DNA of 64,000 nucleotides, from assembly GCF_036250675.1 (NCBI RefSeq), contig NZ_CP109592.1, forward strand, positions 186,001 to 250,000, in the 5' to 3' direction. Origin of the DNA: Streptomyces sp. NBC_01689. Its GTDB lineage: Bacteria > Actinomycetota > Actinomycetes > Streptomycetales > Streptomycetaceae. The notes below the pieces were generated by a model, which was not told the origin of the DNA, searched no databases, and saw only the letters and a program-made list of their open reading frames with translations. A program made the translations under genes and the position numbers. This document shows, piece after piece, positions 1-64,000 of this stretch. Every line of letters begins with the position of its first letter. Positions within the stretch are counted from its first letter, which is position 1.

Positions 1-99
1 GGGGCGGCAGCCGACTGCCGCGAGGCCTGTGCCCGGGTGCCGACCGCGTCGTGCGCGCGGGCCGATCGCTGTACCCCTTGAAGGAGAAGAGGCGCATCC

Positions 100-1491
100 A
101 TGACCGCGATGAACCTGGTGTTGCCGTCACGTGCCGTGGACCCTCCCCTCGTGTCCCGGCTGGCGGCGTCGGCGGCGGTGGTCGAGGGCGGGGTGATGAG
201 CAATGCGGAGGTGTTCGCCTGGATCGACGAGCGGCAGCGTGCGCAGCAGCAGCATGTCGAGCGGGTGCCGTTCGCGGCTCTGCGCGGCTGGCGTTTCGAC
301 CAGCGGACCGGCGATCTGCGTCATGACAGCGGGCGGTTCTTCTCGGTGCTGGGGCTCGCGGTGCGCTCGGACTTCGGGCCGGTGCGGACGTGGTCGCAGC
401 CGATCATCCACCAGCCGGAGATCGGGATCCTGGGCATCGCGCTGCGGGACTTCGACGGCATTCCGCATCTGCTGATGCAGGCGAAGTCGGAGCCGGGCAA
501 CGTGAACGGCGTGCAGTTGTCGCCGACCGTGCAGGCGACGAAGAGCAACTACACAGGTGTGCACGGTGGTTCGGCGGTGCCGTACATGGATGTCTTCCGC
601 AGGCCCGGGCCGGGGCAGGTGGTCGCAGACGTCCTGCAGTCGGAGCAGGGGTCGTGGTTCCTGCACAAGCGCAACCGGAACATGGTCGTGGAGGTGGGCC
701 CGGAGGTGGAGGCCGGCGAGGACTTCGCCTGGCTGACGCTGGGTCAGGTCAACCTGCTGCTGGGCCACGACAACCTGGTGAACATGGACGCCCGTACGGT
801 GCTGTCCTGCCTGCCGGACTGGCGTGGCGGCGAGGAGAACCTGGTCGAGGACGCCGGCTGGTCGCTGCACACCGGCCGGGAGGTCCGGACCTGGATCACC
901 CGGCGGCGTGCGGAGCACGAGGTGAGCGCGGCGCCGATCCCGCTGGCGCAGGCGCAGGGCTGGCTGCGGACGCAGCACGCGGTGACGCACTGCAACGGCC
1001 TGTACTTCGATGTCGTCGCGGTGGACGTGTCCTCCCGCGGGCGTGAGGTGCCCGCCTGGTCGCAGCCGCTGCTGGAGCCCCGGGGCATGGGGGTGGCGGC
1101 GCTGTTCGTGAAGCGGATCGACGGGGTGCTGCACGCCCTGCTGCGGGCCCGTGCCGAACCGGGTTTCCTCGATGTGGTGGAGCTGGGTCCGACCGTGCAG
1201 TGCGTGCCGGAGAACTACGAGCATCTGCCCGAGTCGGACCGGCCGCCGTATCTCGCGCAGGCGCTGGCGCGCCGCGACCGTGCCCGTTACGACGTGGTGC
1301 TGTCCGAGGAGGGCGGCCGGTTCCGGAACGCGCAGAGCCACTACATGATCATCGAGACGGAGAGCGACTTCCCCGCCGTGTCGGACGAGTTCCGCTGGCT
1401 GACGCCTGGTCAGCTGGATGAACTGCTGCGGTACAGCCATCACTTGAACGTGCAGGCGAGGACGCTGGTCGCGGCGCTGAGGTCGCTGTGA
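100..1491 (+). CDS. NDP-hexose 2,3-dehydratase
   Basis: Predicted to remove the C2 hydroxyl of an NDP-4-keto-6-deoxyhexose, the entry step to 2-deoxy and 2,6-dideoxy sugars (EvaA/TylX3 family). The 463-residue length and internal duplication are typical. Two homologous halves each carry a Trp-Ser-Gln-Pro motif (residues 98-101 and about 320), then an L(S/G)PTVQ motif and a conserved SNY or ENY. The ATG follows an AAGGAGAAG ribosome site. Its TGA overlaps the start of the next gene (GTGA), so the two are translationally coupled and probably act in sequence. The family call is clear; the exact sugar cannot be told from two genes. Confidence 0.93.
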   Translation: MTAMNLVLPSRAVDPPLVSRLAASAAVVEGGVMSNAEVFAWIDERQRAQQQHVERVPFAALRGWRFDQRTGDLRHDSGRFFSVLGLAVRSDFGPVRTWSQPIIHQPEIGILGIALRDFDGIPHLLMQAKSEPGNVNGVQLSPTVQATKSNYTGVHGGSAVPYMDVFRRPGPGQVVADVLQSEQGSWFLHKRNRNMVVEVGPEVEAGEDFAWLTLGQVNLLLGHDNLVNMDARTVLSCLPDWRGGEENLVEDAGWSLHTGREVRTWITRRRAEHEVSAAPIPLAQAQGWLRTQHAVTHCNGLYFDVVAVDVSSRGREVPAWSQPLLEPRGMGVAALFVKRIDGVLHALLRARAEPGFLDVVELGPTVQCVPENYEHLPESDRPPYLAQALARRDRARYDVVLSEEGGRFRNAQSHYMIIETESDFPAVSDEFRWLTPGQLDELLRYSHHLNVQARTLVAALRSL

Positions 1492-2531
1492 GCGGCGGTA
1501 CGGACCGGCCGCTGCGGCTGGGCGCGCTGGGGACCTCGTCGATCGCGCGCCGTCGCGCGCTGCCGAGCGCGGTGGCCGCGCCGGAGGTGGAACTCGTCGC
1601 CGTCGCGGGCCGGTCGGCGCAGAAGACGGCGGTGTTCGCGGAGCAGTTCGGCTGTGCGGCGGAGGCGGATCCCGCGTCGCTGCTGGAGCGTCCGGACGTG
1701 GAGGCGGTGTACATCTCCACGCCGACCGCGCTGCACCACACCTGGGCGGCGCGGGCCCTGCGGGCGGGCAAGCACGTGCTGGTCGAGAAGCCGGTCGGGG
1801 TCAACGCCCACGAGGCCCGCGAGCTGGCCGACCTGGCGCGGGAGCGCGGGCTGGTCCTGCGTGAGAACTTCATGTTCCTGCACCACCCGCAGCACGACTT
1901 CGCCGCGGATCTGGTGCGCCGTGGCCGGCTGGGCCGGCTGAGCGCGATGCACGCGGCCTTCTGCATTCCTCCGCTGCCCGCCGACGACATCCGCTACGTG
2001 CCCGACATGGGGGGCGGGGCGCTGCTGGACGTGGGGGTGTATCCGCTGCGCGCCGCCCAACTGCTGCTGGGCAAGGGGCTCCAGGTGGCCGGGGCGGTGC
2101 TGCGTACCCGGCCGGACGGGCTGGACCTGTCGGGTCAGGCGCTGCTGGTGTCGCCGTCCGGTGTCCTCGCGGACGTGACGTTCGGTTTCGAGCACGCGTA
2201 CACGTCGACGTACTCGCTGTGGGGTGACGCGGCGCGTCTGTCGGTGACGCGGGCCTTCACGCCGCCGCCCGCGCACCAGCCGGTGCTCGTGCTGGAGGAG
2301 CAGGACCACGAGGAGCGGTTCACGCTGCCGGCCGCCGACCAACTGCACCGCTGTCTCGCGGAGTTCGCGGCGGCGGTCCGGCGGGGCGAGGCGGGCGGCG
2401 CGGAGGAGGCCGAGTGGCGCCGGGCCGTGGTGGCGGGCATGGATCTGGTCGACCTGGTGAACAAGGTGGCCGTGCGGGTGCCCGTGGGTGACGGCCGGGA
2501 GGACCGGGACAGACCCTCCGGCGGCAGGTGA
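1488..2531 (+). CDS. NDP-hexose 3-ketoreductase (Gfo/Idh/MocA family)
   Basis: Cytosolic NAD(P)-dependent oxidoreductase of 347 residues. The N-terminus is a Rossmann fold (LGALGTSSIA) and an EKPVG motif near residue 100 supplies the catalytic lysine usual in Gfo/Idh enzymes. A Gfo/Idh protein fused translationally to a 2,3-dehydratase is normally the 3-ketoreductase that reduces the unstable 3,4-diketo sugar product. The stereochemistry at C3 cannot be read from sequence. The GTG start sits in the GTGA overlap with the dehydratase stop. The C-terminus is rich in Arg and Asp and ends close to a 200-base non-coding stretch. Confidence 0.9.
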   Translation: MSGGTDRPLRLGALGTSSIARRRALPSAVAAPEVELVAVAGRSAQKTAVFAEQFGCAAEADPASLLERPDVEAVYISTPTALHHTWAARALRAGKHVLVEKPVGVNAHEARELADLARERGLVLRENFMFLHHPQHDFAADLVRRGRLGRLSAMHAAFCIPPLPADDIRYVPDMGGGALLDVGVYPLRAAQLLLGKGLQVAGAVLRTRPDGLDLSGQALLVSPSGVLADVTFGFEHAYTSTYSLWGDAARLSVTRAFTPPPAHQPVLVLEEQDHEERFTLPAADQLHRCLAEFAAAVRRGEAGGAEEAEWRRAVVAGMDLVDLVNKVAVRVPVGDGREDRDRPSGGR

Positions 2532-2735
2532 GCGCCGCTGCCCGGTCCTGACGTCCCGCCGTGCACGACGACCGGAAATCGCCCTCCCCCCGCGCGCACC
2601 CGTGGTCCACTGCCGGGCAGACCATCACAGGGGGGAGGGCCCGGAAGCCGACGAGCGTGGCATGCCACCCCGAAGACCGTCCTGCCCAGCCCAATGGCCG
2701 GCCCGGAAGCCGGCCGCACCAGAGGAGTGTCCGTC

Positions 2736-3443
2736 ATGGCTCCCCCCACCTCTCCCGGTCCCGCCTACGACAGTCCGCCGCCCCCGCCCGCCGGGGACGC
2801 GCCGGAGACCGCCGCGTCCCCCCGGTCCCCGGCCGGGGCGTGGGGCTTCCTCGCGACCGTGGTCTGCGACATCGTCCTGCCGGCCGGCCTCTACTACGTG
2901 CTGCGCGACCTGGGCGCCGACGAGATCACCTCGCTGCTGGTGAGCGGATCGGCGCCCGCCCTGCACACGCTGTACCTTGCGGTGCGGCACCGCAAGGTCG
3001 ACGCCCTCGGTGTCTTCACCCTCACGCTGCTCGCCGTGAGTGCCCTCGCTTCGGTGGCGACCGCCAGTCCGCGCATCGTGCTCGCCCGCAACAGTCTGTT
3101 CACGGCGCTGGCCGGGGTGTGGCTGCTGGTCACCCTCTTCACCGCCCGGCCCTTCACGTACCAGGCCCTCAAGGCGCTGCTGCCCGGCCGGACCGAACGG
3201 CTGGAGAGCCTGTGGGAGCGGGATGTCGCGTTCCGCCGTGTGTGGCGTGCCGTGACCGTCCTGTGGGGTCTGGGGCTGCTCGTGGACGCCCTGGCGCGCC
3301 TGATCATGGCTTACACCCTGCCGGTCGACAGCGTGCCCGCGCTGGACGCGGCCCTGTACGCGGTGACCTGGATCGTGCTCCAGATCGTCACGCAGATCTC
3401 GCTGTACCGCTCGGGCACCTTCCGGAAGATCTTCTCGCGCTGA
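2736..3443 (+). CDS. VC0807-type integral membrane protein
   Basis: A 235-residue protein with a Pro/Ala-rich cytoplasmic N-terminus of about 35 residues, then several hydrophobic spans separated by short Arg-rich loops. This layout matches VC0807-family membrane proteins, common in Streptomyces and without a defined function. I chose the ATG preceded by GAGGAG over an in-frame ATG 42 bases upstream that lacks a ribosome site. It follows the deoxysugar pair by about 200 bases and need not belong to it. No transporter motif or catalytic residue is evident. Confidence 0.75.
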   Translation: MAPPTSPGPAYDSPPPPPAGDAPETAASPRSPAGAWGFLATVVCDIVLPAGLYYVLRDLGADEITSLLVSGSAPALHTLYLAVRHRKVDALGVFTLTLLAVSALASVATASPRIVLARNSLFTALAGVWLLVTLFTARPFTYQALKALLPGRTERLESLWERDVAFRRVWRAVTVLWGLGLLVDALARLIMAYTLPVDSVPALDAALYAVTWIVLQIVTQISLYRSGTFRKIFSR

Positions 3444-4228
3444 TCACCCGGCCGGAGCCGGTCCGAGGCACGACAGACTTAACGGTCGTTTAATTCGGAT
3501 CTTTCGCGCCACATATGTAACTTCGAGATGATTATTCGGTTACGTGTGATCGGTGTCGGGTTCGCCTGCGGGGCGTCCGGCCGCCGGGCCGGGCGCCCGT
3601 CGGGGGCCGTCGGGCACCGGCGCGCGTACGGGCGGCCGCAAACGGGCGCCCGCGGGCGCGGGCGGCATCCGCCCCCCGCCCGGCGTCACCTCCGCAAACC
3701 TCCCGCGCCCGGGGCGCGGAGGGTGTCCCGGCCCCCTTCGGGGCCGCCCCTCACGGACCTCACCTCGGTATCCGCTCTCCCGGCCGGCGGCCCGTGCCCG
3801 GCGCGGGCCGCCCAGGTGTTCCTGGGCGCCACGCCGTCGAGCAAACTCCCGGCCCGCGGCCCCGCCGCCCGGCGCGGGCACGGCGGCCGGCGCGGGCACG
3901 GCGGCCGGGCCGGCGACGGCCGGCCGGTGCCCCGCGCACCGGCCGGGTGCGCCCCCGCGAGCCCCTCCGCGCCGGGCGCGAGGACGGCCGCACCCGTCCG
4001 GTCACCTCACGGACGGGAGGAAGGGTGAAGGTGACGTGAAGGTGTCACCGGGGTGCGGTGCGCGCGGTCCGGGCGAGGTTGTGAAGTCGGCGGCCACAGC
4101 GGGCCCGTAGGCATAACCCGACCGAATACGGCGCACGCGCCACGGGCCGCCGCCGCTTCTCCCGGCGCACGTCGAATGGGCGAGAACGCGTCCGGCCGCC
4201 GACGCCGCGGGCCGGACACGGCCGGTGT

Positions 4229-4249
4229 TTGGCCCCCGCGGGGGGCCAA
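4229..4249. terminator. GC-rich hairpin
   Basis: A perfect 9-bp stem, TTGGCCCCC pairing with GGGGGCCAA across a 3-base GCG loop. No T-tract follows on either strand. It could end a transcript entering the region or form an mRNA structure upstream of the LAL gene. Confidence 0.4.
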
Positions 4250-4449
4250 CGTTGTCACGGGCCTCCGCACGGCCCCCAACGTCCATGTGTGAAAGCCTGG
4301 TTCGCGCATATCCGGGGAAGAGCCGCGCAAACTTGAGACGCGCTGGAGACTCGCTCGAAAGACAGTTGAATCCTGCAACGCGAACGTCAATTTGTGACCG
4401 CTTTCCTCTCTTCTTGTCACCGCACCGCGCATTCGACCGCTTGGCCACC

Positions 4450-4469
4450 TGTCAGGGAATTCCCTGACA
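4450..4469. promoter_or_regulatory. perfect 20-bp palindrome upstream of LAL regulator
   Basis: TGTCAGGGAATTCCCTGACA is fully self-complementary and lies 127 bases before the LAL start codon. A perfect dyad of this length in an intergenic region looks like a dimeric-regulator operator. The binding protein is not identifiable from sequence; autoregulation by the LAL protein is one possibility. Confidence 0.5.
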
Positions 4470-4596
4470 CCGTCCCCGCCCGCACCCAGCCCCACCTGCA
4501 CTTCCTGCCATGCAGGCACCGGCCAGCAGCAACCCCTGGGAACGGGCCTGACGTTGCGCCAGCCTGCCCCTCAGCCGCAGCGACGAGGGAGGCCCT

Positions 4597-6993
4597 GTGC
4601 CGCACGGGCGGGCCGGTGCGCCCGGGCAGGGTGTCCACGCACATGAACTGGCCCTTCTGACGGAGGAGTTGGATCATGCTCACGGGTCGGCCGGGTTCGT
4701 CCGGCTGAGCGGCGAACCATGGGTCGGCAAGACCCGTCTGGCGCTCCGCCTGGCCCGGGCCGCCGCACACCGGGGGTGGGCCGTGGCGTGCGGCCGGGCC
4801 GCCAGGGACGGGACCGGACGTCCCTTCCACGCGCTGGTGGACGCGCTCGACGACCAGCTCGCCGCGGCGGACCCCGCCGTCCTGGAACGGCTGGGTCCGG
4901 CCCGGCTGCGCGTGCTGGCCCAGGTCTTCCCCGCCCTGGGCGGCTCCGTCCCGCACGGCCCGCCGGAGGCCGATGTCCACGCGGTCGCGCGGGCGTTGCG
5001 TGCCGTGCTGGAGGAACTGGCCGGCCGGCGCGGGCTCCTGCTGGTGCTGGACGACGCGCACCGCGCGGGGTGGGAGGTGGCGGAGTTCGCCGAACACCTG
5101 CTGCGCCACCCGCCCGACGCACCCGTGCTGACGGTGCTCGTGCACCGCGGCAGCGGGCCGGGCGCCGGACGGCTGGCCTCGCTCGCCCACCCCGACGGCG
5201 CGGTGCGCCACATCCCGCTGCGGCCGCTGGCGCGCGAGGCGGCCGCGGCGCTGCTGCCCGAGGGGCTCGCCCCGCTCCACCGGGAGCTGGTCCTGCGGGA
5301 CGCGGAGGGGGTGCCGGGGCTGCTGCGGGCGCTGTCCGACGGTGAGCCGCCCGACGCCGCGGGAGTCCCCCACAGCAGTCTCGAACTGGCCTGCGGGCCC
5401 TCCCCCTTGGCGCCGTCCGCCCCGGCGCTGGACCTGGGCGCGCTGTCCCCGCTCGCCCGGCTGGCCGCGGACGCGGCCGCCGCCGCGGGCGACCCCTTCA
5501 CCGTGGAGACGGTGGCGCACACGGCGCCGCTGCCCCTCGGCCTGGCCCTGCGCGCGGTGGACGAACTGCACAGCGAGGGCATCCTCGTGCCGGACCCGCG
5601 GGCGGGGTGGTCCCGCTTCCGCCGGCCCGCGGCCCGGGCCCTGGTGCACCAGGCCGCGGGGGCCGCGCAGCGGCGCGCGGCCCGGGAGCGGGCGCTCGCC
5701 GCACCGGACGCCGGAGACGACACCGGCGGCGCGGTCCTCGCGCTGCTGGAGACCGCCGGGCCGCCCACGGCCGCGCAGGCGGCCCTGCTGGAGAGCTGCG
5801 CGCGCACCACGGTGTTCACCCAGCCGGCCCGCGCGGAGCGGGCCGCCCGCCGGGCGGCGGAACGGCCCGGCGCCCCGCCCGGCCCGCATCTGCTGCGCTG
5901 CCAGGCCCTGGTGCTGTGCGGGCGGCCGGCCCAGGCGCTGACCGAGTACGCGCGGCTGTGGCCACGGCGGGAGGCCGCCCCGCCTCCCGCCACCACCGAA
6001 CGCACCGAACGCACCGAACGCACCGAACGCACCGACACCACGGTGTGGACCGAGGCCGCGGTGTGGCGGGCCCGGGCGCTGCGGCTGCTGGGGGCCCGCC
6101 CGCAGGCGAGACGGGTGCTGCGCGCGGTGTCCGCCGGTGACCGGGCCGCCGTTCCGGCGGCGCAGGCCGAACTGGCCGCGCTGCTGCTGGAGTCGGGGCG
6201 GCCGGCCCGGGGGGCCGCGCTCGGCGCCGCCCGCCGCGCGGTGCGCTGCGCGCCGCAGAGCGACGTGGCCGCGTACAGCCACGCGCTGGCGCTGCTGGCC
6301 GCCGCGCACGCGGCGCAGGGGGCGCGGGAGGCGGCTCTGGAGGCGGCCGGGGAGGCCGGACCGCTGCTGTCCGGGCTCGGACCGGAGGAGGCCGCTCCGG
6401 TCGTGGAGGCGTGGCGCTGGCTGGGCGAGGCCGTGGCGGACGGCGACGCCCGGCGGGCCCGGCAGTTCTTCCGGCACGGTTTCGACCTCGCCCTGCACCA
6501 CGGGCAGGGGCATTTGCTCGGCCCCTTCGCGCTGGGGCTGGCACTGGCCTGCCTGCATTCCGGTGAACCGGCCGCCGCCGCCCGGCACGCCCGTTTCGCC
6601 GCCGCGGAATTCGACCGGCTCACCGCCTACGATTCCGCGGCCACCGCTCAAGATCTCCTCGAATTCATCGAAAGAGGACCCGAACGCAATCCGGAGAACG
6701 ATTTCGGAATTCCGCTCAGCACGCGCGAGAAGGAAATCGCGATGCTGATAGGCCCGGGTCTCACGAATAAACAGATCGCGGCCCGCATGAACATCAGCAT
6801 CAAGACCGTGGAAACTCATCTCGGCCGCATATTCAAGAAGCTCGGGGTGAGATCACGGGCCGAGGTCGTCTTCCGGCTCAGTATTCCGGCGGCCGGGTTT
6901 CCGCCACCGGACGAGGAATGCGGGCCCGCCGCGCGGCGGCCGGCCACCGTCCGTTCACCCGCACCCGGAGGGCACCCTCCCGGTTCCGGGTGA
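4597..6993 (+). CDS. LAL-type LuxR transcriptional regulator
   Basis: A 798-residue large ATP-binding regulator of the LuxR family. The N-terminus has a P-loop, GEPWVGKT (residues 39-46), and a Walker B-like LLLVLDDAH near residue 148. A long Ala-rich helical region follows, as in the TPR-like middle of LAL proteins. The C-terminal 60 residues are a canonical LuxR helix-turn-helix (LSTREKEIA ... TNKQIAARMNISIKTVETHL). LAL proteins usually activate a nearby biosynthetic cluster. GTG start with GAGGGA upstream. A four-copy Thr-Glu-Arg tandem lies in the middle. The stop codon is embedded in a 19-bp stem hairpin. Confidence 0.93.
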   Translation: MPHGRAGAPGQGVHAHELALLTEELDHAHGSAGFVRLSGEPWVGKTRLALRLARAAAHRGWAVACGRAARDGTGRPFHALVDALDDQLAAADPAVLERLGPARLRVLAQVFPALGGSVPHGPPEADVHAVARALRAVLEELAGRRGLLLVLDDAHRAGWEVAEFAEHLLRHPPDAPVLTVLVHRGSGPGAGRLASLAHPDGAVRHIPLRPLAREAAAALLPEGLAPLHRELVLRDAEGVPGLLRALSDGEPPDAAGVPHSSLELACGPSPLAPSAPALDLGALSPLARLAADAAAAAGDPFTVETVAHTAPLPLGLALRAVDELHSEGILVPDPRAGWSRFRRPAARALVHQAAGAAQRRAARERALAAPDAGDDTGGAVLALLETAGPPTAAQAALLESCARTTVFTQPARAERAARRAAERPGAPPGPHLLRCQALVLCGRPAQALTEYARLWPRREAAPPPATTERTERTERTERTDTTVWTEAAVWRARALRLLGARPQARRVLRAVSAGDRAAVPAAQAELAALLLESGRPARGAALGAARRAVRCAPQSDVAAYSHALALLAAAHAAQGAREAALEAAGEAGPLLSGLGPEEAAPVVEAWRWLGEAVADGDARRARQFFRHGFDLALHHGQGHLLGPFALGLALACLHSGEPAAAARHARFAAAEFDRLTAYDSAATAQDLLEFIERGPERNPENDFGIPLSTREKEIAMLIGPGLTNKQIAARMNISIKTVETHLGRIFKKLGVRSRAEVVFRLSIPAAGFPPPDEECGPAARRPATVRSPAPGGHPPGSG
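5995..6039 (+). repeat. 9-bp tandem repeat inside LAL gene
   Basis: Four exact copies of ACCGAACGC followed by a degenerate fifth copy, giving Thr-Glu-Arg repeated four times in the protein. The 9-bp unit keeps the reading frame, so copy number can change without breaking the gene. Confidence 0.85.
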
Positions 6994-7005
6994 ACGGACG
7001 GTGGC
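6943..7005 (+). terminator. long hairpin overlapping LAL stop codon
   Basis: A perfect 19-bp inverted repeat (6943-6961 with 6987-7005, core CCACCGTCCGTTCACCCG) encloses a 25-base loop and includes the TGA at 6991-6993. Stem length and position fit a Streptomyces intrinsic terminator without a U-tract. Confidence 0.75.
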
Positions 7006-7823
7006 ACGGGGGTCCGTCCGCGCGGACGGTTCTGCCGTTGGCCGGTGCCTGAGGCAAAACCGCCGGGAAGCGGACCCGGTACGCCCGCTACGGGCACCTT
7101 TGCGGCCACAAAGACCCGGCCGGGGCCGGCGCCCGGACACCGCTCCCGGGGCGAACGCGCAGGTCCGGAGCGGTGTCAGAGGGTCCTTCTCCCCCGACGC
7201 CGGGCGGCGCCGGACCCGGCGGGGCCCCGCCGGGCGGGCCGGTGCCGGCCGCGCCGCGCACAAGGCCACCCTGCACGCACCCCGCCGCCCCAGACCGACC
7301 GACCGCCCGGTACGGACCTTTCCGCCAGGTCCGCGGGCCGCCGTCATGCACAGGAGCGGGCGCCGCGTCCAGGCCCTTACGGGCAGAGTGTCGGCCACGA
7401 AGAGGACGCGCCCCGGGGCCCCGGCCGCCGCGCCCCACGGGCCCGCGGCCGGGTGCGGCAGGCCCCTGATCCGGCCAGGCGCCGCCGGGACCCCGCGGCC
7501 CCCTCGCGCCGGGCCCCGCCGGACCGGCGCCGACCGCTGTCCGTGCCACCGAACAGGCCTTACGCCGTCCCGGACCGTATACCCCGGGCCGCACACCCCC
7601 GCCGGGCGGCCGCGACGCGCCCGGGCGCCCCGCGGGAGCCCGGCCGTCCGGCGGGAGCGGCCCGGCTCCCCCGGGCCGCGCCGCGAGGAGTCCCGCCACG
7701 GCGGCCGCCGCCCGTCATCGCACCCGCTCCCGCGCCGCGCCCCACGGGGCCGGGGCGCGGGTCCGCGCGGGCCGCCGCGGCCGCCCGGGATCCGTCCGCC
7801 GGCCCGGCGGACCCCGTACAGCA

Positions 7824-7856
7824 GGACGGCCCGCCGGTTTCCGCGGCGGGCCGTCC
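7824..7856 (-). terminator. intrinsic terminator hairpin
   Basis: A perfect 13-bp stem, GGACGGCCCGCCG with CGGCGGGCCGTCC, and a 7-base loop, about 150 bases beyond the stop codon of the 58-residue peptide gene. Confidence 0.6.
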
Positions 7857-7933
7857 GACCGGTCGGGCCGACCGGCCGGCTGCCGGTTCGACGGGCCGGC
7901 TGGTCAGGTCGGGCCCGTCGGGTGGAAACATGA

Positions 7934-7949
7934 GCAAAGCCCGCTTTGC
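7934..7949 (-). terminator. short hairpin after small-peptide gene
   Basis: GCAAAGC-CC-GCTTTGC forms a compact dyad 58 bases past the small-peptide stop codon. On the minus strand it could fold as a terminator or stabilise the 3' end of the short message. Confidence 0.4.
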
Positions 7950-8006
7950 GGACATGCCGACGGGCGGCCCGGGAAGCACCGGCCCGCCCGCGTCACAGCT
8001 GGTCCA

Positions 8007-8183
8007 TCAGCCCCACTGGTCGTCCCCGAGCGGCGCCGCGTGCACGGAATGCGACGAAGGTGTCGACACGGCCACCTGGCCGTGCGCAATCGCGGGAACC
8101 GTAATGTTGGCGCCGAGTGCGCCGATGAATCCGGCAGTGGCCAGAAGTCCAGCGGTCGTGATTCGCAGTACAAGCTTGCTCAT
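8007..8183 (-). CDS. small secreted peptide, 58 aa
   Basis: A 58-residue product with Lys3 and Arg7 followed by a hydrophobic Ala/Gly/Leu segment (residues 9-33), like a Sec signal peptide or membrane anchor. The hydrophilic tail ends HAAPLGDDQWG. The ATG has GGGGG eight bases upstream, so I prefer it to longer extensions of the same frame. It is divergent from, and 131 bases away from, a helix-turn-helix regulator. Two hairpins follow the stop. I do not recognise a family. The layout suggests an exported peptide signal sensed or controlled by the regulator, which is inference from context only. Confidence 0.65.
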   Translation of the reverse strand: MSKLVLRITTAGLLATAGFIGALGANITVPAIAHGQVAVSTPSSHSVHAAPLGDDQWG

Positions 8184-8314
8184 AGCTACCCCCAAGTTCG
8201 ACAGTTGGCCGTGCAGCAGCAAGACTCGCCGACCCGGGTTCTCCGCCCAACCCATTCCTGGTGTCGTAAAGTTGCCTGACAAGAAGTTCCGTCGCGCGGG
8301 AATGCGAGCCTCCA

Positions 8315-9334
8315 GTGCCTGAAAGCTCTCTCCCTGCAGGCGCTTTCGCCATGCTGGATGACGCAGAAGCGAAGGCGTACCGCAATGCAGTCCTGCTGGG
8401 CCGCTTTGTCCGTGAGGAGATGGCGACCGCCCTCGGCGTCTCCCTGGAAAAGGTGGCACAAGTCGAGGAGCGCCTGACGGCGCTCAGCCTGCTGCGCCCG
8501 CTGCCCGGCGAGCCGGACCTGCTGGTCCCGGTGAGCCCCGACACTGCGGTGGCCGACCTCGTGGGGCCGGCCGAGGGCCGCATACGCGACCTGCAGCGGG
8601 AGGTCACCGAGATACGTGACCAGATGGGCGCGCTGCGCGCGACCTACTTCGAGAGCCGCCAGCAGCGCAACCAGGCCGAGGCCTTCGACGTGATCAGCGA
8701 CATCAACGCGCTGCAGGCCGTGCTGGACGAGCAGGGCGAGCGCTGCCGCACCGAGATGCTCAGCGCCCAGCCCGGCGGTGCCCGCCCCTCCAGCCTGCTG
8801 GCCAACGCCCGGCCCAGAACCCTGGAACGGCTCAGACGCGGGGTGCAGATACGTCACCTCTACCAGCACACCGCGCGCAGCGACCTGGCCACCGCCTCCT
8901 ATGTGCGGGCGATCACCGAGCACGGCGCCGAGGTGCGCACCACCGACGAGCTGATCGACCGGATCGTCATCTACGACCGGGAGGTGGCCTTCCTTCCCGA
9001 GCAGCACGTGGGCGGCCGGGCCCCCGGGGCGGTGGTGGTGCGCGAGCCGACCCTGGTGGCCTTCATCTGCCGGGTCTACGAGCATCTGTGGTCCGGGGCC
9101 ACCCAGTTCGTGCCCGGGGCCGAGGACAGCAGCGAGATCACCGACGACCTGAAGCGGTCGATCATCCGGCTCATGGCGCAGGGCTACAAGGACGAGCTGG
9201 TGGCCCGCAGGCTGGGCATGTCGGTGCGCACCTGCCGCCGCTACATCTCCCAGATCATGCTGAGCGTCGACGCCAACAGCCGCTTCCAGGCCGGGGTGCA
9301 CATCGCGCTGACGGGACTGCCCGACCTCCAGTAG
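8315..9334 (+). CDS. helix-turn-helix regulator (TrmB-like N-terminus, LuxR-like C-terminus)
   Basis: A 339-residue cytosolic regulator. Residues about 13-70 look like a winged helix (LLGRFVREEMATALGVSLEKV). A charged coiled-coil stretch follows (ERRIRDLQ-type heptads near 85-150). The C-terminus has a LuxR-like helix-turn-helix (IIRLMAQGYKDELVARRLGMSVRTCRRYISQIM). Streptomyces clusters often carry such proteins as local regulators. A GTG start is given; an in-frame ATG at 8351 is equally possible and neither has a strong ribosome site. It faces away from the 58-residue secreted peptide gene. Confidence 0.85.
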   Translation: MPESSLPAGAFAMLDDAEAKAYRNAVLLGRFVREEMATALGVSLEKVAQVEERLTALSLLRPLPGEPDLLVPVSPDTAVADLVGPAEGRIRDLQREVTEIRDQMGALRATYFESRQQRNQAEAFDVISDINALQAVLDEQGERCRTEMLSAQPGGARPSSLLANARPRTLERLRRGVQIRHLYQHTARSDLATASYVRAITEHGAEVRTTDELIDRIVIYDREVAFLPEQHVGGRAPGAVVVREPTLVAFICRVYEHLWSGATQFVPGAEDSSEITDDLKRSIIRLMAQGYKDELVARRLGMSVRTCRRYISQIMLSVDANSRFQAGVHIALTGLPDLQ

Positions 9335-9460
9335 ACCGGCCGGCACTGCCTGCCAGGCCACAACCTGTCACCGGACGCAAGTGGCCTTACCGCCCCGCTC
9401 CCCGGCAGGCTGGTACGACCAGTCACATCGAGCCAGGACACCGCCGAGGAGTGTGAGGCG

Positions 9461-10462
9461 TTGGAGACTTCCCGGCCCGCGCCGCCGGGGTACGGACACG
9501 GCAGCCGCCATCTGGTGCACCGGCCGCAGTGCTTCGGCCCCCAGACGCCCGACAGCCCCGACGACCGGTCGCAGGAGTTCGTCCTGACCGGTGAACTGCC
9601 CACCTCGCACCCGCTGTTCAACGACGGGCACGACCGCTTCCACGACCTGCAGGCGGCCATGGCGATGGTCCGCCAGGTCAGCGGCGGGATCGGCCAGGCC
9701 CACTTCGGGGTCGCGGCCGACCGGGTGCCGATCTTCTACCGGTTCGGCCTGGAGATGGACGAGGTCAGCGCCTGGCGCCGGCACGCGGGACCCGGCACAC
9801 TGACGACGACCATGCGGGTGCGGCCGGACAAGGTGATCTCCGGCGTCCCGCGGGCCCTGGAGTTCGACGCGCGCCTGGAGATCGACGGGGTCGCGGCGGG
9901 CACCGGGTCGGCCAATCTGCTCTTCCTCGCCCCGATGGCGCACCGCAGCCATCGCGAGCACTCCCGTCACACCGTCCTCGCCACGGCCGGGCAGCAGCAT
10001 CCCGGGCACGACGACACCACCGACACCACCAGCAGGTCACCGGGGCCCGCTCCCGCGGACGTGGGGCGCGCCAGCGCCGCCAACGTCCTGCTGCGCCCCC
10101 CGGTGACCGTCAACGGGCAGCGGCTGTCGGCCGCGGTGCTCGCGCCCGACACCTGGCGGGCCGGCGCGGTCCGCCCGGACCGGGTGACCTCATCCGCGCT
10201 GCTGCTCGAAGTGCTGCGCCAGACGGCGCTGTTGACCGCGCACCGGCTGCACGGCCTGGACCCGCGGCACTGTGCGCCCGTGGCCATGCACACGCATTTC
10301 CGGGGCCACGCGGAGCCCGATCTGCCGCTGCGGTGCGTGGCGGTGGCGCAGTCGGTCCGGCAGGACGCGCTGGGGCGGCCGCTGGTGGCGATGACGCTCG
10401 CCCTGACCCAGGCGGGGAGGGCGGTGACGGAGGCGGCGGTGTCAGTCGTCGAGGATCTGTGA
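9461..10462 (+). CDS. AfsA-family hotdog protein
   Basis: A 333-residue protein with two hotdog-like halves (about residues 40-155 and 200-333), as in A-factor synthase AfsA/ScbA. AfsA condenses a beta-ketoacyl group with dihydroxyacetone phosphate to begin gamma-butyrolactone or butenolide hormone synthesis. Conserved stretches include the Pro-Thr-Ser-His-Pro-Leu region and GVPRALEFDARLEIDG. The TTG start follows GAGGAGTG. The linker between halves is Asp/Thr/His-rich. The gene converges on the phosphopantetheinyl transferase gene with a 21-bp overlap. No gamma-butyrolactone receptor gene is adjacent, so a biosynthetic rather than hormonal role is also possible. Confidence 0.85.
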   Translation: METSRPAPPGYGHGSRHLVHRPQCFGPQTPDSPDDRSQEFVLTGELPTSHPLFNDGHDRFHDLQAAMAMVRQVSGGIGQAHFGVAADRVPIFYRFGLEMDEVSAWRRHAGPGTLTTTMRVRPDKVISGVPRALEFDARLEIDGVAAGTGSANLLFLAPMAHRSHREHSRHTVLATAGQQHPGHDDTTDTTSRSPGPAPADVGRASAANVLLRPPVTVNGQRLSAAVLAPDTWRAGAVRPDRVTSSALLLEVLRQTALLTAHRLHGLDPRHCAPVAMHTHFRGHAEPDLPLRCVAVAQSVRQDALGRPLVAMTLALTQAGRAVTEAAVSVVEDL

Positions 10463-11302
10463 CCACTCCTCCTGCTCGGCGTCCAGTGCCTCCTGGATCG
10501 CCGCGACGGCCTCGGCGTCGAGCATCGTGGTGATCTCCGTGTCCAGGGTGCGGCCCATGCCGGCATCGTAGACCGCGATGCTCACCACGAACTCGGTGCC
10601 GCCGCTGTTGAGGACGAGGGTGCGCAGGGTCCACTCGTCACCCGCTCCGGCCGTGCCGTCGGGCCGGTTCAGCTGCACGGGCCTACTCTGCGGGCCGAAG
10701 CCGAACTCGTTGAAGCGGAACTGCATGCCCTGGCCGATCGCCTTGCTGTAGGCCTCCTTGAGCGTCCACAGCCGGACCAGGCTCGGGTTGCGTTCCGGCT
10801 CCGGCAGCCTCGACAGCATGCGCTGCTCGTCGGGGGTGCAGATGAGCCGGGCCAGGCCGCGGGCGTAGATGCTGCGGTCGGCGCGTTCCGCGTCCACCCC
10901 GATCAGGCCGCTGCTGGTCAGGCCGACCAGCAGCAGGTCGTCGGTGTGGCTGAGGCTGATGTCGATCTGGTCGCAGCCGCGCAGGTAGGGGCGTCCGGTC
11001 GGCCCGTAGGCCAGTTCCAGGTCGATCGCCTCGGCCCGCAGGGCGGCCGCGGCGGCGTGTTTGAGCAGCCGCCGTGACGCCGCGTACCGGCTCTGGATGT
11101 CCGGGTGTCCGATGTCGCGGTAGCGCGACCAGTCGCGGCCCAGCACCGCGCGCAGGGCGGGGCCGTCCGGTGCCCGCGGCCGCCAGTCGGCGAGCCGGCC
11201 GTGGACCACCGCCGTGCCGTAGCGCCGCAGGTCCTCGCGGACCGCCGCCCAGTCGCTGTCCTCGGCTGTCACACCGATCAGGCCCCCGCCGACGGCGTTC
11301 AT
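10442..11302 (-). CDS. 4'-phosphopantetheinyl transferase (Sfp type)
   Basis: A 286-residue enzyme that transfers phosphopantetheine from CoA to the conserved serine of carrier proteins. Diagnostic motifs are GVDAE near residue 134 (metal ligands) and WTLKEAYSKAIG near residue 179 (the WxxKEA signature). The C-terminus is an acidic helix absent from short Sfp proteins. It is the last gene of the eight-gene operon, and its ATG overlaps the upstream carrier-protein stop. It presumably primes the operon's three carrier sites: two free carriers and one in the polyketide synthase. Confidence 0.93.
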   Translation of the reverse strand: MNAVGGGLIGVTAEDSDWAAVREDLRRYGTAVVHGRLADWRPRAPDGPALRAVLGRDWSRYRDIGHPDIQSRYAASRRLLKHAAAAALRAEAIDLELAYGPTGRPYLRGCDQIDISLSHTDDLLLVGLTSSGLIGVDAERADRSIYARGLARLICTPDEQRMLSRLPEPERNPSLVRLWTLKEAYSKAIGQGMQFRFNEFGFGPQSRPVQLNRPDGTAGAGDEWTLRTLVLNSGGTEFVVSIAVYDAGMGRTLDTEITTMLDAEAVAAIQEALDAEQEEWSQILDD

Positions 11303-11556
11303 CGGGTGTCCCTCCCCTCGGTGGTGACCAGTGAGTGGATCTCGCGCATGCTACGGGCTTCGAGCAGGCGGCTGACCGGGACGCTGCGGCCCGTCTCGCG
11401 TTCCAGGAGCATCAGCAGGCGCAGCAGGTGGACCGAGTCCCAGTCGGGCAGCTGGTCGAAGTCGGCCGCGGCCTGTTCCTCGGTCAGGTCCAGGCCCAGG
11501 CCGTCGCGCACCGCTTCGAGGAAGCCGGCGAGGCCGGCCGTGCTGTCACGACTCAT
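11299..11556 (-). CDS. acyl carrier protein adjacent to FkbH
   Basis: An 85-residue free carrier protein. The phosphopantetheine serine lies in PDWDSVHLLRLL, with a typical four-helix hydrophobic pattern. The ATG follows GAAGGAG and overlaps the end of the fkbH-like gene. An in-frame upstream ATG lacks a ribosome site. A carrier encoded with FkbH is normally the one loaded with the glyceryl unit (compare FkbJ and the tetronate carriers). The stop overlaps the transferase start (ATGA). Confidence 0.88.
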   Translation of the reverse strand: MSRDSTAGLAGFLEAVRDGLGLDLTEEQAAADFDQLPDWDSVHLLRLLMLLERETGRSVPVSRLLEARSMREIHSLVTTEGRDTR

Positions 11557-13447
11557 CGGCGTCTCCTTCGAAGTCGGCCCGCACACTCAGGTGGCCGGGC
11601 GGGGCGGGGATGTCCTTCAGGTCGTGCCGGAACAGTGTCTCCGCGCTGTCGCCGGGGGTGTCGGGCACGAAGCCGAGTGAGGGGTAGAAGCCGCTCGCCC
11701 GTCCGTTGCCGCGGGTGGCGCGGTAGCGGGCGCGGACCGCGGGCAGGCCCAGGTCGCGGGCGTGGGCGAGGACCGCGGCCAGGCAGCCGTGTTCGATGTC
11801 GCGGGCCAGTACCCGGCAGCTGAGCAGCATGTTGTCGATCGTCAGGCCGTCCGGGGCGCGGCGGGTGAAGATCGCGCCGACCAGGCCGCTGTCGCCGTAC
11901 CGGTCGCTCACGCGCACCGTCAGCGGGCGGCGGCCCCCGGTGCACAGCTGCTCGGGCGGGAGGCGTTCGCCGGTGAGGTTGAACTGGTTGGTGCGCAGCG
12001 AGAGTTGGGACAGCCGCGGTAGTTCGTGGGGGCGGGGCGGGGCGATGCTGACGACGATGCCCAGTTCGCGCAGGTACTCCTCGTGCGAGCCGGTCGCGCC
12101 GCGCAGCCGGGCCCGGGCGTCGGCGCCCCGGTACTGGGCGGCCCGGCCGCGGTCCTCGTCGGTCACGTGCGGGGTGTCGAACCAGCCGTCGGCCAGCAGC
12201 CGGGTGACGTGCCAGGCCGGTTCGGTGCCCAGCGGGACGACGGGGGTGTCGGGCAGGCGGTGGCGGACCAGGGCGCGTTCGGCGGGGTTGTCGTCGGCGA
12301 ACACCAGGGCGTCGGTGGCGATGCCCAGCCGGCCGGCGATGGTGCGCAGGGCGGTGTCCTTGGGGTCCCAGCCGGCCTGCACGCTGACGAAGTCCTCGGC
12401 GCGCAGGGTCATCTCGGGGTGGTGGGCGAGGACGTCCCGGACCGGGCCTGGGTCGTTCTTGCTGCTGACGGCGAGCAGGACGCCCTGGGCGGCGAGTTGC
12501 TTGACGACCCGTTGGAGCGCGGCGTACGGCTCGCCCCGGGGGGTGGGCCCGCAGGTGATGCCGTCCGGTCCGTCCTCGCTCAGCACCCCGTCCCACAGGG
12601 TGTGGTCGAGGTCGAGGACCAGGCATTTCTTCGTCATGCCGCGCCGGGCGCGCAGCACGTGCACGGCCTCGCGGGCCAGGGCGGCGAAGAGGGCGGCGCT
12701 GAAGGCGCTGCGGGTGTAGAGGGCTAGCCGGGCGTCGGTGGCCGGTCCGGTGGCGGCGATGAGCGGGTCGAGGTCGACGACGGCCAGGGCGGGGTGGTCG
12801 CCGGGCAGCCGCAGCAGGCGGGCGTTGAACTCCCGCCACACCGCGCCGAGCAGGGCGCGCTGTCGCTGGTCGATGATCTGGTGGGTGGCGGCGCGGGGCA
12901 GCGGGAGGGTGTTGAGGACCAGGGCTCCGGTGCCGTGTGCGGTGTGGGCGTCGGCGACGGCGCGCAGCTGGTCCAGGAGCCGGGCGCAGGCCTGTTCGGC
13001 GTCGTCGACGCTCCAGGGCGTCACGAGCTGTTCCAGGACGGCTTCGGGTCCCAGTACACAGATCGTCAGTTCCGGTCTGTGGGAGCGCAGTTCGCTGTGT
13101 TCGTCGGTGAGGTCGCGCAGGTAGGCGCCGTGGTCGCCGGTGACGAGGCGGCCGAGCAGGCCGTGCCGGGCGAGTTCGGCCGTCAGCGGGTCGGTGAGCT
13201 GGGCGGTGGCGGAGTGCCCGGTGACGGCCACGGTCGGCACGGGGGTGTGCGGATGGTGGGCGAGGACGTCGTCGGGGCTCAGCCGGGTCAGCAGGCTTCC
13301 GCAGCGGGTCAGTTCGTCGGCGGTCTGTTCCTCGGTGCGGTCCGCGGCGTCGGTGACGGCGGTCAGCAGGGGGGCGACGTCGGGGTAGGCCGCGGCCAGC
13401 CGGCCGGTGCGGTGCAGGGTGCGCAGTTCGTCCAGGGCGGTGGTCAT
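11546..13447 (-). CDS. FkbH-like glyceryl-ACP synthase/phosphatase
   Basis: A 633-residue protein of the HAD-IIIC family. Known members take 1,3-bisphosphoglycerate, dephosphorylate it and load D-glyceryl onto a carrier protein. The HAD nucleophile motif LDLDHTLWDG is near residue 275, with SSKNDPG and FADDNPAER as later HAD motifs. The first 250 residues resemble the SGNH/GDSL-like domain of the long FkbH proteins. The C-terminus is GNAT-like. The ATG overlaps the ketosynthase stop. With a carrier protein and FabH-like enzyme beside it, the set matches tetronate systems. Confidence 0.92.
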   Translation of the reverse strand: MTTALDELRTLHRTGRLAAAYPDVAPLLTAVTDAADRTEEQTADELTRCGSLLTRLSPDDVLAHHPHTPVPTVAVTGHSATAQLTDPLTAELARHGLLGRLVTGDHGAYLRDLTDEHSELRSHRPELTICVLGPEAVLEQLVTPWSVDDAEQACARLLDQLRAVADAHTAHGTGALVLNTLPLPRAATHQIIDQRQRALLGAVWREFNARLLRLPGDHPALAVVDLDPLIAATGPATDARLALYTRSAFSAALFAALAREAVHVLRARRGMTKKCLVLDLDHTLWDGVLSEDGPDGITCGPTPRGEPYAALQRVVKQLAAQGVLLAVSSKNDPGPVRDVLAHHPEMTLRAEDFVSVQAGWDPKDTALRTIAGRLGIATDALVFADDNPAERALVRHRLPDTPVVPLGTEPAWHVTRLLADGWFDTPHVTDEDRGRAAQYRGADARARLRGATGSHEEYLRELGIVVSIAPPRPHELPRLSQLSLRTNQFNLTGERLPPEQLCTGGRRPLTVRVSDRYGDSGLVGAIFTRRAPDGLTIDNMLLSCRVLARDIEHGCLAAVLAHARDLGLPAVRARYRATRGNGRASGFYPSLGFVPDTPGDSAETLFRHDLKDIPAPPGHLSVRADFEGDADES

Positions 13448-14505
13448 CGGGCGGGCCCTTCTTCCCCGGGGCCGGCGGCGGGCCGTCGCAGTGCCAGCCC
13501 CGCCTTGATCCATTTGCTGGACTCGACGACCACGGACAGGGCGCGTTCCCCGGGGGCCAGCCGGTCCATGAGCCGGTCGAGCTGGAGCAGGGGCAGGGCG
13601 TTGCCGGTGTTGCCGGTGTCGCGTACGCAGGAGACCTCGCGGCAGCCGGGCGGCAGGCCGAGGCCGGCGACGATCCGGTCGGTCATGTGTCCCGACAGCT
13701 GGGGCGGCAGGACGGCGTCGACCTGCTGCGGGGTCCAGCCCGCGGTGCTGAGCAGTTCCCACACGATCTCGCCGGCGAGGGCGGGTACCTCCTCCTCGAT
13801 GGTCTTGTAGTCCTCGAAGAGCATCTGGCGGTCGGGGTCGGGTTCGGTGATCCCGCGCCAGCCCACGACCTGTCCCGGCGGGCGTCCCTGTCCCGCGAAG
13901 CGGTGCAGCAGGCCGTGTACGGCCAGGGCGTCGCCGTGCGGGTGCGTGGTGACGACCGCGGCGGCGGCTCCGTCGCCGAACAGGACGTAGTTGACGAGTT
14001 CCTGGCCGGCGAGGGTGGTGGCGTCCCGGCCGGCCTGGAGGAAGCGGGCGGTGACGTCGCCGGAGACGACGAGGCCGGTGCGGTGGCCGCCGGCGAGCAG
14101 GGCGCGGGCGACGTCGAGGGCCTGGACGGCGCCCGAGCAGCCGGCCTGGAGCTGGTAGGTGGGCAGGTGGTTGAGGCCGAGCCGGTCGGCGGTCTCGTTG
14201 GCGGTGGTGGGCAGCAGGGTGTCGGGGGTGGCGGTGGACAGCACCAGGAAGTCGAGGTCGGCGGCGGCCAGTCCGGCGGCGGCCAGGGCCCGGGCCGCGG
14301 ACTCGGCGCACAGGTCGCCGAGGGTGTGGGTGATCTTTCCGGTCGCCAGGTCCCAGCCGAAGTGGCGGGTGCCGGTGCCGACGAAGAGGTCGATCCACTC
14401 CTCGCTGATCCCGAAGGCGCGGCTCAGTGCCGCGTTGTCGACGGGTTCGGCGGGCAGTGCGCTGCCCGTGCCGGCGATGTGCATGAGTGCGGTGCGCGCT
14501 GTCAT
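13444..14505 (-). CDS. 3-oxoacyl-ACP synthase III-like ketosynthase (FabH/RkD type)
   Basis: A 353-residue thiolase-fold enzyme. The nucleophile is Cys123 in QLQAGCSGAVQAL. The catalytic His is probably in PPQLSGHMTDR and the Asn in DTGNTGNALP. FabH-like proteins encoded with FkbH and a carrier protein make the C-C and C-O bonds joining a glyceryl thioester to a beta-ketoacyl thioester, giving tetronates such as RK-682. That role is inferred here from gene content. Start and stop are coupled to both neighbours (ATGA). Confidence 0.9.
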   Translation of the reverse strand: MTARTALMHIAGTGSALPAEPVDNAALSRAFGISEEWIDLFVGTGTRHFGWDLATGKITHTLGDLCAESAARALAAAGLAAADLDFLVLSTATPDTLLPTTANETADRLGLNHLPTYQLQAGCSGAVQALDVARALLAGGHRTGLVVSGDVTARFLQAGRDATTLAGQELVNYVLFGDGAAAAVVTTHPHGDALAVHGLLHRFAGQGRPPGQVVGWRGITEPDPDRQMLFEDYKTIEEEVPALAGEIVWELLSTAGWTPQQVDAVLPPQLSGHMTDRIVAGLGLPPGCREVSCVRDTGNTGNALPLLQLDRLMDRLAPGERALSVVVESSKWIKAGLALRRPAAGPGEEGPAR

Positions 14506-17447
14506 GGCGTGGCCCCCGTGCTGGTCAGTTCGCGTACGAAGGCGGCGAGGGTGCCCACGGACTTCAGCGCGGGCAGCAGTTGCGGCACGGTGATGTCGGC
14601 GCCCCGCGGGAGTTGTTGTTCGATGCGGTTCTTCAACTGCATGATCATCACCGAGTCGAAGCCGAGGTCCTCGTAGAGCCGGGCCTCGGCGTTGACCTGT
14701 TCGGGTGCGTAGGCGCCGACCTCGACGACGGCGTCGATGACCGCGCTGAGCGCGGAATCGGGCCGGGTGCCCGGCGGGGTGCCGGGGTCCTCGGGGTGCG
14801 GTGGGCGGTCCGGGCCGTGGGCCGCCGGCCGGTGGGTGGTGTCCGGGGCGGTGGGCGGCGGGGCGGGGTGGGCGGTGGTCTGTCCGAAGCGGTGTGCGGC
14901 GGAGAAGACGTAGGGGGCGAGGCGTTCGGTGCGGCGGTGGGCGGGCTCGTAGAGGGCGTCCCAGCAGGGTTCGACGCCGCTGAGGTAGAGGCCGCCCACG
15001 GTCTCGGCCAGGTCGGTGAAGGTGGCGGCCCGGCCGGGGGCGGGGTGCAGCAGCCGGATGCCGGTGGGCAGGTCGCCCTGCCGGACGAGGTTCAGCAGGT
15101 GGGCGGCCGGGCCGAGTTCGACCAGGCAGGTCGGGGCGGCCTCGGTCATCAGGGCGGACAGTGCGTCGGCGAAGCGGACCGGTGTCACGGCCAGGTCCGC
15201 CCAGTACGCGGTGTCCGGGATCTCGTCGCGCAGCATCCGGCCGTGGCGGGCCGAGGCCAGGGCGATTCTGGCGGGGCCGGCCGTGACCGGGCCGGCCAGG
15301 GCGGCGATCCGGGCCTGCAGGTCGGTGTCCGCGGAGCCCTGGGCGGCGTGCGGGACCGGGAGGCGGCGGGTGTTCAGGCCGCGGGCGGCCAGGTCGGCGG
15401 CGGCCTGCCGCAGGACGTCGGCGGTGCCGGAGACGACGGTGTCGTGCGGGCCGTTGACGGCGGCGAGGAACAGGCCGGGGCGGGCGGCGAGGAGGTCGGC
15501 GAGTTCCTCCGGGGTGGCGCGCACGCTCAGCATGCCGCCGTCGGGCAGGTCGTGGGCGGCGGTGGCGTGGGCGGCGACCAGGCGTGCGGCGTCCGGCAGG
15601 GTGAGCATGCCCGCGGCCACCGCGGCGGCGATTTCGCCGGTGCCGTGGCCGAGGACGGCGTCGGGCACCACGCCCAGCTCGGCCAGGGTCCGGGTGAGGG
15701 CGTGGGCGACCGCGAACAGGGCGGGCTGGGCCCAGCGGGCGTGGTGGATCGCGGGGTCGTCGGCGAGGATCAGGTCCCGTACCGAGCCGCCGGTGTGGGG
15801 GCGCAGCGCGTCGTCGGCCTCGTCGAGATGGCGCCGGTAGAGGACGGATTCGCGGTAGAGGGCGGCCGTCATGCCGGGCTCCTGGCAGCCCTGTCCGGGG
15901 TAGAGGAAGGCGACGGCGGGCGGGCGCAGGGCGCGGTCGGTGACGCGGGCCAGGGTGTGTTCGTCGGCGGCGGCCGCACGGAGGGAGTCGGCGAGTTCGG
16001 CCGTGTCGCGGGCGGTGAACACGGCCCGGTAGGGCAGGCCGGTCTTGACCTGGTTGCTGGTCCAGCACACCGAGGCGGCGTCGCCGCGCGGACGGCGGGC
16101 GAGCGCTTCGGCCTGGGCGGTGAGGTTGCGGCGCAGGGCCTCGGGGGTGTCGGCGGAGAGGGTGAACGCCCCGGCGGTGGCCGGTCCGCGCACGGCGGTG
16201 ACGGGGGTGCGGGGTGCGGAGGCCAGGACGGCGTGGGCGTTGGTGCCGCCCATGCCGAAGCTGCTGACGGCGGCGACCACTTCTTCGGCCGGCAGCCGCA
16301 AGGGGGCCTTGAGCAGGCTCAGTCCCCGTTCGGCGAGGCGCAGTTGGGGGTTCTCGCGGGTGGCGAAGCGGCTGGCGGGCACGATGCGGTGGTGCAGGGC
16401 GAGGGCGGTCTTGATGAGGCCGGCGATGCCGGCGGCTCCTTCGGTGTGCCCGATGTTGCCCTTGACCGAGCCGATCGCGCAGGGTTCGTCGCGGGGCACC
16501 GCGTGCACCTCGCCGAGGGCCGCGCACTCGATGATGTCGCCGAGCGAGGTGCCGGTGCCGTGTGCCTCGATGAAGCGGACCTGGTCGGCGTCGACGCCGG
16601 CCCTGCGGTAGGCGGCGGCCACCACGGCCTGCTGGGACCAGCGGCTGGGTGCGCTGACGCCGTTGCTGCGGCCGTCCTGGTTGACGGCGGTGCCGCGGAT
16701 GACGGCGTAGACGCGCTGGTGGTCGTCGAGGGCGTCCTGGAGGCGGCGCAGGACCACCACGCCGACGCCGTCGCTGCGGCCGATGCCGTCGGAGTCGAGG
16801 CTGAAGGGCTTGCAGCGTCCGTCGGGCGCCTTGAGTCCCATCTGCTGGTAGACCATGCCCAGTGCGGGGGTGAGCACGATGTTGACGCCGGCGGCGAGCG
16901 CGGTGGAGCACTCCCCGGACAGCAGTGAGTTGACGGCGAGGTGCACGGCGACCAGGGACGAGGAGCAGGCGGTGTCGACCGCGAGGCTGGGGCCCTTGAG
17001 GTCGAGGTGGTAGGAGATCCGGTTGGCCGTCATGCCCGCGCTGCTGCCGGCGCCCAGTTGCGGGGTGACCCGCGCGTAGTCGCCCATGTGGAGCTGGGCC
17101 CACTCGCTGCCCATCACCCCGACGAAGACACCGGCGTCGCTGCCGGCGAGTGCGGACGGGGCGCGGCCGGAGTCCTCCAGGGCCCGCCAGGCGCACTGCA
17201 GCAGGAGCCGCTGCTGCGGGTCCATGGCGGCCGCCTCGCGGGGCGCGATGGTGAAGAAGTCGTTGTCGAAGGTGGTGACGGTGTCGACGAAGCCGCCCTG
17301 GACGGTGTCGTCGAAGCCGGGGCCGCGGCGGTCCTCGGGCAGCGGGCCGATCGCGTCGCCGCCGCGCATCAGCAGGTCCCAGTAGGCCTCGACGCCGTGG
17401 GCGGCGGGAAAGACGCAGTCCAGACCGACCACGGCGACGGCGTTCAC
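14502..17447 (-). CDS. single-module type I PKS, KS-AT(inactive)-ACP
   Basis: A 981-residue synthase. KS (1-425) is intact: Cys161 in DTACSSSL, then EAHGTGT and NIGHTEGAAG. AT (about 505-840) keeps the fold but lacks its catalytic dyad: the GHSxG serine is glycine (GHGTGE, near 600) and the later HAFH/YASH motif reads HAAQ (near 700). I checked both in the DNA. The C-terminal ACP has GFDSVMIM. There are no KR, DH, ER or TE domains, so the product should stay a beta-ketoacyl thioester. The GTG start overlaps the carrier-protein stop (GTGA). A trans-acting malonyltransferase is presumably needed. Confidence 0.93.
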   Translation of the reverse strand: MNAVAVVGLDCVFPAAHGVEAYWDLLMRGGDAIGPLPEDRRGPGFDDTVQGGFVDTVTTFDNDFFTIAPREAAAMDPQQRLLLQCAWRALEDSGRAPSALAGSDAGVFVGVMGSEWAQLHMGDYARVTPQLGAGSSAGMTANRISYHLDLKGPSLAVDTACSSSLVAVHLAVNSLLSGECSTALAAGVNIVLTPALGMVYQQMGLKAPDGRCKPFSLDSDGIGRSDGVGVVVLRRLQDALDDHQRVYAVIRGTAVNQDGRSNGVSAPSRWSQQAVVAAAYRRAGVDADQVRFIEAHGTGTSLGDIIECAALGEVHAVPRDEPCAIGSVKGNIGHTEGAAGIAGLIKTALALHHRIVPASRFATRENPQLRLAERGLSLLKAPLRLPAEEVVAAVSSFGMGGTNAHAVLASAPRTPVTAVRGPATAGAFTLSADTPEALRRNLTAQAEALARRPRGDAASVCWTSNQVKTGLPYRAVFTARDTAELADSLRAAAADEHTLARVTDRALRPPAVAFLYPGQGCQEPGMTAALYRESVLYRRHLDEADDALRPHTGGSVRDLILADDPAIHHARWAQPALFAVAHALTRTLAELGVVPDAVLGHGTGEIAAAVAAGMLTLPDAARLVAAHATAAHDLPDGGMLSVRATPEELADLLAARPGLFLAAVNGPHDTVVSGTADVLRQAAADLAARGLNTRRLPVPHAAQGSADTDLQARIAALAGPVTAGPARIALASARHGRMLRDEIPDTAYWADLAVTPVRFADALSALMTEAAPTCLVELGPAAHLLNLVRQGDLPTGIRLLHPAPGRAATFTDLAETVGGLYLSGVEPCWDALYEPAHRRTERLAPYVFSAAHRFGQTTAHPAPPPTAPDTTHRPAAHGPDRPPHPEDPGTPPGTRPDSALSAVIDAVVEVGAYAPEQVNAEARLYEDLGFDSVMIMQLKNRIEQQLPRGADITVPQLLPALKSVGTLAAFVRELTSTGATP

Positions 17448-17725
17448 CGTTGCCACCGGTCGGGGTCCGCGCCGCGCGCCGTCAGATGGGCCGTCAGGTG
17501 GGCGACGGTCGGATGGTCCCAGACGAGCGAGGGTTCGACGACGATGCCGAAGTCGTCCTCGATGTCGCCGCACAGGCTGAGCGCGCACACGGAGTCCATG
17601 CCGTACTCGGCCAGGGGCACCGTCGCCTCGATGTTCTCGGGCAGCCGGTCCAGGTAGACCGCCAGGTGCGTGATCAGCCACTCGTGGAGCGGGGCCTCGG
17701 TGTGCCACGGCGGGGAGGGAGTCAT
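17444..17725 (-). CDS. acyl carrier protein
   Basis: A 93-residue free carrier with the attachment serine in EYGMDSVCALSL. AAGGAG stands 11 bases before the ATG. It lies between the acyl-CoA dehydrogenase (35-base gap) and the synthase (GTGA overlap). It is therefore the likely acceptor of the fatty acyl group from the AMP ligase and the substrate carrier for the dehydrogenase and KS. Confidence 0.92.
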   Translation of the reverse strand: MTPSPPWHTEAPLHEWLITHLAVYLDRLPENIEATVPLAEYGMDSVCALSLCGDIEDDFGIVVEPSLVWDHPTVAHLTAHLTARGADPDRWQR

Positions 17726-17760
17726 CCCTGAAGGCTCCTTGTCCTGATACGGGCCCGTGC

Positions 17761-19527
17761 TCAGCCCGGAATCGGTGTGTTGTGCAGGTCGAAGCCGCGC
17801 CGGTCGCCGTAGCGGGCCAGGACCTCCCGGTGGACCCGGGCGGTGCACTCGGCGGGCAGGTCGGAGGCGGGGATGCCCAGCCGCCGGGCGATGCGGTGCA
17901 GGGCGGCGGCGGCCCACGCCGGGTCGGCGAGGAAGGGGTCGGGGCCGCCCCGGTTGTGGTGCCACACGCCCAGGACGCAGGCGGCGGCGAGCACCAGCAC
18001 GTAGCGGTCGGTCAGGGCGAACCAGGCCGGGCCCACCGGGTGGGCGGCGTCGGGGGGCGGCAGCGCCAGGACCCGGCTGCGCAGTTCGTGCAGTTCGGCG
18101 CTCATCTGGCCGGCCAGATGGCGCAGCGTGCGCTCGACGGCGGTGGAGCCGGGCACGGACGCGGCGGTGGCCAGCAGGGAGGCGCTGACGCTGTCGCGGC
18201 CGCAGGCCAGCGACAGTTGCCCGTAGTCGAAGGGCGGCAGCGGGGCGCCGGGGTGGAACAGGGAGGCGGGTGCCTCGGCGCTGGTGAACCAGGACTTCTC
18301 GGCGAGGGATCTGAGCTGCGGGATGATCGTGGCCTGGCAGGCGGCGGTGCCGGCGTGTCCGAGGCTGACCACCGGCACGTCGCGGATGTGTTTCTGGAAG
18401 ATGCCGACGGTGCCCTCGCGGGTGTAGATCTGCGAGCCGAGCACGGTCGCCAGGTCGTACATGGTGTCGCTGAGCACCTGGGGCAGCAGCAGTTTGACCG
18501 CCGCGGAGTAGATGCTGGTCTCGGCGGGCAGCAGGTGCAGCGCCCGGGTGGCGACCACGGCCAGGCAGTCGTAGAGCAGCAGGTTGACGAAGGCCCCGGC
18601 GAGGGTGCCGGCGGTGTGCTGGGGGTCGGTGGGGTCGAGTCCGGTGCGGCCGGGCCGCTGGCTGCGGTCGACCAGGACGGCGGTGCGCAGGCCGGTCTCC
18701 ACCGCCGCGGACACCATGGAGGCCATGAGGGTGCGGCTGACCTGGAAGGAGCGCAGGGCGGTCACCACTCCCCCGCCCAGGGGTCCCAGCAGGCTGTCGT
18801 GGGGGACGGCGCAGTCGTCGAGTTCGACCCCGGCGAAGAAGCAGCCGCGCAGGCCCAGGGTGGCGGGGCGGCGGGTGACGCGGTAGCGGTCGGCGGGCAG
18901 GGTGTGCGGGTCGAGCAGGAGCACCGAGTGGGCGCCCGTGGTGCCCGGCTGCGGTTCGGTGCGGCAGAACAGCACCAGGGCGTCGGCGCGGTGCAGGTTG
19001 TTGATGACCGGTTTGACGCCGGTGACCGACAGGCCGTCGGCGTGCACCTCGGCGCGTACCCCGCTGCGGACGAAGTCGTTGGTGTGGGCGGTCTCGTGCT
19101 GGGCGATGGCCGCCTTGGAGCCGGACAGCAGCAGGTCCGCCAGCCAGGTCCGCTGGGCGGCGCTGCCCTGCATCCACACGTCGGACGCGGCCATGAAGGT
19201 GGTCATGCCGTAGCCGGCGCCGAGGGCGACGTCGCGGCGGAAGACCGCGCGCATCACCCGCAGCAGGGTCTCGGCGGAGTCGAAGCGGCCGCCCAGTTCG
19301 GTCGGCACGAACTCGTGGCTCATGCCGAAGTCGTCGAGCAGCCCCTCGGCGTCGGCGGACAGCGCGGCCCGCCGGTCGGCGTGCAGCAGGGCCCGGTAGC
19401 CGACCGGGTTGGCCGGGTCGGCGGGGTCGCCCAGCAGCGCTTCCAGCCGGGCGACACGGGCCGGGGCCCCGCTCGGGGGCAGGCCCTCGTGCAGCGGCGG
19501 CTGGGTCAGCAGCGCGGAGGTCACCAC
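17761..19527 (-). CDS. acyl-CoA dehydrogenase family flavoprotein
   Basis: A 588-residue member of the acyl-CoA dehydrogenase superfamily, about 200 residues longer than FkbI-type enzymes. The central beta domain is seen in IAQHETAHTNDF and GVKPVINNL; helical domains flank it. A C-terminal extension of about 180 residues resembles the long forms found in lipid-type clusters. In this operon it likely introduces alpha,beta-unsaturation into the carrier-bound fatty acyl chain. The GTG start shares one base with the TAG stop of the AMP ligase and has GCGGAG upstream. The catalytic Glu cannot be placed with certainty. Confidence 0.88.
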   Translation of the reverse strand: MVTSALLTQPPLHEGLPPSGAPARVARLEALLGDPADPANPVGYRALLHADRRAALSADAEGLLDDFGMSHEFVPTELGGRFDSAETLLRVMRAVFRRDVALGAGYGMTTFMAASDVWMQGSAAQRTWLADLLLSGSKAAIAQHETAHTNDFVRSGVRAEVHADGLSVTGVKPVINNLHRADALVLFCRTEPQPGTTGAHSVLLLDPHTLPADRYRVTRRPATLGLRGCFFAGVELDDCAVPHDSLLGPLGGGVVTALRSFQVSRTLMASMVSAAVETGLRTAVLVDRSQRPGRTGLDPTDPQHTAGTLAGAFVNLLLYDCLAVVATRALHLLPAETSIYSAAVKLLLPQVLSDTMYDLATVLGSQIYTREGTVGIFQKHIRDVPVVSLGHAGTAACQATIIPQLRSLAEKSWFTSAEAPASLFHPGAPLPPFDYGQLSLACGRDSVSASLLATAASVPGSTAVERTLRHLAGQMSAELHELRSRVLALPPPDAAHPVGPAWFALTDRYVLVLAAACVLGVWHHNRGGPDPFLADPAWAAAALHRIARRLGIPASDLPAECTARVHREVLARYGDRRGFDLHNTPIPG

Positions 19528-21323
19528 TAGCTGCTCCGCACCATGGTGGGGGCGCTCTCGCCGCTGGGCACCTCGGAGGGTGTGATCAGGGCGCGGACGG
19601 CCGGGTCGAGGACGTCGTGGAGCGGGGTGATCTCGCCGCGCAGGAACAGGGAGCGCATCAGGGTGCGCTGGATCTTGCCGCTGGTGGTGCGGCGCACGGT
19701 GCCGGGGCGTACCAGGACGACGTTGCCGGCGGGGACGTCGAAGTCCTGTCCGACGAGTGTCTGGATGCCGCAGGCCAGTTCCCGCAGGCGGTCGGTGTCC
19801 GCCCGGGGAAGGCGTGCCTCGTGGATCACTACGAGCTGCTCCCGGTCCGCTCCGACGGTGAAGACCGCGCCGTGACCGGCCGCGAGGGCGGGGCCGGTCT
19901 CCCGGATCGCCCACTCCACGTCCTGAGGGTAGATGTTGCGCCCGTTGAGGATGATGACTTCCTTCAAACGCCCGGTGATGTAGAGCTCGCCGTCGTGGAC
20001 GGCGCCCAGGTCACCGGTGCGCAGGAAGTCGCCGGGACTGTCCTCGGGGGCGCCTTCCAGTGTGGCGTGGAAGGTCTCGTCGGTCTCCAGGGGCTGGCGC
20101 CAGTAGCCCTGGGCGACGCTGTCGCCGCGCAGCCAGATCTCCCCGACGCGTCCGGGGGGCAGTTCCACGCCCGCCAGCGGGTCGACGACCCGCAGGTCGA
20201 AGTCGTGGGCCTTGCCCGAGCCGACCAGGGTGCGGGTGGGCGCGCCCTCGGCCGGGGCCCGCAGTTCGTCCTGTTCCAGGGCGGTCGCGTCCACGGTCAG
20301 CCGGCGGGCCGGGACGCCCGGCCGGCCGCCGGAGACCACCAGGGTGGTCTCGGCGAGCCCGTAGCCGGGGTAGAGACTCGCGGCGCGCAGGCCGGCGGAG
20401 GCGAAGCGGCGGGCGAAGGCGTCCAGGGTCTGCGCGCGGACGGGTTCGGCGCCGCACAGGGCCAGGCGCCAGCTGGACAGGTCGAGTTCGGCGAGGTGGG
20501 CGTCGGTGACCCGGCGGGTGCACAGGTCGTAGCAGAAGTTCGGGCCGCCGCTCACGGTCAGACCGTACTCGCCGATCGCGCGCAGCCAGCTGACGGGCCG
20601 TTTGATGAAGGAGACCGGGGAGAGCTGGACGCTCAGGGTGCCCAGCCACAGGGGGTGCAGCACATGGGCGATGAGGCCCATGTCGTGGTAGTGCGGCAGC
20701 CAGTTGGCGAAGCGGTCGTCGGCGGTGGTGCCCAGCAGGTGCTGCAGCGCCTGCTGGTTGGCCATCAGGTTGCGGTGGCTGACCATGACGCCGCGCGGTT
20801 TGCTGGTGGAGCCGGAGGTGTACTGCAGGAAGGCGATGTCGTCGGGGCCGACGCGGGGGGCGCGCCAGGCGTCGGCGGACGTGGTGTCGTCGAGGTCGGT
20901 GGCCAGGCAAACCGTTTCTCCTCGGCCGGTCACGGCCAGCCACAAGGAGGTGTCCGCCGCGTGCTCGGAGTCGGTCAGCACCAGCGTGGCCGCGGTGTCC
21001 CGCAGGATGCCGGAGACCCGCTGCAGCCGTTCGCCCCGGTCGCCGGGGAGCGGGGCGGGCACGGCGATCGCGCCGGCGTACAGGCAGCCCGTGAACGCGA
21101 CGAGGAATTCCGGGCCGGGTGGGTACAGGAGCAGCACGGGCCGGCCCTGGGAGCCGAGTTCGTGCAGCCGTACCGCCAGGGCGCGGGCGCGGCGGTCGAG
21201 AGTGGAGTAGGTGAGGTGTTCGGCTTCGCTGACGTCCCGCAGGAACACCTGGGCGTCCGCGTCGCCGAGCGCGGCGACCCGTTCCCGCATCAGCTGGGTG
21301 AAGGTGGTGAATGCAGCGGTCAA
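19527..21323 (-). CDS. fatty acyl-AMP ligase (FAAL)
   Basis: A protein of about 598 residues that activates a free fatty acid as acyl-AMP and passes it to a carrier protein. AMP-binding motifs are YTSGSTSKPRGVM, GYGLAETT and IILNGRNIYPQDVEWA. The FAAL-specific insertion near SFIKRPVSWLRAI and the GPNFCYDLC segment separate it from CoA ligases. TTG at 21323 has a GAGGGGG ribosome site; ATG at 21338 and 21359 are alternatives without one. It is the first gene of the operon, divergent from the SARP regulator. Confidence 0.92.
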   Translation of the reverse strand: MTAAFTTFTQLMRERVAALGDADAQVFLRDVSEAEHLTYSTLDRRARALAVRLHELGSQGRPVLLLYPPGPEFLVAFTGCLYAGAIAVPAPLPGDRGERLQRVSGILRDTAATLVLTDSEHAADTSLWLAVTGRGETVCLATDLDDTTSADAWRAPRVGPDDIAFLQYTSGSTSKPRGVMVSHRNLMANQQALQHLLGTTADDRFANWLPHYHDMGLIAHVLHPLWLGTLSVQLSPVSFIKRPVSWLRAIGEYGLTVSGGPNFCYDLCTRRVTDAHLAELDLSSWRLALCGAEPVRAQTLDAFARRFASAGLRAASLYPGYGLAETTLVVSGGRPGVPARRLTVDATALEQDELRAPAEGAPTRTLVGSGKAHDFDLRVVDPLAGVELPPGRVGEIWLRGDSVAQGYWRQPLETDETFHATLEGAPEDSPGDFLRTGDLGAVHDGELYITGRLKEVIILNGRNIYPQDVEWAIRETGPALAAGHGAVFTVGADREQLVVIHEARLPRADTDRLRELACGIQTLVGQDFDVPAGNVVLVRPGTVRRTTSGKIQRTLMRSLFLRGEITPLHDVLDPAVRALITPSEVPSGESAPTMVRSS

Positions 21324-21442
21324 CGTCAGCCCCCTCATGGCGCATACGAAGCGGGGCACAGGACGCCCCTCTGCCGCCGAGCAAGCTCATCGTGAGATCA
21401 CGGGCTAAAGCGCCGCTTGCGATACACCGCCCCCTCACGGAA

Positions 21443-21471
21443 TTCAGGGGTACGCCTGTCCGATTCTGGGG
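21443..21471. promoter_or_regulatory. possible SARP-type direct repeats
   Basis: Two copies of TTC(A/T)GGGG start at 21443 and 21464, 21 bases apart, in the divergent promoter between the FAAL operon and the SARP gene. SARP operators are direct repeats spaced by whole helical turns, so the layout is suggestive. The heptamer is not the classic TCGAG-like sequence. Confidence 0.3.
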
Positions 21472-21606
21472 TGTGGCCGACGCCTACATTGGGGCAGCAC
21501 GGTCTGTCGTCGGAGTTCCGCGGAGCGCGGGGACGACGAGCGGCTCCGGCGCGCGTCGGCCGTCCGGTCCCGCCGGCCCGTGCGACGGGGAGAAGAGGGT
21601 GGGAAC

Positions 21607-24228
21607 ATGCGTTTTCGGATTCTGGGTCCGCTGGAGATCACCTCGTCCGCGGCGGCCGAACCGGTCCGGCCCCGGGCGGCCAAGATCCGTGCGGTGCTCG
21701 CGACGTTGCTGGTCAGGGCGAACGAGATCGTCTCGGTGGACAGTCTCATCGACGAGTTGTGGGGCGAGCACCCGCCGCGCACCGCGACGACCACCCTGCA
21801 GGTCTACGTCTCGCAGCTGCGCAAGCTGCTGCACACCGCCGACCCGGAGTACGGGCGGGACGCGCTGGTCACCCGTCCGCCCGGGTACGCGCTGCACCTG
21901 GATCCCGCGCAGCTGGATCTGACGGTGTTCGAGGAACTGCACCACAACGGCCAGAAGGCACTGCAGCGCGGCGACCACGCCGCCGCCGCGGACCTGCAGC
22001 GCCGCGCGCTGCAGCTGTGGCGTGCCCCGCTGGCCTCCGACACCCCGCACGGCGCGCTGCTGGCGCGGACCGCGGTGCGGCTGGCCGAGGTCCGCGCCGC
22101 CGCCCTGGAGCAGCGCATGCGTGCCGAGCTGCGGCTCGGTCACCATCAGCGGCTGATCGGTGAACTCCACTCCGCCGTGGCCGAGATGCCGATGCGCGAG
22201 GAGTTCCACATGCTGCTGATGACGGCCCTGTACCGGGCCGGGCGGCAGGCGGAGGCGTTAAGGATCTTCGCGCAGCTGCGCCAGACTCTCGTCGCGGAAC
22301 TCGCCATCGAACCGGGTCAGCCGCTGCAACTGCTCCACCAGCGGATCCTGTCGGGCGACACGGAACTGCTGCACCCCGCGCCGCTGCCCCGGGCCGCCGA
22401 GGAGAGCGCGCCGCAGGACACCGGGCCCGCGACCCCGCCGGAGACCCACCTCGGGCAGGTCCCGCTGCCCGGCCGGACACCGGACCGGCTGCCCCCGCGC
22501 GACCCGGTGTTCGTCGGCCGCTCCGACGAACTGGACCGGCTGGGCGCCCTGTTGCGCGACATCCCGGCCGGCGGCTGCGCGGCCGTCGCCGGCGCGGCCG
22601 GGGTCGGCAAGACGGCGCTGGCCGTCGCGGCCGGCCACGAGCTGGGCGACCTCTTCCCCGACGGCCGGGTCTTCCTCGAACTGGGCGGTCCGCGCCCGGC
22701 CGACCCGGCCGAACTGCTGACCCGCCTGCTGCAGCGGCTCGGGGTGGACAAGCCGCTGCCCGCCGACGTCGCCGGACTGCGCCGCGTCCTGGACCGGCTG
22801 ACCGCCGACCGGCGGATCCTGCTCATCCTGGACGGCGCCGAATCCCTCGACCGCATACGGGCGTTGCTGCCGGCCACGGCGGGCAGCACCGCGCTGGTCA
22901 CCTGCCGGCGGGTGCCGGAGGGGGTGACCGACCGGGTGCTGGAACTGGACGTCCTGCCCCAGGACGAGGCCCGCCGGCTGTTCACCGCGGCGGCCGGCCG
23001 GCTGATCCCGCAGCACGGCGGCGAGACACCGGTCCGGGAGATCGCCGCACTGTGCGAGGGACTGCCGCTGGCCCTGCGGGCCGCCGCGGCACGGCTGGCC
23101 TCCCGCCCCAACTGGGGCCCGGAGATGCTGGCCGCCCGGCTGCGCGGCGAACAGCGGCGGCTGGCCGAACTGAGCGCCGCCGCACCGGGTTTCCACGACC
23201 GGCTGCGCTCCTGCTACGAGGAGACGGAACCGGTGCTGCGGCGCGCCTTCCGCCTGCTGGGGCTCGTGCCCGTGGGCCCCTTCGACACCCGCACGGCCGC
23301 CGCGGTCCTCGGGGAGGACGTGGCCAAGACCGGTGAGCTGCTGAACGCCCTGGTCGCCGCGCAGCTGCTGCGCCGGGTGGCGGGCGGCCCGGAACACGGC
23401 ACGCACCACCGGATGCATCCGCTGTGGCGGCTGCTGGCCCTGGAGTGCCTGGCCTCGGAGAGCCCGGCCGCGGAGGCGCGGGCGGCCACCGCCAGACTGG
23501 CGAAGGAGTTCACCGGACAGCTGCGCGACGCCGACGGCCGCACCGAGAAGTGCGGGATCCATCCGCTGGAGCTGTTCAGCCGCCGGCAGGACGGACTGGT
23601 GGACGTCGTACGACGGTGTCACGCGGCGGGCCTGTGGGCGCAGACGGTGGAACTCGCCGACGCCATGACCGGTTTCCTGGAGGCCCGGGCGGCCTGGGAC
23701 ACCTGGGAGACCTGCCACGCCCTGGCGCTGGAGGCGGCGCGCCACCAGGAGGACCTCGGCGCCGAGGCCCGGCTGCTGCGCTCGCTGGGCGACCTGGCCT
23801 GGCAGCGGCGGCAGCTCACCGAAGCCGGCGAGTTCTACGAGCGGGCACTGCTGACGGCCGACGCGGCCGCGGCCGCCACCGAACGCGGCCGGGCCCTGGT
23901 CGGCCTGGCCGACCTGCAGCTCGACGCGGGCGGCCTGGAGGAGGCCGCGGCCCTGCTGTCCCCCGCGCTCGACGCGGTGGCCGACGACCCCCGGGGCCGC
24001 TACGAGGCCCACCGGGTACTGGGCCTGCTGGCCCTGGAGAACGTCGGGGCGCACGCGGCCGAGGCGCACTTCGCCGACTGCCTGGGCCTTGCGACGACCC
24101 TGCGCGACCCGCGCCTGGAGTCCTACGCGCGGCGCTGGCTCGACCGTGTCCAGGGCCAGGGCCACCGCCCCGCCGGCTGGTCGGAGGTACGCCCCGGAGT
24201 GTGGCGCCTGGCCCCCTGCGCCAACTGA
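21607..24228 (+). CDS. AfsR/SARP-family regulator
   Basis: An 873-residue regulator. An OmpR-like winged helix (1-95) and bacterial transcriptional activation domain (about 100-245) form the SARP part. An NB-ARC ATPase with P-loop GAAGVGKTA near residue 330 follows, then TPR-like helices (about 690-850). Leu218 is encoded by TTA (22258-22260), a rare codon in Streptomyces read by bldA tRNA, so translation may depend on development. The ATG at 21607 follows GAAGAGGG. It is divergent from the FAAL operon and is the best candidate for its activator. A hairpin follows the stop. Confidence 0.93.
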   Translation: MRFRILGPLEITSSAAAEPVRPRAAKIRAVLATLLVRANEIVSVDSLIDELWGEHPPRTATTTLQVYVSQLRKLLHTADPEYGRDALVTRPPGYALHLDPAQLDLTVFEELHHNGQKALQRGDHAAAADLQRRALQLWRAPLASDTPHGALLARTAVRLAEVRAAALEQRMRAELRLGHHQRLIGELHSAVAEMPMREEFHMLLMTALYRAGRQAEALRIFAQLRQTLVAELAIEPGQPLQLLHQRILSGDTELLHPAPLPRAAEESAPQDTGPATPPETHLGQVPLPGRTPDRLPPRDPVFVGRSDELDRLGALLRDIPAGGCAAVAGAAGVGKTALAVAAGHELGDLFPDGRVFLELGGPRPADPAELLTRLLQRLGVDKPLPADVAGLRRVLDRLTADRRILLILDGAESLDRIRALLPATAGSTALVTCRRVPEGVTDRVLELDVLPQDEARRLFTAAAGRLIPQHGGETPVREIAALCEGLPLALRAAAARLASRPNWGPEMLAARLRGEQRRLAELSAAAPGFHDRLRSCYEETEPVLRRAFRLLGLVPVGPFDTRTAAAVLGEDVAKTGELLNALVAAQLLRRVAGGPEHGTHHRMHPLWRLLALECLASESPAAEARAATARLAKEFTGQLRDADGRTEKCGIHPLELFSRRQDGLVDVVRRCHAAGLWAQTVELADAMTGFLEARAAWDTWETCHALALEAARHQEDLGAEARLLRSLGDLAWQRRQLTEAGEFYERALLTADAAAAATERGRALVGLADLQLDAGGLEEAAALLSPALDAVADDPRGRYEAHRVLGLLALENVGAHAAEAHFADCLGLATTLRDPRLESYARRWLDRVQGQGHRPAGWSEVRPGVWRLAPCAN

Positions 24229-24250
24229 GCGCACCCGCCACCCCGCACGC

Positions 24251-24272
24251 GCCGGTCCGGGACGGGACCGGC
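24251..24272 (+). terminator. terminator hairpin after SARP gene
   Basis: An 8-bp stem, GCCGGTCC with GGACCGGC, and a 6-base loop begin 22 bases past the SARP stop codon. Confidence 0.5.
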
Positions 24273-24286
24273 GGCCTGGAGTCACG

Positions 24287-24314
24287 CCGTACATGACGAT
24301 TTCATCATGTACGG
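24287..24314. promoter_or_regulatory. inverted repeat before Uma2/XRE pair
   Basis: CCGTACATGA and TCATGTACGG, perfect 10-bp arms with an 8-base spacer, end seven bases before the Uma2 start codon. It sits where an XRE repressor would autoregulate a toxin-antitoxin-like pair. Confidence 0.55.
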
Positions 24315-24321
24315 TTGATGG

Positions 24322-24900
24322 ATGACGGAACAGAGCATCTACCACCACCTGCGAGAGTTCCGTGAGGCCTTCGACAAGCCCGAGCCACTGGCCTGGCCGG
24401 AGATCAGTCACGGCCAGCTGCTCATGATGATGAGTCCCAAGAAGCAGCATCAGCTGGTCGCTCACCGTTTGCGTGTCCAATTGGACCCACAGCTGGACCC
24501 GGACCTGGTCCTCATGCTCGAAACCGACATGGAGGACGCCGCACTCGGCATCCTGCGCGTCCCGGACCTTGTCGTGGTCGACGAGGAAGAGGCCACCGCC
24601 GACAGCGACGCGATCGATCCCCGCCGCTGCCACCTGGTGATCGAGATCGTCTCCCGTTCCAACCCCAGCAATGACTATGAGGGCAAACTGCGCGACTATC
24701 CGGCCATGGGGGTGCCGCACTACCTCATCGTCGACCCTCGGGACGGAAGCGCTGTCCACCACTGGGCGCCCGTGCGGCGGGCCGGCGTGGCCTCCTACGA
24801 CAACAGGCAGCACTACACGTTCCCGGAGGCGATCACGGTCGGCGCCTGGAAGATCGACACGGCAGTTCTGCCGCGCTACAGCCCGGACACCGGACGATGA
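24322..24900 (+). CDS. Uma2/DUF820-type restriction-endonuclease-like protein
   Basis: A 192-residue protein of the Uma2 family (PD-(D/E)xK fold). The pattern is PDLVVVDEEE, HLVIEIVSRSN and DYEGKLRDYPAMGVPHYLIVDP, which places Asp, Glu and Lys as in the nuclease core. These proteins are abundant in Streptomyces and cyanobacteria, and their cellular role is mostly unknown. The ATG overlaps nothing upstream, and the stop overlaps the XRE start (ATGA). A truncated second copy of its first codons lies at 25175. Confidence 0.85.
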   Translation: MTEQSIYHHLREFREAFDKPEPLAWPEISHGQLLMMMSPKKQHQLVAHRLRVQLDPQLDPDLVLMLETDMEDAALGILRVPDLVVVDEEEATADSDAIDPRRCHLVIEIVSRSNPSNDYEGKLRDYPAMGVPHYLIVDPRDGSAVHHWAPVRRAGVASYDNRQHYTFPEAITVGAWKIDTAVLPRYSPDTGR

Positions 24901-25130
24901 GCGACGCCGCGGACCTGGTGCGCTTCTGGCGCCGGCAGCGAAGCATGTCCCAGGCACGCCTGGCCGAGCTCGCCGGCACCGGCCAAGCGGCGATCTCCCG
25001 TATCGAATCCGGGCGGGACCAGCCCACTCTGGCGCTGCTGGAGCGCATCGCCTCCGCGCTGGACTGCCGGCTCGGCATCACGTTCACGTCCGACGCGGAA
25101 GCCGCGCCGCGGTCGGACCCGGCCGTCTGA
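24897..25130 (+). CDS. XRE-family helix-turn-helix protein
   Basis: A 77-residue DNA-binding protein. A Cro/C1-type helix-turn-helix is seen in SQARLAELAGTGQAAISRIESG and the rest of the five-helix fold (LALLERIASALDCRLGI). It is translationally coupled to the Uma2-like gene by ATGA, like an antitoxin or repressor partner. The last 14 codons and downstream bases recur 3.8 kb away at 28921. Confidence 0.88.
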   Translation: MSDAADLVRFWRRQRSMSQARLAELAGTGQAAISRIESGRDQPTLALLERIASALDCRLGITFTSDAEAAPRSDPAV

Positions 25131-25155
25131 TCCCTGCCGGTCAGGACCGACGGCC
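25086..25155 (+). repeat. direct repeat, left copy
   Basis: A 70-bp segment covering the last XRE codons and 3' flank. It matches 28921-28990 at 67 of 70 positions by eye. Confidence 0.9.
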
Positions 25156-25174
25156 CGGAGTCCACGGTTGACGC

Positions 25175-25258
25175 ATGACGGCACAGAGCGTCCACCGCCG
25201 GCTGCGCGAGTTCCGTGAGGCCGGTCCTCATGCCCGGACGTTGCCGCTCACGGAGGTC
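25175..25258 (+). pseudogene. truncated second copy of Uma2-like gene
   Basis: The first 16 or so codons repeat the start of the intact Uma2-like gene (MT-x-QS then LREFREA), with the same GGTTGA context upstream. Similarity stops near 25225 and the frame runs into the OYE gene on the other strand. This is the 5' stub of a duplicated Uma2/XRE cassette; the matching 3' stub is at 28921. Confidence 0.75.
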
Positions 25259-25267
25259 TTCTTTCGC

Positions 25268-26356
25268 TCAGTTGGCGGTGAAGGCGGGGTAGTCGGTGTA
25301 GCCCTCGGCCTGACCGGCGTAGTAGGTGTCCCGGTCGCTGTCGGCCAGCGGGTGGCCCTGCGCGAAGCGCTCGACCAGGTCGGGGTTGGCGATGAAGGGT
25401 TCGGCGAAGGAGACCGCGTTGACGATCCCGTGGTCGAGGATCTCGTTGCCGAGGGCCTGGGTGAAGCCGAGGTTGGCGACGATGTTGCCCTGGTAGTGGG
25501 CGCGGTAGCGGGAGAAGAGGGCGACGCGCTCCTCGATGGTGCCGGGGGTGCCCAGGAGGTGCAGGTAGGCCAGGTTGCTGTCGTTGAGCTTCTTGAGCAG
25601 CTGGTCGTAGTCGGCGAGTGCCTCCTCGTCCGCGATGAACGTGCCTCCGTTGTCCCAGGTCGGGGACATCTTCACACTGACGCGGTCGCTGCCCCACACG
25701 TCACCGACGGCGTCGAGGATGTCGAGGAGGAACTGGGCCCGCTTCTCGCTGCTGCCTCCGTAGGCGTCGGTGCGCTGGTTGAGACGCGGGTTGAGAAACT
25801 GCGGGATCAGGTGGGACTGCTGGGCGTGGATTTCCACGCCGTCGAAGCCGGCGCGGCGGGCGTTCTCGGCCGCGCGGCGGTAGTCGGCGACGGTGGCGGC
25901 GATCTCGGCGGCGGTGTAGGCGCGCGGGGTGACGGTGTCCTTCGGGCCGGAGGGGGTGAAGGACTTCTCGCCGGGGTTGACGGCCGAGGGTCCGGCGGGC
26001 ACGCGGCCGCCGAGGTGGTCGGGGTGGGAGGCCGCGCCGAGGTGGCCGAACTGGGAGACGATCCGCCCGCCGGCCTCGTGGACGGCTTCGGTGACCTTCG
26101 CCCAGCCGGCGGTCTGCGTGTCGGTGTAGATGCCGGGCACGTGGATCATACCGACCCCGTCGGCGTTGACCCAGGTTCCCTCGGTGACGATCAGGCCGGC
26201 GCCGGCGCGCTGCGCGTAGTAGGTCGCGTGCAGGTCTGTGGGTGCCAGCTCGGCGTTCTGGGCTCGGGCGCGGGTCATGGGGGCCATGACGACGCTGTTG
26301 GCGAGTTCCAGAGCGCCGAGACGGACGGGCTGCAGCAGGGGCTGGGTGGTGGTCAT
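25268..26356 (-). CDS. Old Yellow Enzyme family ene-reductase
   Basis: A 362-residue FMN-dependent alkene reductase of the NemA/OYE class: APMTRARA near the N-terminus, the DGVEIH strand and the RTDAYGGS loop. These enzymes reduce electrophilic C=C bonds with NAD(P)H. Where most members have His-x-x-His/Asn for substrate binding, this one reads His-Ala-Gln-Gln (DNA checked near 25820). ATG at 26356 has AAGGAAG upstream. It heads a stress-redox set with two further reductases and a divergent TetR. Confidence 0.9.
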   Translation of the reverse strand: MTTTQPLLQPVRLGALELANSVVMAPMTRARAQNAELAPTDLHATYYAQRAGAGLIVTEGTWVNADGVGMIHVPGIYTDTQTAGWAKVTEAVHEAGGRIVSQFGHLGAASHPDHLGGRVPAGPSAVNPGEKSFTPSGPKDTVTPRAYTAAEIAATVADYRRAAENARRAGFDGVEIHAQQSHLIPQFLNPRLNQRTDAYGGSSEKRAQFLLDILDAVGDVWGSDRVSVKMSPTWDNGGTFIADEEALADYDQLLKKLNDSNLAYLHLLGTPGTIEERVALFSRYRAHYQGNIVANLGFTQALGNEILDHGIVNAVSFAEPFIANPDLVERFAQGHPLADSDRDTYYAGQAEGYTDYPAFTAN

Positions 26357-26419
26357 GAGCAACTTCCTTGAGCTGGGGGGTGGATGAGGAGGAGAGCGAG
26401 GAACGGGCGAGGGCCCGGC

Positions 26420-27022
26420 TCAGTCCTGTTTGAGGGCGTGGAGGCCGGAGAGCGGGCCGCCGAGTTGCATGAGACGTCCGCCCTCGCGCAGGGAGCCGAG
26501 GTCCACGGGGGCGAAACCGAAGGCGGCGGTGAGGTCCTTGACGGTGGTCTTGGCGCCGGCGTCGTCACCGGCGAGGAACAGCACCTGGCGTCCGGCCCGG
26601 TGGCGCGGGTCGGCGGCGATGTACTGGCCGTAGAGGGTGTTGAACGCCTTGACGACGCGGGCTCCGGGCAGCAGTGAGGCGACGTGTTCGCTGCCGGTCA
26701 GCTCGCCCAGGTCGGCGATCTTCATGGGCGGCGGCGGGGAGGCGAACTGGTTGGTGGTGTCGATGACGACGCGCCCGTCGAAGGGTGGCAGGCCGGTTAC
26801 CGCGTCCGGGATCTGGGGCCAGCCGACCGCGAGCACGACGAGTTCCGCCGCGGCGGCTTCCTCCGTGGTGCCGGCGTGGGCGAGCGGTCCGAGTTCGTCG
26901 GCGAGGCCGGCCAGGGAGGCGGGGCCGCGGCTGTTGCTCAGTACGACCTGGTGGCCGTGGGCCACGGCGTGGCGGGCGATGGCCCGGGCGACGGTTCCGG
27001 CGCCGAGGGTTCCGATCTTCAT
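26420..27022 (-). CDS. NADP-binding oxidoreductase (F420-dependent reductase-like)
   Basis: A 200-residue Rossmann protein starting KIGTLGAGTVARAIARHA with NSRG as the NADP-phosphate pocket. AFNTLYG and the FLAGDDAGAK segment are typical of the NADPH:F420 reductase-like/NAD-binding family. Members of this small family often have unknown substrates. It lies between the ene-reductase and quinone reductase genes on the same strand, with short gaps, so it is probably cotranscribed under the divergent TetR. Confidence 0.85.
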   Translation of the reverse strand: MKIGTLGAGTVARAIARHAVAHGHQVVLSNSRGPASLAGLADELGPLAHAGTTEEAAAAELVVLAVGWPQIPDAVTGLPPFDGRVVIDTTNQFASPPPPMKIADLGELTGSEHVASLLPGARVVKAFNTLYGQYIAADPRHRAGRQVLFLAGDDAGAKTTVKDLTAAFGFAPVDLGSLREGGRLMQLGGPLSGLHALKQD

Positions 27023-27042
27023 GGCGGTGTCCTTCGTGGGGT

Positions 27043-28053
27043 TCAGGGTGCGGGGCTGGTGAGCAGGACGGTTCCGCTCTTGCCGGGGCGGCGGGCATGG
27101 TCGACGGCCTGCGCGAAGTCGGCGAGGTCGTAGCCGGCGGCGACCTCGAAGAGTTCCGGGGCGGTCGCGGCCAGAAGGGCGGCGAAGGCGACGTCCTCGG
27201 CCCGTTCCTCGGGCGTGCGGGTGGTCATCCACTGGAGGACGGACGTGCCCCGTACGGTCAGGGCCCGCGGGGTCAGCGCGAGCGACTCCAGCGGCGTGCT
27301 GCCGGAACCGAGGCCTCCATAGGCGATCAGTGTTCCGCCGTCGGTGAGCAGTCCGGCCAGCTCACCGGTCAGGGATCCGCCCACCGCGTCCAGTACGACC
27401 TGGGCGCCCCGGCCGCCGGTCGCGTCCTTGACCTGAGTGCGCCAGTCCGCGTCTGCCGTGGAGATGGTCGGCAGTCCGGGGAAGCGCTGCCGCAGGGCCT
27501 GCGCCCCCGTGGCGCTGCGTACCAGGTTGACCAGCGGGATGCCGTGCCTGAGTGCCGCGGCGCCGACCAGCTTTCCCACCGACGAACCGGCGGCCGTCTG
27601 CACCACCGGACCGGCCTGGCCGTGCTGGGCGTCCTCGACCGCCCGCAGCAAGGAGAGCAGGGTCAGCGGGTTGACCAGCATCAAAGCCGCGGTCTCGTCG
27701 CCGACGCCCTCGGGAACCGGCACCACGAGATCGGCCGGCGCCGTGACGAGTTCGCTCCACGCGCCCGGCACCGGGAAGAACGCCACCCGCTGACCGGCGC
27801 GCAGCTCCCGCACACCGTCGCCGACGGTCTCGATGACGCCCATTCCCTCCAAGCCGGGAATCCGTGGCGTGGCGAACCGCTGCCGCGGCGCGCCCGGAAA
27901 GCCCTCCACTCCCGCCAGGTCGCCGGGGTGGACCGGCCGGGACAGCACCCGCACCCGCACCTGCCCGGCCGCGGGCCCCGCCGGGGCCGGCTGCTCGCTC
28001 AGGCGCAGTACCTGCCCGGCTCGGCCGTGCCGGTCGTAGGCGATGGCGCGCAT
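27043..28053 (-). CDS. quinone oxidoreductase-like NADPH reductase (MDR family)
   Basis: A 336-residue medium-chain reductase. The N-terminal GroES-like domain has GLEGMGVIETVG, and a Rossmann domain with AAGSSVGKLVGAAA follows. Zinc-ligand cysteines are absent, so it belongs with zeta-crystallin/QorA-type enzymes that reduce quinones or enoyl electrophiles. The ATG follows GGAAGGGGAG. It is the promoter-proximal gene of the minus-strand redox operon. Confidence 0.88.
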   Translation of the reverse strand: MRAIAYDRHGRAGQVLRLSEQPAPAGPAAGQVRVRVLSRPVHPGDLAGVEGFPGAPRQRFATPRIPGLEGMGVIETVGDGVRELRAGQRVAFFPVPGAWSELVTAPADLVVPVPEGVGDETAALMLVNPLTLLSLLRAVEDAQHGQAGPVVQTAAGSSVGKLVGAAALRHGIPLVNLVRSATGAQALRQRFPGLPTISTADADWRTQVKDATGGRGAQVVLDAVGGSLTGELAGLLTDGGTLIAYGGLGSGSTPLESLALTPRALTVRGTSVLQWMTTRTPEERAEDVAFAALLAATAPELFEVAAGYDLADFAQAVDHARRPGKSGTVLLTSPAP

Positions 28054-28076
28054 GGCGCTCCCCTTCCGCGAAGTAT

Positions 28077-28120
28077 TAATGATGGGCGTCATTAGAACTC
28101 TTGCTATGATGATAGACATC
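28077..28120. promoter_or_regulatory. operator pair between redox operon and TetR gene
   Basis: An unusually A/T-rich divergent promoter. TAATGA-TGGGCG-TCATTA is an inverted repeat at 28077-28094. The 11-bp motif TGAT(G/A)G/A-C-x-TC recurs as TGATGGGCGTC (28080) and TGATAGACATC (28110), exactly 30 bases apart. These are good candidates for TetR sites controlling both directions. Confidence 0.6.
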
Positions 28121-28159
28121 CTTAAAAAGGTCAAATCGAGAGCGTGCGAGAGGACGGCC

Positions 28160-28768
28160 ATGCCGCGGATCACCAAGCAGGACAAGGCCCGCAACCGGCA
28201 GAACATCCTCGAAGCGGCGAGCCGCATGTTCCGCTCACAGGGCATCGACGCGGTCGGCATCGCCGAGCTGATGAAGGAAGCCGGACTCACCCACGGCGGC
28301 TTCTACAACCACTTCGCCTCCAAGAACGACCTGGCCGTGGAGGTGTGCAGCGCCTCCTACGCCATCTCGCTCGGGGTCCTGGCCCAGGCGATCGAGGACG
28401 GTCCGGGCCAGGCCGGCTCTCCGCTGGAGCGGGTCGTGGCCGACTATCTGTCCGCCGCGCACCGCGACGACCCGGACGGCGGCTGCCCCTCCGTCTCCCT
28501 GGCCACCGACGCCGGACGGCACAGCGAAGCCGTGCAGAGCGCGTACGCCGAAGGCGTCGAGGGATACCTCACCGGCTTCACCTCCGAGCTCCTGCGCGAA
28601 GCCGAGGACAAAGGCCACGAGCCCGACCCGGCCGAGGCCCGCCTCAGAGCCATCCGCCTGCTCAGCGAAATGGTCGGCGCGCTGATGCTCGCCCGCGCCG
28701 TACACCACGTCGAACCCGAGCTCTCCGACGAAATCCTGCAGACCGGCCGCAGCCACGCCCTCGACTGA
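28160..28768 (+). CDS. TetR/AcrR-family repressor
   Basis: A 202-residue regulator. The N-terminal helix-turn-helix is IAELMKEAGLTHGGFYNHFASK, with the standard TetR recognition helix. A Cys (GGCPSVSLATDAGR) in the ligand domain recalls thiol-sensing NemR/AcrR-like repressors that respond to reactive electrophiles. It is divergent from the ene-reductase/quinone-reductase operon, which it probably represses. Confidence 0.9.
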   Translation: MPRITKQDKARNRQNILEAASRMFRSQGIDAVGIAELMKEAGLTHGGFYNHFASKNDLAVEVCSASYAISLGVLAQAIEDGPGQAGSPLERVVADYLSAAHRDDPDGGCPSVSLATDAGRHSEAVQSAYAEGVEGYLTGFTSELLREAEDKGHEPDPAEARLRAIRLLSEMVGALMLARAVHHVEPELSDEILQTGRSHALD

Positions 28769-29518
28769 TACGAATCGGAACCCCCGCGGGACCGGCGGCC
28801 GGGGCGTTCGCGACACACGACCCGGTCCCGACAAGCGCGGGAAGCGGCACAATCGGTCTTGAGGTCCGGGTGCCGCCGGGCCGGCGTGCTGCCGGTGTGC
28901 CGGCTTCCCCGGCCAGGGCGACGTCCGACGCGGAAGCCGCGCCGCGGTCGGACCCGGCCAGCTGATCCCTGCCGGTCAGGAACGACGGCCTTCCCCGTGA
29001 CGCGGGCGCGCGCCGCTTCGCGGGACTTCGCGGGACTTCGCGGCCCTTTGATGTTCCCTCTGCTCCGCCCCGCCCGGGGTGACGGCCGGCGACGCACCCC
29101 GGGACACGGCGCCCGGCGCCCCGGCCCGCCGAGCGCACGGCCGAGCGCACAGAACCGGCCTCGCGAGCCCTCCTCCGCGGCCTCCGGCGGGCCCCCGCCG
29201 GGCTGCCACAGAGATCCCCCATGCCGCACACAACACAGGCGCAAGCGGCCGGTGGTGCAGTAGGACAGGTCACTTCCCGTTCAGGAGGAAACGAAGAGAT
29301 CCAGCCGATCGAGGAGATCGCGGAGCTCACGGGGATCGCGGCACGACCGCCCGCACGCCGAGGGGATCACGAGCACGTCGGCGGCGGCGCGGACGGGATC
29401 CCCACGCCCCAACCGCCGCGCACGGATTCCCGGCGATCGCCCGGCGTTGTGTGAAAGCCGGCCGTGCAACGAGGCATGCGCTGTCCCGCACTTGGATACA
29501 GAAAGCCGGTATCTCGTC
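28769..29518. other. 750-bp non-coding region with remnant repeat
   Basis: No intact gene is convincing. It contains the right copy of the XRE-end repeat (28921-28990). A 77-codon frame at 29221-29454 has an Ala/Gly/Arg-rich translation and no ribosome site. The last 60 bases serve as leader for the PAS-LuxR gene. Confidence 0.55.
28921..28990 (+). repeat. direct repeat, right copy (XRE 3' remnant)
   Basis: Repeats the terminal 14 XRE codons (TSDAEAAPRSDPA then Ser and TGA) and the following bases, with three mismatches to 25086-25155. It is the 3' stub of the second Uma2/XRE cassette; everything in between was replaced by the redox cassette. Confidence 0.88.
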
Positions 29519-30223
29519 ATGACCACTAGCATCACGGATGTCCAGCTCACCAACGACCGGTCGACCACCTCGCACCCCGCGGCCGGACACCGGTACGCCT
29601 ACGCCGCCCGTTCGGCGTCCGCGGCCGGCCGGCGCACCTACACCGCCCACCTCAATCCCGAACGGCGCATCGTCGCGGCCGAGCCCGACTTCTCCCGCCG
29701 GTTCGGACGTACCTCGGCCGACACCTGCGGCCGCAGCCTGTACGAACTGCTCCACCCGAGCTCCCCGTCCTATCTCGACCGGCACTTCACGCGCCTGTCG
29801 GAAGGCCGGTGCAACCGCTTCGACGAGCGGATGATCGGACTCGGTGACTCGGGACGTGTGTTCTCCGCCGGTCTCACCGGAATCGCGGTCCACGACACCA
29901 CCGGCGGGCTCGCCGGCATCGTTGTCCAAGTACGCCCGGACCAGGAGGGCGCGGCCGCCGAGGAGCCGGCCGTCCACTCCCCCGAGCGGCTGCTGAGCAA
30001 GCTGGACGCGCAGGTCCTGGAGGGTGTCGCCGCCGGAGCCTCCACCGTGCAGCTCGCCGCGCGCCTCTACCTCAGCCGGCAGGGCGTCGAGTACCACGTC
30101 GGTCTCATGCTGCGGAAGCTCAAGGCTCCCAACCGGGCCGCCCTCGTCGCCCGCGCCCACTCCCTGGGCATGCTGACGGTGGGACACTGGCCGCCGCGTG
30201 TGCCGCCGGAGTTCATCAAGTAG
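29519..30223 (+). CDS. PAS-LuxR transcriptional regulator
   Basis: A 234-residue protein. A PAS-like sensor domain occupies about residues 40-145 (RTYTAHLNPERRIVAAEPDF ... GRSLYELLHP). A LuxR helix-turn-helix (about 160-225) ends it, with LAARLYLSRQGVEYHVGLMLRKL. The order matches PAS-LuxR activators such as PimM, though with a longer N-terminus. I chose ATG over a GTG 72 bases upstream because the domain starts later and the upstream codons look non-coding. Its target is not evident from the neighbours. Confidence 0.85.
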   Translation: MTTSITDVQLTNDRSTTSHPAAGHRYAYAARSASAAGRRTYTAHLNPERRIVAAEPDFSRRFGRTSADTCGRSLYELLHPSSPSYLDRHFTRLSEGRCNRFDERMIGLGDSGRVFSAGLTGIAVHDTTGGLAGIVVQVRPDQEGAAAEEPAVHSPERLLSKLDAQVLEGVAAGASTVQLAARLYLSRQGVEYHVGLMLRKLKAPNRAALVARAHSLGMLTVGHWPPRVPPEFIK

Positions 30224-30922
30224 CCCGACCGAACAGCCGTAGCGCGACCGAACCGCCTGGTCCAGCCTGCCCCCCCCCATGAGCTGGATGCTCCCGCCGG
30301 GTTCCTGGCCGTCACCGGCCAGGAACCCGGGAACATCGCACCCCCGCGGCGGTACCGTGCCGTGCCGGAGGCGGTGGACACGCGGCCACGGTGTGCGGCG
30401 GACCGTCGAGGATCTCCTGCCCCAGGATGAGCCCGGTCCGCTCTCCTACGGTGTCCACTCCCCTGTGTCCGTTCCTCCTGTGTCCTCTCCCCCCGTGCCC
30501 ATGTCCCCGTGTGTCCGCCCCCCATATGTCCGCTCCCGCACGGCCGTTCCGTCCCGCCCCGGGTTCCTCCTCCGGGGTGCGCGGGTGTTCCGCCGCGGGT
30601 ACCTCGAACTGCGCTTCACCGGAGGCGAGTTCGGGTCGTCGGCGTGCCGCCCGCTGGCCTGTGACCCTGCGGCCATGTGACCCGCGGCCGTGTGGCCGTG
30701 TGGCCCGGTGAGTGTGCGGCCCGCGGATGGGTGCCGGTCGGGTGCGCCCCCGCGATGTGTGCCCGGATGCCATGTGTCCGGGAGCCATGTGCCCGGGCAA
30801 CGTGTCCGCAGGCCGTGTGCCCGGGCAACGTGTCCGCAGGCCGTGTGCCCGGTCGATGTGTGTCCGGCGGGCGGATGCGTGTGCCCGGCGGCCGTGCCGT
30901 CACCGGGCCCGTGCGGGCCTCT
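30224..30922. other. 700-bp region between convergent regulators
   Basis: No gene supported. The second half is low-complexity GTGTCCG/GTGCCCG-rich sequence with a 28-bp tandem repeat. It separates the PAS-LuxR gene from the convergent LAL gene. Confidence 0.6.
30791..30846. repeat. 28-bp tandem repeat
   Basis: Two identical 28-base units starting GCCCGGGCAACGTGTCCGCA, with degenerate copies on both sides. There are no spacers, so it is not a CRISPR array. Confidence 0.85.
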
Positions 30923-33553
30923 TCAGTGACCGGCCTGTTCGAACGTCCGGGTGCGCAGGTCCGAGGGCAGGTCCTGGCGGCGGGAGATGCCGAGCTTGCG
31001 GTAGACGCAGGTGAGGTGGCGCTCGACCGTGCTGGGGCTGACGAAGAGCTTGACCGCGATCTCCCGGTTGGTGTGCCCCTGGGCGGCGAGGGCGGCCACC
31101 CGTTCCTCCGAACCGCTCAGCCGGGCGGCGTCCCGGCTGCGGACGGGACGCTCGGCACGCTCCGGTCCGTCGACGGGCCGTATCCGCTCGCGCAGCGGCA
31201 CCGCGCCGCAGTCACCCGCCAGTTGCCAGGCCCGCCGGGTGATCGTCCCCGCCCGGGCCCCCTCGCCGTTGAGCCGCAGCGCGCTGCCCAGGTCGGCCAG
31301 GGCGCGGGCGAGTTCGAGGCGGTCCCCGTAGTCGCGGAGTTCGTCGACCGCGTTGCCCAGCAGTTCGACACGGCGCCGGGGCTCGGCGGTGGCCGCGCTG
31401 AGGCGCAGGGTCACCCCGCGCACCCGCGCCCCGGTGGCCGCGGGCAGGGCGAGCTGGTCGGCGACCAGGGCCTGTGCCTCGCCGAGGCGCCCGAGCAGGA
31501 GCAGGGCCTCCGCCGCGTCGGTGCGCCAGGGCAGCAGTTCGGGCTGGTCGGTCGCCCAGCGGCCGGCGGCGCGGCCCGCTTCCAGGAACTCCTCCAGGGC
31601 CGCCTGGGGGCGTCCGGTGGCCAGGTGGTGGCGCCCGCGGGCGCGCAGGAAGGCGAGGGCGTGCACGGTGGAGTACGGCTCGCCGGGCAGGGTGGGGTGC
31701 AGGTGCAGGGCGGCCGTGGCGTACTCGCCCTGCTCGGTGAGGGCCTGAACCAGCAGGGCGAGCGGGGCGAGGAGGAAGGGGCCGCCGCGGCCGGCGAGGT
31801 GTTCGAGGGCGCCTGTCGCCTCCCGCCGGGCACCGGCGAGGTCGCCGAGCCGCAGCAAGGACTCGGCGTGCGCGGTGGCGAAGGCGGCCTGCCAGCCGGG
31901 CGCGTTGCGGGCGGAGATCTCCTCGCCGAGCCGGCCGCACCAGGTCACGGCCCGCTGCGGCCGGTGCTGGACCAGGGTGCGCAGGGCCCGCGCCAGGGAC
32001 TCGTAGGTGGCCGGGGTCAGGGGGGTGTCGCTCAGCAGCCGTTCGGCGGCCGGTACGTCCTCGCGGGCGCCCACGCTCAGCCACAGTGCGGCGGCGCGGG
32101 TGACCGGTGCGGTGGGGCGTTCGTGGGTGACCGGGCACTGGGCGTGGGGCCGGCTGGGCACGCTGTCGCGCGGCGGGCGGACGTCCCCGGCCGCCCGGGC
32201 CAGGACCTCGTCGGCCTCCTCGATGCGGCCCTGGGCCGCCAGCAGCCGGGCCAGCCATCCCGCGTCGGCGCAGGACAGCTGTCCTGCGCGCAGGGCGGTC
32301 TGCGGTTCGTCGAGGAGGTGGTGGGCCGCGGCCGGGTGCAGGCGCCAGGTGTGCGCCGCGAGTTGCAGGGTGATGCGCAGGCGGGTGGGTTCGTCGGGGC
32401 AGCCGGAGCGGGCCAGGCGCAGGAAGGTCGGTGCGCCGTCCGGGTCGGCGGGCGAGAAGGGCTCCTGGCGGGCCGCGTCCCGCAGGGCCTGGATCTCCCA
32501 GGTGTGCGTGGCGGTGCCGGCGGCGAGTAACTGGCCTGCCACCAGGACGGGTTCGGCCAGGGCGTGGTGCAGGACGCGGGCGGCGTTGCGGTGCATCGAC
32601 CGGCGTTGTTCGGAGGAGAGCATGCCCAGGACCGCGGACTCGGCCGCGGGGTGGCGCAGCCGGGCGCCGGTGACGAGTCCGGCGGCGTCCAGGGCGTTGC
32701 CCGCGCGGGCGGCGGCGTCGGTGCCGAGCCGGGCGAGCCGGGCCGCGCGCTGCGCGTCGGCCTGCGGGCCCAGCACGGCGAGGGCGGCGGCCAGCCGGCG
32801 GGCGGCGGGGCCGCAGCGCTGCACGCAGGTCGCGAACGCCTCGGTGAAGGGGCCGCCGGGTTCGGGCTCCGGCCAGCCGGGCCGGCCGGCGGGGGTGTCC
32901 GTCTCGGCCAGCAGGGCGCGGATCAGCAGGGGGTTGCCGCCGCTGAGCGCGTGCAGGGAGGTGATGGCGTCGTCGGGTACCGGGGTGCCCCAGAAGCGGG
33001 CCAGTTCGGCGGTGCCCGCGGCGTCCAGGCGGCCCAGCGGGATGCGGACGAAGCCCTGGTGGCGCAGGAGTTCGGTGTGCAGGCCGAATCCGTCCGTGCG
33101 GTGGTACGGGGACTGGGCGAGCACCGTCAGCAGGGGCGCCTCGTGCAGGGTGTGGGTGAGGCGCAGCAGTTCGGCGAGCGAGGCGCGGTCGGCGTGTTGC
33201 AGGTCGTCGACGCACAGGAGGACCGGGCCGTTCGCGCAGGCGGTACGCAGCAGGGCGGCGAAGCCGGCCGCCGTCTCGTCCGGTGCGGGCGGGGTCCGGG
33301 GCAGGTCCCCGGTGAGGCAGGCGGCGAGGCGGCGCAGCAGGGCGTGGTCCTCGCGGCGGGCGCCGGGGTCGGCGGCGGCGCGCAGCACGGTGAGTCCGCG
33401 GCCGGCGGCGAGGTCGGCGGCGTACTGCAGGAACCGTGTCTTGCCGCAGCCGGGCGCCCCCTCCACCAGCACCAGCTGGGCGGTGCCGTCGCTGCAGGCG
33501 CGCAGTGCCTTGTCGAGTCGTGCGCGTTCGTCGTCGCGGTGCAGGAGCATCAT
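30923..33553 (-). CDS. LAL-type LuxR transcriptional regulator
   Basis: An 876-residue large ATP-binding LuxR regulator. The P-loop is GAPGCGKT (residues 32-39), Walker B is VLLCVDDLQHADRAS, and SGGNPLL marks the AAA lid region. A TPR-like helical middle follows. The C-terminal helix-turn-helix (about 805-865) reads GHTNREIAVKLFVSPSTVERHLTCVYRKLG. It is not closely similar to the LAL protein at 4.6 kb. It lies between the PAS-LuxR gene and the mutase-like gene with no obvious operon partner. Confidence 0.92.
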   Translation of the reverse strand: MMLLHRDDERARLDKALRACSDGTAQLVLVEGAPGCGKTRFLQYAADLAAGRGLTVLRAAADPGARREDHALLRRLAACLTGDLPRTPPAPDETAAGFAALLRTACANGPVLLCVDDLQHADRASLAELLRLTHTLHEAPLLTVLAQSPYHRTDGFGLHTELLRHQGFVRIPLGRLDAAGTAELARFWGTPVPDDAITSLHALSGGNPLLIRALLAETDTPAGRPGWPEPEPGGPFTEAFATCVQRCGPAARRLAAALAVLGPQADAQRAARLARLGTDAAARAGNALDAAGLVTGARLRHPAAESAVLGMLSSEQRRSMHRNAARVLHHALAEPVLVAGQLLAAGTATHTWEIQALRDAARQEPFSPADPDGAPTFLRLARSGCPDEPTRLRITLQLAAHTWRLHPAAAHHLLDEPQTALRAGQLSCADAGWLARLLAAQGRIEEADEVLARAAGDVRPPRDSVPSRPHAQCPVTHERPTAPVTRAAALWLSVGAREDVPAAERLLSDTPLTPATYESLARALRTLVQHRPQRAVTWCGRLGEEISARNAPGWQAAFATAHAESLLRLGDLAGARREATGALEHLAGRGGPFLLAPLALLVQALTEQGEYATAALHLHPTLPGEPYSTVHALAFLRARGRHHLATGRPQAALEEFLEAGRAAGRWATDQPELLPWRTDAAEALLLLGRLGEAQALVADQLALPAATGARVRGVTLRLSAATAEPRRRVELLGNAVDELRDYGDRLELARALADLGSALRLNGEGARAGTITRRAWQLAGDCGAVPLRERIRPVDGPERAERPVRSRDAARLSGSEERVAALAAQGHTNREIAVKLFVSPSTVERHLTCVYRKLGISRRQDLPSDLRTRTFEQAGH

Positions 33554-33808
33554 GGGCCCGCCCTCCCGGTCGCATTCCCTCCACGTTCCCGCAGTCTAGG
33601 AACGCATATGCCCCGCACGAGTCCGGCGCGCGATGGCCAGTGACTGCACGGCAGGAAGTACCGGGATGCCGTCCCTGTCACGCCGTCGGCGGGTTTCGGC
33701 AGGTCCTCGCGGTGGCGGGCGCCCTGCCCCGGCTTTAGCCGCTGCCCCCACCATGACGACCCGCGGCGCTCCCGCGGTACGACGGGCCTTTCGGAGGGAC
33801 GCACATCG

Positions 33809-35056
33809 ATGTTCACCGTCTGCCCCTGGACGACGCAGCGGTCCGCCGGTCTGCGTGGCGCGGGTGAGTCCAACGCCTACTTCCGGCGGCTGGTCGCGCA
33901 CGGCACGACGGAGCTGTCGGTCGTCTTCGACGTACCCACGCGGCTGGGGCTGGACTCGGACTCCCCGCTCGCGAGCGGGGAGGTCGGCCGGGCGGGCGTG
34001 GCGGTCGACTCCCTCGACGACATGCGGGTGCTGTTCACCGGGGTCCCCCTGGAGCGGGTGTCGACGTCGATGGCGGCCGGCGCGCCGGCCGCCGTGCTCC
34101 TGCTGCTGTACCAGCTGGTCGCCGAGGAACAGGGCCTGCGCGCCGACCGGTTGACCGGCACACTCCACCACGACGTGGTGACGGAGTACGCCGTGCGGGA
34201 CCGGCATGTCTTCCCGCCGGAGGCCTCACTGCGGCTGGCCGGGGACCTTTTCGCCTACTGCCGTGCGCAGTTGCCCGGGTGGCACACGCTCTCCGTCTCG
34301 GGGCGCGCGCTGGCGGAGGCGGGAGCCACGCCCGCCCAGGAGGTCGCCTTCACTCTCGCCGAGGGTGTCGAGTACGTGCGGACGGCGGTCGCGTACGGGA
34401 TGGACGTGGACGACTTCGCGCCGCGGCTGTCGTTCCTCTTCGGCGCGCGGGCCACGCTCCTGGAGGAGCTCGCCGTCCTGCGTGCGGCCCGGCGCCTCTG
34501 GTCGCGGGTGCTGGGTGAGCGGTTCGGGGCGCGCGGTCCCTCGTCGCGCATGCCGGTGCGCAGGGCCGTGCGGGGTCTGGCCGCGGTGCTCGGCGGCGGA
34601 CTCGGGTACGGGCCCGCTCCCGGCGTGCGCGCGATCGCGGGCGGCCGGGCCGGGGCGAGGACCGTCGAGGCCGTGGAGGCCGCGGCGCTGGAACTGATGC
34701 TGCGGGTGGAGGAGCTGGGCGGTGCGGTCGCCGCCCTCGGCCAGGGCTTCCAGAAGGACGAGATCGAGCGCGTCGCCCACCATGGCCGGCGCCGCCTCGA
34801 GGGGGACGGGCCGTACGAGACGGTCCGGCTCGACCCGGTCGCCGAACAGCGGCAGACCGAGCGGCTGGCCAAACTGCGCGCATGGCGGTGCGCGGACCGG
34901 GTCGACGACGCGCTCATCGCGGTGCGCAAGGCGGCGGAGGGCGGTGACAACGTCCTGCACCCGATGAAGCGGGCGCTGGCGTGCGGAGCCTCCGTGGGTG
35001 AGGTCTGCGACACACTGCGGCAGGTGTGGGGCGCCGGTTTTCAGTCCGCCGTGTGA
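33809..35056 (+). CDS. truncated methylmalonyl-CoA mutase-like protein
   Basis: 415 residues related to the substrate-binding subunit of B12-dependent acyl-CoA mutases. Shared blocks are the PWT-x-RQ-like start, ESN, SVVFDVPTRLGLDSD, RVSTSMAAGAPAA, FPPEASLRL, and MDVDDFAPRLSFLF. About 90 N-terminal residues, including the conserved Tyr-Arg-Gly-Arg region, are absent. An internal block that normally holds FHTQTAG, TAQQP-x-NN and HTN-x-x-DE is also gone. No B12 domain is present. GGAGGGA before the ATG implies translation. It is either a decayed mutase or a repurposed protein. Confidence 0.7.
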   Translation: MFTVCPWTTQRSAGLRGAGESNAYFRRLVAHGTTELSVVFDVPTRLGLDSDSPLASGEVGRAGVAVDSLDDMRVLFTGVPLERVSTSMAAGAPAAVLLLLYQLVAEEQGLRADRLTGTLHHDVVTEYAVRDRHVFPPEASLRLAGDLFAYCRAQLPGWHTLSVSGRALAEAGATPAQEVAFTLAEGVEYVRTAVAYGMDVDDFAPRLSFLFGARATLLEELAVLRAARRLWSRVLGERFGARGPSSRMPVRRAVRGLAAVLGGGLGYGPAPGVRAIAGGRAGARTVEAVEAAALELMLRVEELGGAVAALGQGFQKDEIERVAHHGRRRLEGDGPYETVRLDPVAEQRQTERLAKLRAWRCADRVDDALIAVRKAAEGGDNVLHPMKRALACGASVGEVCDTLRQVWGAGFQSAV

Positions 35057-35542
35057 CGGGCGCGGCCGGGACGGTGGTGGGTCGCGGCGGGGACGGTGGT
35101 GGGTCGCGGCGGCGGGTGACCTCGGCGGGCCGGTCCACGGGCGGGGTGCCGTTCGGGTGAGTTCCGCTGTTCTCCCCGTTGTCGTGCCCTGTTGTCTGGG
35201 ACTGTGCCTCCTACGACGTGGCCGATCTCAGCGGCCCCGGAACGGAGGGGAATTGGTGTGTCCGCCTGCCGCACATCGCTGCGGCCGGTATCGGCCATGG
35301 TCCGCGCGGGGCTGGTTCCGCGGGGGATGTCTCGTACTGATGAGGGGAATGAGACACCTTCGATGTGGGCCGGTGGTGCCACTCACATGTGGTCGTCCTT
35401 GATGTCATGTGGGCCCCGAGCAGGCATCCTTGGAAGGCGGCCGGTGCGTGGGAGCCCGAACACGCACAGGATCATGGCCAGATGATGCAGGTACCATCCG
35501 CCCTCAGGACCGATTCAGACATCACGGAAAGAAGGAACTGTC
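35057..35542. other. 486-bp non-coding leader
   Basis: No gene supported. It begins with two tandem 22-bp units of GGGACGGTGGTGGGTCGCGGC (35068-35110). The remainder is moderately less G/C-rich and probably holds the promoter of the next gene. Confidence 0.55.
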
Positions 35543-36328
35543 ATGGCCCAAGTCCACTCGGAGACCACCGGACTTCAGTCGCAGTACTCGGCCCAGCTCA
35601 CCGCGGACCTCGAGCGCAACACCAAGGAACAGGAACGTATCAGCGCCGAGGTGACGTCTTTGCAGGAGCTGTTGGAGGCGCTGCGGCGCGACCAGGCCCT
35701 GCTGGTCAACCTGCAGCGGACCCTGGGTGACGACGCGCCCGGCGCCGGGGAGAAGGCGGCCGGGCCCGCCGCGGCGGTGCCCTCGGTGCCGCGGCAGACC
35801 ACCGCCGGGCCCAAGTCCAAGGCCAAGCCCGCCAAGCAGCAGGCCGCACCGGCCAAGGCCGCCCCCGCCAAGGCGGCGTCCACCAAGACCGCCCCGGCCA
35901 AGACCGTCTCGGCCAAGGCCACCCCGGTCAAGGACGCCCCGGCCAAGGCGGCTTCGTCCAAGGCGACCCCGGTGAAGGCCGCCTCGTCCAAGGCCACCCC
36001 GGCCAAGGCCGCGACACCGAAGGCCGCCGCGAAGGCGCCGGAAGCCGCGGGCAAGCCCACCCTGGTCGAGCTCATCCACGACCACCTGAGCCGGCAGTCC
36101 GAGCCGCGGTCCGCCGCGGAGATCACCACCACGCTCTCCGAGTCCCACCCCGAGCGCGGCATCAAGGCCACGGTCGTGCGCACCACGGTGGAGGGGCTGG
36201 TCGCCAAGGGCCGCGCCCAGCGCAGCAAGCAGGGCACGTCGGTGTACTACACGGCGGCCGGGACCGGTGCGGTCGACGGCTCCGCGAAGCAGCCCGCCGC
36301 GGAGCAGAAGACCCCGGCCACCGACTGA
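35543..36328 (+). CDS. coiled-coil / Lys-Ala-Pro-rich winged-helix protein
   Basis: 261 residues in three parts. Residues 1-60 are a charged coiled coil (LERNTKEQERISAEVTSLQE). Residues about 90-165 are a low-complexity histone-H1-like region of repeated (S/P)AKA(A/T)P units, strongly basic. Residues 170-240 look like a winged helix (IHDHLSRQSEPRSAAEITTTL ... GIKATVVRTTVEGLVAKGRA). This suggests a nucleoid-associated or regulatory DNA-binding protein. GAAAGAAGG precedes the start. I do not recognise a named family. Confidence 0.8.
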   Translation: MAQVHSETTGLQSQYSAQLTADLERNTKEQERISAEVTSLQELLEALRRDQALLVNLQRTLGDDAPGAGEKAAGPAAAVPSVPRQTTAGPKSKAKPAKQQAAPAKAAPAKAASTKTAPAKTVSAKATPVKDAPAKAASSKATPVKAASSKATPAKAATPKAAAKAPEAAGKPTLVELIHDHLSRQSEPRSAAEITTTLSESHPERGIKATVVRTTVEGLVAKGRAQRSKQGTSVYYTAAGTGAVDGSAKQPAAEQKTPATD

Positions 36329-36463
36329 CACGAAGGCATGCGCAGCCCTGCCCGCGCGGCCGGTCCGCGCCGGTCGGCATCGTCCTGCCCGCGCCGGGCC
36401 CGGACCCGTCGACACCCATGTCATGAGCGGGCCGCTGCCTCCGGTGCCGCCGCGGCGGCGCCG

Positions 36464-36979
36464 TCACCCGGTCGTGGCGCCCGGGGCCCTCATGTGCCGC
36501 TCTTCTTCCGCGGGTTGGGCGGGGCCGGCGGTCCAGGTGATGTGCGGAGGTTCGACACGTGCGCACAAGGGGTGGCCGTGCGCGTCGCTGAGGCCGAGGC
36601 GTCCGACGAGGAGGCCTTCGCGCGCGGCGGCCGCGAGCACCTCCGGGGGTACGGCGTCGAGCATCAGCTTGGCGCGGCGGAACATCGTGAAGACGCCCGG
36701 CTCGTCGACGGTGCCCCACGACAGGTAGACGAACCGGCGGCCCAGGCGGTCCTGGACGTAGGGGCCTTGGACATGGGTGCCGGCCGGCGAGGCGGTCGCC
36801 GTGCACGGCAGGGTCCAGGTCGCGGACGGGGCGTCACCGGGCTGCGGGTCGAGGAGTTCGGCGGGCCGGTCACGGCGTTGCACGGCGACATGGATGTTGC
36901 GGTACGCGGGGAACGCGGCGTCTGCGGGTGCCGGGCAGGTGCGGCCCGGCAGGTCGACGGCGTCGATACGGATGTGCAT
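36464..36979 (-). CDS. DUF5990 family protein
   Basis: 171 residues. The pattern IRIDAVDLPGRTC, NIHVAVQRRD, GPYVQDRLGRRFVYLSWG and MFRRAKLMLDAVP matches the actinobacterial DUF5990 family, of unknown function. I prefer the ATG before HIRID, although ATG codons 9 and 12 bases upstream are possible. The C-terminus is variable. Nothing in the context suggests a role. Confidence 0.8.
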   Translation of the reverse strand: MHIRIDAVDLPGRTCPAPADAAFPAYRNIHVAVQRRDRPAELLDPQPGDAPSATWTLPCTATASPAGTHVQGPYVQDRLGRRFVYLSWGTVDEPGVFTMFRRAKLMLDAVPPEVLAAAAREGLLVGRLGLSDAHGHPLCARVEPPHITWTAGPAQPAEEERHMRAPGATTG

Positions 36980-37243
36980 GCCGGCCATCATCCCCGCCGT
37001 GGCCGTCGCGGGGTGTCCCGCGGCGCCGTGGCGGGGGCCGGTGCGCGGGGCGAACCGTTCCACGCCTGGTGGTGGTCCGTGCGAGTGGTGGATCTCCCGG
37101 TGGGGTCGTAGCGTCGGTGGGAGGAGCCAACCTCCGTGTGGGAAGGCAGTCGGCCGTCGTCCGCCGTCAGGCGGGGCCCCGGCGGACCGGCCGGACCAGT
37201 GCGGGGGCCAGTGAATCCAAGGAGAACGCGGCCGGGAGCGGAC

Positions 37244-37729
37244 ATGCGAAAACTCACCGTCAGGGCGGCAGTCACGTTCTGTGCCGCGGTATCGCTGGCC
37301 ACGGTCATGGGAACGGCGGACGCCGCTCCCGTGGCGTCGCCGCGGTCCGCGCACACCGTCGCGCAGGAGTCGGCGCCCCGCCAGGTGCCGACGCGGACTG
37401 TCGTCCTCGACTGCTTCTCGCAGCCGCAGGTCGAGCCCGGCGACTTCGTGCTCGCCTGCGGTGACGGCAACAGCCGTCTCACCTCGCTGCAGTGGTCGCG
37501 CTGGGGCGCCAACTCCGCGGTGGCCACCGGCATCAACATGGTCAACGACTGCAAGCCGTACTGCGCCGCGGGAACCTTCCGTGACTACCCCGTCACCGTG
37601 CGGCTCGACCGCCCGCAAGCCTCGAAGAACAACCCCCAGTCCACGCACTACACCCGGCTGACGCTCCTGTACACCGACACCGAGCCCGCCGGATACGGAC
37701 AGACGGCCACCTACCCCTTGTCGAACTGA
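37244..37729 (+). CDS. secreted protein of unknown function
   Basis: 161 residues with a clear Sec signal peptide (KLTVR then a hydrophobic Ala/Val stretch, likely cleaved near TADAA). The mature part carries four cysteines (LDCFSQ, LACGDGN, VNDCKPYCAAG), probably two disulfides, and a pattern of short strands ending in YTRLTLLYTDTEP. Similar small exported proteins are common in Streptomyces, without known function. A start at 37136 is less likely because the signal peptide begins here. Confidence 0.8.
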   Translation: MRKLTVRAAVTFCAAVSLATVMGTADAAPVASPRSAHTVAQESAPRQVPTRTVVLDCFSQPQVEPGDFVLACGDGNSRLTSLQWSRWGANSAVATGINMVNDCKPYCAAGTFRDYPVTVRLDRPQASKNNPQSTHYTRLTLLYTDTEPAGYGQTATYPLSN

Positions 37730-37877
37730 CGGCGGCGGTGGCCGCGCCCGGGAGGGGTTGTCGCGGGCCGCTTCACCTGGTCTTCTGTACCCCGGTCGTC
37801 CGGCAGGCATCCCGCCCGCCGGACCACCGGGCCGTCCTGTGTCCGGTGTGGGACACGGGATCTGGGGTGGGCGAGGC

Positions 37878-38702
37878 GTGGAATCGGTGGCCGGGCAGGA
37901 CGTACGGGGCGCTCTGCCCGAGGGGCTGGAGGCGGCCGTCCGTGAAACCGCCCGGGAGATCGCCGCGCTGCTGAGCCGGGACGCGGACATGGAGCGCGCG
38001 GTACCCGGGTCGCGGTGGAGCGTCGGGGAGGCGGCCGCGCATCTGGCACAGGCCAACGAACTGATGGCCCAGCTCGCGGCGGGACAGCCGCGCGCTTACG
38101 GGGACGGGACACCGCAGAGCCTGGCCGCGGCCAACGAGCGGGCACTCGCCGCGTTCGGCGAGCGCCGGGCACAGCCGCTGGCCGAGATGATCGAGACACA
38201 GGCCGAGGCGTACCTGAAGGCGTGGGACACGGGTGCCGCCGCGCGGGGAACGCTCCTCACTCCGCTGGGCCCGATGACCGCCGACGTGCTGGGCTCCTAT
38301 CTGCTGACCCACATGCTGGGCCACGGGTACGACCTGGCCCGCGCGCTGGGCCGGCCGCACATGATCGACCGTGCCCGGGTCGGACTGACCGTGCCGTTCC
38401 TGCTCACGGCCATGCCGCGGGTGACCGACCCGGCCCGGGCCGCCGGGCTGAGCGCGCGCTACACGATCCGGCTGCGGGGCGGCGGCCGGTTCGGGGTGAC
38501 GGTGGCCGACGGTGCCGTGCGGGTCGACCCGCGGCCGCCGGCCCGGCCGGACTGCACCATCCTGACCGAACCGGTCACCTTCCTGCTGATGGCGCTCGGC
38601 CGGCGGGGCCAGTGGAACGCCCTGGGGCGGGGCGGCATCACCGTCTGGGGCCGCAGGCCCTGGCTCGCGCCCCGCTTCCCCGGCCTGTTCAAGGCGCCCT
38701 GA
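37878..38702 (+). CDS. maleylpyruvate isomerase/DinB-like protein with SCP2-like domain
   Basis: About 274 residues. The N-terminal half is the mycothiol-dependent maleylpyruvate isomerase/DinB-like helix bundle (GSRWSVGEAAAHLAQANELM ... LTHMLGHGYDLARALG, with metal-binding histidines). The C-terminal half has a sterol-carrier-like fold (YTIRLRGGGRFGVTVADGAVRV ... TFLLMALGRRG). Family members use metal to isomerise or detoxify thiol adducts, but the substrate is unknown. The GTG start is tentative; an earlier ATG at 37758 has a non-coding-like Pro/Gly lead. Confidence 0.75.
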   Translation: MESVAGQDVRGALPEGLEAAVRETAREIAALLSRDADMERAVPGSRWSVGEAAAHLAQANELMAQLAAGQPRAYGDGTPQSLAAANERALAAFGERRAQPLAEMIETQAEAYLKAWDTGAAARGTLLTPLGPMTADVLGSYLLTHMLGHGYDLARALGRPHMIDRARVGLTVPFLLTAMPRVTDPARAAGLSARYTIRLRGGGRFGVTVADGAVRVDPRPPARPDCTILTEPVTFLLMALGRRGQWNALGRGGITVWGRRPWLAPRFPGLFKAP

Positions 38703-38727
38703 CCGCGGCGGGTGCGGCCGGGACGGT

Positions 38728-39264
38728 CTACCTCGGGCCGGGCGCGCCGGCCGCGGGAGTGGTGACCAGCAGGCCGAGCAGGGTCCCGCGGTGCAGGTCG
38801 GCGATCGGGTCCAGGAGGTCCGGGTGCCGCAGCAGGGGTGCCGCCCGGTGGTCGCGGGGGCTGGGCACGGTGAGACGGCGTGCGCTGCCGATGCCGCGGG
38901 TGCCGTGGTGGGTGGCGGCCAGGCAGGCCGTCGCGACGGCGGCGAGATCGGCGTCGGCCAGCAGGCAGGCCGCCCAGCTGACGACGGTCTCGTCGACCCA
39001 GGTGCGCCAGAGGTGGTCGGCTCCGGCCGGCGGGGGCGCGTCGGCGCCGGTCACGTAGTCCAGGCGGCCCGAACCGCCGGGGCCGAGCAGGCCGAGCAGT
39101 TCGGCGTCCAGCGGGGTGGGGTAGCGCAGCGCGGCGGCGATGGTGACCGCGTGCTGCGCCTGGGCCTCGGCCAGGGCATGGTTCAGCGAGCCGGCCGCCG
39201 GCGGGAACGCCGACAGCAGCCAGCGCGCGGAGGCGCTGATGACGGGTGAGAGTTCGCTGGGCAT
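38728..39264 (-). CDS. hypothetical protein
   Basis: 178 residues, mainly helical and Ala/Leu-rich, with no signal peptide or membrane span. GAAGGACGG precedes the ATG and codon bias is good. HLWRTWVDETVVSWAACLLAD and HRGTLLGLLVTTP are the most distinctive segments. I do not recognise a family. Confidence 0.6.
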   Translation of the reverse strand: MPSELSPVISASARWLLSAFPPAAGSLNHALAEAQAQHAVTIAAALRYPTPLDAELLGLLGPGGSGRLDYVTGADAPPPAGADHLWRTWVDETVVSWAACLLADADLAAVATACLAATHHGTRGIGSARRLTVPSPRDHRAAPLLRHPDLLDPIADLHRGTLLGLLVTTPAAGAPGPR

Positions 39265-39619
39265 GGTGACCGTCCTTCGCAGGTACCCGCCGTGGCCGTG
39301 CCCGGCCAGGTCACGGGCGCTCGCGCACCGGAGGAGCAGGCGCGTGGCGGTCAAACGTAAGGGCCGCCGTCGCGACGGCGACAGGACGTGGGTCACAGAC
39401 CGGGGTGTGAGGTTGCCCGCCGCGCCCCGGGCACGGTCCGGGACGGTCCGCCGCCCGGGGCTGCCCCCTGCCCGGCGCCGAGCGTGACGGTCGCCGCCCG
39501 GGGGCTGCCCCCCCGGACCCGGACGCGAGGGGCGCCGCCCGGGGCAGGAGCGGGCGCGCGGAAGCAGGATGGGGCGCCCCGGAGTCAGGGGCGTGGGCGG
39601 CCCTGGGTCAGGATGGGGC

Positions 39620-41068
39620 TCAATGGGCCTGTTGGGCGCGCCTGGGCAGCAGGCCCACCAGCAGCAGTGTCAGGAGGTTCAGGCCCGCGGCGACGGCGAG
39701 GACGAGTTCGGCGGCGGCGAGGCAGGAGGACGGGGACGGGTGCCCGGCCCGGGCGAAGAAGACCGTGCCGAGGGCGGCGACGCCGAGGGCGCCGGCGAAC
39801 TGCTGGACGGCGTTGAGCAGGCCCGCGCCGGTGCCGACCTCCTCGGCGGTGGCGTCGCCGATGATGAAGTCGACCAGCGGGACGAACACCAGGCCGGAGC
39901 CGAAACCGGTGCACAGCAGCGCGGGCGCCAGCTTCCAGACGGTGATGCCGGTCCCGAAGCGGTCGAGGGACCAGCACAGGGCCAGCAGGCCCACGACGGC
40001 GACGGCCAGCCCCAGGTGCAGGGTCGCGCGTCCCAGCTTCTCGGTGAGCACGGCGCCCGCGAGCAGGACGGCGACGGCCGTGCCGAGGGCCCAGGGGATC
40101 AGGGTCAGGCCGGTGTGCAGCGGCGTCCAGTGCAGGCCCTGCTGCAGCAGCAGGTTGATGACGAGGACGAACGCGCTCAGTGACGCGTAGAACCCGGCCA
40201 CGATCACCAGGCCGACGACGAAGCTGCGCCTGCGGAACAGCGAGGGCGCGATGACAGGGTGGCGGCTGCGCCGCTGGGAGAGAACGAACAGGGCGAGCAG
40301 GACGACGGAGGCGGCCGTCATGACGTAGGTCCAGACGGGCCAGCCGAGGTCGCGTCCCTGGATGAGCGGGACGATCAGCAGGGCCGAGGCCGCGGTGAGC
40401 AGGCCGACGCCGGTGAGGTCGAGGCGGGCGGTGGGGTCCTCGCCGCCGTGGTGCGGCAGGACCCGCCGGGCGAGGGCGCCGGCCACGACACCGAGCGGCA
40501 CGTTGATCAGGAAGATGGAGCGCCACTGGCTGCCGAAGAGGTCCAGGTGGAGCAGCCAGCCCGCCAGGACGGGCCCGCCGACCATGGTCAGACCCATCAG
40601 CGGGCCGACCGGGGTCAGCGCCCTGCGCAGGTGCTGGGGCGGGAAGACGACCTTCACCAGGGCCAGGCCCTGCGGGATCATCACCGACCCGCACAGGCCC
40701 TGCAGGGTGCGGGCGACTATCAGGAAGAGCGGGTCGGGGGCGAGACCGCAGGCCAGTGAGGTCAGGGTGAAGCCGGCCATGCCGAGCAGGAAGAGCCGGC
40801 GCCGCCCGAGCAGGTCCCCGAGCCGTCCCGAGGTGACGAGACCGAGCGCGAAGGCGGCGGTGTAGGCGCTCACCACCCACTGGACGGTGACCTGGCCGCC
40901 GCCGAGGTCGGCGTGGATGGACGGGCCGGCGAGGCTCGCGATGCTGGAGTCGATCAGATCCATGACGTCGGCCATGACCACGACGGTCAGGACGAGCCAC
41001 GCGGTCCGCGACGGCGGTGTGCTGGTGGGAGGCGCTTGGGAGGAGCGCTGGTCGATGGACACGAACAC
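39620..41068 (-). CDS. MFS multidrug exporter (DHA2/EmrB type)
   Basis: A 482-residue permease predicted to have 14 membrane spans. It shows the MFS loop 2-3 signature (GRLGDLLGRRRLF) and the drug-antiporter motif C region (GPVLAGWLLHL). It likely expels a hydrophobic drug in exchange for protons. The GTG start lies inside a GAACACCGTTC operator, so the message may be leaderless or start very close. It is divergent from its probable repressor. Confidence 0.9.
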   Translation of the reverse strand: MFVSIDQRSSQAPPTSTPPSRTAWLVLTVVVMADVMDLIDSSIASLAGPSIHADLGGGQVTVQWVVSAYTAAFALGLVTSGRLGDLLGRRRLFLLGMAGFTLTSLACGLAPDPLFLIVARTLQGLCGSVMIPQGLALVKVVFPPQHLRRALTPVGPLMGLTMVGGPVLAGWLLHLDLFGSQWRSIFLINVPLGVVAGALARRVLPHHGGEDPTARLDLTGVGLLTAASALLIVPLIQGRDLGWPVWTYVMTAASVVLLALFVLSQRRSRHPVIAPSLFRRRSFVVGLVIVAGFYASLSAFVLVINLLLQQGLHWTPLHTGLTLIPWALGTAVAVLLAGAVLTEKLGRATLHLGLAVAVVGLLALCWSLDRFGTGITVWKLAPALLCTGFGSGLVFVPLVDFIIGDATAEEVGTGAGLLNAVQQFAGALGVAALGTVFFARAGHPSPSSCLAAAELVLAVAAGLNLLTLLLVGLLPRRAQQAH

Positions 41069-41134
41069 CGTTCTACATTAGATCGCCGTTCTGAACAATA
41101 CGAACACTGTTCGGAGTTGCGTGGAACACTGTTC
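41063..41134. promoter_or_regulatory. three GAACAC(T/C)GTTC operators
   Basis: Palindromes GAACACCGTTC (41063-41073), GAACACTGTTC (41102-41112) and GAACACTGTTC (41124-41134) fill the 90-bp gap between exporter and TetR genes. The last two are 22 bases apart, two helical turns. This is the expected layout for TetR autorepression and exporter control. Confidence 0.85.
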
Positions 41135-41158
41135 GCCGATTGTGGTTAGACTGCCCGT

Positions 41159-41899
41159 ATGTCACCGACCCCGGAACAGCGGCGCGCGGCGCGGCACCAG
41201 CTCGGCACCGGTTCGAGCGCACCCGCGGCCCGGCGCGGACCGTCCGGCGGGCGCAAGAAGCCGATCACGGTCGACGCCATCATCAGCACCGCGTTCGCCA
41301 TCGTGGAGGCGGAGGGGTACGACGCCCTGACGATGCGGCGGGTGGCCACCGCGCTGGAGACGGGACCGTCCTCGCTCTACGCCCACGTGGTCAACAAGGA
41401 GGACCTGGACGAGCTGCTCATCGGCCGGCTGTGCGCCGAGATCGAGCTGCCCGAGCCGGACCCCGCGCTGTGGCGGCAGCAGCTCACCGATGTCTGCACC
41501 CAGCTGCGCGACCAGTACCTGCGCTTCCCGGGCATCTCCCGGGCGGCCATCGCGGCGGCCCCCTCCCATCTGGAGACGCTGCGGGTCGCCGAGGGCATGC
41601 TCGCCCTCCTGCTCGCCGGGGGCATCGCCCCGCAGGTCGCGGCCTGGGCGCTCGACTCGCTGTCGCTGTACGTCAACGCCTACAGCCTGGAGGTCTCCCT
41701 GGTGAACAGCCGGCTGGGGCGCGGCGACGACGAGTGGGTCGTCAGCCGCGACGAACTGCTGCGCCGGTTCGCCGCCCTGCCGGACGACACCTTCCCGCGG
41801 ACCAAGCGCTACGCCGCCGAGCTCACCGCCGGGAGCGTGCACGACCGCTTCGACTTCACCATCGGCCTGATGATCGACGGGCTGCCGGGCGCACGCTGA
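41159..41899 (+). CDS. TetR-family repressor of MFS exporter
   Basis: 246 residues. A basic N-terminal tail precedes the helix-turn-helix (TMRRVATALETGPSSLYAHVVNKEDL). The C-terminal domain resembles TetR_C of drug-responsive regulators. The ATG is only 25 bases from the nearest operator palindrome. Divergent placement to the DHA2 exporter makes it the likely drug-responsive repressor. Confidence 0.9.
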   Translation: MSPTPEQRRAARHQLGTGSSAPAARRGPSGGRKKPITVDAIISTAFAIVEAEGYDALTMRRVATALETGPSSLYAHVVNKEDLDELLIGRLCAEIELPEPDPALWRQQLTDVCTQLRDQYLRFPGISRAAIAAAPSHLETLRVAEGMLALLLAGGIAPQVAAWALDSLSLYVNAYSLEVSLVNSRLGRGDDEWVVSRDELLRRFAALPDDTFPRTKRYAAELTAGSVHDRFDFTIGLMIDGLPGAR

Positions 41900-41983
41900 G
41901 ATCCCGCCCGGCCCGCGCCCCGGCCCAAGGGCGTGGCGGTCGTGGCGGCGGACCGGGAGAGGGCCGGGAGAGGGGACCGGCTG

Positions 41984-43873
<1,890 letters not shown>

Positions 43874-43984
43874 GTCAGCCTCCTCGGGCTGTCGGCCTGG
43901 CCACCCCCCTGTGCCCCTCCAGGCTAGCGAGTCCCCGGGGCCGGGGCTTGGGGAGGAAGCGGGACCCCGGGACGGCGGGGCGGA

Positions 43985-44878
43985 TCAGGTCCGGCCGCGG
44001 CGGTGGGCCGGAGGTACGGCGACCAGGGTCTGGGCGAGGGGGATGCGGGCCAGCAGGACCGCCCCGTACAGGATCAGGCCGGCCCCGGCGATCTCGGGGA
44101 CCAGCCACCAGCCGGTGCGGATCTGCTCCGCGTACAGGGTGACGCCCAGGGTGAGGCTGACCAGCGCGTCGCCGAGGGTGAGGGCGGGCTGGGAGGCGAC
44201 CAGGGGGCCGGACTGGACGGCGTTCTGCAGCAGGAACAGCGCGCAGACCCCGGCGGCGGCGAAGGCGTAGGTCTGCCAGGCGAGGAAGAAGCCGGTGACT
44301 CCGCCGGTCTGCCAGGCGTGGGTGGCGTCCTTGATCAGGGCCGCGGTGAGCGCGTAGCCGATGGCCGCGGCGCTGCCGAAGCAGGCCGCGCGGGCCCGTC
44401 CGGCGGGCCAGCGCAGCGCGATCCGGACGGCGACCGCCATGACGCCGACGCAGCCGGCGACGGCCATCGCCCAGCCGCCCGCGGAGGGCTGGTCGGTGCC
44501 GGGCGAGGGGGCCGCCGCGCCCAGGGCGACGCCCAGCCCGGCGGCGATGCACGCCACCGCCGTCCAGCCGCGCCGGGTCACCCGCCGGCGCAGCACCAGG
44601 CCGCCGATCAGCAGGGCGAAGGGAAGCTCCAGGACGAAGATCGGCTGTACGACGGCGAGGGCGCCGTTGACCAGTGCCAGTGCCTGGAAGCAGGCCGCCG
44701 CCATGACCGCGGCCATGCCGCCGAGCCAGGCCGGCCGGCGCAGCAGGTCGACGAAGAGCCGGGCGCGGAAGCCTTCGGAGAGGGGGACGTCCTGTGCGGC
44801 ACGGCGCTGGAGGACGGTGGCGGTCGCGTTGCTGGCGGCGGCCAGCAGGGCGAAGACGACGGAGACCACCATGCCCAC
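43985..44878 (-). CDS. DMT/EamA-type permease
   Basis: A 297-residue protein with about ten hydrophobic spans in two EamA-like halves. It has the N-terminal hairpin ALLAAASNATATVLQRRAA and a helix ending GVTLYAEQIRTGWWLVPE. Substrate unknown. A GTG with GGAGGGA upstream is preferred to the ATG two codons later. It is separate from the GH15 gene by a 111-bp gap. Confidence 0.85.
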   Translation of the reverse strand: MGMVVSVVFALLAAASNATATVLQRRAAQDVPLSEGFRARLFVDLLRRPAWLGGMAAVMAAACFQALALVNGALAVVQPIFVLELPFALLIGGLVLRRRVTRRGWTAVACIAAGLGVALGAAAPSPGTDQPSAGGWAMAVAGCVGVMAVAVRIALRWPAGRARAACFGSAAAIGYALTAALIKDATHAWQTGGVTGFFLAWQTYAFAAAGVCALFLLQNAVQSGPLVASQPALTLGDALVSLTLGVTLYAEQIRTGWWLVPEIAGAGLILYGAVLLARIPLAQTLVAVPPAHRRGRT

Positions 44879-45008
44879 CGGCCTGTCCCTCCTCGTCTCC
44901 CGTACCCGGGTCCCGGCGCGTGGGCCGGTTCATGCCCATGCTCCCGCGCGGCCCCGGCGCCCGCCCCCCGACCGGCCCGGCCCGGGGTGTCGGACCCGTG
45001 GGGCGCCG

Positions 45009-46283
45009 TCAGCGGGCGGCGGGCTGCGCGGGGAGGTCGAAGACGTGTCCGGGTGAGACGATCTTCGTGACCACTTCGCCGAGGAGGGTGCTGGGCTCGG
45101 TGCCGTCGTGGCTGATGTCGGTGTTCACGAGCACGACCAGGGTGGCCTGGGCCGAGGGCAGGTAGACGGTCAGCGACTCGTAGCCCGGCAGGGAGCCGTT
45201 GTGGCCGATCCAGCCCTGCACGTCGAAGATGCCCAGGCCGTAGCCGGCGCCCGGGATCGTGGTGGGGGGTGTGGTCAGCCGCTGCTTCTGGAGGGCGGGG
45301 CTGATCAGCTCCGTACCGTCGGGCAGGACGCCCGTGGCGACGGTACGGGCCCAGATGTGCAGGTCGTCCAGGTTCGAGATCATCGCGCCGGCCGTCCAGG
45401 CCCAGGAGGGGTTCCAGCCGGCGGTCTCCTCGATCTCGCCGCTCGCGGTCTGGTCGGTGTAGCCCTGGGCGTGCGGGGCGGGGAAGGCCGCGTCGGACGG
45501 GAAGAACGTGTGGTCCATGCCCGCCGGGGCGAGGACGTTCTCGCGGATGTAGTCCCCGGCGGGCACGCCGGTCGCCTTCTCCAGGACCAGTCCGAGCAGG
45601 ATGAGGTTGGTGTTGCAGTAGGAGAACTCCCCGCCGGGCGGCGCCAGCGGCGGGTGCCTGAAGGCGTAGCCGAGCAACTCCCGTGGGGTGAAGGATCGTT
45701 GGGGGTGGGACAGGAAGGTCCTGAAGAAGTCCGGGTCCTCGGTGTAGTTGAACAGGCCGCTGCGCATCCCGGCGAGCTCCCGCAGGGTGATCCTGTTCCC
45801 GCCGGGCACGCCGTCGACGTATCTGCCGATCGGGTCGTCCAGCCCCACCTTGCCCTCGTCGACCAGTTTGAGCAGTGCCGTCACGGTGAAGGTCTTGGTC
45901 TCGCTGCCGATCCGCATGTACAGGTCCGGCGCCATCCCGCGCCCGTCGCTGCGGTCGGCGACACCGAACGACCGTACGTAGGTGCCCTGACCGTGCGTCC
46001 ACAGCCCCACGGTCACCCCGGGTATACCGGCGTCGTCCATGACCTTCCGTACGGTCGCGTCGAGTTGACGGGTCACGGCGGGGGTGAGCGTGCGTACGTC
46101 GCCCGTCGCCGGGCCGGACGGTGACGGGGACCCGGGGACCTTCGCGGCGGCAGCGGTCGTGACGGCGGGGCCGGCCGCGTGCGCGGTGGCGGCGGGGGCG
46201 CCGCCCGCGGCCGCGGTCATGAGCGCTCCCACCGCCGTGGCGGTGACGGCTCCTCTGCGCAGTCGGGTGCACGAGTGGGTCAT
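45009..46283 (-). CDS. secreted serine hydrolase (class C beta-lactamase / DD-peptidase fold)
   Basis: 424 residues. The signal peptide (RLRRGAVTATAVGALM ... ATAHAA) is followed by a penicillin-binding-like domain. The nucleophile motif is S-E-T-K in RIGSETKTFTV, the second motif is YCN, and the third is HNG in IGHNGSLPGY. Known relatives are DD-carboxypeptidases, esterases and beta-lactamases; motif 3 HNG is common in the carboxypeptidase-like group. Likely exported. Confidence 0.9.
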   Translation of the reverse strand: MTHSCTRLRRGAVTATAVGALMTAAAGGAPAATAHAAGPAVTTAAAAKVPGSPSPSGPATGDVRTLTPAVTRQLDATVRKVMDDAGIPGVTVGLWTHGQGTYVRSFGVADRSDGRGMAPDLYMRIGSETKTFTVTALLKLVDEGKVGLDDPIGRYVDGVPGGNRITLRELAGMRSGLFNYTEDPDFFRTFLSHPQRSFTPRELLGYAFRHPPLAPPGGEFSYCNTNLILLGLVLEKATGVPAGDYIRENVLAPAGMDHTFFPSDAAFPAPHAQGYTDQTASGEIEETAGWNPSWAWTAGAMISNLDDLHIWARTVATGVLPDGTELISPALQKQRLTTPPTTIPGAGYGLGIFDVQGWIGHNGSLPGYESLTVYLPSAQATLVVLVNTDISHDGTEPSTLLGEVVTKIVSPGHVFDLPAQPAAR

Positions 46284-46668
46284 GGGCCGGCTCCAGGCGC
46301 GTGAGGACCGGGCCCGCGGGCGTCGCGGGCACGGCCGCGGGGCGTCCGGGTCGGGCGGACGCCGTGTACGGGGCGTGTCACGTGTCCGCCCCCGTCGCCC
46401 GTGCCGGGGGGGGGCCGGGCGCGAGGCCGCGCGCCGGGCCGCGGGGTCCGCGGCGCTCGCGCGGGACACGGGACCCTGGGCCCCGTCCTCCTCAAGGATA
46501 GGAGGGGCGGGATGCCGTCGCCTGTCGGGCGGTGGCATCGACGGCGCGGGCCGCGGACCGGGTCAGGGAGGAGCCGCGGACCGGGCGGGGAAAGGTTTCG
46601 AGGACGGGCTCGGAGACTGATCCGACGCTCCGGGCAAGCCCTGGTGGGGGCCGGCCGCGGGGCGGGGC
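46284..46668. other. 385-bp non-coding region
   Basis: Very G/C-rich sequence between the serine-hydrolase start and the LysR stop. I see no gene, hairpin or repeat worth naming. Confidence 0.5.
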
Positions 46669-47676
46669 TCAGGTCCGTACGCCGGGTGCGGGTGCCCGCG
46701 CGGGTGGTGCGGCGAGGGTGCGGTCGGCGTCGGGGAGCCAGGAGCCCGGCGGCTGTTCGAGCCAGTCCTCGGCCGCGCCGAGTATCCGCGCGGCCTCGGC
46801 CAGCGCCCGCACCCCCGGGTGACGAAGACCGCGGCGCCAGACCAGGGAGACGGGCGAAAGAGGCACCGGGTCGGTCAGCGGACGCAGGGCCATCTCCGGC
46901 ACGTCCGAGAAGTCGACGTTGGCCAGGACCGACCAGCCCCGCTTGCGCATGACCCGCCGGAACTCGGCCTCGCCCTCGATCTTCGGGAAGGGCGGTGCCA
47001 GGTCGATGCCGCGGCCCGCGAACAGGGCGCGCGCGTAGTCCGTCCACTCGGTGGTGTCCTCGTTGCCCGCGGCCGCGTACACGGTCTCCCCGGCGAGCGC
47101 GGCCAGCGGCACCCGGGGCAGGGCGGCCAGCCGGTGGCCGGGGGGCAGGTGCACCGCCAGCCGGTCGTAGCGGATCAGCCGGTGTTCCAGGCCGGCCCGG
47201 ACCGCCCTCGGCAGCCCGGCGACACGGCCGAAGGAGACGTCGAGCCGGCCGGCCGCCATCTCGGCCGCCGCCCGCGTCAGGCCGCTGTGGAACCGGGGGA
47301 CGAACTCCACGCCGGGGGCGGCCTCCCGGGCCGCCGCCAGCACGCGCGGGCCGGTGGCGCCGTGCAGCGCGACGTCGACGATCAGCGGGCGGACGTCCTC
47401 CTCGGGCGGGGCATGTTCCAGTTCCCGGCCCAGCTGTTCCTGGGCGGCCAGCACGTGCCGCACGACGGGCAGCAGCCGGTGCCCCTCACGGGTCAGGGCC
47501 ACATGCCGGGTGTCCCGCTCGAACAGGGCCCTGCCCCACACCCGTTCCAGCTGCCGGATGTCCCGGCTGAGCGCCTGCTGCGCGACGAACAGCCGGGCGG
47601 CGGCGCGGGTGAAGTGCAGCTCCTCGGCGACGGCCACGAAGGCACGCAGCAGTCTGGGGTTGATGTCATGACGCAC
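46669..47676 (-). CDS. LysR-family transcriptional regulator
   Basis: 335 residues. The N-terminal winged helix (LLRAFVAVAEELHFTRAAARLFVAQQALSR) precedes a periplasmic-binding-protein-like effector domain from about residue 90. GTG start. It is encoded just downstream of the aminotransferase-like gene on the same strand (87-base gap). LysR proteins bind long imperfect palindromes, so it is one candidate for recognising the TTGCCAA/TTGGCAA sites in this region. Confidence 0.9.
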   Translation of the reverse strand: MRHDINPRLLRAFVAVAEELHFTRAAARLFVAQQALSRDIRQLERVWGRALFERDTRHVALTREGHRLLPVVRHVLAAQEQLGRELEHAPPEEDVRPLIVDVALHGATGPRVLAAAREAAPGVEFVPRFHSGLTRAAAEMAAGRLDVSFGRVAGLPRAVRAGLEHRLIRYDRLAVHLPPGHRLAALPRVPLAALAGETVYAAAGNEDTTEWTDYARALFAGRGIDLAPPFPKIEGEAEFRRVMRKRGWSVLANVDFSDVPEMALRPLTDPVPLSPVSLVWRRGLRHPGVRALAEAARILGAAEDWLEQPPGSWLPDADRTLAAPPARAPAPGVRT

Positions 47677-47763
47677 GCCCCCATTCTCACCAACCGGGCC
47701 CGGACCCTCACGCGACGGTCCCGCGGCGCGGGCCGCCCCGGTCCCCGCACGGGCGTCGCGGGG

Positions 47764-49065
47764 TCAGGGCGCGGGGCACAGGGTCAGATGGCGGCGGGCG
47801 GCGGGGCGGGGAGCGGCCTTCCCGGCGGGGGTGCCGGTGCGGGCGGCCGGGCGGGGAGCAGCGGGGTGCGGGCGTTCCTCGCGGACGACGGCCCGCAGGG
47901 CGTGGCCGAAGCGGGTGATGTCGTCGGGGGTGGTGCCGCGGTGCAGGGACGCGCGCAGGGAGGTGCCCGCGGGGTGGTCCAGGAGCGGGATCTCCTGGGC
48001 GACGGTCTTCCACAGGAGGACGCCGCGGGCCGCGAGTTGTCTGCGGACCAGTGCGGCGGGCAGTTCCCGGTGGCGGAAGGCGAGGATGCCGGACTGGACC
48101 CGGCCGGGTGTGATCAGTTCGGTGCCGGGGGTCTCCTCGACCGCGGCGCGCAGCGCGGGCAGCAGGCGCAGCCCGCCGGGTCCCGGGGGCCCGGTGAGGG
48201 CGGCCGCGTGGTGGGCCAGGGCGGCTTCGAGGCCCGCGACGGCCGCGTTCTGCGGCGGCGGACGGTGGGCGAGGCTCTCCTCGAACGTCTCCCTCAACGA
48301 GGCTGCCAGGTAGGCGAATCCGACGTCGTGGGGGCCGCGCAGGAACCTCCAGCCGTCGCCGGTCAGCAGATGGCATCCGATACGGGCGGCGTCCACGGGG
48401 AGCTGGCCGGCCGAGTAGGAGGCGTCGACGGCGTACAGGCACCGGTACGGGGCGAGGATCCGCCCCACGGCTTCGACCGGGTTGACGATGCCGCGGCCGG
48501 AGGGGACGTGGACGACCGAGACGAGGGCGACGTCGTCGTCGATGTTGCGGGCCATCCAGTCCAGGTCCAGGTCGCCGTCCTCGCGCAGCGGTACGACCTC
48601 CAGCCGGCAGCGCGTGCGGTCGCGCAGGGCGTACAGGGCCGTCAGGTTGGCCACCCCCTCGTAGGGGGTCGTCCAGATCCGGTCGCCACGGCCGGGACCC
48701 AGGCCGCGGACCAGCGCGTCGAAGGCGGTGGCCGCGTCCGTGACCACGGCGGTGTCGGCCGCCGGGACACCGAGCAGGGCGCCGAGACGGTCGTGGACCG
48801 CGGTACGCAGGACGTGTTCGAGGTGTTCCTCGAGTTCGTGCGGTCCATGACGGTCCTCACGGGCCGCGCAGTCGACGACGAGCTCGCGCACGGCGGCCGG
48901 CATACGGCCCCAGCCCGCGGTGTCCAGGTGGACCGTCCGGCCACCCGCGCCGCCCGGGCCACCCGCGCCGCCCGGGCCACCCGCGCCGCCCGGGCCGCCC
49001 GGGCCGCTCCGGTCGTCCTGTCGGTCCTTCTCATCCTGATCCGTCGATGACGGCGTCGCGTTCAT
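47764..49065 (-). CDS. class V aminotransferase-like protein lacking the PLP lysine
   Basis: 433 residues with the fold-type-I pattern of EgtE/isopenicillin-epimerase proteins: VHVPSGRGIVNPV, LYAVDASYSAGQLPVD and TTP near the phosphate site. The segment after GCHLLTG, where relatives have a Schiff-base Lys before (F/W)LRGP, reads GDGWRFLRGP. Arg therefore replaces Lys (DNA near 48345 checked). A normal PLP reaction is unlikely. The N-terminus has a Gly-Pro-Gly-Gly-Ala collagen-like run. The ATG follows GGGGAGG. A TTGCCAA palindrome lies 82 bases upstream. Confidence 0.8.
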   Translation of the reverse strand: MNATPSSTDQDEKDRQDDRSGPGGPGGAGGPGGAGGPGGAGGRTVHLDTAGWGRMPAAVRELVVDCAAREDRHGPHELEEHLEHVLRTAVHDRLGALLGVPAADTAVVTDAATAFDALVRGLGPGRGDRIWTTPYEGVANLTALYALRDRTRCRLEVVPLREDGDLDLDWMARNIDDDVALVSVVHVPSGRGIVNPVEAVGRILAPYRCLYAVDASYSAGQLPVDAARIGCHLLTGDGWRFLRGPHDVGFAYLAASLRETFEESLAHRPPPQNAAVAGLEAALAHHAAALTGPPGPGGLRLLPALRAAVEETPGTELITPGRVQSGILAFRHRELPAALVRRQLAARGVLLWKTVAQEIPLLDHPAGTSLRASLHRGTTPDDITRFGHALRAVVREERPHPAAPRPAARTGTPAGKAAPRPAARRHLTLCPAP

Positions 49066-49146
49066 TTCCGGGGCCTCCCCCCGCTGTCGGGGCCATCGGC
49101 CGCCAGGGCGCGGGGGCCGCTGTGCACGACCCGTCACGACCAAGCA

Positions 49147-49165
49147 TTGCCAACGTGCTTGGCAA
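49147..49165. promoter_or_regulatory. palindromic operator, site A
   Basis: TTGCCAA-CGTGC-TTGGCAA, perfect 7-bp arms, 82 bases before the aminotransferase-like start codon. Confidence 0.8.
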
Positions 49166-49384
49166 TATGTTGCCTAGCGCGAGGGTGCGGTGGCAACACC
49201 GGCTCCGGCGACGCTCTAGCGAACGGGCCGCGGAGGCGCCGCCCACCCCCTTCGGAACAGCGCGGATCGGGCTTCGAAGAGGCCCTGTTGACAAACTTTG
49301 CCAGGCGTTCGCGCAGATGGTGGGGTGTCTCTCGCGGGTCTCCAGTCCATCTCCAGCGGATGCCGAGCAGATCCCTAGTTCGCG

Positions 49385-49403
49385 TTGCCAAGCTTCTTGG
49401 CAA
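49385..49403. promoter_or_regulatory. palindromic operator, site B
   Basis: TTGCCAA-GCTTC-TTGGCAA, the same arms and spacer length as site A, 46 bases before the repeat-protein start codon. A degenerate TTACCAA half site follows. Confidence 0.8.
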
Positions 49404-49448
49404 GAAGTTACCAACACAGATTCGCTTCATTGCCACGGAGGAGCCGTC

Positions 49449-49883
49449 ATGAGGAACATCGCCCGCATCGCCGTCACCACCGCCGCCGTCGCCTCCGCCG
49501 TCCTCACCGTCGGCGGTGTCAGCGTCGCCGCGCAGAACGTCGTCCGCCCGCAGCAGTCGGCGGCCACCACGGCCTCCTCCGCCATCGGATGGCCGGCCGC
49601 GGCCGACTCCTCCTCCGACGAGAGCAACATCGGCTGGCCGAAGGCCACTTACGCCGGTGTCACCGGCGACATCGGCTGGCCCAAGGCGGCCACCGTCGCG
49701 GCCGACGACACCAACATCGGCTGGCCCAAGGCGACCTACGCCGACGCCACCGGCGACATCGGCTGGCCCAAGGCGGCCACCGTCGCGGCCGACAACACCA
49801 ACATCGGCTGGCCCAAGGCCACCACCCAGATCGACGACACCAACATCGGCTGGCCCAAGGCGGCCGGCAGCGCGGCTGTCTGA
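49449..49883 (+). CDS. secreted multi-repeat protein with Ile-Gly-Trp-Pro motifs
   Basis: 144 residues. A Sec-type signal peptide (RNIARIAVTTAAVASAVL, probable cleavage near VSVAA) precedes a linker and then seven IGWP motifs, six of them IGWPKA. Units are 13-15 residues with two alternating types, (N)IGWPKATYA-x-x-TG and (D)IGWPKAATVAAD-x-T, so a 29-residue pair was itself duplicated. No cysteines. GGAGGAG precedes the ATG and a terminator follows. The layout recalls multi-core peptide precursors, or a repeat surface protein. I do not recognise a family. Confidence 0.85.
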   Translation: MRNIARIAVTTAAVASAVLTVGGVSVAAQNVVRPQQSAATTASSAIGWPAAADSSSDESNIGWPKATYAGVTGDIGWPKAATVAADDTNIGWPKATYADATGDIGWPKAATVAADNTNIGWPKATTQIDDTNIGWPKAAGSAAV

Positions 49884-49965
49884 CGGGCACGGGCGCCGCA
49901 GCGGACCACCGGGCCGCCGCGCCCGCCGGGTTCACCCGGCCCACCACCGGATCCACCGAATCTTG

Positions 49966-49998
49966 AGGCCCCCGCCGGCAGTGCCGTGGCGGGGGCTT
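49966..49998 (+). terminator. intrinsic terminator of repeat-protein gene
   Basis: A 9-bp stem, GCCCCCGCC with GGCGGGGGC, around an 11-base loop that itself can pair, followed by TTCGGT. Confidence 0.75.
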
Positions 49999-50124
49999 CG
50001 GTCGTGTGCGGGGCCCGCGCGGCGACCGGCCTGAGCACGCGTCCACGGCGGCTCGAGCGGCGTCCGGCACGGTGCTGCTCGGAGCACCGCTTCACCTCTC
50101 CCGTGTCCGGAAGGAAGTCGCCCG

Positions 50125-50448
50125 ATGGCCCACGTACCGTGGAACGCGAAATTCGAGGACGTACTGCGCCAGGGCCTGACGGGGCTCGGCAAGGACAAGG
50201 CGCCCGCGGCCGACGTCCCGATGGAGGCCTACGGGCTGGACTCGATGGCACTCATCGGCATCGTCGGCGCACTGGAGTCGGCGTTCCGGGTCAGCCTGGC
50301 CGGCCAGGTCGTCATCCCCGTCCACACGCTGACCGCCGGTCAGCTGTGGGGCATCCTCTCGGCCGCGCTGCAGCCGGCCTGGGACGAGAGCCGCCCCTCG
50401 GCAGCCGGCCGGCGCACACGCGACCTGGGCCCCTGGGCCGTCGCCTGA
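50125..50448 (+). CDS. stand-alone acyl/peptidyl carrier protein
   Basis: 107 residues. The attachment serine is in AYGLDSMALIGI, within a complete four-helix carrier pattern, and a disordered Arg-rich tail of about 20 residues follows. GGAAGGAAG stands before the ATG. It is transcribed in the same direction as the repeat-protein gene but lies behind that gene's terminator. A discrete carrier near a single-module NRPS is likely to hold a starter or tailored amino acid. Confidence 0.88.
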   Translation: MAHVPWNAKFEDVLRQGLTGLGKDKAPAADVPMEAYGLDSMALIGIVGALESAFRVSLAGQVVIPVHTLTAGQLWGILSAALQPAWDESRPSAAGRRTRDLGPWAVA

Positions 50449-50609
50449 CCGCTGCCGGACACCGCGGCGTCGACCACCGCGCTCCTCCCCCGCGCACTCC
50501 CCGCCGACGTACGACGACGCTCCCGGCAGCGCCCGGGACACCACCTCCGCGAAACCTCCGGCGCCCGGCGCCGCCGCGGGGGCGGCCGCCCCTGAACCAC
50601 CGCCGGCAA

Positions 50610-50645
50610 AGGCCCCCGCCGGTCACAGCGCCGTGACGGGGGCCT
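50610..50645. terminator. bidirectional terminator
   Basis: AGGCCCCCG pairs with CGGGGGCCT, with an inner GTCAC/GTGAC stem, between the convergent carrier-protein and AAC(3)-like genes. It includes the AAC(3) stop codon. Confidence 0.5.
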
Positions 50646-51504
50646 CCCGTACGCCGGTCATGTTCGGTGCCACACCCCAGGCGCTCAGGTCCCGGTGCCG
50701 CTCCAGCCAGCCGCAGGCCAGGTCCACGAGTCCGGCGACCGGGCACAGCAGGGCACGGGCCGCACCGAGAGGACCCTCCCGGACCAGACCGGCGCGGACG
50801 GCGCGGTCGCCGATGCGCGCGTAGTCACCCTCGTACATGACGAGTTGGTCGCTGTCCTGCCAGACGGTGGTCCCGTCGTCGCCCGCGCGGGGCACCCGCA
50901 TGCGGTGGACGCGGCGCCCCGGGTAGGGGGTGAGGTGTTCGGCCAGGTGCAGGACGGTGCACTTGTCCCAGCCCACCCCGATCATCAGGACCTTCGCGGC
51001 CGCACCGCCCAGCGCGGTCAGCGGGCTGCGCGCACCCAGGCCGTAGGGCAGCGGGTGGGCGGCGAGCAGGGCGGGGGCGGCCGGGCCGGAGGCGGCCAGC
51101 GAGTAGAGCGGGTGCGGGGAGCGGCGGGCGCCGGGCAGGGTCCGTACGAACTCGGGGAAGCGGCCCAGCCGGGGCTGGACGGGGTGCACGTCCGGGTCGA
51201 ACGGGGGCAGGGACGCCCTGACGCGGGGCCACCACGTGGGCGGCACGGGCCGCTGGACCCAGGTCGCCGGGTCGGTCAGGTAGGTGGTGAAGGCGGGTAC
51301 GACGAGGGTTCCCGGCGCCCCGACGGCCTCCCGCAGCGCCGACAGCAGGGCGACGGGACCGCCCACCGTCCAGCCCAGGGCGCTCAGGGAGGTGTGGACC
51401 ATGACGACGTCGCCGCGTCCGACGCCCAGGGCCCGCAGGTCCCGGGCCAGTTCGCGGCCGCTGTAGGGGCCGGGGGTGCGGGCGTCCGCGGCGGGGTGCA
51501 GCAT
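50623..51504 (-). CDS. AAC(3)-family N-acetyltransferase
   Basis: 293 residues of the antibiotic N-acetyltransferase AAC(3)/YokD/FrbF superfamily. Characteristic segments are VMVHTSLSALGW, TLVVPAFTTY, the HPLYSLAASG loop and MIGVGWDKCTVLHLAEH. Members transfer acetyl from CoA to an amino group of aminoglycosides or of a pathway intermediate. CGGAGGC precedes the ATG. It ends the operon that starts with the 45-residue peptide, so acylation of that product, or self-protection, is more likely than general aminoglycoside resistance. Confidence 0.88.
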   Translation of the reverse strand: MLHPAADARTPGPYSGRELARDLRALGVGRGDVVMVHTSLSALGWTVGGPVALLSALREAVGAPGTLVVPAFTTYLTDPATWVQRPVPPTWWPRVRASLPPFDPDVHPVQPRLGRFPEFVRTLPGARRSPHPLYSLAASGPAAPALLAAHPLPYGLGARSPLTALGGAAAKVLMIGVGWDKCTVLHLAEHLTPYPGRRVHRMRVPRAGDDGTTVWQDSDQLVMYEGDYARIGDRAVRAGLVREGPLGAARALLCPVAGLVDLACGWLERHRDLSAWGVAPNMTGVREAPVTAL

Positions 51505-51626
51505 CCGTGCCTCCGGTCTCTGCCGTGTCCGCGGTCCGCCGTGTCCGCGGTGCCCGTGACGGCTGGGGTCCGTGTCCCTGCGTCTCTATGGCTCTATGTC
51601 TGTATGTCTCTATGTGTCCGTGCCGC

Positions 51627-51675
51627 TGTGTGTCCGTGTGTCTTGGGGTCAGTTGTGTGTCCGTGTGTCTTGGGG
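51627..51675. repeat. 22-bp direct repeat
   Basis: TGTGTGTCCGTGTGTCTTGG plus GG occurs at 51627-51648 and 51654-51675, overlapping the 3' end of the exporter gene. The flanking 70 bases are also GTCTCTATG/TGTCCG-like low-complexity sequence. Confidence 0.8.
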
Positions 51676-52923
51676 CCGGTCCAGGGCGGGCTGGTCCGCG
51701 GCGGGCCGGGGTGACGGCACCTCCGCGGTGGAGGCCGCGGCGGCCGCGCGTACCGCCGGCTGGACGAGGAGGGCCGCGGCGGCGAACAGGACCGCGGCCG
51801 CCGCCCAGCCGAGGCCGGAGCCGTGCCCGATGAACGCGGTCAGGACCAGCGGGCCGATGATCGACTGCAGGCCGTGGTGGAGCTGGAAGGCGCCGAGGTA
51901 CTCGCCGCGCCGGTCCTCGGGGGCCAGGCCGATGCCGATGCCGAAGGACCCGGCCGCGTGCCACAGTTCGGCGCCGGTCATCACCACGAACGCGGCGCAC
52001 ACCAGGAACCCGGCCGTGAGGGCGTCCAGTTGACCGGTGGGGATCAGGAGCAGGCAGGACGCCGCGCCGGCCAGGCCCGCACGGCGGGCGAGGCGGGCGG
52101 CGCCGGGCAGGTCGTCGCTGCCCCTGGCCGCCCGGACCTGGAGCAGCACGCACAGCACGGTGTTGAGCCCGATGAGCAGGGGGGTGAGCACGGTGGGCAG
52201 ACCGGTGCCGACGACGATCCACAGCGGGATGGCCACCGCCAGCACGGAGTCGTGCAGCGACAGCGCCGCGTTGACCGCGACGACCCGCAGGAACGGCTTG
52301 TCGCGCAGCGCGGTGAAGCGGCCCGAGGCGGGCGGGGCCGGGCGGGCGGCGGCCGCGGGCAGCCGGTGCACCAGCAGGCCCGCCACCAGGAACGTGACGC
52401 CGTTGGCGAGCGGGATGACCTGGAGGGCGCCGCGGGTGCCGACGGCGAGCAGGACCGCGGCGGCGAGCGTGCCCAGGCCCATGCTGGCGTTGCCGACGGA
52501 GCGGATCGCGGCGCGCGCGTTCACCCGGTCCTGGCCGGGGACGAGTTCGGCGATCAGGGACATGAAGGAGGGGCCGGTGCCGAACTGCAGGGCGCCCACC
52601 GCCACCGCCAGGACGACGAACTGCCAGGCGGTGTGCACGGCGGGCAGCGCGAGGTAGCCGCAGCCCAGCCCGATCAGCAGCCAGGTCAGCAGCGGGCGGG
52701 CCCCGGTGCGGTCGGCGACCATGCCGAACAGCACCGAGGCGAGCAGGCCGGTCAGTCCGGCGGCGGACAGCGCCAGCCCGATCTGGGCCGGGCTCAGGCC
52801 CGTGACCTGGGTGAGGTAGACCGCGGAGCCGGACATGTACAGGCCCACGCCGATGCCGTCGATGCCGTGCAGGACGGCGAGCTGCCGTGCGGGGCCCTTC
52901 AGGCTGGCCGGGAACAGGGGCAT
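51649..52923 (-). CDS. MFS transporter
   Basis: A 424-residue permease predicted to have 12 spans. It carries the loop 2-3 signature (FGMVADRTGARPLL) and an R-x-x-x-N-A motif (RAAIRSVGNASMGLG). Placed inside the peptide/oxygenase operon, it is the natural candidate for exporting the mature product. The C-terminal tail is Asp/Arg/Pro-rich. A run of heptamer repeats separates it from the GNAT gene. Confidence 0.88.
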   Translation of the reverse strand: MPLFPASLKGPARQLAVLHGIDGIGVGLYMSGSAVYLTQVTGLSPAQIGLALSAAGLTGLLASVLFGMVADRTGARPLLTWLLIGLGCGYLALPAVHTAWQFVVLAVAVGALQFGTGPSFMSLIAELVPGQDRVNARAAIRSVGNASMGLGTLAAAVLLAVGTRGALQVIPLANGVTFLVAGLLVHRLPAAAARPAPPASGRFTALRDKPFLRVVAVNAALSLHDSVLAVAIPLWIVVGTGLPTVLTPLLIGLNTVLCVLLQVRAARGSDDLPGAARLARRAGLAGAASCLLLIPTGQLDALTAGFLVCAAFVVMTGAELWHAAGSFGIGIGLAPEDRRGEYLGAFQLHHGLQSIIGPLVLTAFIGHGSGLGWAAAAVLFAAAALLVQPAVRAAAAASTAEVPSPRPAADQPALDRPQDTRTHN

Positions 52924-52979
52924 GCGCGCTCTCCGTTCGGTCGTACGGCATGACTACGGCTGTGAACTCGGGCTCGGGC

Positions 52980-53035
52980 CTTGGGGCTTGGGGCCTGGGG
53001 CCTGGGGCTTGGTGCTTGGTGCTTGGTGCTTGGGG
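52980..53035. repeat. heptanucleotide microsatellite
   Basis: Eight consecutive C(T/C)TGG(G/T)G heptamers between the exporter and GNAT genes. It lies in the probable operon leader of the exporter, where length change could alter expression. Confidence 0.85.
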
Positions 53036-53058
53036 TTGTCACCGGGTCGGTGTCCGGG

Positions 53059-53598
53059 TCAGGGGGCGGGCGGGCCGGGGCGCAGGGCGGAGTAGAGGAG
53101 TTGGTCGTGCCAGGCGCCGGCGCGCCACTGGGCGCGGCGGATCCGGCCCTCCCGCACGAAGCCGGCCTTCTCCGCGGCGCGTTGCTCGGCGAGGTTGTCG
53201 GCGTCGGTGCACACCTGGACGCGTTCGGCCCGGGTGTGGGTGAAGAGGTAGTCGACGAGCAGGCGCTGCGCCTGGGTTCCGATGCCCTGGCCGCGGTGGG
53301 CGGCGAACAGGCCGATAGCGATCTCCCAGCAGGCGGAGGTCTCCACGCGTCCCCACGCGCGGCGGAACCACTCGACGCGTCCGGCGAGGGTGTCGTCGAC
53401 GGTGACGGACAGCATGTTCTCGTCACCGCCGAGCAGGCCTCGCTCGTCGAGCAGTCCCCGCAGCCGCAGGGTGGGCGTGTGCCCGAACCACTGGTAGGGG
53501 CCCGGTCCGTCGGGCCCGGCGAACTCCGTGTCGAACCGGTCGAGGTCCGCGGAGGTCACCGGGCGCAGGACGGTCGCCGGGCGCAGCACCGGTCTCAT
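53059..53598 (-). CDS. GNAT N-acetyltransferase
   Basis: 179 residues of the RimJ/RimL-like GNAT class. The acetyl-CoA loop is AAHRGQGIGTQAQRLLVDYLF, and NLAEQRAAEKAGFVREG is motif B. Such enzymes acetylate amino groups of peptides, proteins or small molecules. The ATG overlaps the stop of the oxygenase gene (ATGA), tying it to the same pathway. Confidence 0.9.
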   Translation of the reverse strand: MRPVLRPATVLRPVTSADLDRFDTEFAGPDGPGPYQWFGHTPTLRLRGLLDERGLLGGDENMLSVTVDDTLAGRVEWFRRAWGRVETSACWEIAIGLFAAHRGQGIGTQAQRLLVDYLFTHTRAERVQVCTDADNLAEQRAAEKAGFVREGRIRRAQWRAGAWHDQLLYSALRPGPPAP

Positions 53599-54596
53599 CC
53601 GAGGTGCCTGGCCTTGAGCCGTACGGCCTGTTCGAGCACCTGGGTCTCGTCCGCCGCGCCGAGGGTGCGGGTGAGCAGGGCGCGCAGCCGGGTGAGGCGT
53701 TCGGCCAGGGACAGTTCGTGGTGGCCGCGGGTGAGGGCCTCGAACTCGGGCAGGCCGAGGAGTTCGGCGAGGAAGACGTCGGCGAGGTCCCGGGGGGTGG
53801 GTTCCTCGATGGTGACGGCGATGTGGAGTGAGGTGCCGATGCGGGCGGTGGCGGAGTGCGGGGTGCCGTGCGGCATGTAGAGCACGTCGCCGGGGCGCAG
53901 GGTGACCTCCATGCGCCGGTCGTAGGGGATGACGCCGCCGGTGTAGCGGTCGGAGTCGCTGGTGGAGGTCTCGTCGAGTCTGCCCACCACCCAGTCCTTG
54001 ACGCCGGCGATCTGAAGGACGAGGACGTGGGAGCCGTCCATGTGGGCGGCGATGGCGGTCTTGCCGGGCGGGCTGAGGAAGACGAACGACTCGAGTTCGG
54101 CGCGGAATTCGGGTGCCAGGGCCTGTACGAGGGCGCGCAGGCGGGGGTGCCAGTGTTCGGGCTGGCTGAACTTGAAGGTGCCGCCGGCCGCGAAGTCCGC
54201 CTTGATCTGGGCGGGGTTGATGTAGCCGGGGACGTGGTGGCCGACGACGGTGCGCGAGCGGGTCATCTCGGAGACGGCGGTGCGCACGCCTTCGTCGAAG
54301 GCGGTGAAGTAGGGGCGGATCAGCAGCCCGCAGTCCACCTCCTCCCACATCTCCTGCTCGGTGATCAGGCCGGTCAGGTCGGCCGAGGCGCGGAAGACGG
54401 CGGGCTGGGCGGCCCAGTGGTCGCGGAAGAACGCGTCGGTGTCGCCGACCAGGTCCTTCAGGGTGATCCGGGGGGCCGGGACGGCGTCGTCCGATGCGGC
54501 CCCGGTGGTCTGCGCGGCCGAAGTGGGCTGTGCGGAGCGGGCGTTGACGGTTCCTGCGGTGTCCGGGGTGGGCCGGCGCTCCTGGGCGGTGGTCAT
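53595..54596 (-). CDS. JmjC/cupin-type Fe(II)/2-oxoglutarate oxygenase
   Basis: 333 residues. A low-complexity N-terminal tail of about 40 residues precedes a cupin-8/JmjC-like domain. The iron triad is His-x-Asp in AHMDGSH and the distal His in PHGTPHSA. FKFSQPEHWHPRL and FVFLSPPG are typical of bacterial asparaginyl/arginyl-hydroxylase-like proteins. A C-terminal helical dimerisation domain follows. Likely hydroxylates a side chain of the operon's peptide. Coupled at both ends by ATGA. Confidence 0.88.
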   Translation of the reverse strand: MTTAQERRPTPDTAGTVNARSAQPTSAAQTTGAASDDAVPAPRITLKDLVGDTDAFFRDHWAAQPAVFRASADLTGLITEQEMWEEVDCGLLIRPYFTAFDEGVRTAVSEMTRSRTVVGHHVPGYINPAQIKADFAAGGTFKFSQPEHWHPRLRALVQALAPEFRAELESFVFLSPPGKTAIAAHMDGSHVLVLQIAGVKDWVVGRLDETSTSDSDRYTGGVIPYDRRMEVTLRPGDVLYMPHGTPHSATARIGTSLHIAVTIEEPTPRDLADVFLAELLGLPEFEALTRGHHELSLAERLTRLRALLTRTLGAADETQVLEQAVRLKARHLG

Positions 54597-55453
54597 CCCG
54601 TCACCTCCCGCATGGCGGTGAGGGCGGCCTGCGCCCAGGTGTCGTCGCCGAGGCGGCGGGTGTGGGCGAGCAGGGCGGTGCGGACACGCTCGGTGCGCTG
54701 TTCGAGGGTGGTGGTGTGGAAGCGGTGGGCGAGGTCGGGGTCCGCGTCCAGGAGGTGGCGGCCGAGCGCCTCGAGGAGGTCGTCGGGGGTGGGTTCGGTG
54801 AGGGTGAAGGTGAGGTGGAGGGAGTCGCCGTCGCGGGCGACGGCGTCGTGGGGCCAGCCGTGCGGGAGGTAGAGCACGTCACCGGGTTCCAGGACGAAGG
54901 TGTGGGTGGGGTGGGCGGTGTCGACGTCGAGGCCGGCGTCCGCGCGGACCTGCTGCGAACCCGCGTACAGCTGCCATTCCTTGCGGCCTTCGAGCTGGAG
55001 GGCCACGACGTGGGAGGCGTCTCGGTGCGGGAGCATGCCGCGGCTCTCGGGCGGGGTCCAGAAGACGTAGGAGGCCACCGCGACCGCGGCGGCGGCCTGC
55101 AGCTGTTCGACGACGGTGCGGGTGGGGCGGTGCCAGTCGGAGAGCTGGTTGAGCTTGAGGGTGCCGCCGGCCGACATCAGCCGGCGGACCGCCGCGGCGT
55201 CGGGGAAGCCGGGGCGCTGGTGCCCGATGACGTCCCGGGAGCGGGTGTAGGCGCTTTCCGGCGGTACGGCTCCGTGGCGCAGCACCGAGAAGTAGGGCCA
55301 GCGCAGCAGGCTGGCGTCCAGCTTCTGTTCGATGAAGGCGGAGGAGAGGTGGCCGGCGGGATCGACCGCGCCGCGGAGGATCCTGAATTCCTTGTTCCAT
55401 GCGTCGGCGAAGATTCCCTCGCCGCGCAGAGTGTCCACGAGCGACGTGTTCAA
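54593..55453 (-). CDS. JmjC/cupin-type Fe(II)/2-oxoglutarate oxygenase
   Basis: 286 residues, a paralogue of the downstream oxygenase. The iron ligands are His-x-Asp in PHRDASH and the His in PHGWPHDA. LKLNQLSDWHRPT and FWTPPESRG align with the sister protein. The pair may act at different residues or successively. The start is uncertain: TTG at 55453 or GTG at 55438. It lies 98 bases after the 45-residue peptide gene. Confidence 0.85.
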   Translation of the reverse strand: MNTSLVDTLRGEGIFADAWNKEFRILRGAVDPAGHLSSAFIEQKLDASLLRWPYFSVLRHGAVPPESAYTRSRDVIGHQRPGFPDAAAVRRLMSAGGTLKLNQLSDWHRPTRTVVEQLQAAAAVAVASYVFWTPPESRGMLPHRDASHVVALQLEGRKEWQLYAGSQQVRADAGLDVDTAHPTHTFVLEPGDVLYLPHGWPHDAVARDGDSLHLTFTLTEPTPDDLLEALGRHLLDADPDLAHRFHTTTLEQRTERVRTALLAHTRRLGDDTWAQAALTAMREVTG

Positions 55454-55550
55454 CCCGACCCCCAGGGCTCTGGTTTCTTCGGTGTCCGGGCGCCGGCCGG
55501 AGCGCTCGGCTGAGTGCGGGCGTTCCGGCCGGGCGGAGCCGTCTGGCGTG

Positions 55551-55688
55551 TCAGGCGTTGGAAATCTGGTTCATGATCGTCTTCGGGGAGTCGAAGGCGT
55601 CCTCCTCCTCGACGCTGATGTTCGTCTGCGCCAGCTCCTCCGGGTTGTCGGAGTTGTCGATCGCGTTCTTCGTGTCGCGGATACCCAT
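55551..55688 (-). CDS. 45-aa candidate precursor peptide
   Basis: A short acidic peptide beginning MGIRDTKNAIDNSDNPEELA and ending DSPKTIMNQISNA. It is Asn/Asp-rich, with one central EEED cluster, no cysteine and no signal peptide. GTGGAGG stands five bases before the ATG, and a 22-bp inverted repeat lies just upstream. It is the first gene of an operon of two oxygenases, GNAT, MFS exporter and AAC(3). That position, the small size and the lack of a domain fit a ribosomal precursor peptide. Function is inferred, not shown. Confidence 0.7.
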   Translation of the reverse strand: MGIRDTKNAIDNSDNPEELAQTNISVEEEDAFDSPKTIMNQISNA

Positions 55689-56196
55689 GTCAGCCTCCAC
55701 AGGCGGCGGGGTTCTCACCGCGGTGGTGCGGTGAGCTGCCCTGGAGCATGCCAGCGGGGCCTCGCGCGGTCCTCGACCACACTCGGGTGCGACGGTCGAG
55801 CCCCGCCGGGGCGGACGGGCCGGACCTTGCGGCCCGCCGGCGCGGGCGAGGCGGGTGGAGCGAGGCAGGGCGAAGCGGTGAGGGCGCGTGGGCCGGGGTG
55901 CCGGCGAAGGCCGGGAGACGGCGGGTCGGGCACGTCGGACACGCCGCGGGACTACAGGGCCCCGGGACCACAGGACCGCGGGAGCGGGTCGTGGCGCCCC
56001 GGCCCGCTGGAGGCACCGTGCCGGGGCCCGCCGCAGAATCGCACGAGAACGGCTGGAGACGGGGCCCGGACCCGGGGGCGCCGCCGAGGCCCGCCCCCGG
56101 GGAGCACCCGCCGCACCCGGGCCGGGAGCACCCCGGCGCTCCCTCTCCCCTTGCCCCTGCCCCCTCCCCTGGCCCGCTCCTCGGCCCCCGGGTCGG
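55689..56196. other. 508-bp non-coding region
   Basis: Promoter region of the peptide operon at its left end (palindrome 55714-55735). The remainder is very G/C-rich sequence without a supported gene. Confidence 0.55.
55714..55735. promoter_or_regulatory. inverted repeat upstream of peptide gene
   Basis: CTCACCGC-GGTGGT-GCGGTGAG, perfect 8-bp arms, 26 bases before the peptide start codon. It could be an operator or a 5'-UTR hairpin. Confidence 0.5.
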
Positions 56197-56805
56197 TCAG
56201 GACGTCGGTGCGGGTATCTCGAACCACATGGTCTTGCCGGTGGCCGTGCGGGTGCTGCCCCAGGTCTCGGTGAGCAGGTCGAGCAGTTCCGTGCCGCGCC
56301 CGCTCTCCGCGTCGGCGTCGACGAAGCGGCGTACGGGGCCGGTGGACTCGGTGTCCTCGACCTCGCACCGCAGGTGGGAGCCGCGCGCGTACAGGTTGAG
56401 CCGCAGCGGGCCGCGGGTGTGGCGCAGGGCGTTGGTGACCAGTTCGCTGACCAGGAGCTCGGTGGTGTCGGCCAGCTCCTCCAGGTCCCACTCGCTCAGC
56501 TGGGCGGTCGCCATCCGCCGGGCCCGGCGGACCGAGGTCAGCTCCCGCGACAGGGGCCAGGAGGCGTCCCGGGCGGTGGCCCGGGCGCGCGGCGCGTCGA
56601 GCGGCCGCAGGGGCTCCAGGGAGCGCGACCACAGGGCCTGGCTCCGGGCGAGCCATGAGGTGGGCGCGGCCTCCGGCGCCGGATCGACGTCCTGGGCGCG
56701 GTCCGTGGCGGCTTTCCGCGCGGGCCCCTCGGTCCGATTCCGGGAGAACCGGGCGAAGAACCCCAGGTACGAGATCGAGGCGAGGTCGACGGCCCAGGCG
56801 GCCAT
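56197..56805 (-). CDS. ATP-binding regulatory protein (RsbW-like histidine-kinase ATPase fold)
   Basis: 202 residues. The N-terminal 70 residues are variable. The HATPase_c domain follows, with an N-box ELVTNALRHT and G-box ESGRGTELLDLL. Many such Streptomyces proteins are anti-sigma or partner-switch regulators. ATG at 56805 has AAGGGA upstream. It is divergent from a TetR gene, and paired operators lie between them. Confidence 0.85.
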   Translation of the reverse strand: MAAWAVDLASISYLGFFARFSRNRTEGPARKAATDRAQDVDPAPEAAPTSWLARSQALWSRSLEPLRPLDAPRARATARDASWPLSRELTSVRRARRMATAQLSEWDLEELADTTELLVSELVTNALRHTRGPLRLNLYARGSHLRCEVEDTESTGPVRRFVDADAESGRGTELLDLLTETWGSTRTATGKTMWFEIPAPTS

Positions 56806-56902
56806 GGGAATCAGTCCCTTCCGTACGGCTGGCGGTGATCGCTGCCGGGCGGCCGAGGCCTGTCGACGACCGGGGTGGGCAGCTGCCAGATCCCACATTC
56901 AC

Positions 56903-56946
56903 GTAGCGCACGCTACATCCATAAATATACATGTAGCGTGCGCTAC
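56903..56946. promoter_or_regulatory. paired TetR-type operators
   Basis: GTAGCGCACGCTAC (56903-56916) and its inverse GTAGCGTGCGCTAC (56933-56946). Each is nearly self-palindromic and their centres are 30 bases apart, around an A/T-rich core (ATAAATATAC). The core probably contains the divergent promoters. Confidence 0.85.
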
Positions 56947-57027
56947 GGTAAATACCTGGACATAAGTTGATCAAACGGACGAGCGGGGTGTGTCCGGACC
57001 CCGCACGACCGCAGGTGGGAGCCCCTC

Positions 57028-57624
57028 ATGTCACGGCCGCCCGACCCGGCCAAACGACGCGACCTCCTGGACCGGGTCCGCGCCTACATCGTCCGCAACG
57101 GCCTGGCCGACCTGTCCCTGCGCCCGCTCGCCCGGGACCTGGGGACCAGCGACCGCATGCTGCTGTACTACTTCGGCAGCAAGGAACGCATGGTCGCCGA
57201 GGCACTCGCCGTGTACGAGAGGCGGCCGCTGCTGCGCGCCCACCGGCTGCTCCGCTCCGCCACCTCGCCCCGGGACGCGGCGGGGATGCGCCGCTTCATG
57301 GAGGAGACCTGGCGGCAGTTCAGCTCTCCCGAGCTGCGCGCCACGCTCCCCCTCTATCTCGAGATCATGGCCGTCAGCCTGCTCCACCCCGACCGGTACG
57401 GGCCGGTCATGCGCAACGCGATGAGCGAGTGGATGCGCCTGCTCACCGCCGCCTTCCGCGATCTGGGCATGACCGAGGCCCGGGCCCGCACGGAGGCCAC
57501 CCTCCTGCTCGACGCGACCTTCGGCTTGCTCATGGCCCCCCTGACCACCGGCGACTGGGACCGGGCCGGCGCGGCCTTCCACGCCCTCCTCGACCGCCTC
57601 GAACCCGGCTGGCGGGACGTCTAG
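57028..57624 (+). CDS. TetR-family regulator
   Basis: 198 residues. The helix-turn-helix is SLRPLARDLGTSDRMLLYYFGSKERM. The ligand-binding part is helical, with no recognised ligand class. It probably binds the two GTAGCG/CGCTAC operators 82 bases upstream, controlling itself and the ATPase gene. It lies upstream of the NRPS but is separated by 245 bases that hold a different operator, so it is not necessarily the NRPS regulator. Confidence 0.88.
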   Translation: MSRPPDPAKRRDLLDRVRAYIVRNGLADLSLRPLARDLGTSDRMLLYYFGSKERMVAEALAVYERRPLLRAHRLLRSATSPRDAAGMRRFMEETWRQFSSPELRATLPLYLEIMAVSLLHPDRYGPVMRNAMSEWMRLLTAAFRDLGMTEARARTEATLLLDATFGLLMAPLTTGDWDRAGAAFHALLDRLEPGWRDV

Positions 57625-57791
57625 CGGGGGATGCCGGCTCGGGCCCGCCGGACCCGCCCGCCCGGACGTCCCTCCCGCCCCGGCATTCCCGCGCGTCCCG
57701 GCGGCCGGCGGCCCCGGCGGCCGTCCCTGACGGCCCCCGGCAGGGGCTCCAGCGGTGCTCCAGCAGTGCGAGACACGCTCTCAAGATCTTG

Positions 57792-57820
57792 TTGCCAACC
57801 TCTTGGCAAGGTTTTGCCAA
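57792..57820. promoter_or_regulatory. palindromic operator, site C
   Basis: TTGCCAA-CCTC-TTGGCAA (57792-57809) with the same arms as sites A and B and a spacer one base shorter. A further TTGCCAA half site follows at 57814. The palindrome ends 59 bases before the NRPS start. Confidence 0.8.
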
Positions 57821-57868
57821 GGCGGAGCCGTCCGTCCTTCCGAGCCGCTGTCGAAGGAGCGAGCCCGT

Positions 57869-60800
57869 ATGTCACTCTCCGGCCTGATCGAGCAGCACGT
57901 CCGTACGCGGCCCGAGGCGACCGCCGTCACCTACCCCTCGGCCGACGGCCGCGGCGTCTCGCTCACCTACCGGGAGCTGAGCGCGGCGGCCAACCGTCTC
58001 GCCGCTCATCTGGGGGCGCTGGGGGTCGCTCCCGGGGACCGGGTGGTGACCGCGCTCGGGCCGGGCCCGCACCTGGTGACCGCGTTCCTCGCCGTGGTGC
58101 GGGCGGGCGCGGCGTACGTGCCGGTGGACCCGGACCATCCGGAGCTGCGCCGCCGGCTGATCGTGCGGGACAGCGCGGCCCGCGCCGTGCTGACCGAGGG
58201 CGGCGGGGCCGGTGGGTACGCGGGGCTGGACGCGGTCGCCGTCGACCTGGACGCGGACGCGGGCCCGATCGCGGCCCGGCCCGCGGACCTGCCGGCCGTG
58301 CGGCCGGCGCCCGGGGACGCGGCCTACGTCTGCTACACCTCCGGGACCACCGGCACCCCCAAGGGCGTCGTCGTCCCGCACCGCGCCGTCCTCGACCTGG
58401 TGGCCTCCACCGACTACGTGCGTCTGACGCCGGACGACGTGGTCGCCCAGGCCGCCAACCCCGCCTTCGACGCGGTCACCTTCGAGATCTGGTCCACTCT
58501 CGCCGCCGGTGCCCGGCTGGTCGGGCTGGCCAAGGCCACCGTCGTCGACCCGGCCCGTTTCGCCGCCGCGGTCCGCGAGCACGAGGTGAGCACCGTCTTC
58601 CTGACCACCGCGCTGTTCCACCAGATCGCCCGCGAGCGGCCCGGCGCCTTCGCCCCGCTGCGCACCGTCCTGTTCGGCGGCGAGGCCTGCGACCCGCGCC
58701 GGGTGCGGCAGGTCCTGGCGGCCGGCGGGCCGGGGCGGCTGCTGCACGTGTACGGGCCGACCGAGACCACCACGTTCGCCACCTGGCACGAGGTGACCGG
58801 CGTCGCGCCGGACGCGCGGACCGTGCCGATCGGGCGGCCGCTGGGTGCCACCGTCGCCGTCGTGGTGAGCGCGGACGGCAGCCCGGCCGCGCCGGGCGGT
58901 GTCGGTGAACTCCTGCTGGGCGGGCCGGGCCTGGCCACCGGCTACCTGGACCGGCCCGAGCTGACCGCGCAGCGGTTCGTCGAGGACCGTTTCACCCCCG
59001 GCGGCGGACTGCTGTACCGCACGGGCGATCTGGTGCGGCTGCGCGAGGACGGGGCGATGGAGTTCACCGGCCGGGTCGACAACCAGGTCAAGCTGCGCGG
59101 TTTCCGTATCGAGCTGGGTGAGATCGAGTCCGTGCTGACCGCGCACCCGGCAGTGTCCGAGGCGGTCGTGTCGGTGCACACCACCGCCGAGCCCGGCGAG
59201 GACACCGGGCGCGGCAGGGGCGGCGGGTACGACGGGAGTGCCGGGGGCGGCGGGGGCGGGGAGCGGCGTCTGGTGGCGCATGTGGTGCCGGCCGTGCGGC
59301 GGGTGGCGGCACGCGAGAGCGAGCAGCTCACCGAGTGGAAGGAGATCTACGAGACGCTCTACGACGACGCCGGCGAGGCCGCGTACGGGGAGAACTTCGC
59401 GGGCTGGAACAGCAGTTACGACGCCCGTCCCATTGCGCTGGAGGAGATGCGGCAGTGGCGGGCGGCGACGGTGGAGCGGGTCCGTGAGCTCGGCGGGCGG
59501 CGCGTCCTGGAGATCGGTGTCGGCACCGGTCTGCTGATGGCGCGGCTGGCCGGTGAGCCGGAGTGCGAGGAGTACTGGGCGACCGACTTCTCCGCCTCGG
59601 TCATCGAGGCACTGCGGGCGCAGACCGGGGCGGACGAGCGGCTGCGCGGCAAGGTGCGGCTGAGCTGCCGCGGCGCCGACGACCTGGAGGGGCTGCCCGT
59701 CGGGTACTTCGACACCGTCGTCGTCAACTCGGTCCTGCAGTACTTCCCCCGGCTGGCGTATCTGCGCACCGTCGTGGAGGGGGTGCTGCCGCTGCTCGCG
59801 CCCGGCGGTTCGGTGCTCCTGGGCGATGTGCGCAACCTCGACCTGGCGTCCTGTCTGCAGACCGGGGTCGAACTCGCCACGCGGGCCGGGCGGCCGGAGC
59901 CGGCCGACGGCGCGGACGTGTGGCGTGCGGTGGAGCAGCGGGTGGCGCTGGAGACCGAACTGCTGCTCTCCCCGGCCCTGTTCGCGGCGTGGGCGCGTGA
60001 ACTGCCCGCGGTGCGCGCGGTGGACGTACGGGTCAAGCGCGGCGGTGCGCACAACGAGCTGACCCGCTACCGCTACGAGGCGGTCCTGTCGACCGCCGCC
60101 CCGGTGGCGGACCTCTCCGGTGCTCCCCGTCTGGTGTGGGGGCGTGAGGCCGTCTCGGCGGCGGATGTGGAGGCGTGTCTGCGGGCGCGGCGGCCGGCCG
60201 CCGTGCGGCTGGCCGGGGTGCCCAACCGGCGGGTGCACGGCGAGTGGGCGGCGATGCGCGCGCTGCGCGAGGGTGCGGCGGGGGCGGCCGGTGCGGCGGC
60301 GCTGCTGGCCGACGGCGGCGGCGCGCCCGACCCGGAGGAGCTGTGCGCGGCCGGGGAGCGGGCCGGCTACCGGGCCCTGCCGACCTGGTCGGCCGAGGAG
60401 GGCCGGCTCCTGGACGTCGTCTTCGTCGACCCGGGCCAGGTGCCGGCCGGTCCGCTGACCGGTGTGTACGCGGCGCCCGTGGTGGCGGCCGGGGACTGTG
60501 CGAACACTCCGACCGCCTTCCGCGGCACCGTCGACACCGAGGTCGTCCTGCGTGCCCATCTGCAGGAGCGGTTGCCGGACTACATGATCCCGTCGGCGCT
60601 GATGACGCTGGCGGCGCTGCCGCTGAACGCCAACAGCAAGGTGGACCGGGCCGCGCTGCCGGCGCCCGCGTTCAGTGCCGACCGGCCCGGTACGCCGCCG
60701 GGCACCCCGCTGCAGGAGATCGTGCGGGATCTGTTCGCCGAGGTGATCGGGGTGCCGCGGCGCACGGTCCACGCCGACTCCGACTTCTTCCGGATCGGCG

Positions 60801-63265
60801 GGCATTCGCTGGCCGCGGCCCGGCTGCTGGCCCGGGCGCGGGCGGTGCTGGGTGCCGACCCGGGCAGCCGTGCCCTGTACGAGGCACCCACGCCCGCGCT
60901 GTTCGCCGCTCTCGTGGGTGACGGGCCGGCCGACGCCACCGGGCCCGGCCGGGCCGGTGCCGGGGAGGGCTGCGCGGTGCTGCCGCTGCGGCTGCGCGGC
61001 GCTTTGAGCGTTCGGGCGCTGGAGGAGGCGCTGGGCGATCTGGGGCGCCGTCACGAGGCGCTGCGCAACAGCCGGCTGGGGTCGGCGGGCACCCGGCTGC
61101 GCACGCCGGCCGCCGACGACCATCTGCTGGAGCTCACGCTGCCGGCCGGTCTGGTCGACCTGTGGTCGCACACCCCGCTGGCCGCCGAACTGGCCCTGGC
61201 CTACGGGGCGCGGGCCACCGGCGGCGCCCCGCACCGGGACGGCGGCGCGCCGGAGGCGGCTCCGCGGGCGCTGGCCGGTGATCTCGCGCCCACCGTGGTT
61301 CCGGGCAGCGGGCCCACTCCGGCCGGCGGGCGGGACGGCGGCCGTCTCGGCCTGGACTGGGACGCGGGCCTGCACGAGCGGCTGGTCCGGCTGGCCGCCG
61401 AGCAGGGCGTCACCCTGTTCATGGTGGTGCACGCCGCGCTCGCGGCCCTGCTCGCCCGGCTCGGCGCGGGGGACGTCGTCACCCTGGCCGCGCCGGTACC
61501 GGCCCGCGACAGCGCCGCTCTGCGCCGCGCGGTGGGCCCCTACGGGCGGGTGCTGGCCCTGTCGGTGGACACCTCGGGCGACCCGGCCTTCACCGAACTG
61601 CTGCGGCGGGTGCGCGCCGCCGACCTCGCCGCCTACCGCGACGGCGGTGCGGCGCTGGCCCGGCCCGGCGGGATCGCGCTGAGTGTCCTGGCGGAGAGCT
61701 GCGCCGAGTACGAGGCGGCCGGGCTGACCGTGCAGGCGGTGCCGCCGCAACTCCCCGCGCAGGACGCCGGTCTCGATCTGACCCTGACCGAGCGGCAGAC
61801 CCCGGCCGGTGCGCCGGCCGGCATCACCGTCAGCGCCGCCTTCGACCACGGCAGTGTCGGGGAGGCGGCCGCCGCCCGTCTGACCGGTCTGCTGACCGCG
61901 TTGCTCGAAGCCGCCGCGGACGCTCCCGCCACCGTGCTGAGCAGGCTGCGCACCGCGCCCGGTTCACCGTCCGACGGTGTGCGGCGGTGGGCGGGGCCGG
62001 CCCTGGACCTGCCGGAGGCCGGCGTCGCCGACCTGTTCGCCGCCCAGGCCGCCCGTACCCCCGGCGCGCCGGCCCTGGCGGGCATGGACTACGCCGAACT
62101 GGACGCCCGTTCCGACCTGCTCGCCCACGCGCTGCTCGCGCACCGGGCCGGCCCCGGCACCGCGGTGGCGACCGCGGTCGCCTCCCCGACCGGCTTCGCG
62201 GTCGCCGTCCTCGCCATCGCCAAGACCGGCGCCGCCTGCCTGCCCCTCGACCCGGCCCGCGCCCTGCCCGCCCTCGCCCGGCCGGCCGTCCTGCTCCTCG
62301 ACGAGGCCGCCGACCGGGCCCTGCCGCCCGTGCCCGGCGCCGCCCGGCTGGTCCGCGACCCGGCCGCGGACCTGCTGCCCGCCACCCCGGCCCGGCCCGT
62401 GCGCCCCCCGCACACCGCGCACCCCGCGCACCCGGTGGTGCTGGCCCCCGCCACCCGCGACGCCACCGGCACGGCGGGGGCGGGCGGTCCGGCGGGCGCG
62501 CTGGTGGAGATCGGTCCCGAGAGCGTCGTCGCCGCCACTCTCGCCCCGGCCGCCGACGCGGCCTGGCTGACGGCCGGTTACCCGGACGCGGACACCGCGC
62601 TCGGCCTGCTCGCGGCCCTGGTCGGCGGCGCCCGTGTCCACCTGCCCGCCGCCCCGCCGGACGGCGCCGCGCCCGACGCCGTCCTGGAGCGGCTGCGCGG
62701 CTGCGGAGCGAGCGTGCTGCTCGGCGGTGACGCCGCCACTGCCGCTGCCGCTGCCGCTGCCGACGCCGGGGACCTCGCGCTGAGCGTGCCCGGCGGCTGG
62801 CCGGAGGGCCGGCTGCGCGTCGAGCACACCCCCGCCGGACCCCGGCCCGCCCCCGGCCACCGCGCCTACGTCCTGGACGCGCACCTGCGGCCCGCCGGGG
62901 ACGGCCGCACCGGGAGCCTGTACATCGCGGGCGTCGGGGTCGCCCGCGGCTACACCGGGGACCCCGCGGCCACCGGTGAGCGTTTCCTGCCCGACCCGCT
63001 GGCCGGCCCCGGCGCGGGGACCGCCCTGATGTGGCGCACCGGCCGTGCCGCCCGCATCGACGCCGACGGCCGGCTGACCGTCCTCGGCGGGCCGCCCGCC
63101 GACGATCCCTTCGCCGACGAGTACGCCACCTTCGTCGTCCTGTCCGACGACCGCGACCGGCACGCCCTGTGGCCGGCCTGCGTGCCCGCTCCCGAGGGCT
63201 GGCACGAGACCCACGCCGAGGACCTGTACGAACTGTGCCTGGACCATCTGCAGACCACCCGCTGA
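57869..63265 (+). CDS. NRPS: A-MT-T-C(degenerate)-A(degenerate)-MbtH
   Basis: 1798 residues. A domain first: YTSGTTGTPKGVV, GPTETT, YRTGDL. Aligning by eye to GrsA, the pocket reads D-A-F-F-L-G-V-T-F-K, an Ile/Val-like code. A methyltransferase (VLEIGVGTGLL) sits between A8 and A9 (LPDYMIP), as in N-methylating modules. T carries GGHSLAA. Next comes a condensation-like region without HHxxxDG, then an A remnant lacking A3-A5. The C-terminal 50 residues are MbtH-like (HALWPACVPAPEGW). AAGGAGC precedes ATG 57869. There is no thioesterase. Confidence 0.92.
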   Translation: MSLSGLIEQHVRTRPEATAVTYPSADGRGVSLTYRELSAAANRLAAHLGALGVAPGDRVVTALGPGPHLVTAFLAVVRAGAAYVPVDPDHPELRRRLIVRDSAARAVLTEGGGAGGYAGLDAVAVDLDADAGPIAARPADLPAVRPAPGDAAYVCYTSGTTGTPKGVVVPHRAVLDLVASTDYVRLTPDDVVAQAANPAFDAVTFEIWSTLAAGARLVGLAKATVVDPARFAAAVREHEVSTVFLTTALFHQIARERPGAFAPLRTVLFGGEACDPRRVRQVLAAGGPGRLLHVYGPTETTTFATWHEVTGVAPDARTVPIGRPLGATVAVVVSADGSPAAPGGVGELLLGGPGLATGYLDRPELTAQRFVEDRFTPGGGLLYRTGDLVRLREDGAMEFTGRVDNQVKLRGFRIELGEIESVLTAHPAVSEAVVSVHTTAEPGEDTGRGRGGGYDGSAGGGGGGERRLVAHVVPAVRRVAARESEQLTEWKEIYETLYDDAGEAAYGENFAGWNSSYDARPIALEEMRQWRAATVERVRELGGRRVLEIGVGTGLLMARLAGEPECEEYWATDFSASVIEALRAQTGADERLRGKVRLSCRGADDLEGLPVGYFDTVVVNSVLQYFPRLAYLRTVVEGVLPLLAPGGSVLLGDVRNLDLASCLQTGVELATRAGRPEPADGADVWRAVEQRVALETELLLSPALFAAWARELPAVRAVDVRVKRGGAHNELTRYRYEAVLSTAAPVADLSGAPRLVWGREAVSAADVEACLRARRPAAVRLAGVPNRRVHGEWAAMRALREGAAGAAGAAALLADGGGAPDPEELCAAGERAGYRALPTWSAEEGRLLDVVFVDPGQVPAGPLTGVYAAPVVAAGDCANTPTAFRGTVDTEVVLRAHLQERLPDYMIPSALMTLAALPLNANSKVDRAALPAPAFSADRPGTPPGTPLQEIVRDLFAEVIGVPRRTVHADSDFFRIGGHSLAAARLLARARAVLGADPGSRALYEAPTPALFAALVGDGPADATGPGRAGAGEGCAVLPLRLRGALSVRALEEALGDLGRRHEALRNSRLGSAGTRLRTPAADDHLLELTLPAGLVDLWSHTPLAAELALAYGARATGGAPHRDGGAPEAAPRALAGDLAPTVVPGSGPTPAGGRDGGRLGLDWDAGLHERLVRLAAEQGVTLFMVVHAALAALLARLGAGDVVTLAAPVPARDSAALRRAVGPYGRVLALSVDTSGDPAFTELLRRVRAADLAAYRDGGAALARPGGIALSVLAESCAEYEAAGLTVQAVPPQLPAQDAGLDLTLTERQTPAGAPAGITVSAAFDHGSVGEAAAARLTGLLTALLEAAADAPATVLSRLRTAPGSPSDGVRRWAGPALDLPEAGVADLFAAQAARTPGAPALAGMDYAELDARSDLLAHALLAHRAGPGTAVATAVASPTGFAVAVLAIAKTGAACLPLDPARALPALARPAVLLLDEAADRALPPVPGAARLVRDPAADLLPATPARPVRPPHTAHPAHPVVLAPATRDATGTAGAGGPAGALVEIGPESVVAATLAPAADAAWLTAGYPDADTALGLLAALVGGARVHLPAAPPDGAAPDAVLERLRGCGASVLLGGDAATAAAAAAADAGDLALSVPGGWPEGRLRVEHTPAGPRPAPGHRAYVLDAHLRPAGDGRTGSLYIAGVGVARGYTGDPAATGERFLPDPLAGPGAGTALMWRTGRAARIDADGRLTVLGGPPADDPFADEYATFVVLSDDRDRHALWPACVPAPEGWHETHAEDLYELCLDHLQTTR

Positions 63266-63324
63266 ACCGGCCCCGCCCCGCAAGCGCCCACCCCACCCGC
63301 GCCCGTAGCCGTAAGGGACCCGCC

Positions 63325-64000
63325 ATGACCGTCAACGCCCCCGCCCGTTCCGTCCGTTCCGTCTCCTCCGCCCGCCCGGCCGCCGCCCGCCCGGGGCCCC
63401 TGCCCGTCCCGGAGCAGGCCGGCGACCCCCGCCACCACGTGCTCGACCTGACCGCCCGCGAGGCCCGCGCGGCCCACGTGCTGGCCGCGGCCTGCGCCGA
63501 GACGTTCAAGGCCGCCGACGACCCCCGGTTCCTCGACGAGGCCCCGGTGATCGCCCACGAGCTGCCGCTCGCGGTGCGCCGCCACCTCAACTCCGCGCGC
63601 CGCGACGAGAACACCCACGCCACCCTGGTCCGCGGCCACCTCGTCGACCAGGCGGCCCTGGGCCCCACCCCCCACCACTGGAGCACGGCCGACACCGGGG
63701 CGAGCCAGGTCCACGGCTGCCTGCTGGTGCTGTACGCGGCGCTGCTCGGCGACATCACCGGCTGGGCCACCCAGCAGGCCGGCCGGCTGGTGACCGACAT
63801 CCTGCCCAGCCGGGGCTACGAGCACAGCCTCGTCTCCGCCTCCAGCGCACGGGAACTGGCCTGGCACACCGAGGACGCCTTCTCCCCCCACCGGGCGGAC
63901 TGGGTCGGCCTGTTCGCGCTGCGCAACCCGGGCCGGGTGCCCACCACCGTCGCGCACATCGACGCGCGCCGGGTGCCCGCCGCGGTGCGCGCGGTGCTGG
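63325..64000 (+). CDS. clavaminate-synthase-like Fe(II)/2-oxoglutarate oxygenase (partial)
   Basis: The first 225 residues of a gene cut by the window end. ARELAWHTEDAFSPHRADW matches the VioC/AsnO-type motif in which His and Glu of HTE bind iron, followed by GLFALRNP. Family members beta-hydroxylate free or carrier-bound Arg, Asn or related amino acids before NRPS use. AAGGGACC precedes the ATG, 59 bases after the NRPS stop, so it is probably cotranscribed with it. The distal iron His is beyond the window. Confidence 0.88.
   Translation, partial: MTVNAPARSVRSVSSARPAAARPGPLPVPEQAGDPRHHVLDLTAREARAAHVLAAACAETFKAADDPRFLDEAPVIAHELPLAVRRHLNSARRDENTHATLVRGHLVDQAALGPTPHHWSTADTGASQVHGCLLVLYAALLGDITGWATQQAGRLVTDILPSRGYEHSLVSASSARELAWHTEDAFSPHRADWVGLFALRNPGRVPTTVAHIDARRVPAAVRAVL

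Follow-up and report, generated by a model that had tools for sequence, protein, structure and literature searches.

A putative RiPP operon with paired ROX-type JmjC oxygenases in Streptomyces, akin to YcaO-TfuA peptide clusters

The 64,000-nucleotide stretch of the Streptomyces sp. NBC_01689 genome analyzed here (the window) contains an operon that we consider, at a probability of about three in four, to direct the synthesis of a RiPP, the core of which is oxidized by a pair of JmjC oxygenases (J1 and J2), freed of its leader, acylated, and exported. In the original prediction, a 45-residue acidic peptide with a good ribosome site opens an operon that further encodes a GNAT, an MFS exporter, an AAC(3)-like acetyltransferase, and two JmjC oxygenases that are paralogues of each other, and all of these are present on the reverse strand (Table 1); the peptide has 10 Asp/Glu against 3 Lys/Arg residues, and its Shine-Dalgarno sequence is GGAGG. 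The coupling of several genes by ATGA, also proposed, occurs as four-base overlaps at two junctions (J1/J2 and J2/GNAT), but the GNAT and MFS genes are 135 bases apart, and the MFS and AAC(3)-fold genes 144 bases apart. The chromosome carries the operon twice, in copies of 100% identity whose locations mirror each other.

Table 1. Features of the operon and of its neighborhood (positions within the window).
Feature	Position	Strand	Remarks
Precursor peptide, 45 aa	55551-55688	-	Leader MGIRDTKNAID..., putative core KTIMNQISNA behind conserved Pro (from position, alignment, and dN/dS)
Peptide-J1 gap, 97 bases	55454-55550	-	Strong predicted GC hairpin
J1, ROX-type JmjC (JmjC_2) oxygenase	54593-55453	-	PF08007, E 9e-25; iron triad H143-x-D145...H202 intact
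J2, ROX-type JmjC oxygenase, paralogue of J1	53595-54596	-	PF08007, E 2e-18; triad intact
GNAT N-acyltransferase	53059-53598	-	5/5 compact loci, 9/10 type I loci (the tenth, L042, stops short of the GNAT position)
MFS exporter	51649-52923	-	5/5 compact loci
AAC(3)-fold acetyltransferase	50623-51504	-	PF02522, E 5e-70; nearest solved relative FrbF
Standalone acyl carrier protein (ACP)	50125-50448	+	Convergent, accessory; also in compact clusters L077, L078
Class-V PLP enzyme (aminotransferase/cysteine desulfurase superfamily)	47764-49065	-	Accessory; linked in G101, G324, L078
NRPS (A, methyltransferase, PCP, C, second A-like part, MbtH)	57869-63265	+	Accessory; linked in G101, G324, L078

The RiPP reading is carried by the conservation of the short frame beside its modifying enzymes. 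An ORF of 41-60 aa lies directly upstream of a close JmjC pair in all 19 distinct loci read (the window included), among them loci of Micromonospora and of a Mycolicibacterium arabiense plasmid, so the assignment as a RiPP-type operon, which was open to refutation at orthologous JmjC-pair loci, stands. The peptide C-terminus, for which a check of conservation had been suggested, is the best-conserved portion of the aligned precursors: in 18 of the 19 loci a Pro is followed by 9-10 residues ending in I-(N/S)-x-A, while Mycolicibacterium has Asn at the Pro site. In 14 loci picked by JmjC1 similarity alone (L039-L052), the motif P-x(5-10)-I(N/S)x(A/S)-stop is present in 14 of 106 small ORFs (ATG start, 25-110 aa, with a ribosome site, both strands), one per locus, and the motif-bearing ORFs sit 86-136 bases ahead of the JmjC1 match, a pattern that exceeds chance. 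Comparison of the window peptide with that of genome G101 gives a dN of 0.068 and a dS of 0.26 (45 codons); against the Streptacidiphilus peptide, the signal of selection is weaker (dN 0.24, dS 0.42, 44 codons).

A search with the precursor profile matched 34 database peptides, the query's own rows among them, and 13 of these apparently share a contig with a J1 relative among the 120 matches listed. Relatives of J1 in the protein database number 158, including those of Rathayibacter, Rhizobium, and Kitasatospora, and the upstream peptide was assessed in 19 loci. In 11 wide loci with distant JmjC pairs or single JmjC genes (L053-L063), the window-type peptide was not found in the 900 bases upstream; four of these 11 have another small ORF in common. 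The start of the precursor core (P-L/M-x-V) may resemble the uL16 loop near Arg81, a likeness to which we give no weight, and the match inspected for the motif QINEA in the literature was a piece of a taxon name only.

That the operon fits no known RiPP class, as originally proposed, holds for the window's own genes but is not the full picture, as YcaO, TfuA, and an S9 peptidase are encoded in 13 of the 18 other loci. The pairing of YcaO with TfuA is a hallmark of thioamidated RiPPs, and the window thus appears to represent one branch of a family of putative thioamide RiPPs. This machinery is missing from the window and four sister loci (the compact form), and no YcaO or TfuA match was obtained in the 64-kb window, so the relationship is one of kinship with thioamidated RiPPs rather than membership. 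TfuA is likewise absent from the three compact genomes searched, versus its presence in all 12 YcaO-type genomes searched. A location of the operon's YcaO and TfuA elsewhere in the genome was considered and rejected, since the genome of this strain has no TfuA, and its three YcaO genes are ∼260-275 kb from the left copy of the operon.

By its gene content, the window cluster seems either to have lost the thioamidation module or to have been without it from the start. In a phylogenetic tree that took in three of the five compact loci (L077-L080 were left out, and L051 was represented by J1 only), the three form one clade (96/100). Loss of YcaO/TfuA in the window lineage was rejected as a proven event, given that monophyly of type I is not rejected (p-AU 0.29) with a type II outgroup on long branches. 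The YcaO, TfuA, and S9 peptidase of types I and II are just 34-38% identical and differ in gene order, and the two types may therefore have recruited these genes separately.

Like the thioamidated YcaO-TfuA RiPPs covered by the main text of PMC6511847 (thiovarsolins, thioviridamide-like peptides, and unexplored RiPPER networks), the relatives of the window have YcaO and TfuA beside a short first-gene precursor in Actinobacteria, whereas the window has neither gene, and the window and its relatives all have the JmjC pair. The main text of neither PMC6511847 nor PMC8120280 contains the terms "jmjc" or "cupin", and types I and II may be among the unnamed networks of the RiPPER survey, going by that main text (PMC6511847). 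No description of a JmjC-pair peptide family was found in the literature searched, the scope of which was articles without their supplements.

J1 and J2 have the characteristics of ROX enzymes, namely the JmjC_2 domain and the HxD...H iron site. The iron triad is intact in J1 of all 19 loci and in J2 of 16; in type II (n = 3), J2 has one or two iron ligands missing and its gene still adjoins J1, a retention which suggests, at the level of sequence, that J2 is a partner of J1. The structure model of J1 (pLDDT 93) has NO66, MINA53, YxbC, and YcfD as its top folds. The ribosomal oxygenases RoxA/YcfD, NO66, and MINA53 share the fold and the iron site with J1 and J2 and oxidize protein side chains; J1 differs in being short (286 aa from a TTG start, or 281 aa from a GTG five codons later, as in database entry P0004), in having an all-helical C-terminal part, and in being paired behind a peptide gene. 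In the C-terminal part of the model, a separate winged-helix/RRE-like domain was not seen, and the last ∼65 residues are all helix.

JmjC enzymes in comparable settings have already been noticed: according to passages of PMC12710340, eukaryotic JmjC proteins with a fused RRE have their closest bacterial homologs (∼30% identity) in RiPP-like contexts. In the biphenomycin pathway, the JmjC/cupin enzymes BipG and PbsQ act on a precursor, the Orn of which they hydroxylate, and a JmjC oxygenase in a RiPP cluster, an MFS exporter, and a short precursor are shared with the window; the differences are two JmjC enzymes rather than one and an unrelated core (FRF in biphenomycin) (PMC12707348, PMC12257519). 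The Pfam hits of the operon include no MNIO, radical SAM (B12) enzyme, arginase, or TldD protease, and its core is without FRF, which separates it from biphenomycin clusters.

The operon could instead serve resistance and protein modification, with the AAC(3)-fold enzyme, GNAT, and MFS protein detoxifying an antibiotic and the JmjC enzymes hydroxylating a ribosomal protein in the manner of RoxA. Resistance enzymes do exist within the AAC(3) and GNAT folds, and J1 and J2 are ROX-type, but the AAC(3)-fold protein scores 205.5 bits against a curated cut-off of 270 and the GNAT is far under the cut-off of every AAC(6') model it matched. The best solved match of the AAC(3)-fold protein is FrbF (E 3e-62), an enzyme of phosphonate biosynthesis, whereas here the gene belongs to a peptide operon. 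On these scores and this relative, aminoglycoside resistance through AAC(3), and with it a resistance operon, was rejected; such an operon, which would also leave the conserved peptide and the YcaO/TfuA genes unexplained, is very improbable.

The NRPS beside the operon raises the question of a nonribosomal substrate. Amino acids bound to a carrier are substrates of some 2-oxoglutarate oxygenases, and the JmjC pair could act on an NRPS-derived or free amino acid, the short ORF being a regulatory or chaperone-like peptide. The peptide-JmjC cassette is also found with no NRPS match nearby, however, and a conserved N-terminal part, a better-conserved C-terminus, a peptide that is always the first gene, and YcaO/TfuA in relatives form a RiPP pattern; in addition, the top characterized structural relatives (NO66, MINA53, and YcfD) oxidize side chains of proteins. 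An NRPS-derived substrate is thus less likely, and we regard it as improbable.

Under the RiPP reading, the NRPS might still contribute to a ribosomal-nonribosomal hybrid, in which the GNAT would join the oxidized core to an aminoacyl/acyl unit that the NRPS (A-MT-PCP-C) makes and the ACP carries. An NRPS accompanies the peptide operon in the window, in G101 (18.6 kb from the cluster), in G324 (3.5 kb), and in NBC_00876 (L078; adjacent), where the NRPS, operon, ACP, a repeat protein, and the class-V PLP enzyme have the same order and strands as in the window, apart from two extra small genes between the NRPS and operon in the latter. In NBC_00316 (L077), the ACP also adjoins the operon. The acyl donor of goadvionin is carrier-bound, and a GNAT with a carrier protein, as in a goadvionin-like hybrid, is present in the window, L077, and L078; the other loci gave no ACP apart from the weak match given below, so this pairing is not general. 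Against the hybrid, the stretches examined of Streptacidiphilus (16.9 kb), Mycolicibacterium, and nine of 10 type I loci gave no NRPS match, and the only other ACP is one weak match (34%), 16.5 kb from the G324 peptide. Of 15 cluster genomes, 7 have the PLP gene, as does 1 of 25 hand-picked others (Fisher p 0.002), but it is on another contig in four of the seven, with a stop inside the match in three of those four, and without these three the comparison is 4/15 and 1/25 (p 0.056). The NRPS module may also be a cluster of its own that resides on the same plasmids and chromosome ends, and the class-V PLP gene and NRPS were rejected as fixed cluster members, as both are linked in just four loci. 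GNAT acylation of RiPPs is known (goadvionin, selidamides, and nostolysamides, with Lys1 of the nostolysamide core acylated, in passages of PMC13060382); those clusters share the GNAT, and the window operon differs in having no lanthionine synthetase. On balance, the hybrid is a tentative idea and rather unlikely.

From gene content, frame conservation, intact iron sites, and gene presence or absence, we infer the substrate, sites, order of steps, and product of the RiPP pathway as follows. The 45-aa precursor would be bound by J1 and J2, probably as a J1/J2 heterodimer, which with Fe(II), O2, and 2-oxoglutarate would oxidize side chains of the core, most likely by hydroxylation. Cleavage would occur behind the conserved Pro; the compact operon has no peptidase gene, and the enzyme would probably be the host's in the window and the cluster S9 peptidase in the 13 loci that encode it. 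The GNAT and FrbF-like acetyltransferase would then acylate the freed amine and/or Lys1, and the MFS protein would export the product. In the relatives, a core of this kind would in addition be thioamidated by YcaO-TfuA, a step that the window lineage would not have. The Asn/Asp hydroxylation and N-acylation originally expected are plausible for this peptide. Among the YcaO-less peptides, position -6 is kept as Asn and position -3 as Ser/Thr, whereas YcaO-bearing peptides retain Asn at -3; no one Asn is therefore universal, and no likely hydroxylation residue is common to every precursor type.

The pairing of JmjC and YcaO has a parallel in ribosomal protein uL16, which is modified twice: as stated in parts of PMC13063428, Arg81 of the Escherichia coli protein is beta-hydroxylated by RoxA and the adjoining Met82 is thioamidated by YcaO. 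By extension, and quite speculatively, these loci could constitute a RiPP class in which a paired ROX-type JmjC heterodimer, and not a cyclase or radical enzyme, serves as the obligatory maturase, with backbone thioamidation beside the hydroxylated residue as an option that echoes RoxA and YcaO on uL16, and with some members, the window's included, joining the oxidized peptide to an NRPS/ACP-made unit via the GNAT. A JmjC pair preceded by an ORF of 40-60 aa with the ending I-(N/S/T)-x-A provides a searchable signature for the peptide family, the compact form of which would be missed by mining that starts from YcaO/TfuA, cyclases, or radical SAM enzymes. The compact and YcaO-bearing branches, which have matched precursors, offer a natural experiment on the demands that thioamidation makes of a core peptide.

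The hairpin in the gap between the peptide and J1 genes has a raw MFE of -47.3 kcal/mol in the window and -50.1 kcal/mol in the same gap of G101, and is possibly a transcript-balancing element.

The operon lies where the original prediction had located it (50623-55688), with all of its genes on the reverse strand. J1 and J2, the two paralogous ROX-type JmjC oxygenases, overlap by 4 bases, as do J2 and the GNAT gene, and the remaining gaps measure 97 (peptide to J1), 135 (GNAT to MFS), and 144 bases (MFS to AAC(3)). This genome (9.96 Mb, two contigs) carries two 100% identical copies of the operon, mirror-placed ∼236.6 kb from either end of the main contig; because a second match pair near 300 kb is mirror-placed as well, the duplication suggests a terminal inverted repeat of ∼300 kb or more. 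Clusters are plasmid-borne in five records, on large plasmids (HUAS 15-9, NBC_00316, NBC_00876, NBC_01006, and M. arabiense); plasmids bearing related clusters are linear (139-682 kb) or, in Mycolicibacterium, circular.

Features of the operon, its neighborhood, and related loci (L039 to L080, loci read; G101 and G324, related genomes)
Feature	Location	Strand	Remarks
Precursor peptide, 45 aa	window 55551-55688	-	first gene; no Pfam or NCBIfam match
J1	window 54593-55453	-	Pfam JmjC_2
J2	window 53595-54596	-	Pfam JmjC_2
GNAT	window 53059-53598	-	Pfam Acetyltransf_3
MFS	window 51649-52923	-	Pfam MFS_1
AAC(3)-type acetyltransferase	window 50623-51504	-	Pfam Antibiotic_NAT
IGWPK(A)-repeat secreted protein	window 49449-49883	+	adjoins class-V PLP gene
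IGWP- or NWPTAP-repeat relatives	G101 (L048 16645-17355); L078 14009-14287; G324 (L049 5868-6440)		adjoin same PLP gene
Ligand-depleted type II J2	L050 7259-8071; L051 about 2124-2948; L052 8935-9810
Distant-pair small ORF	L054 10531-10722; L055 8259-8459; L057 9991-10182	-; +; -	in L053, ∼523 bases upstream of JmjC pair
Compact precursor	window; G101; Streptacidiphilus neutrinimicus L039; NBC_00316 L077; NBC_00876 L078		...D(S/A)P-KTIMNQIS(N/A)A
Type I precursor	L040-L047, L049, L079		...DAP-MMVLSQINEA and close variants
Type II precursor	L050-L052		...(S/A)RP-MVIENINEA and variants
Mycolicibacterium arabiense plasmid precursor	L080		...FESN-RATLNMITQA

Related loci were collected via J1 similarity, the peptide not being used as a query. 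An ORF of 41-58 aa with a ribosome site precedes the J1 match by 86-136 bases in 14/14 of these loci (L039-L052), and the C-terminal motif occurs in 14 of their 106 small SD-ORFs, exactly one per locus. Each of four plasmid records (L077-L080) has an annotated short gene at the same position, so that the peptide was found in 19/19 distinct loci read, window included (L081 and G101/L048 are one record, counted once). The dN/dS of the peptide is 0.068/0.26 against G101 and 0.24/0.42 against Streptacidiphilus. Ile at position -4 is invariant in all 19 precursors; Asn at -6 is common to the compact and Mycolicibacterium precursors and Asn at -3 to types I and II, and the Mycolicibacterium peptide lacks the Pro and ends in ITQA. 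The compact peptide is rare, since a peptide-only query of 392 same-genus genomes gave above-noise matches only to the window's two copies and G101. A search of the protein database gave three close relatives of the peptide; a family profile retrieved 34 peptides from it, some of them the query's own rows, and for 13 of the 34 the longest contig matches in size that of one of 120 listed J1 relatives (the best 120 of 158). One database protein, P0154 from Streptomyces sp. NBC_00386, is a type I-like precursor that ends directly after the conserved DAP, its core missing, and is probably a decayed copy.

In the predicted structure of J1 (pLDDT 93), a beta-helix oxygenase fold is joined to a C-terminal part made up entirely of helices; the top fold matches are NO66, MINA53, B. 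subtilis YxbC, and YcfD, and sequence searches with J1 and J2 returned largely the same relatives. The iron triad is complete in 19/19 J1 and 16/19 J2 sequences. The type II J2 proteins lack one ligand (L052) or two (L050 and L051), and their genes still adjoin an intact J1; this retention despite ligand loss suggests that J2 may also act as a partner subunit, with the type II J2 a possible pseudo-oxygenase partner. The AAC(3)-fold enzyme has FrbF as its nearest relative and scores under the curated AAC(3) level; it is therefore read as a putative peptide acylation enzyme, biosynthetic or self-protective, in preference to an aminoglycoside resistance enzyme.

Type I clusters (peptide, J1, J2, YcaO, TfuA, S9 peptidase, AAC(3), GNAT) may continue with M16 peptidases (L043, L049, and L079) or MFS (L040); AAC(3) and GNAT are present in 9/10 of these loci, and the tenth, L042, stops within the S9 gene region. 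The type II order (L050) is peptide, J1, J2, S9, YcaO, TfuA, a third JmjC, methyltransferase, and GNAT, with no AAC(3) match in this cluster. The compact order is peptide, J1, J2, GNAT, MFS, and AAC(3), and the Mycolicibacterium operon, likewise without YcaO/TfuA, comprises peptide, J1, J2, and AAC(3). A locus-level search found YcaO/TfuA/S9 relatives in 12/12 type I/II loci plus L079, and none in the window, L048, L072, L073, L039, L077, L078, or L080; whole-genome searches found TfuA in 12/12 type I/II genomes versus 0/3 compact ones (this genome, G101, and Streptacidiphilus). Three YcaO genes lie close together elsewhere in this TfuA-free genome (main contig, 502239-516085), probably as another YcaO cluster.

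In a combined J1 and J2 tree that covers 15 loci, takes type II as its root, and leaves out Mycolicibacterium, the three compact loci included form one clade (support 96/100) beside or within type I, the monophyly of which is not rejected (p-AU 0.29). As YcaO/TfuA/S9 occur in both other types, the simplest account is a single loss in the compact lineage, but between types I and II these genes show only 34-38% identity and a different order.

For maturation, we infer a sequence in which J1 and J2 would hydroxylate side chains within the last ten residues of the precursor, the peptide would be cut after the conserved Pro (a step for which types I/II encode an enzyme of the S9, or prolyl oligopeptidase, family), the new N-terminus or Lys1 would be acylated, and the product would be exported by the MFS protein. 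There are precedents: BipG and PbsQ for JmjC action on a RiPP precursor (PMC12707348; PMC12257519), and, for the acylation step, other RiPPs in which a GNAT acylates Lys1 or the N-terminus (PMC13060382). Because RoxA and YcaO modify adjacent residues of uL16 (PMC13063428), the type I/II pairing of JmjC and YcaO is chemically coherent, and the compact form would represent the JmjC-only half.

A possible alternative is a hybrid pathway that joins the operon to the neighboring NRPS parts (A, MT, PCP, C, an A-like part, and MbtH) and ACP. Four loci (the window, G101, G324, and L078, the last with the gene order and strands of the window) have the NRPS, the class-V PLP enzyme, and a secreted protein with IGWP repeats in linkage with the operon; the ACP is linked to it in the window, L077, and L078. 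The NRPS-to-cluster distance is 18.6 kb in G101 and 3.5 kb in G324, and the 16.9 kb compared of the Streptacidiphilus locus showed no match to the window's neighbor genes beyond the operon itself. The PLP gene occurs in 7/15 cluster genomes versus 1/25 hand-picked others (Fisher p 0.002), on a separate contig in four of the seven; three of those four matches contain a stop, and without them the association weakens to p 0.056. We treat the NRPS, PLP, repeat-protein, and ACP genes as accessory to the operon.

Our literature search found no description of this JmjC-pair peptide family. Bacterial JmjC homologs are reported to occur in RiPP-like contexts (PMC12710340), and the RiPPER study (PMC6511847) describes many TfuA-linked peptide networks, one of them made up of 25 Streptomyces peptides heading an operon, which may include types I/II; the compact type would be missed by TfuA-based mining. 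JmjC pairs more distant from J1 (about 30-35%), in L053, L054, L055, and L057, are preceded by a different, signal-peptide-like small ORF of 63-66 aa ending in AGCG(D/E)CYPDVI or SCGGCPLDVI, possibly another JmjC-modified peptide family.
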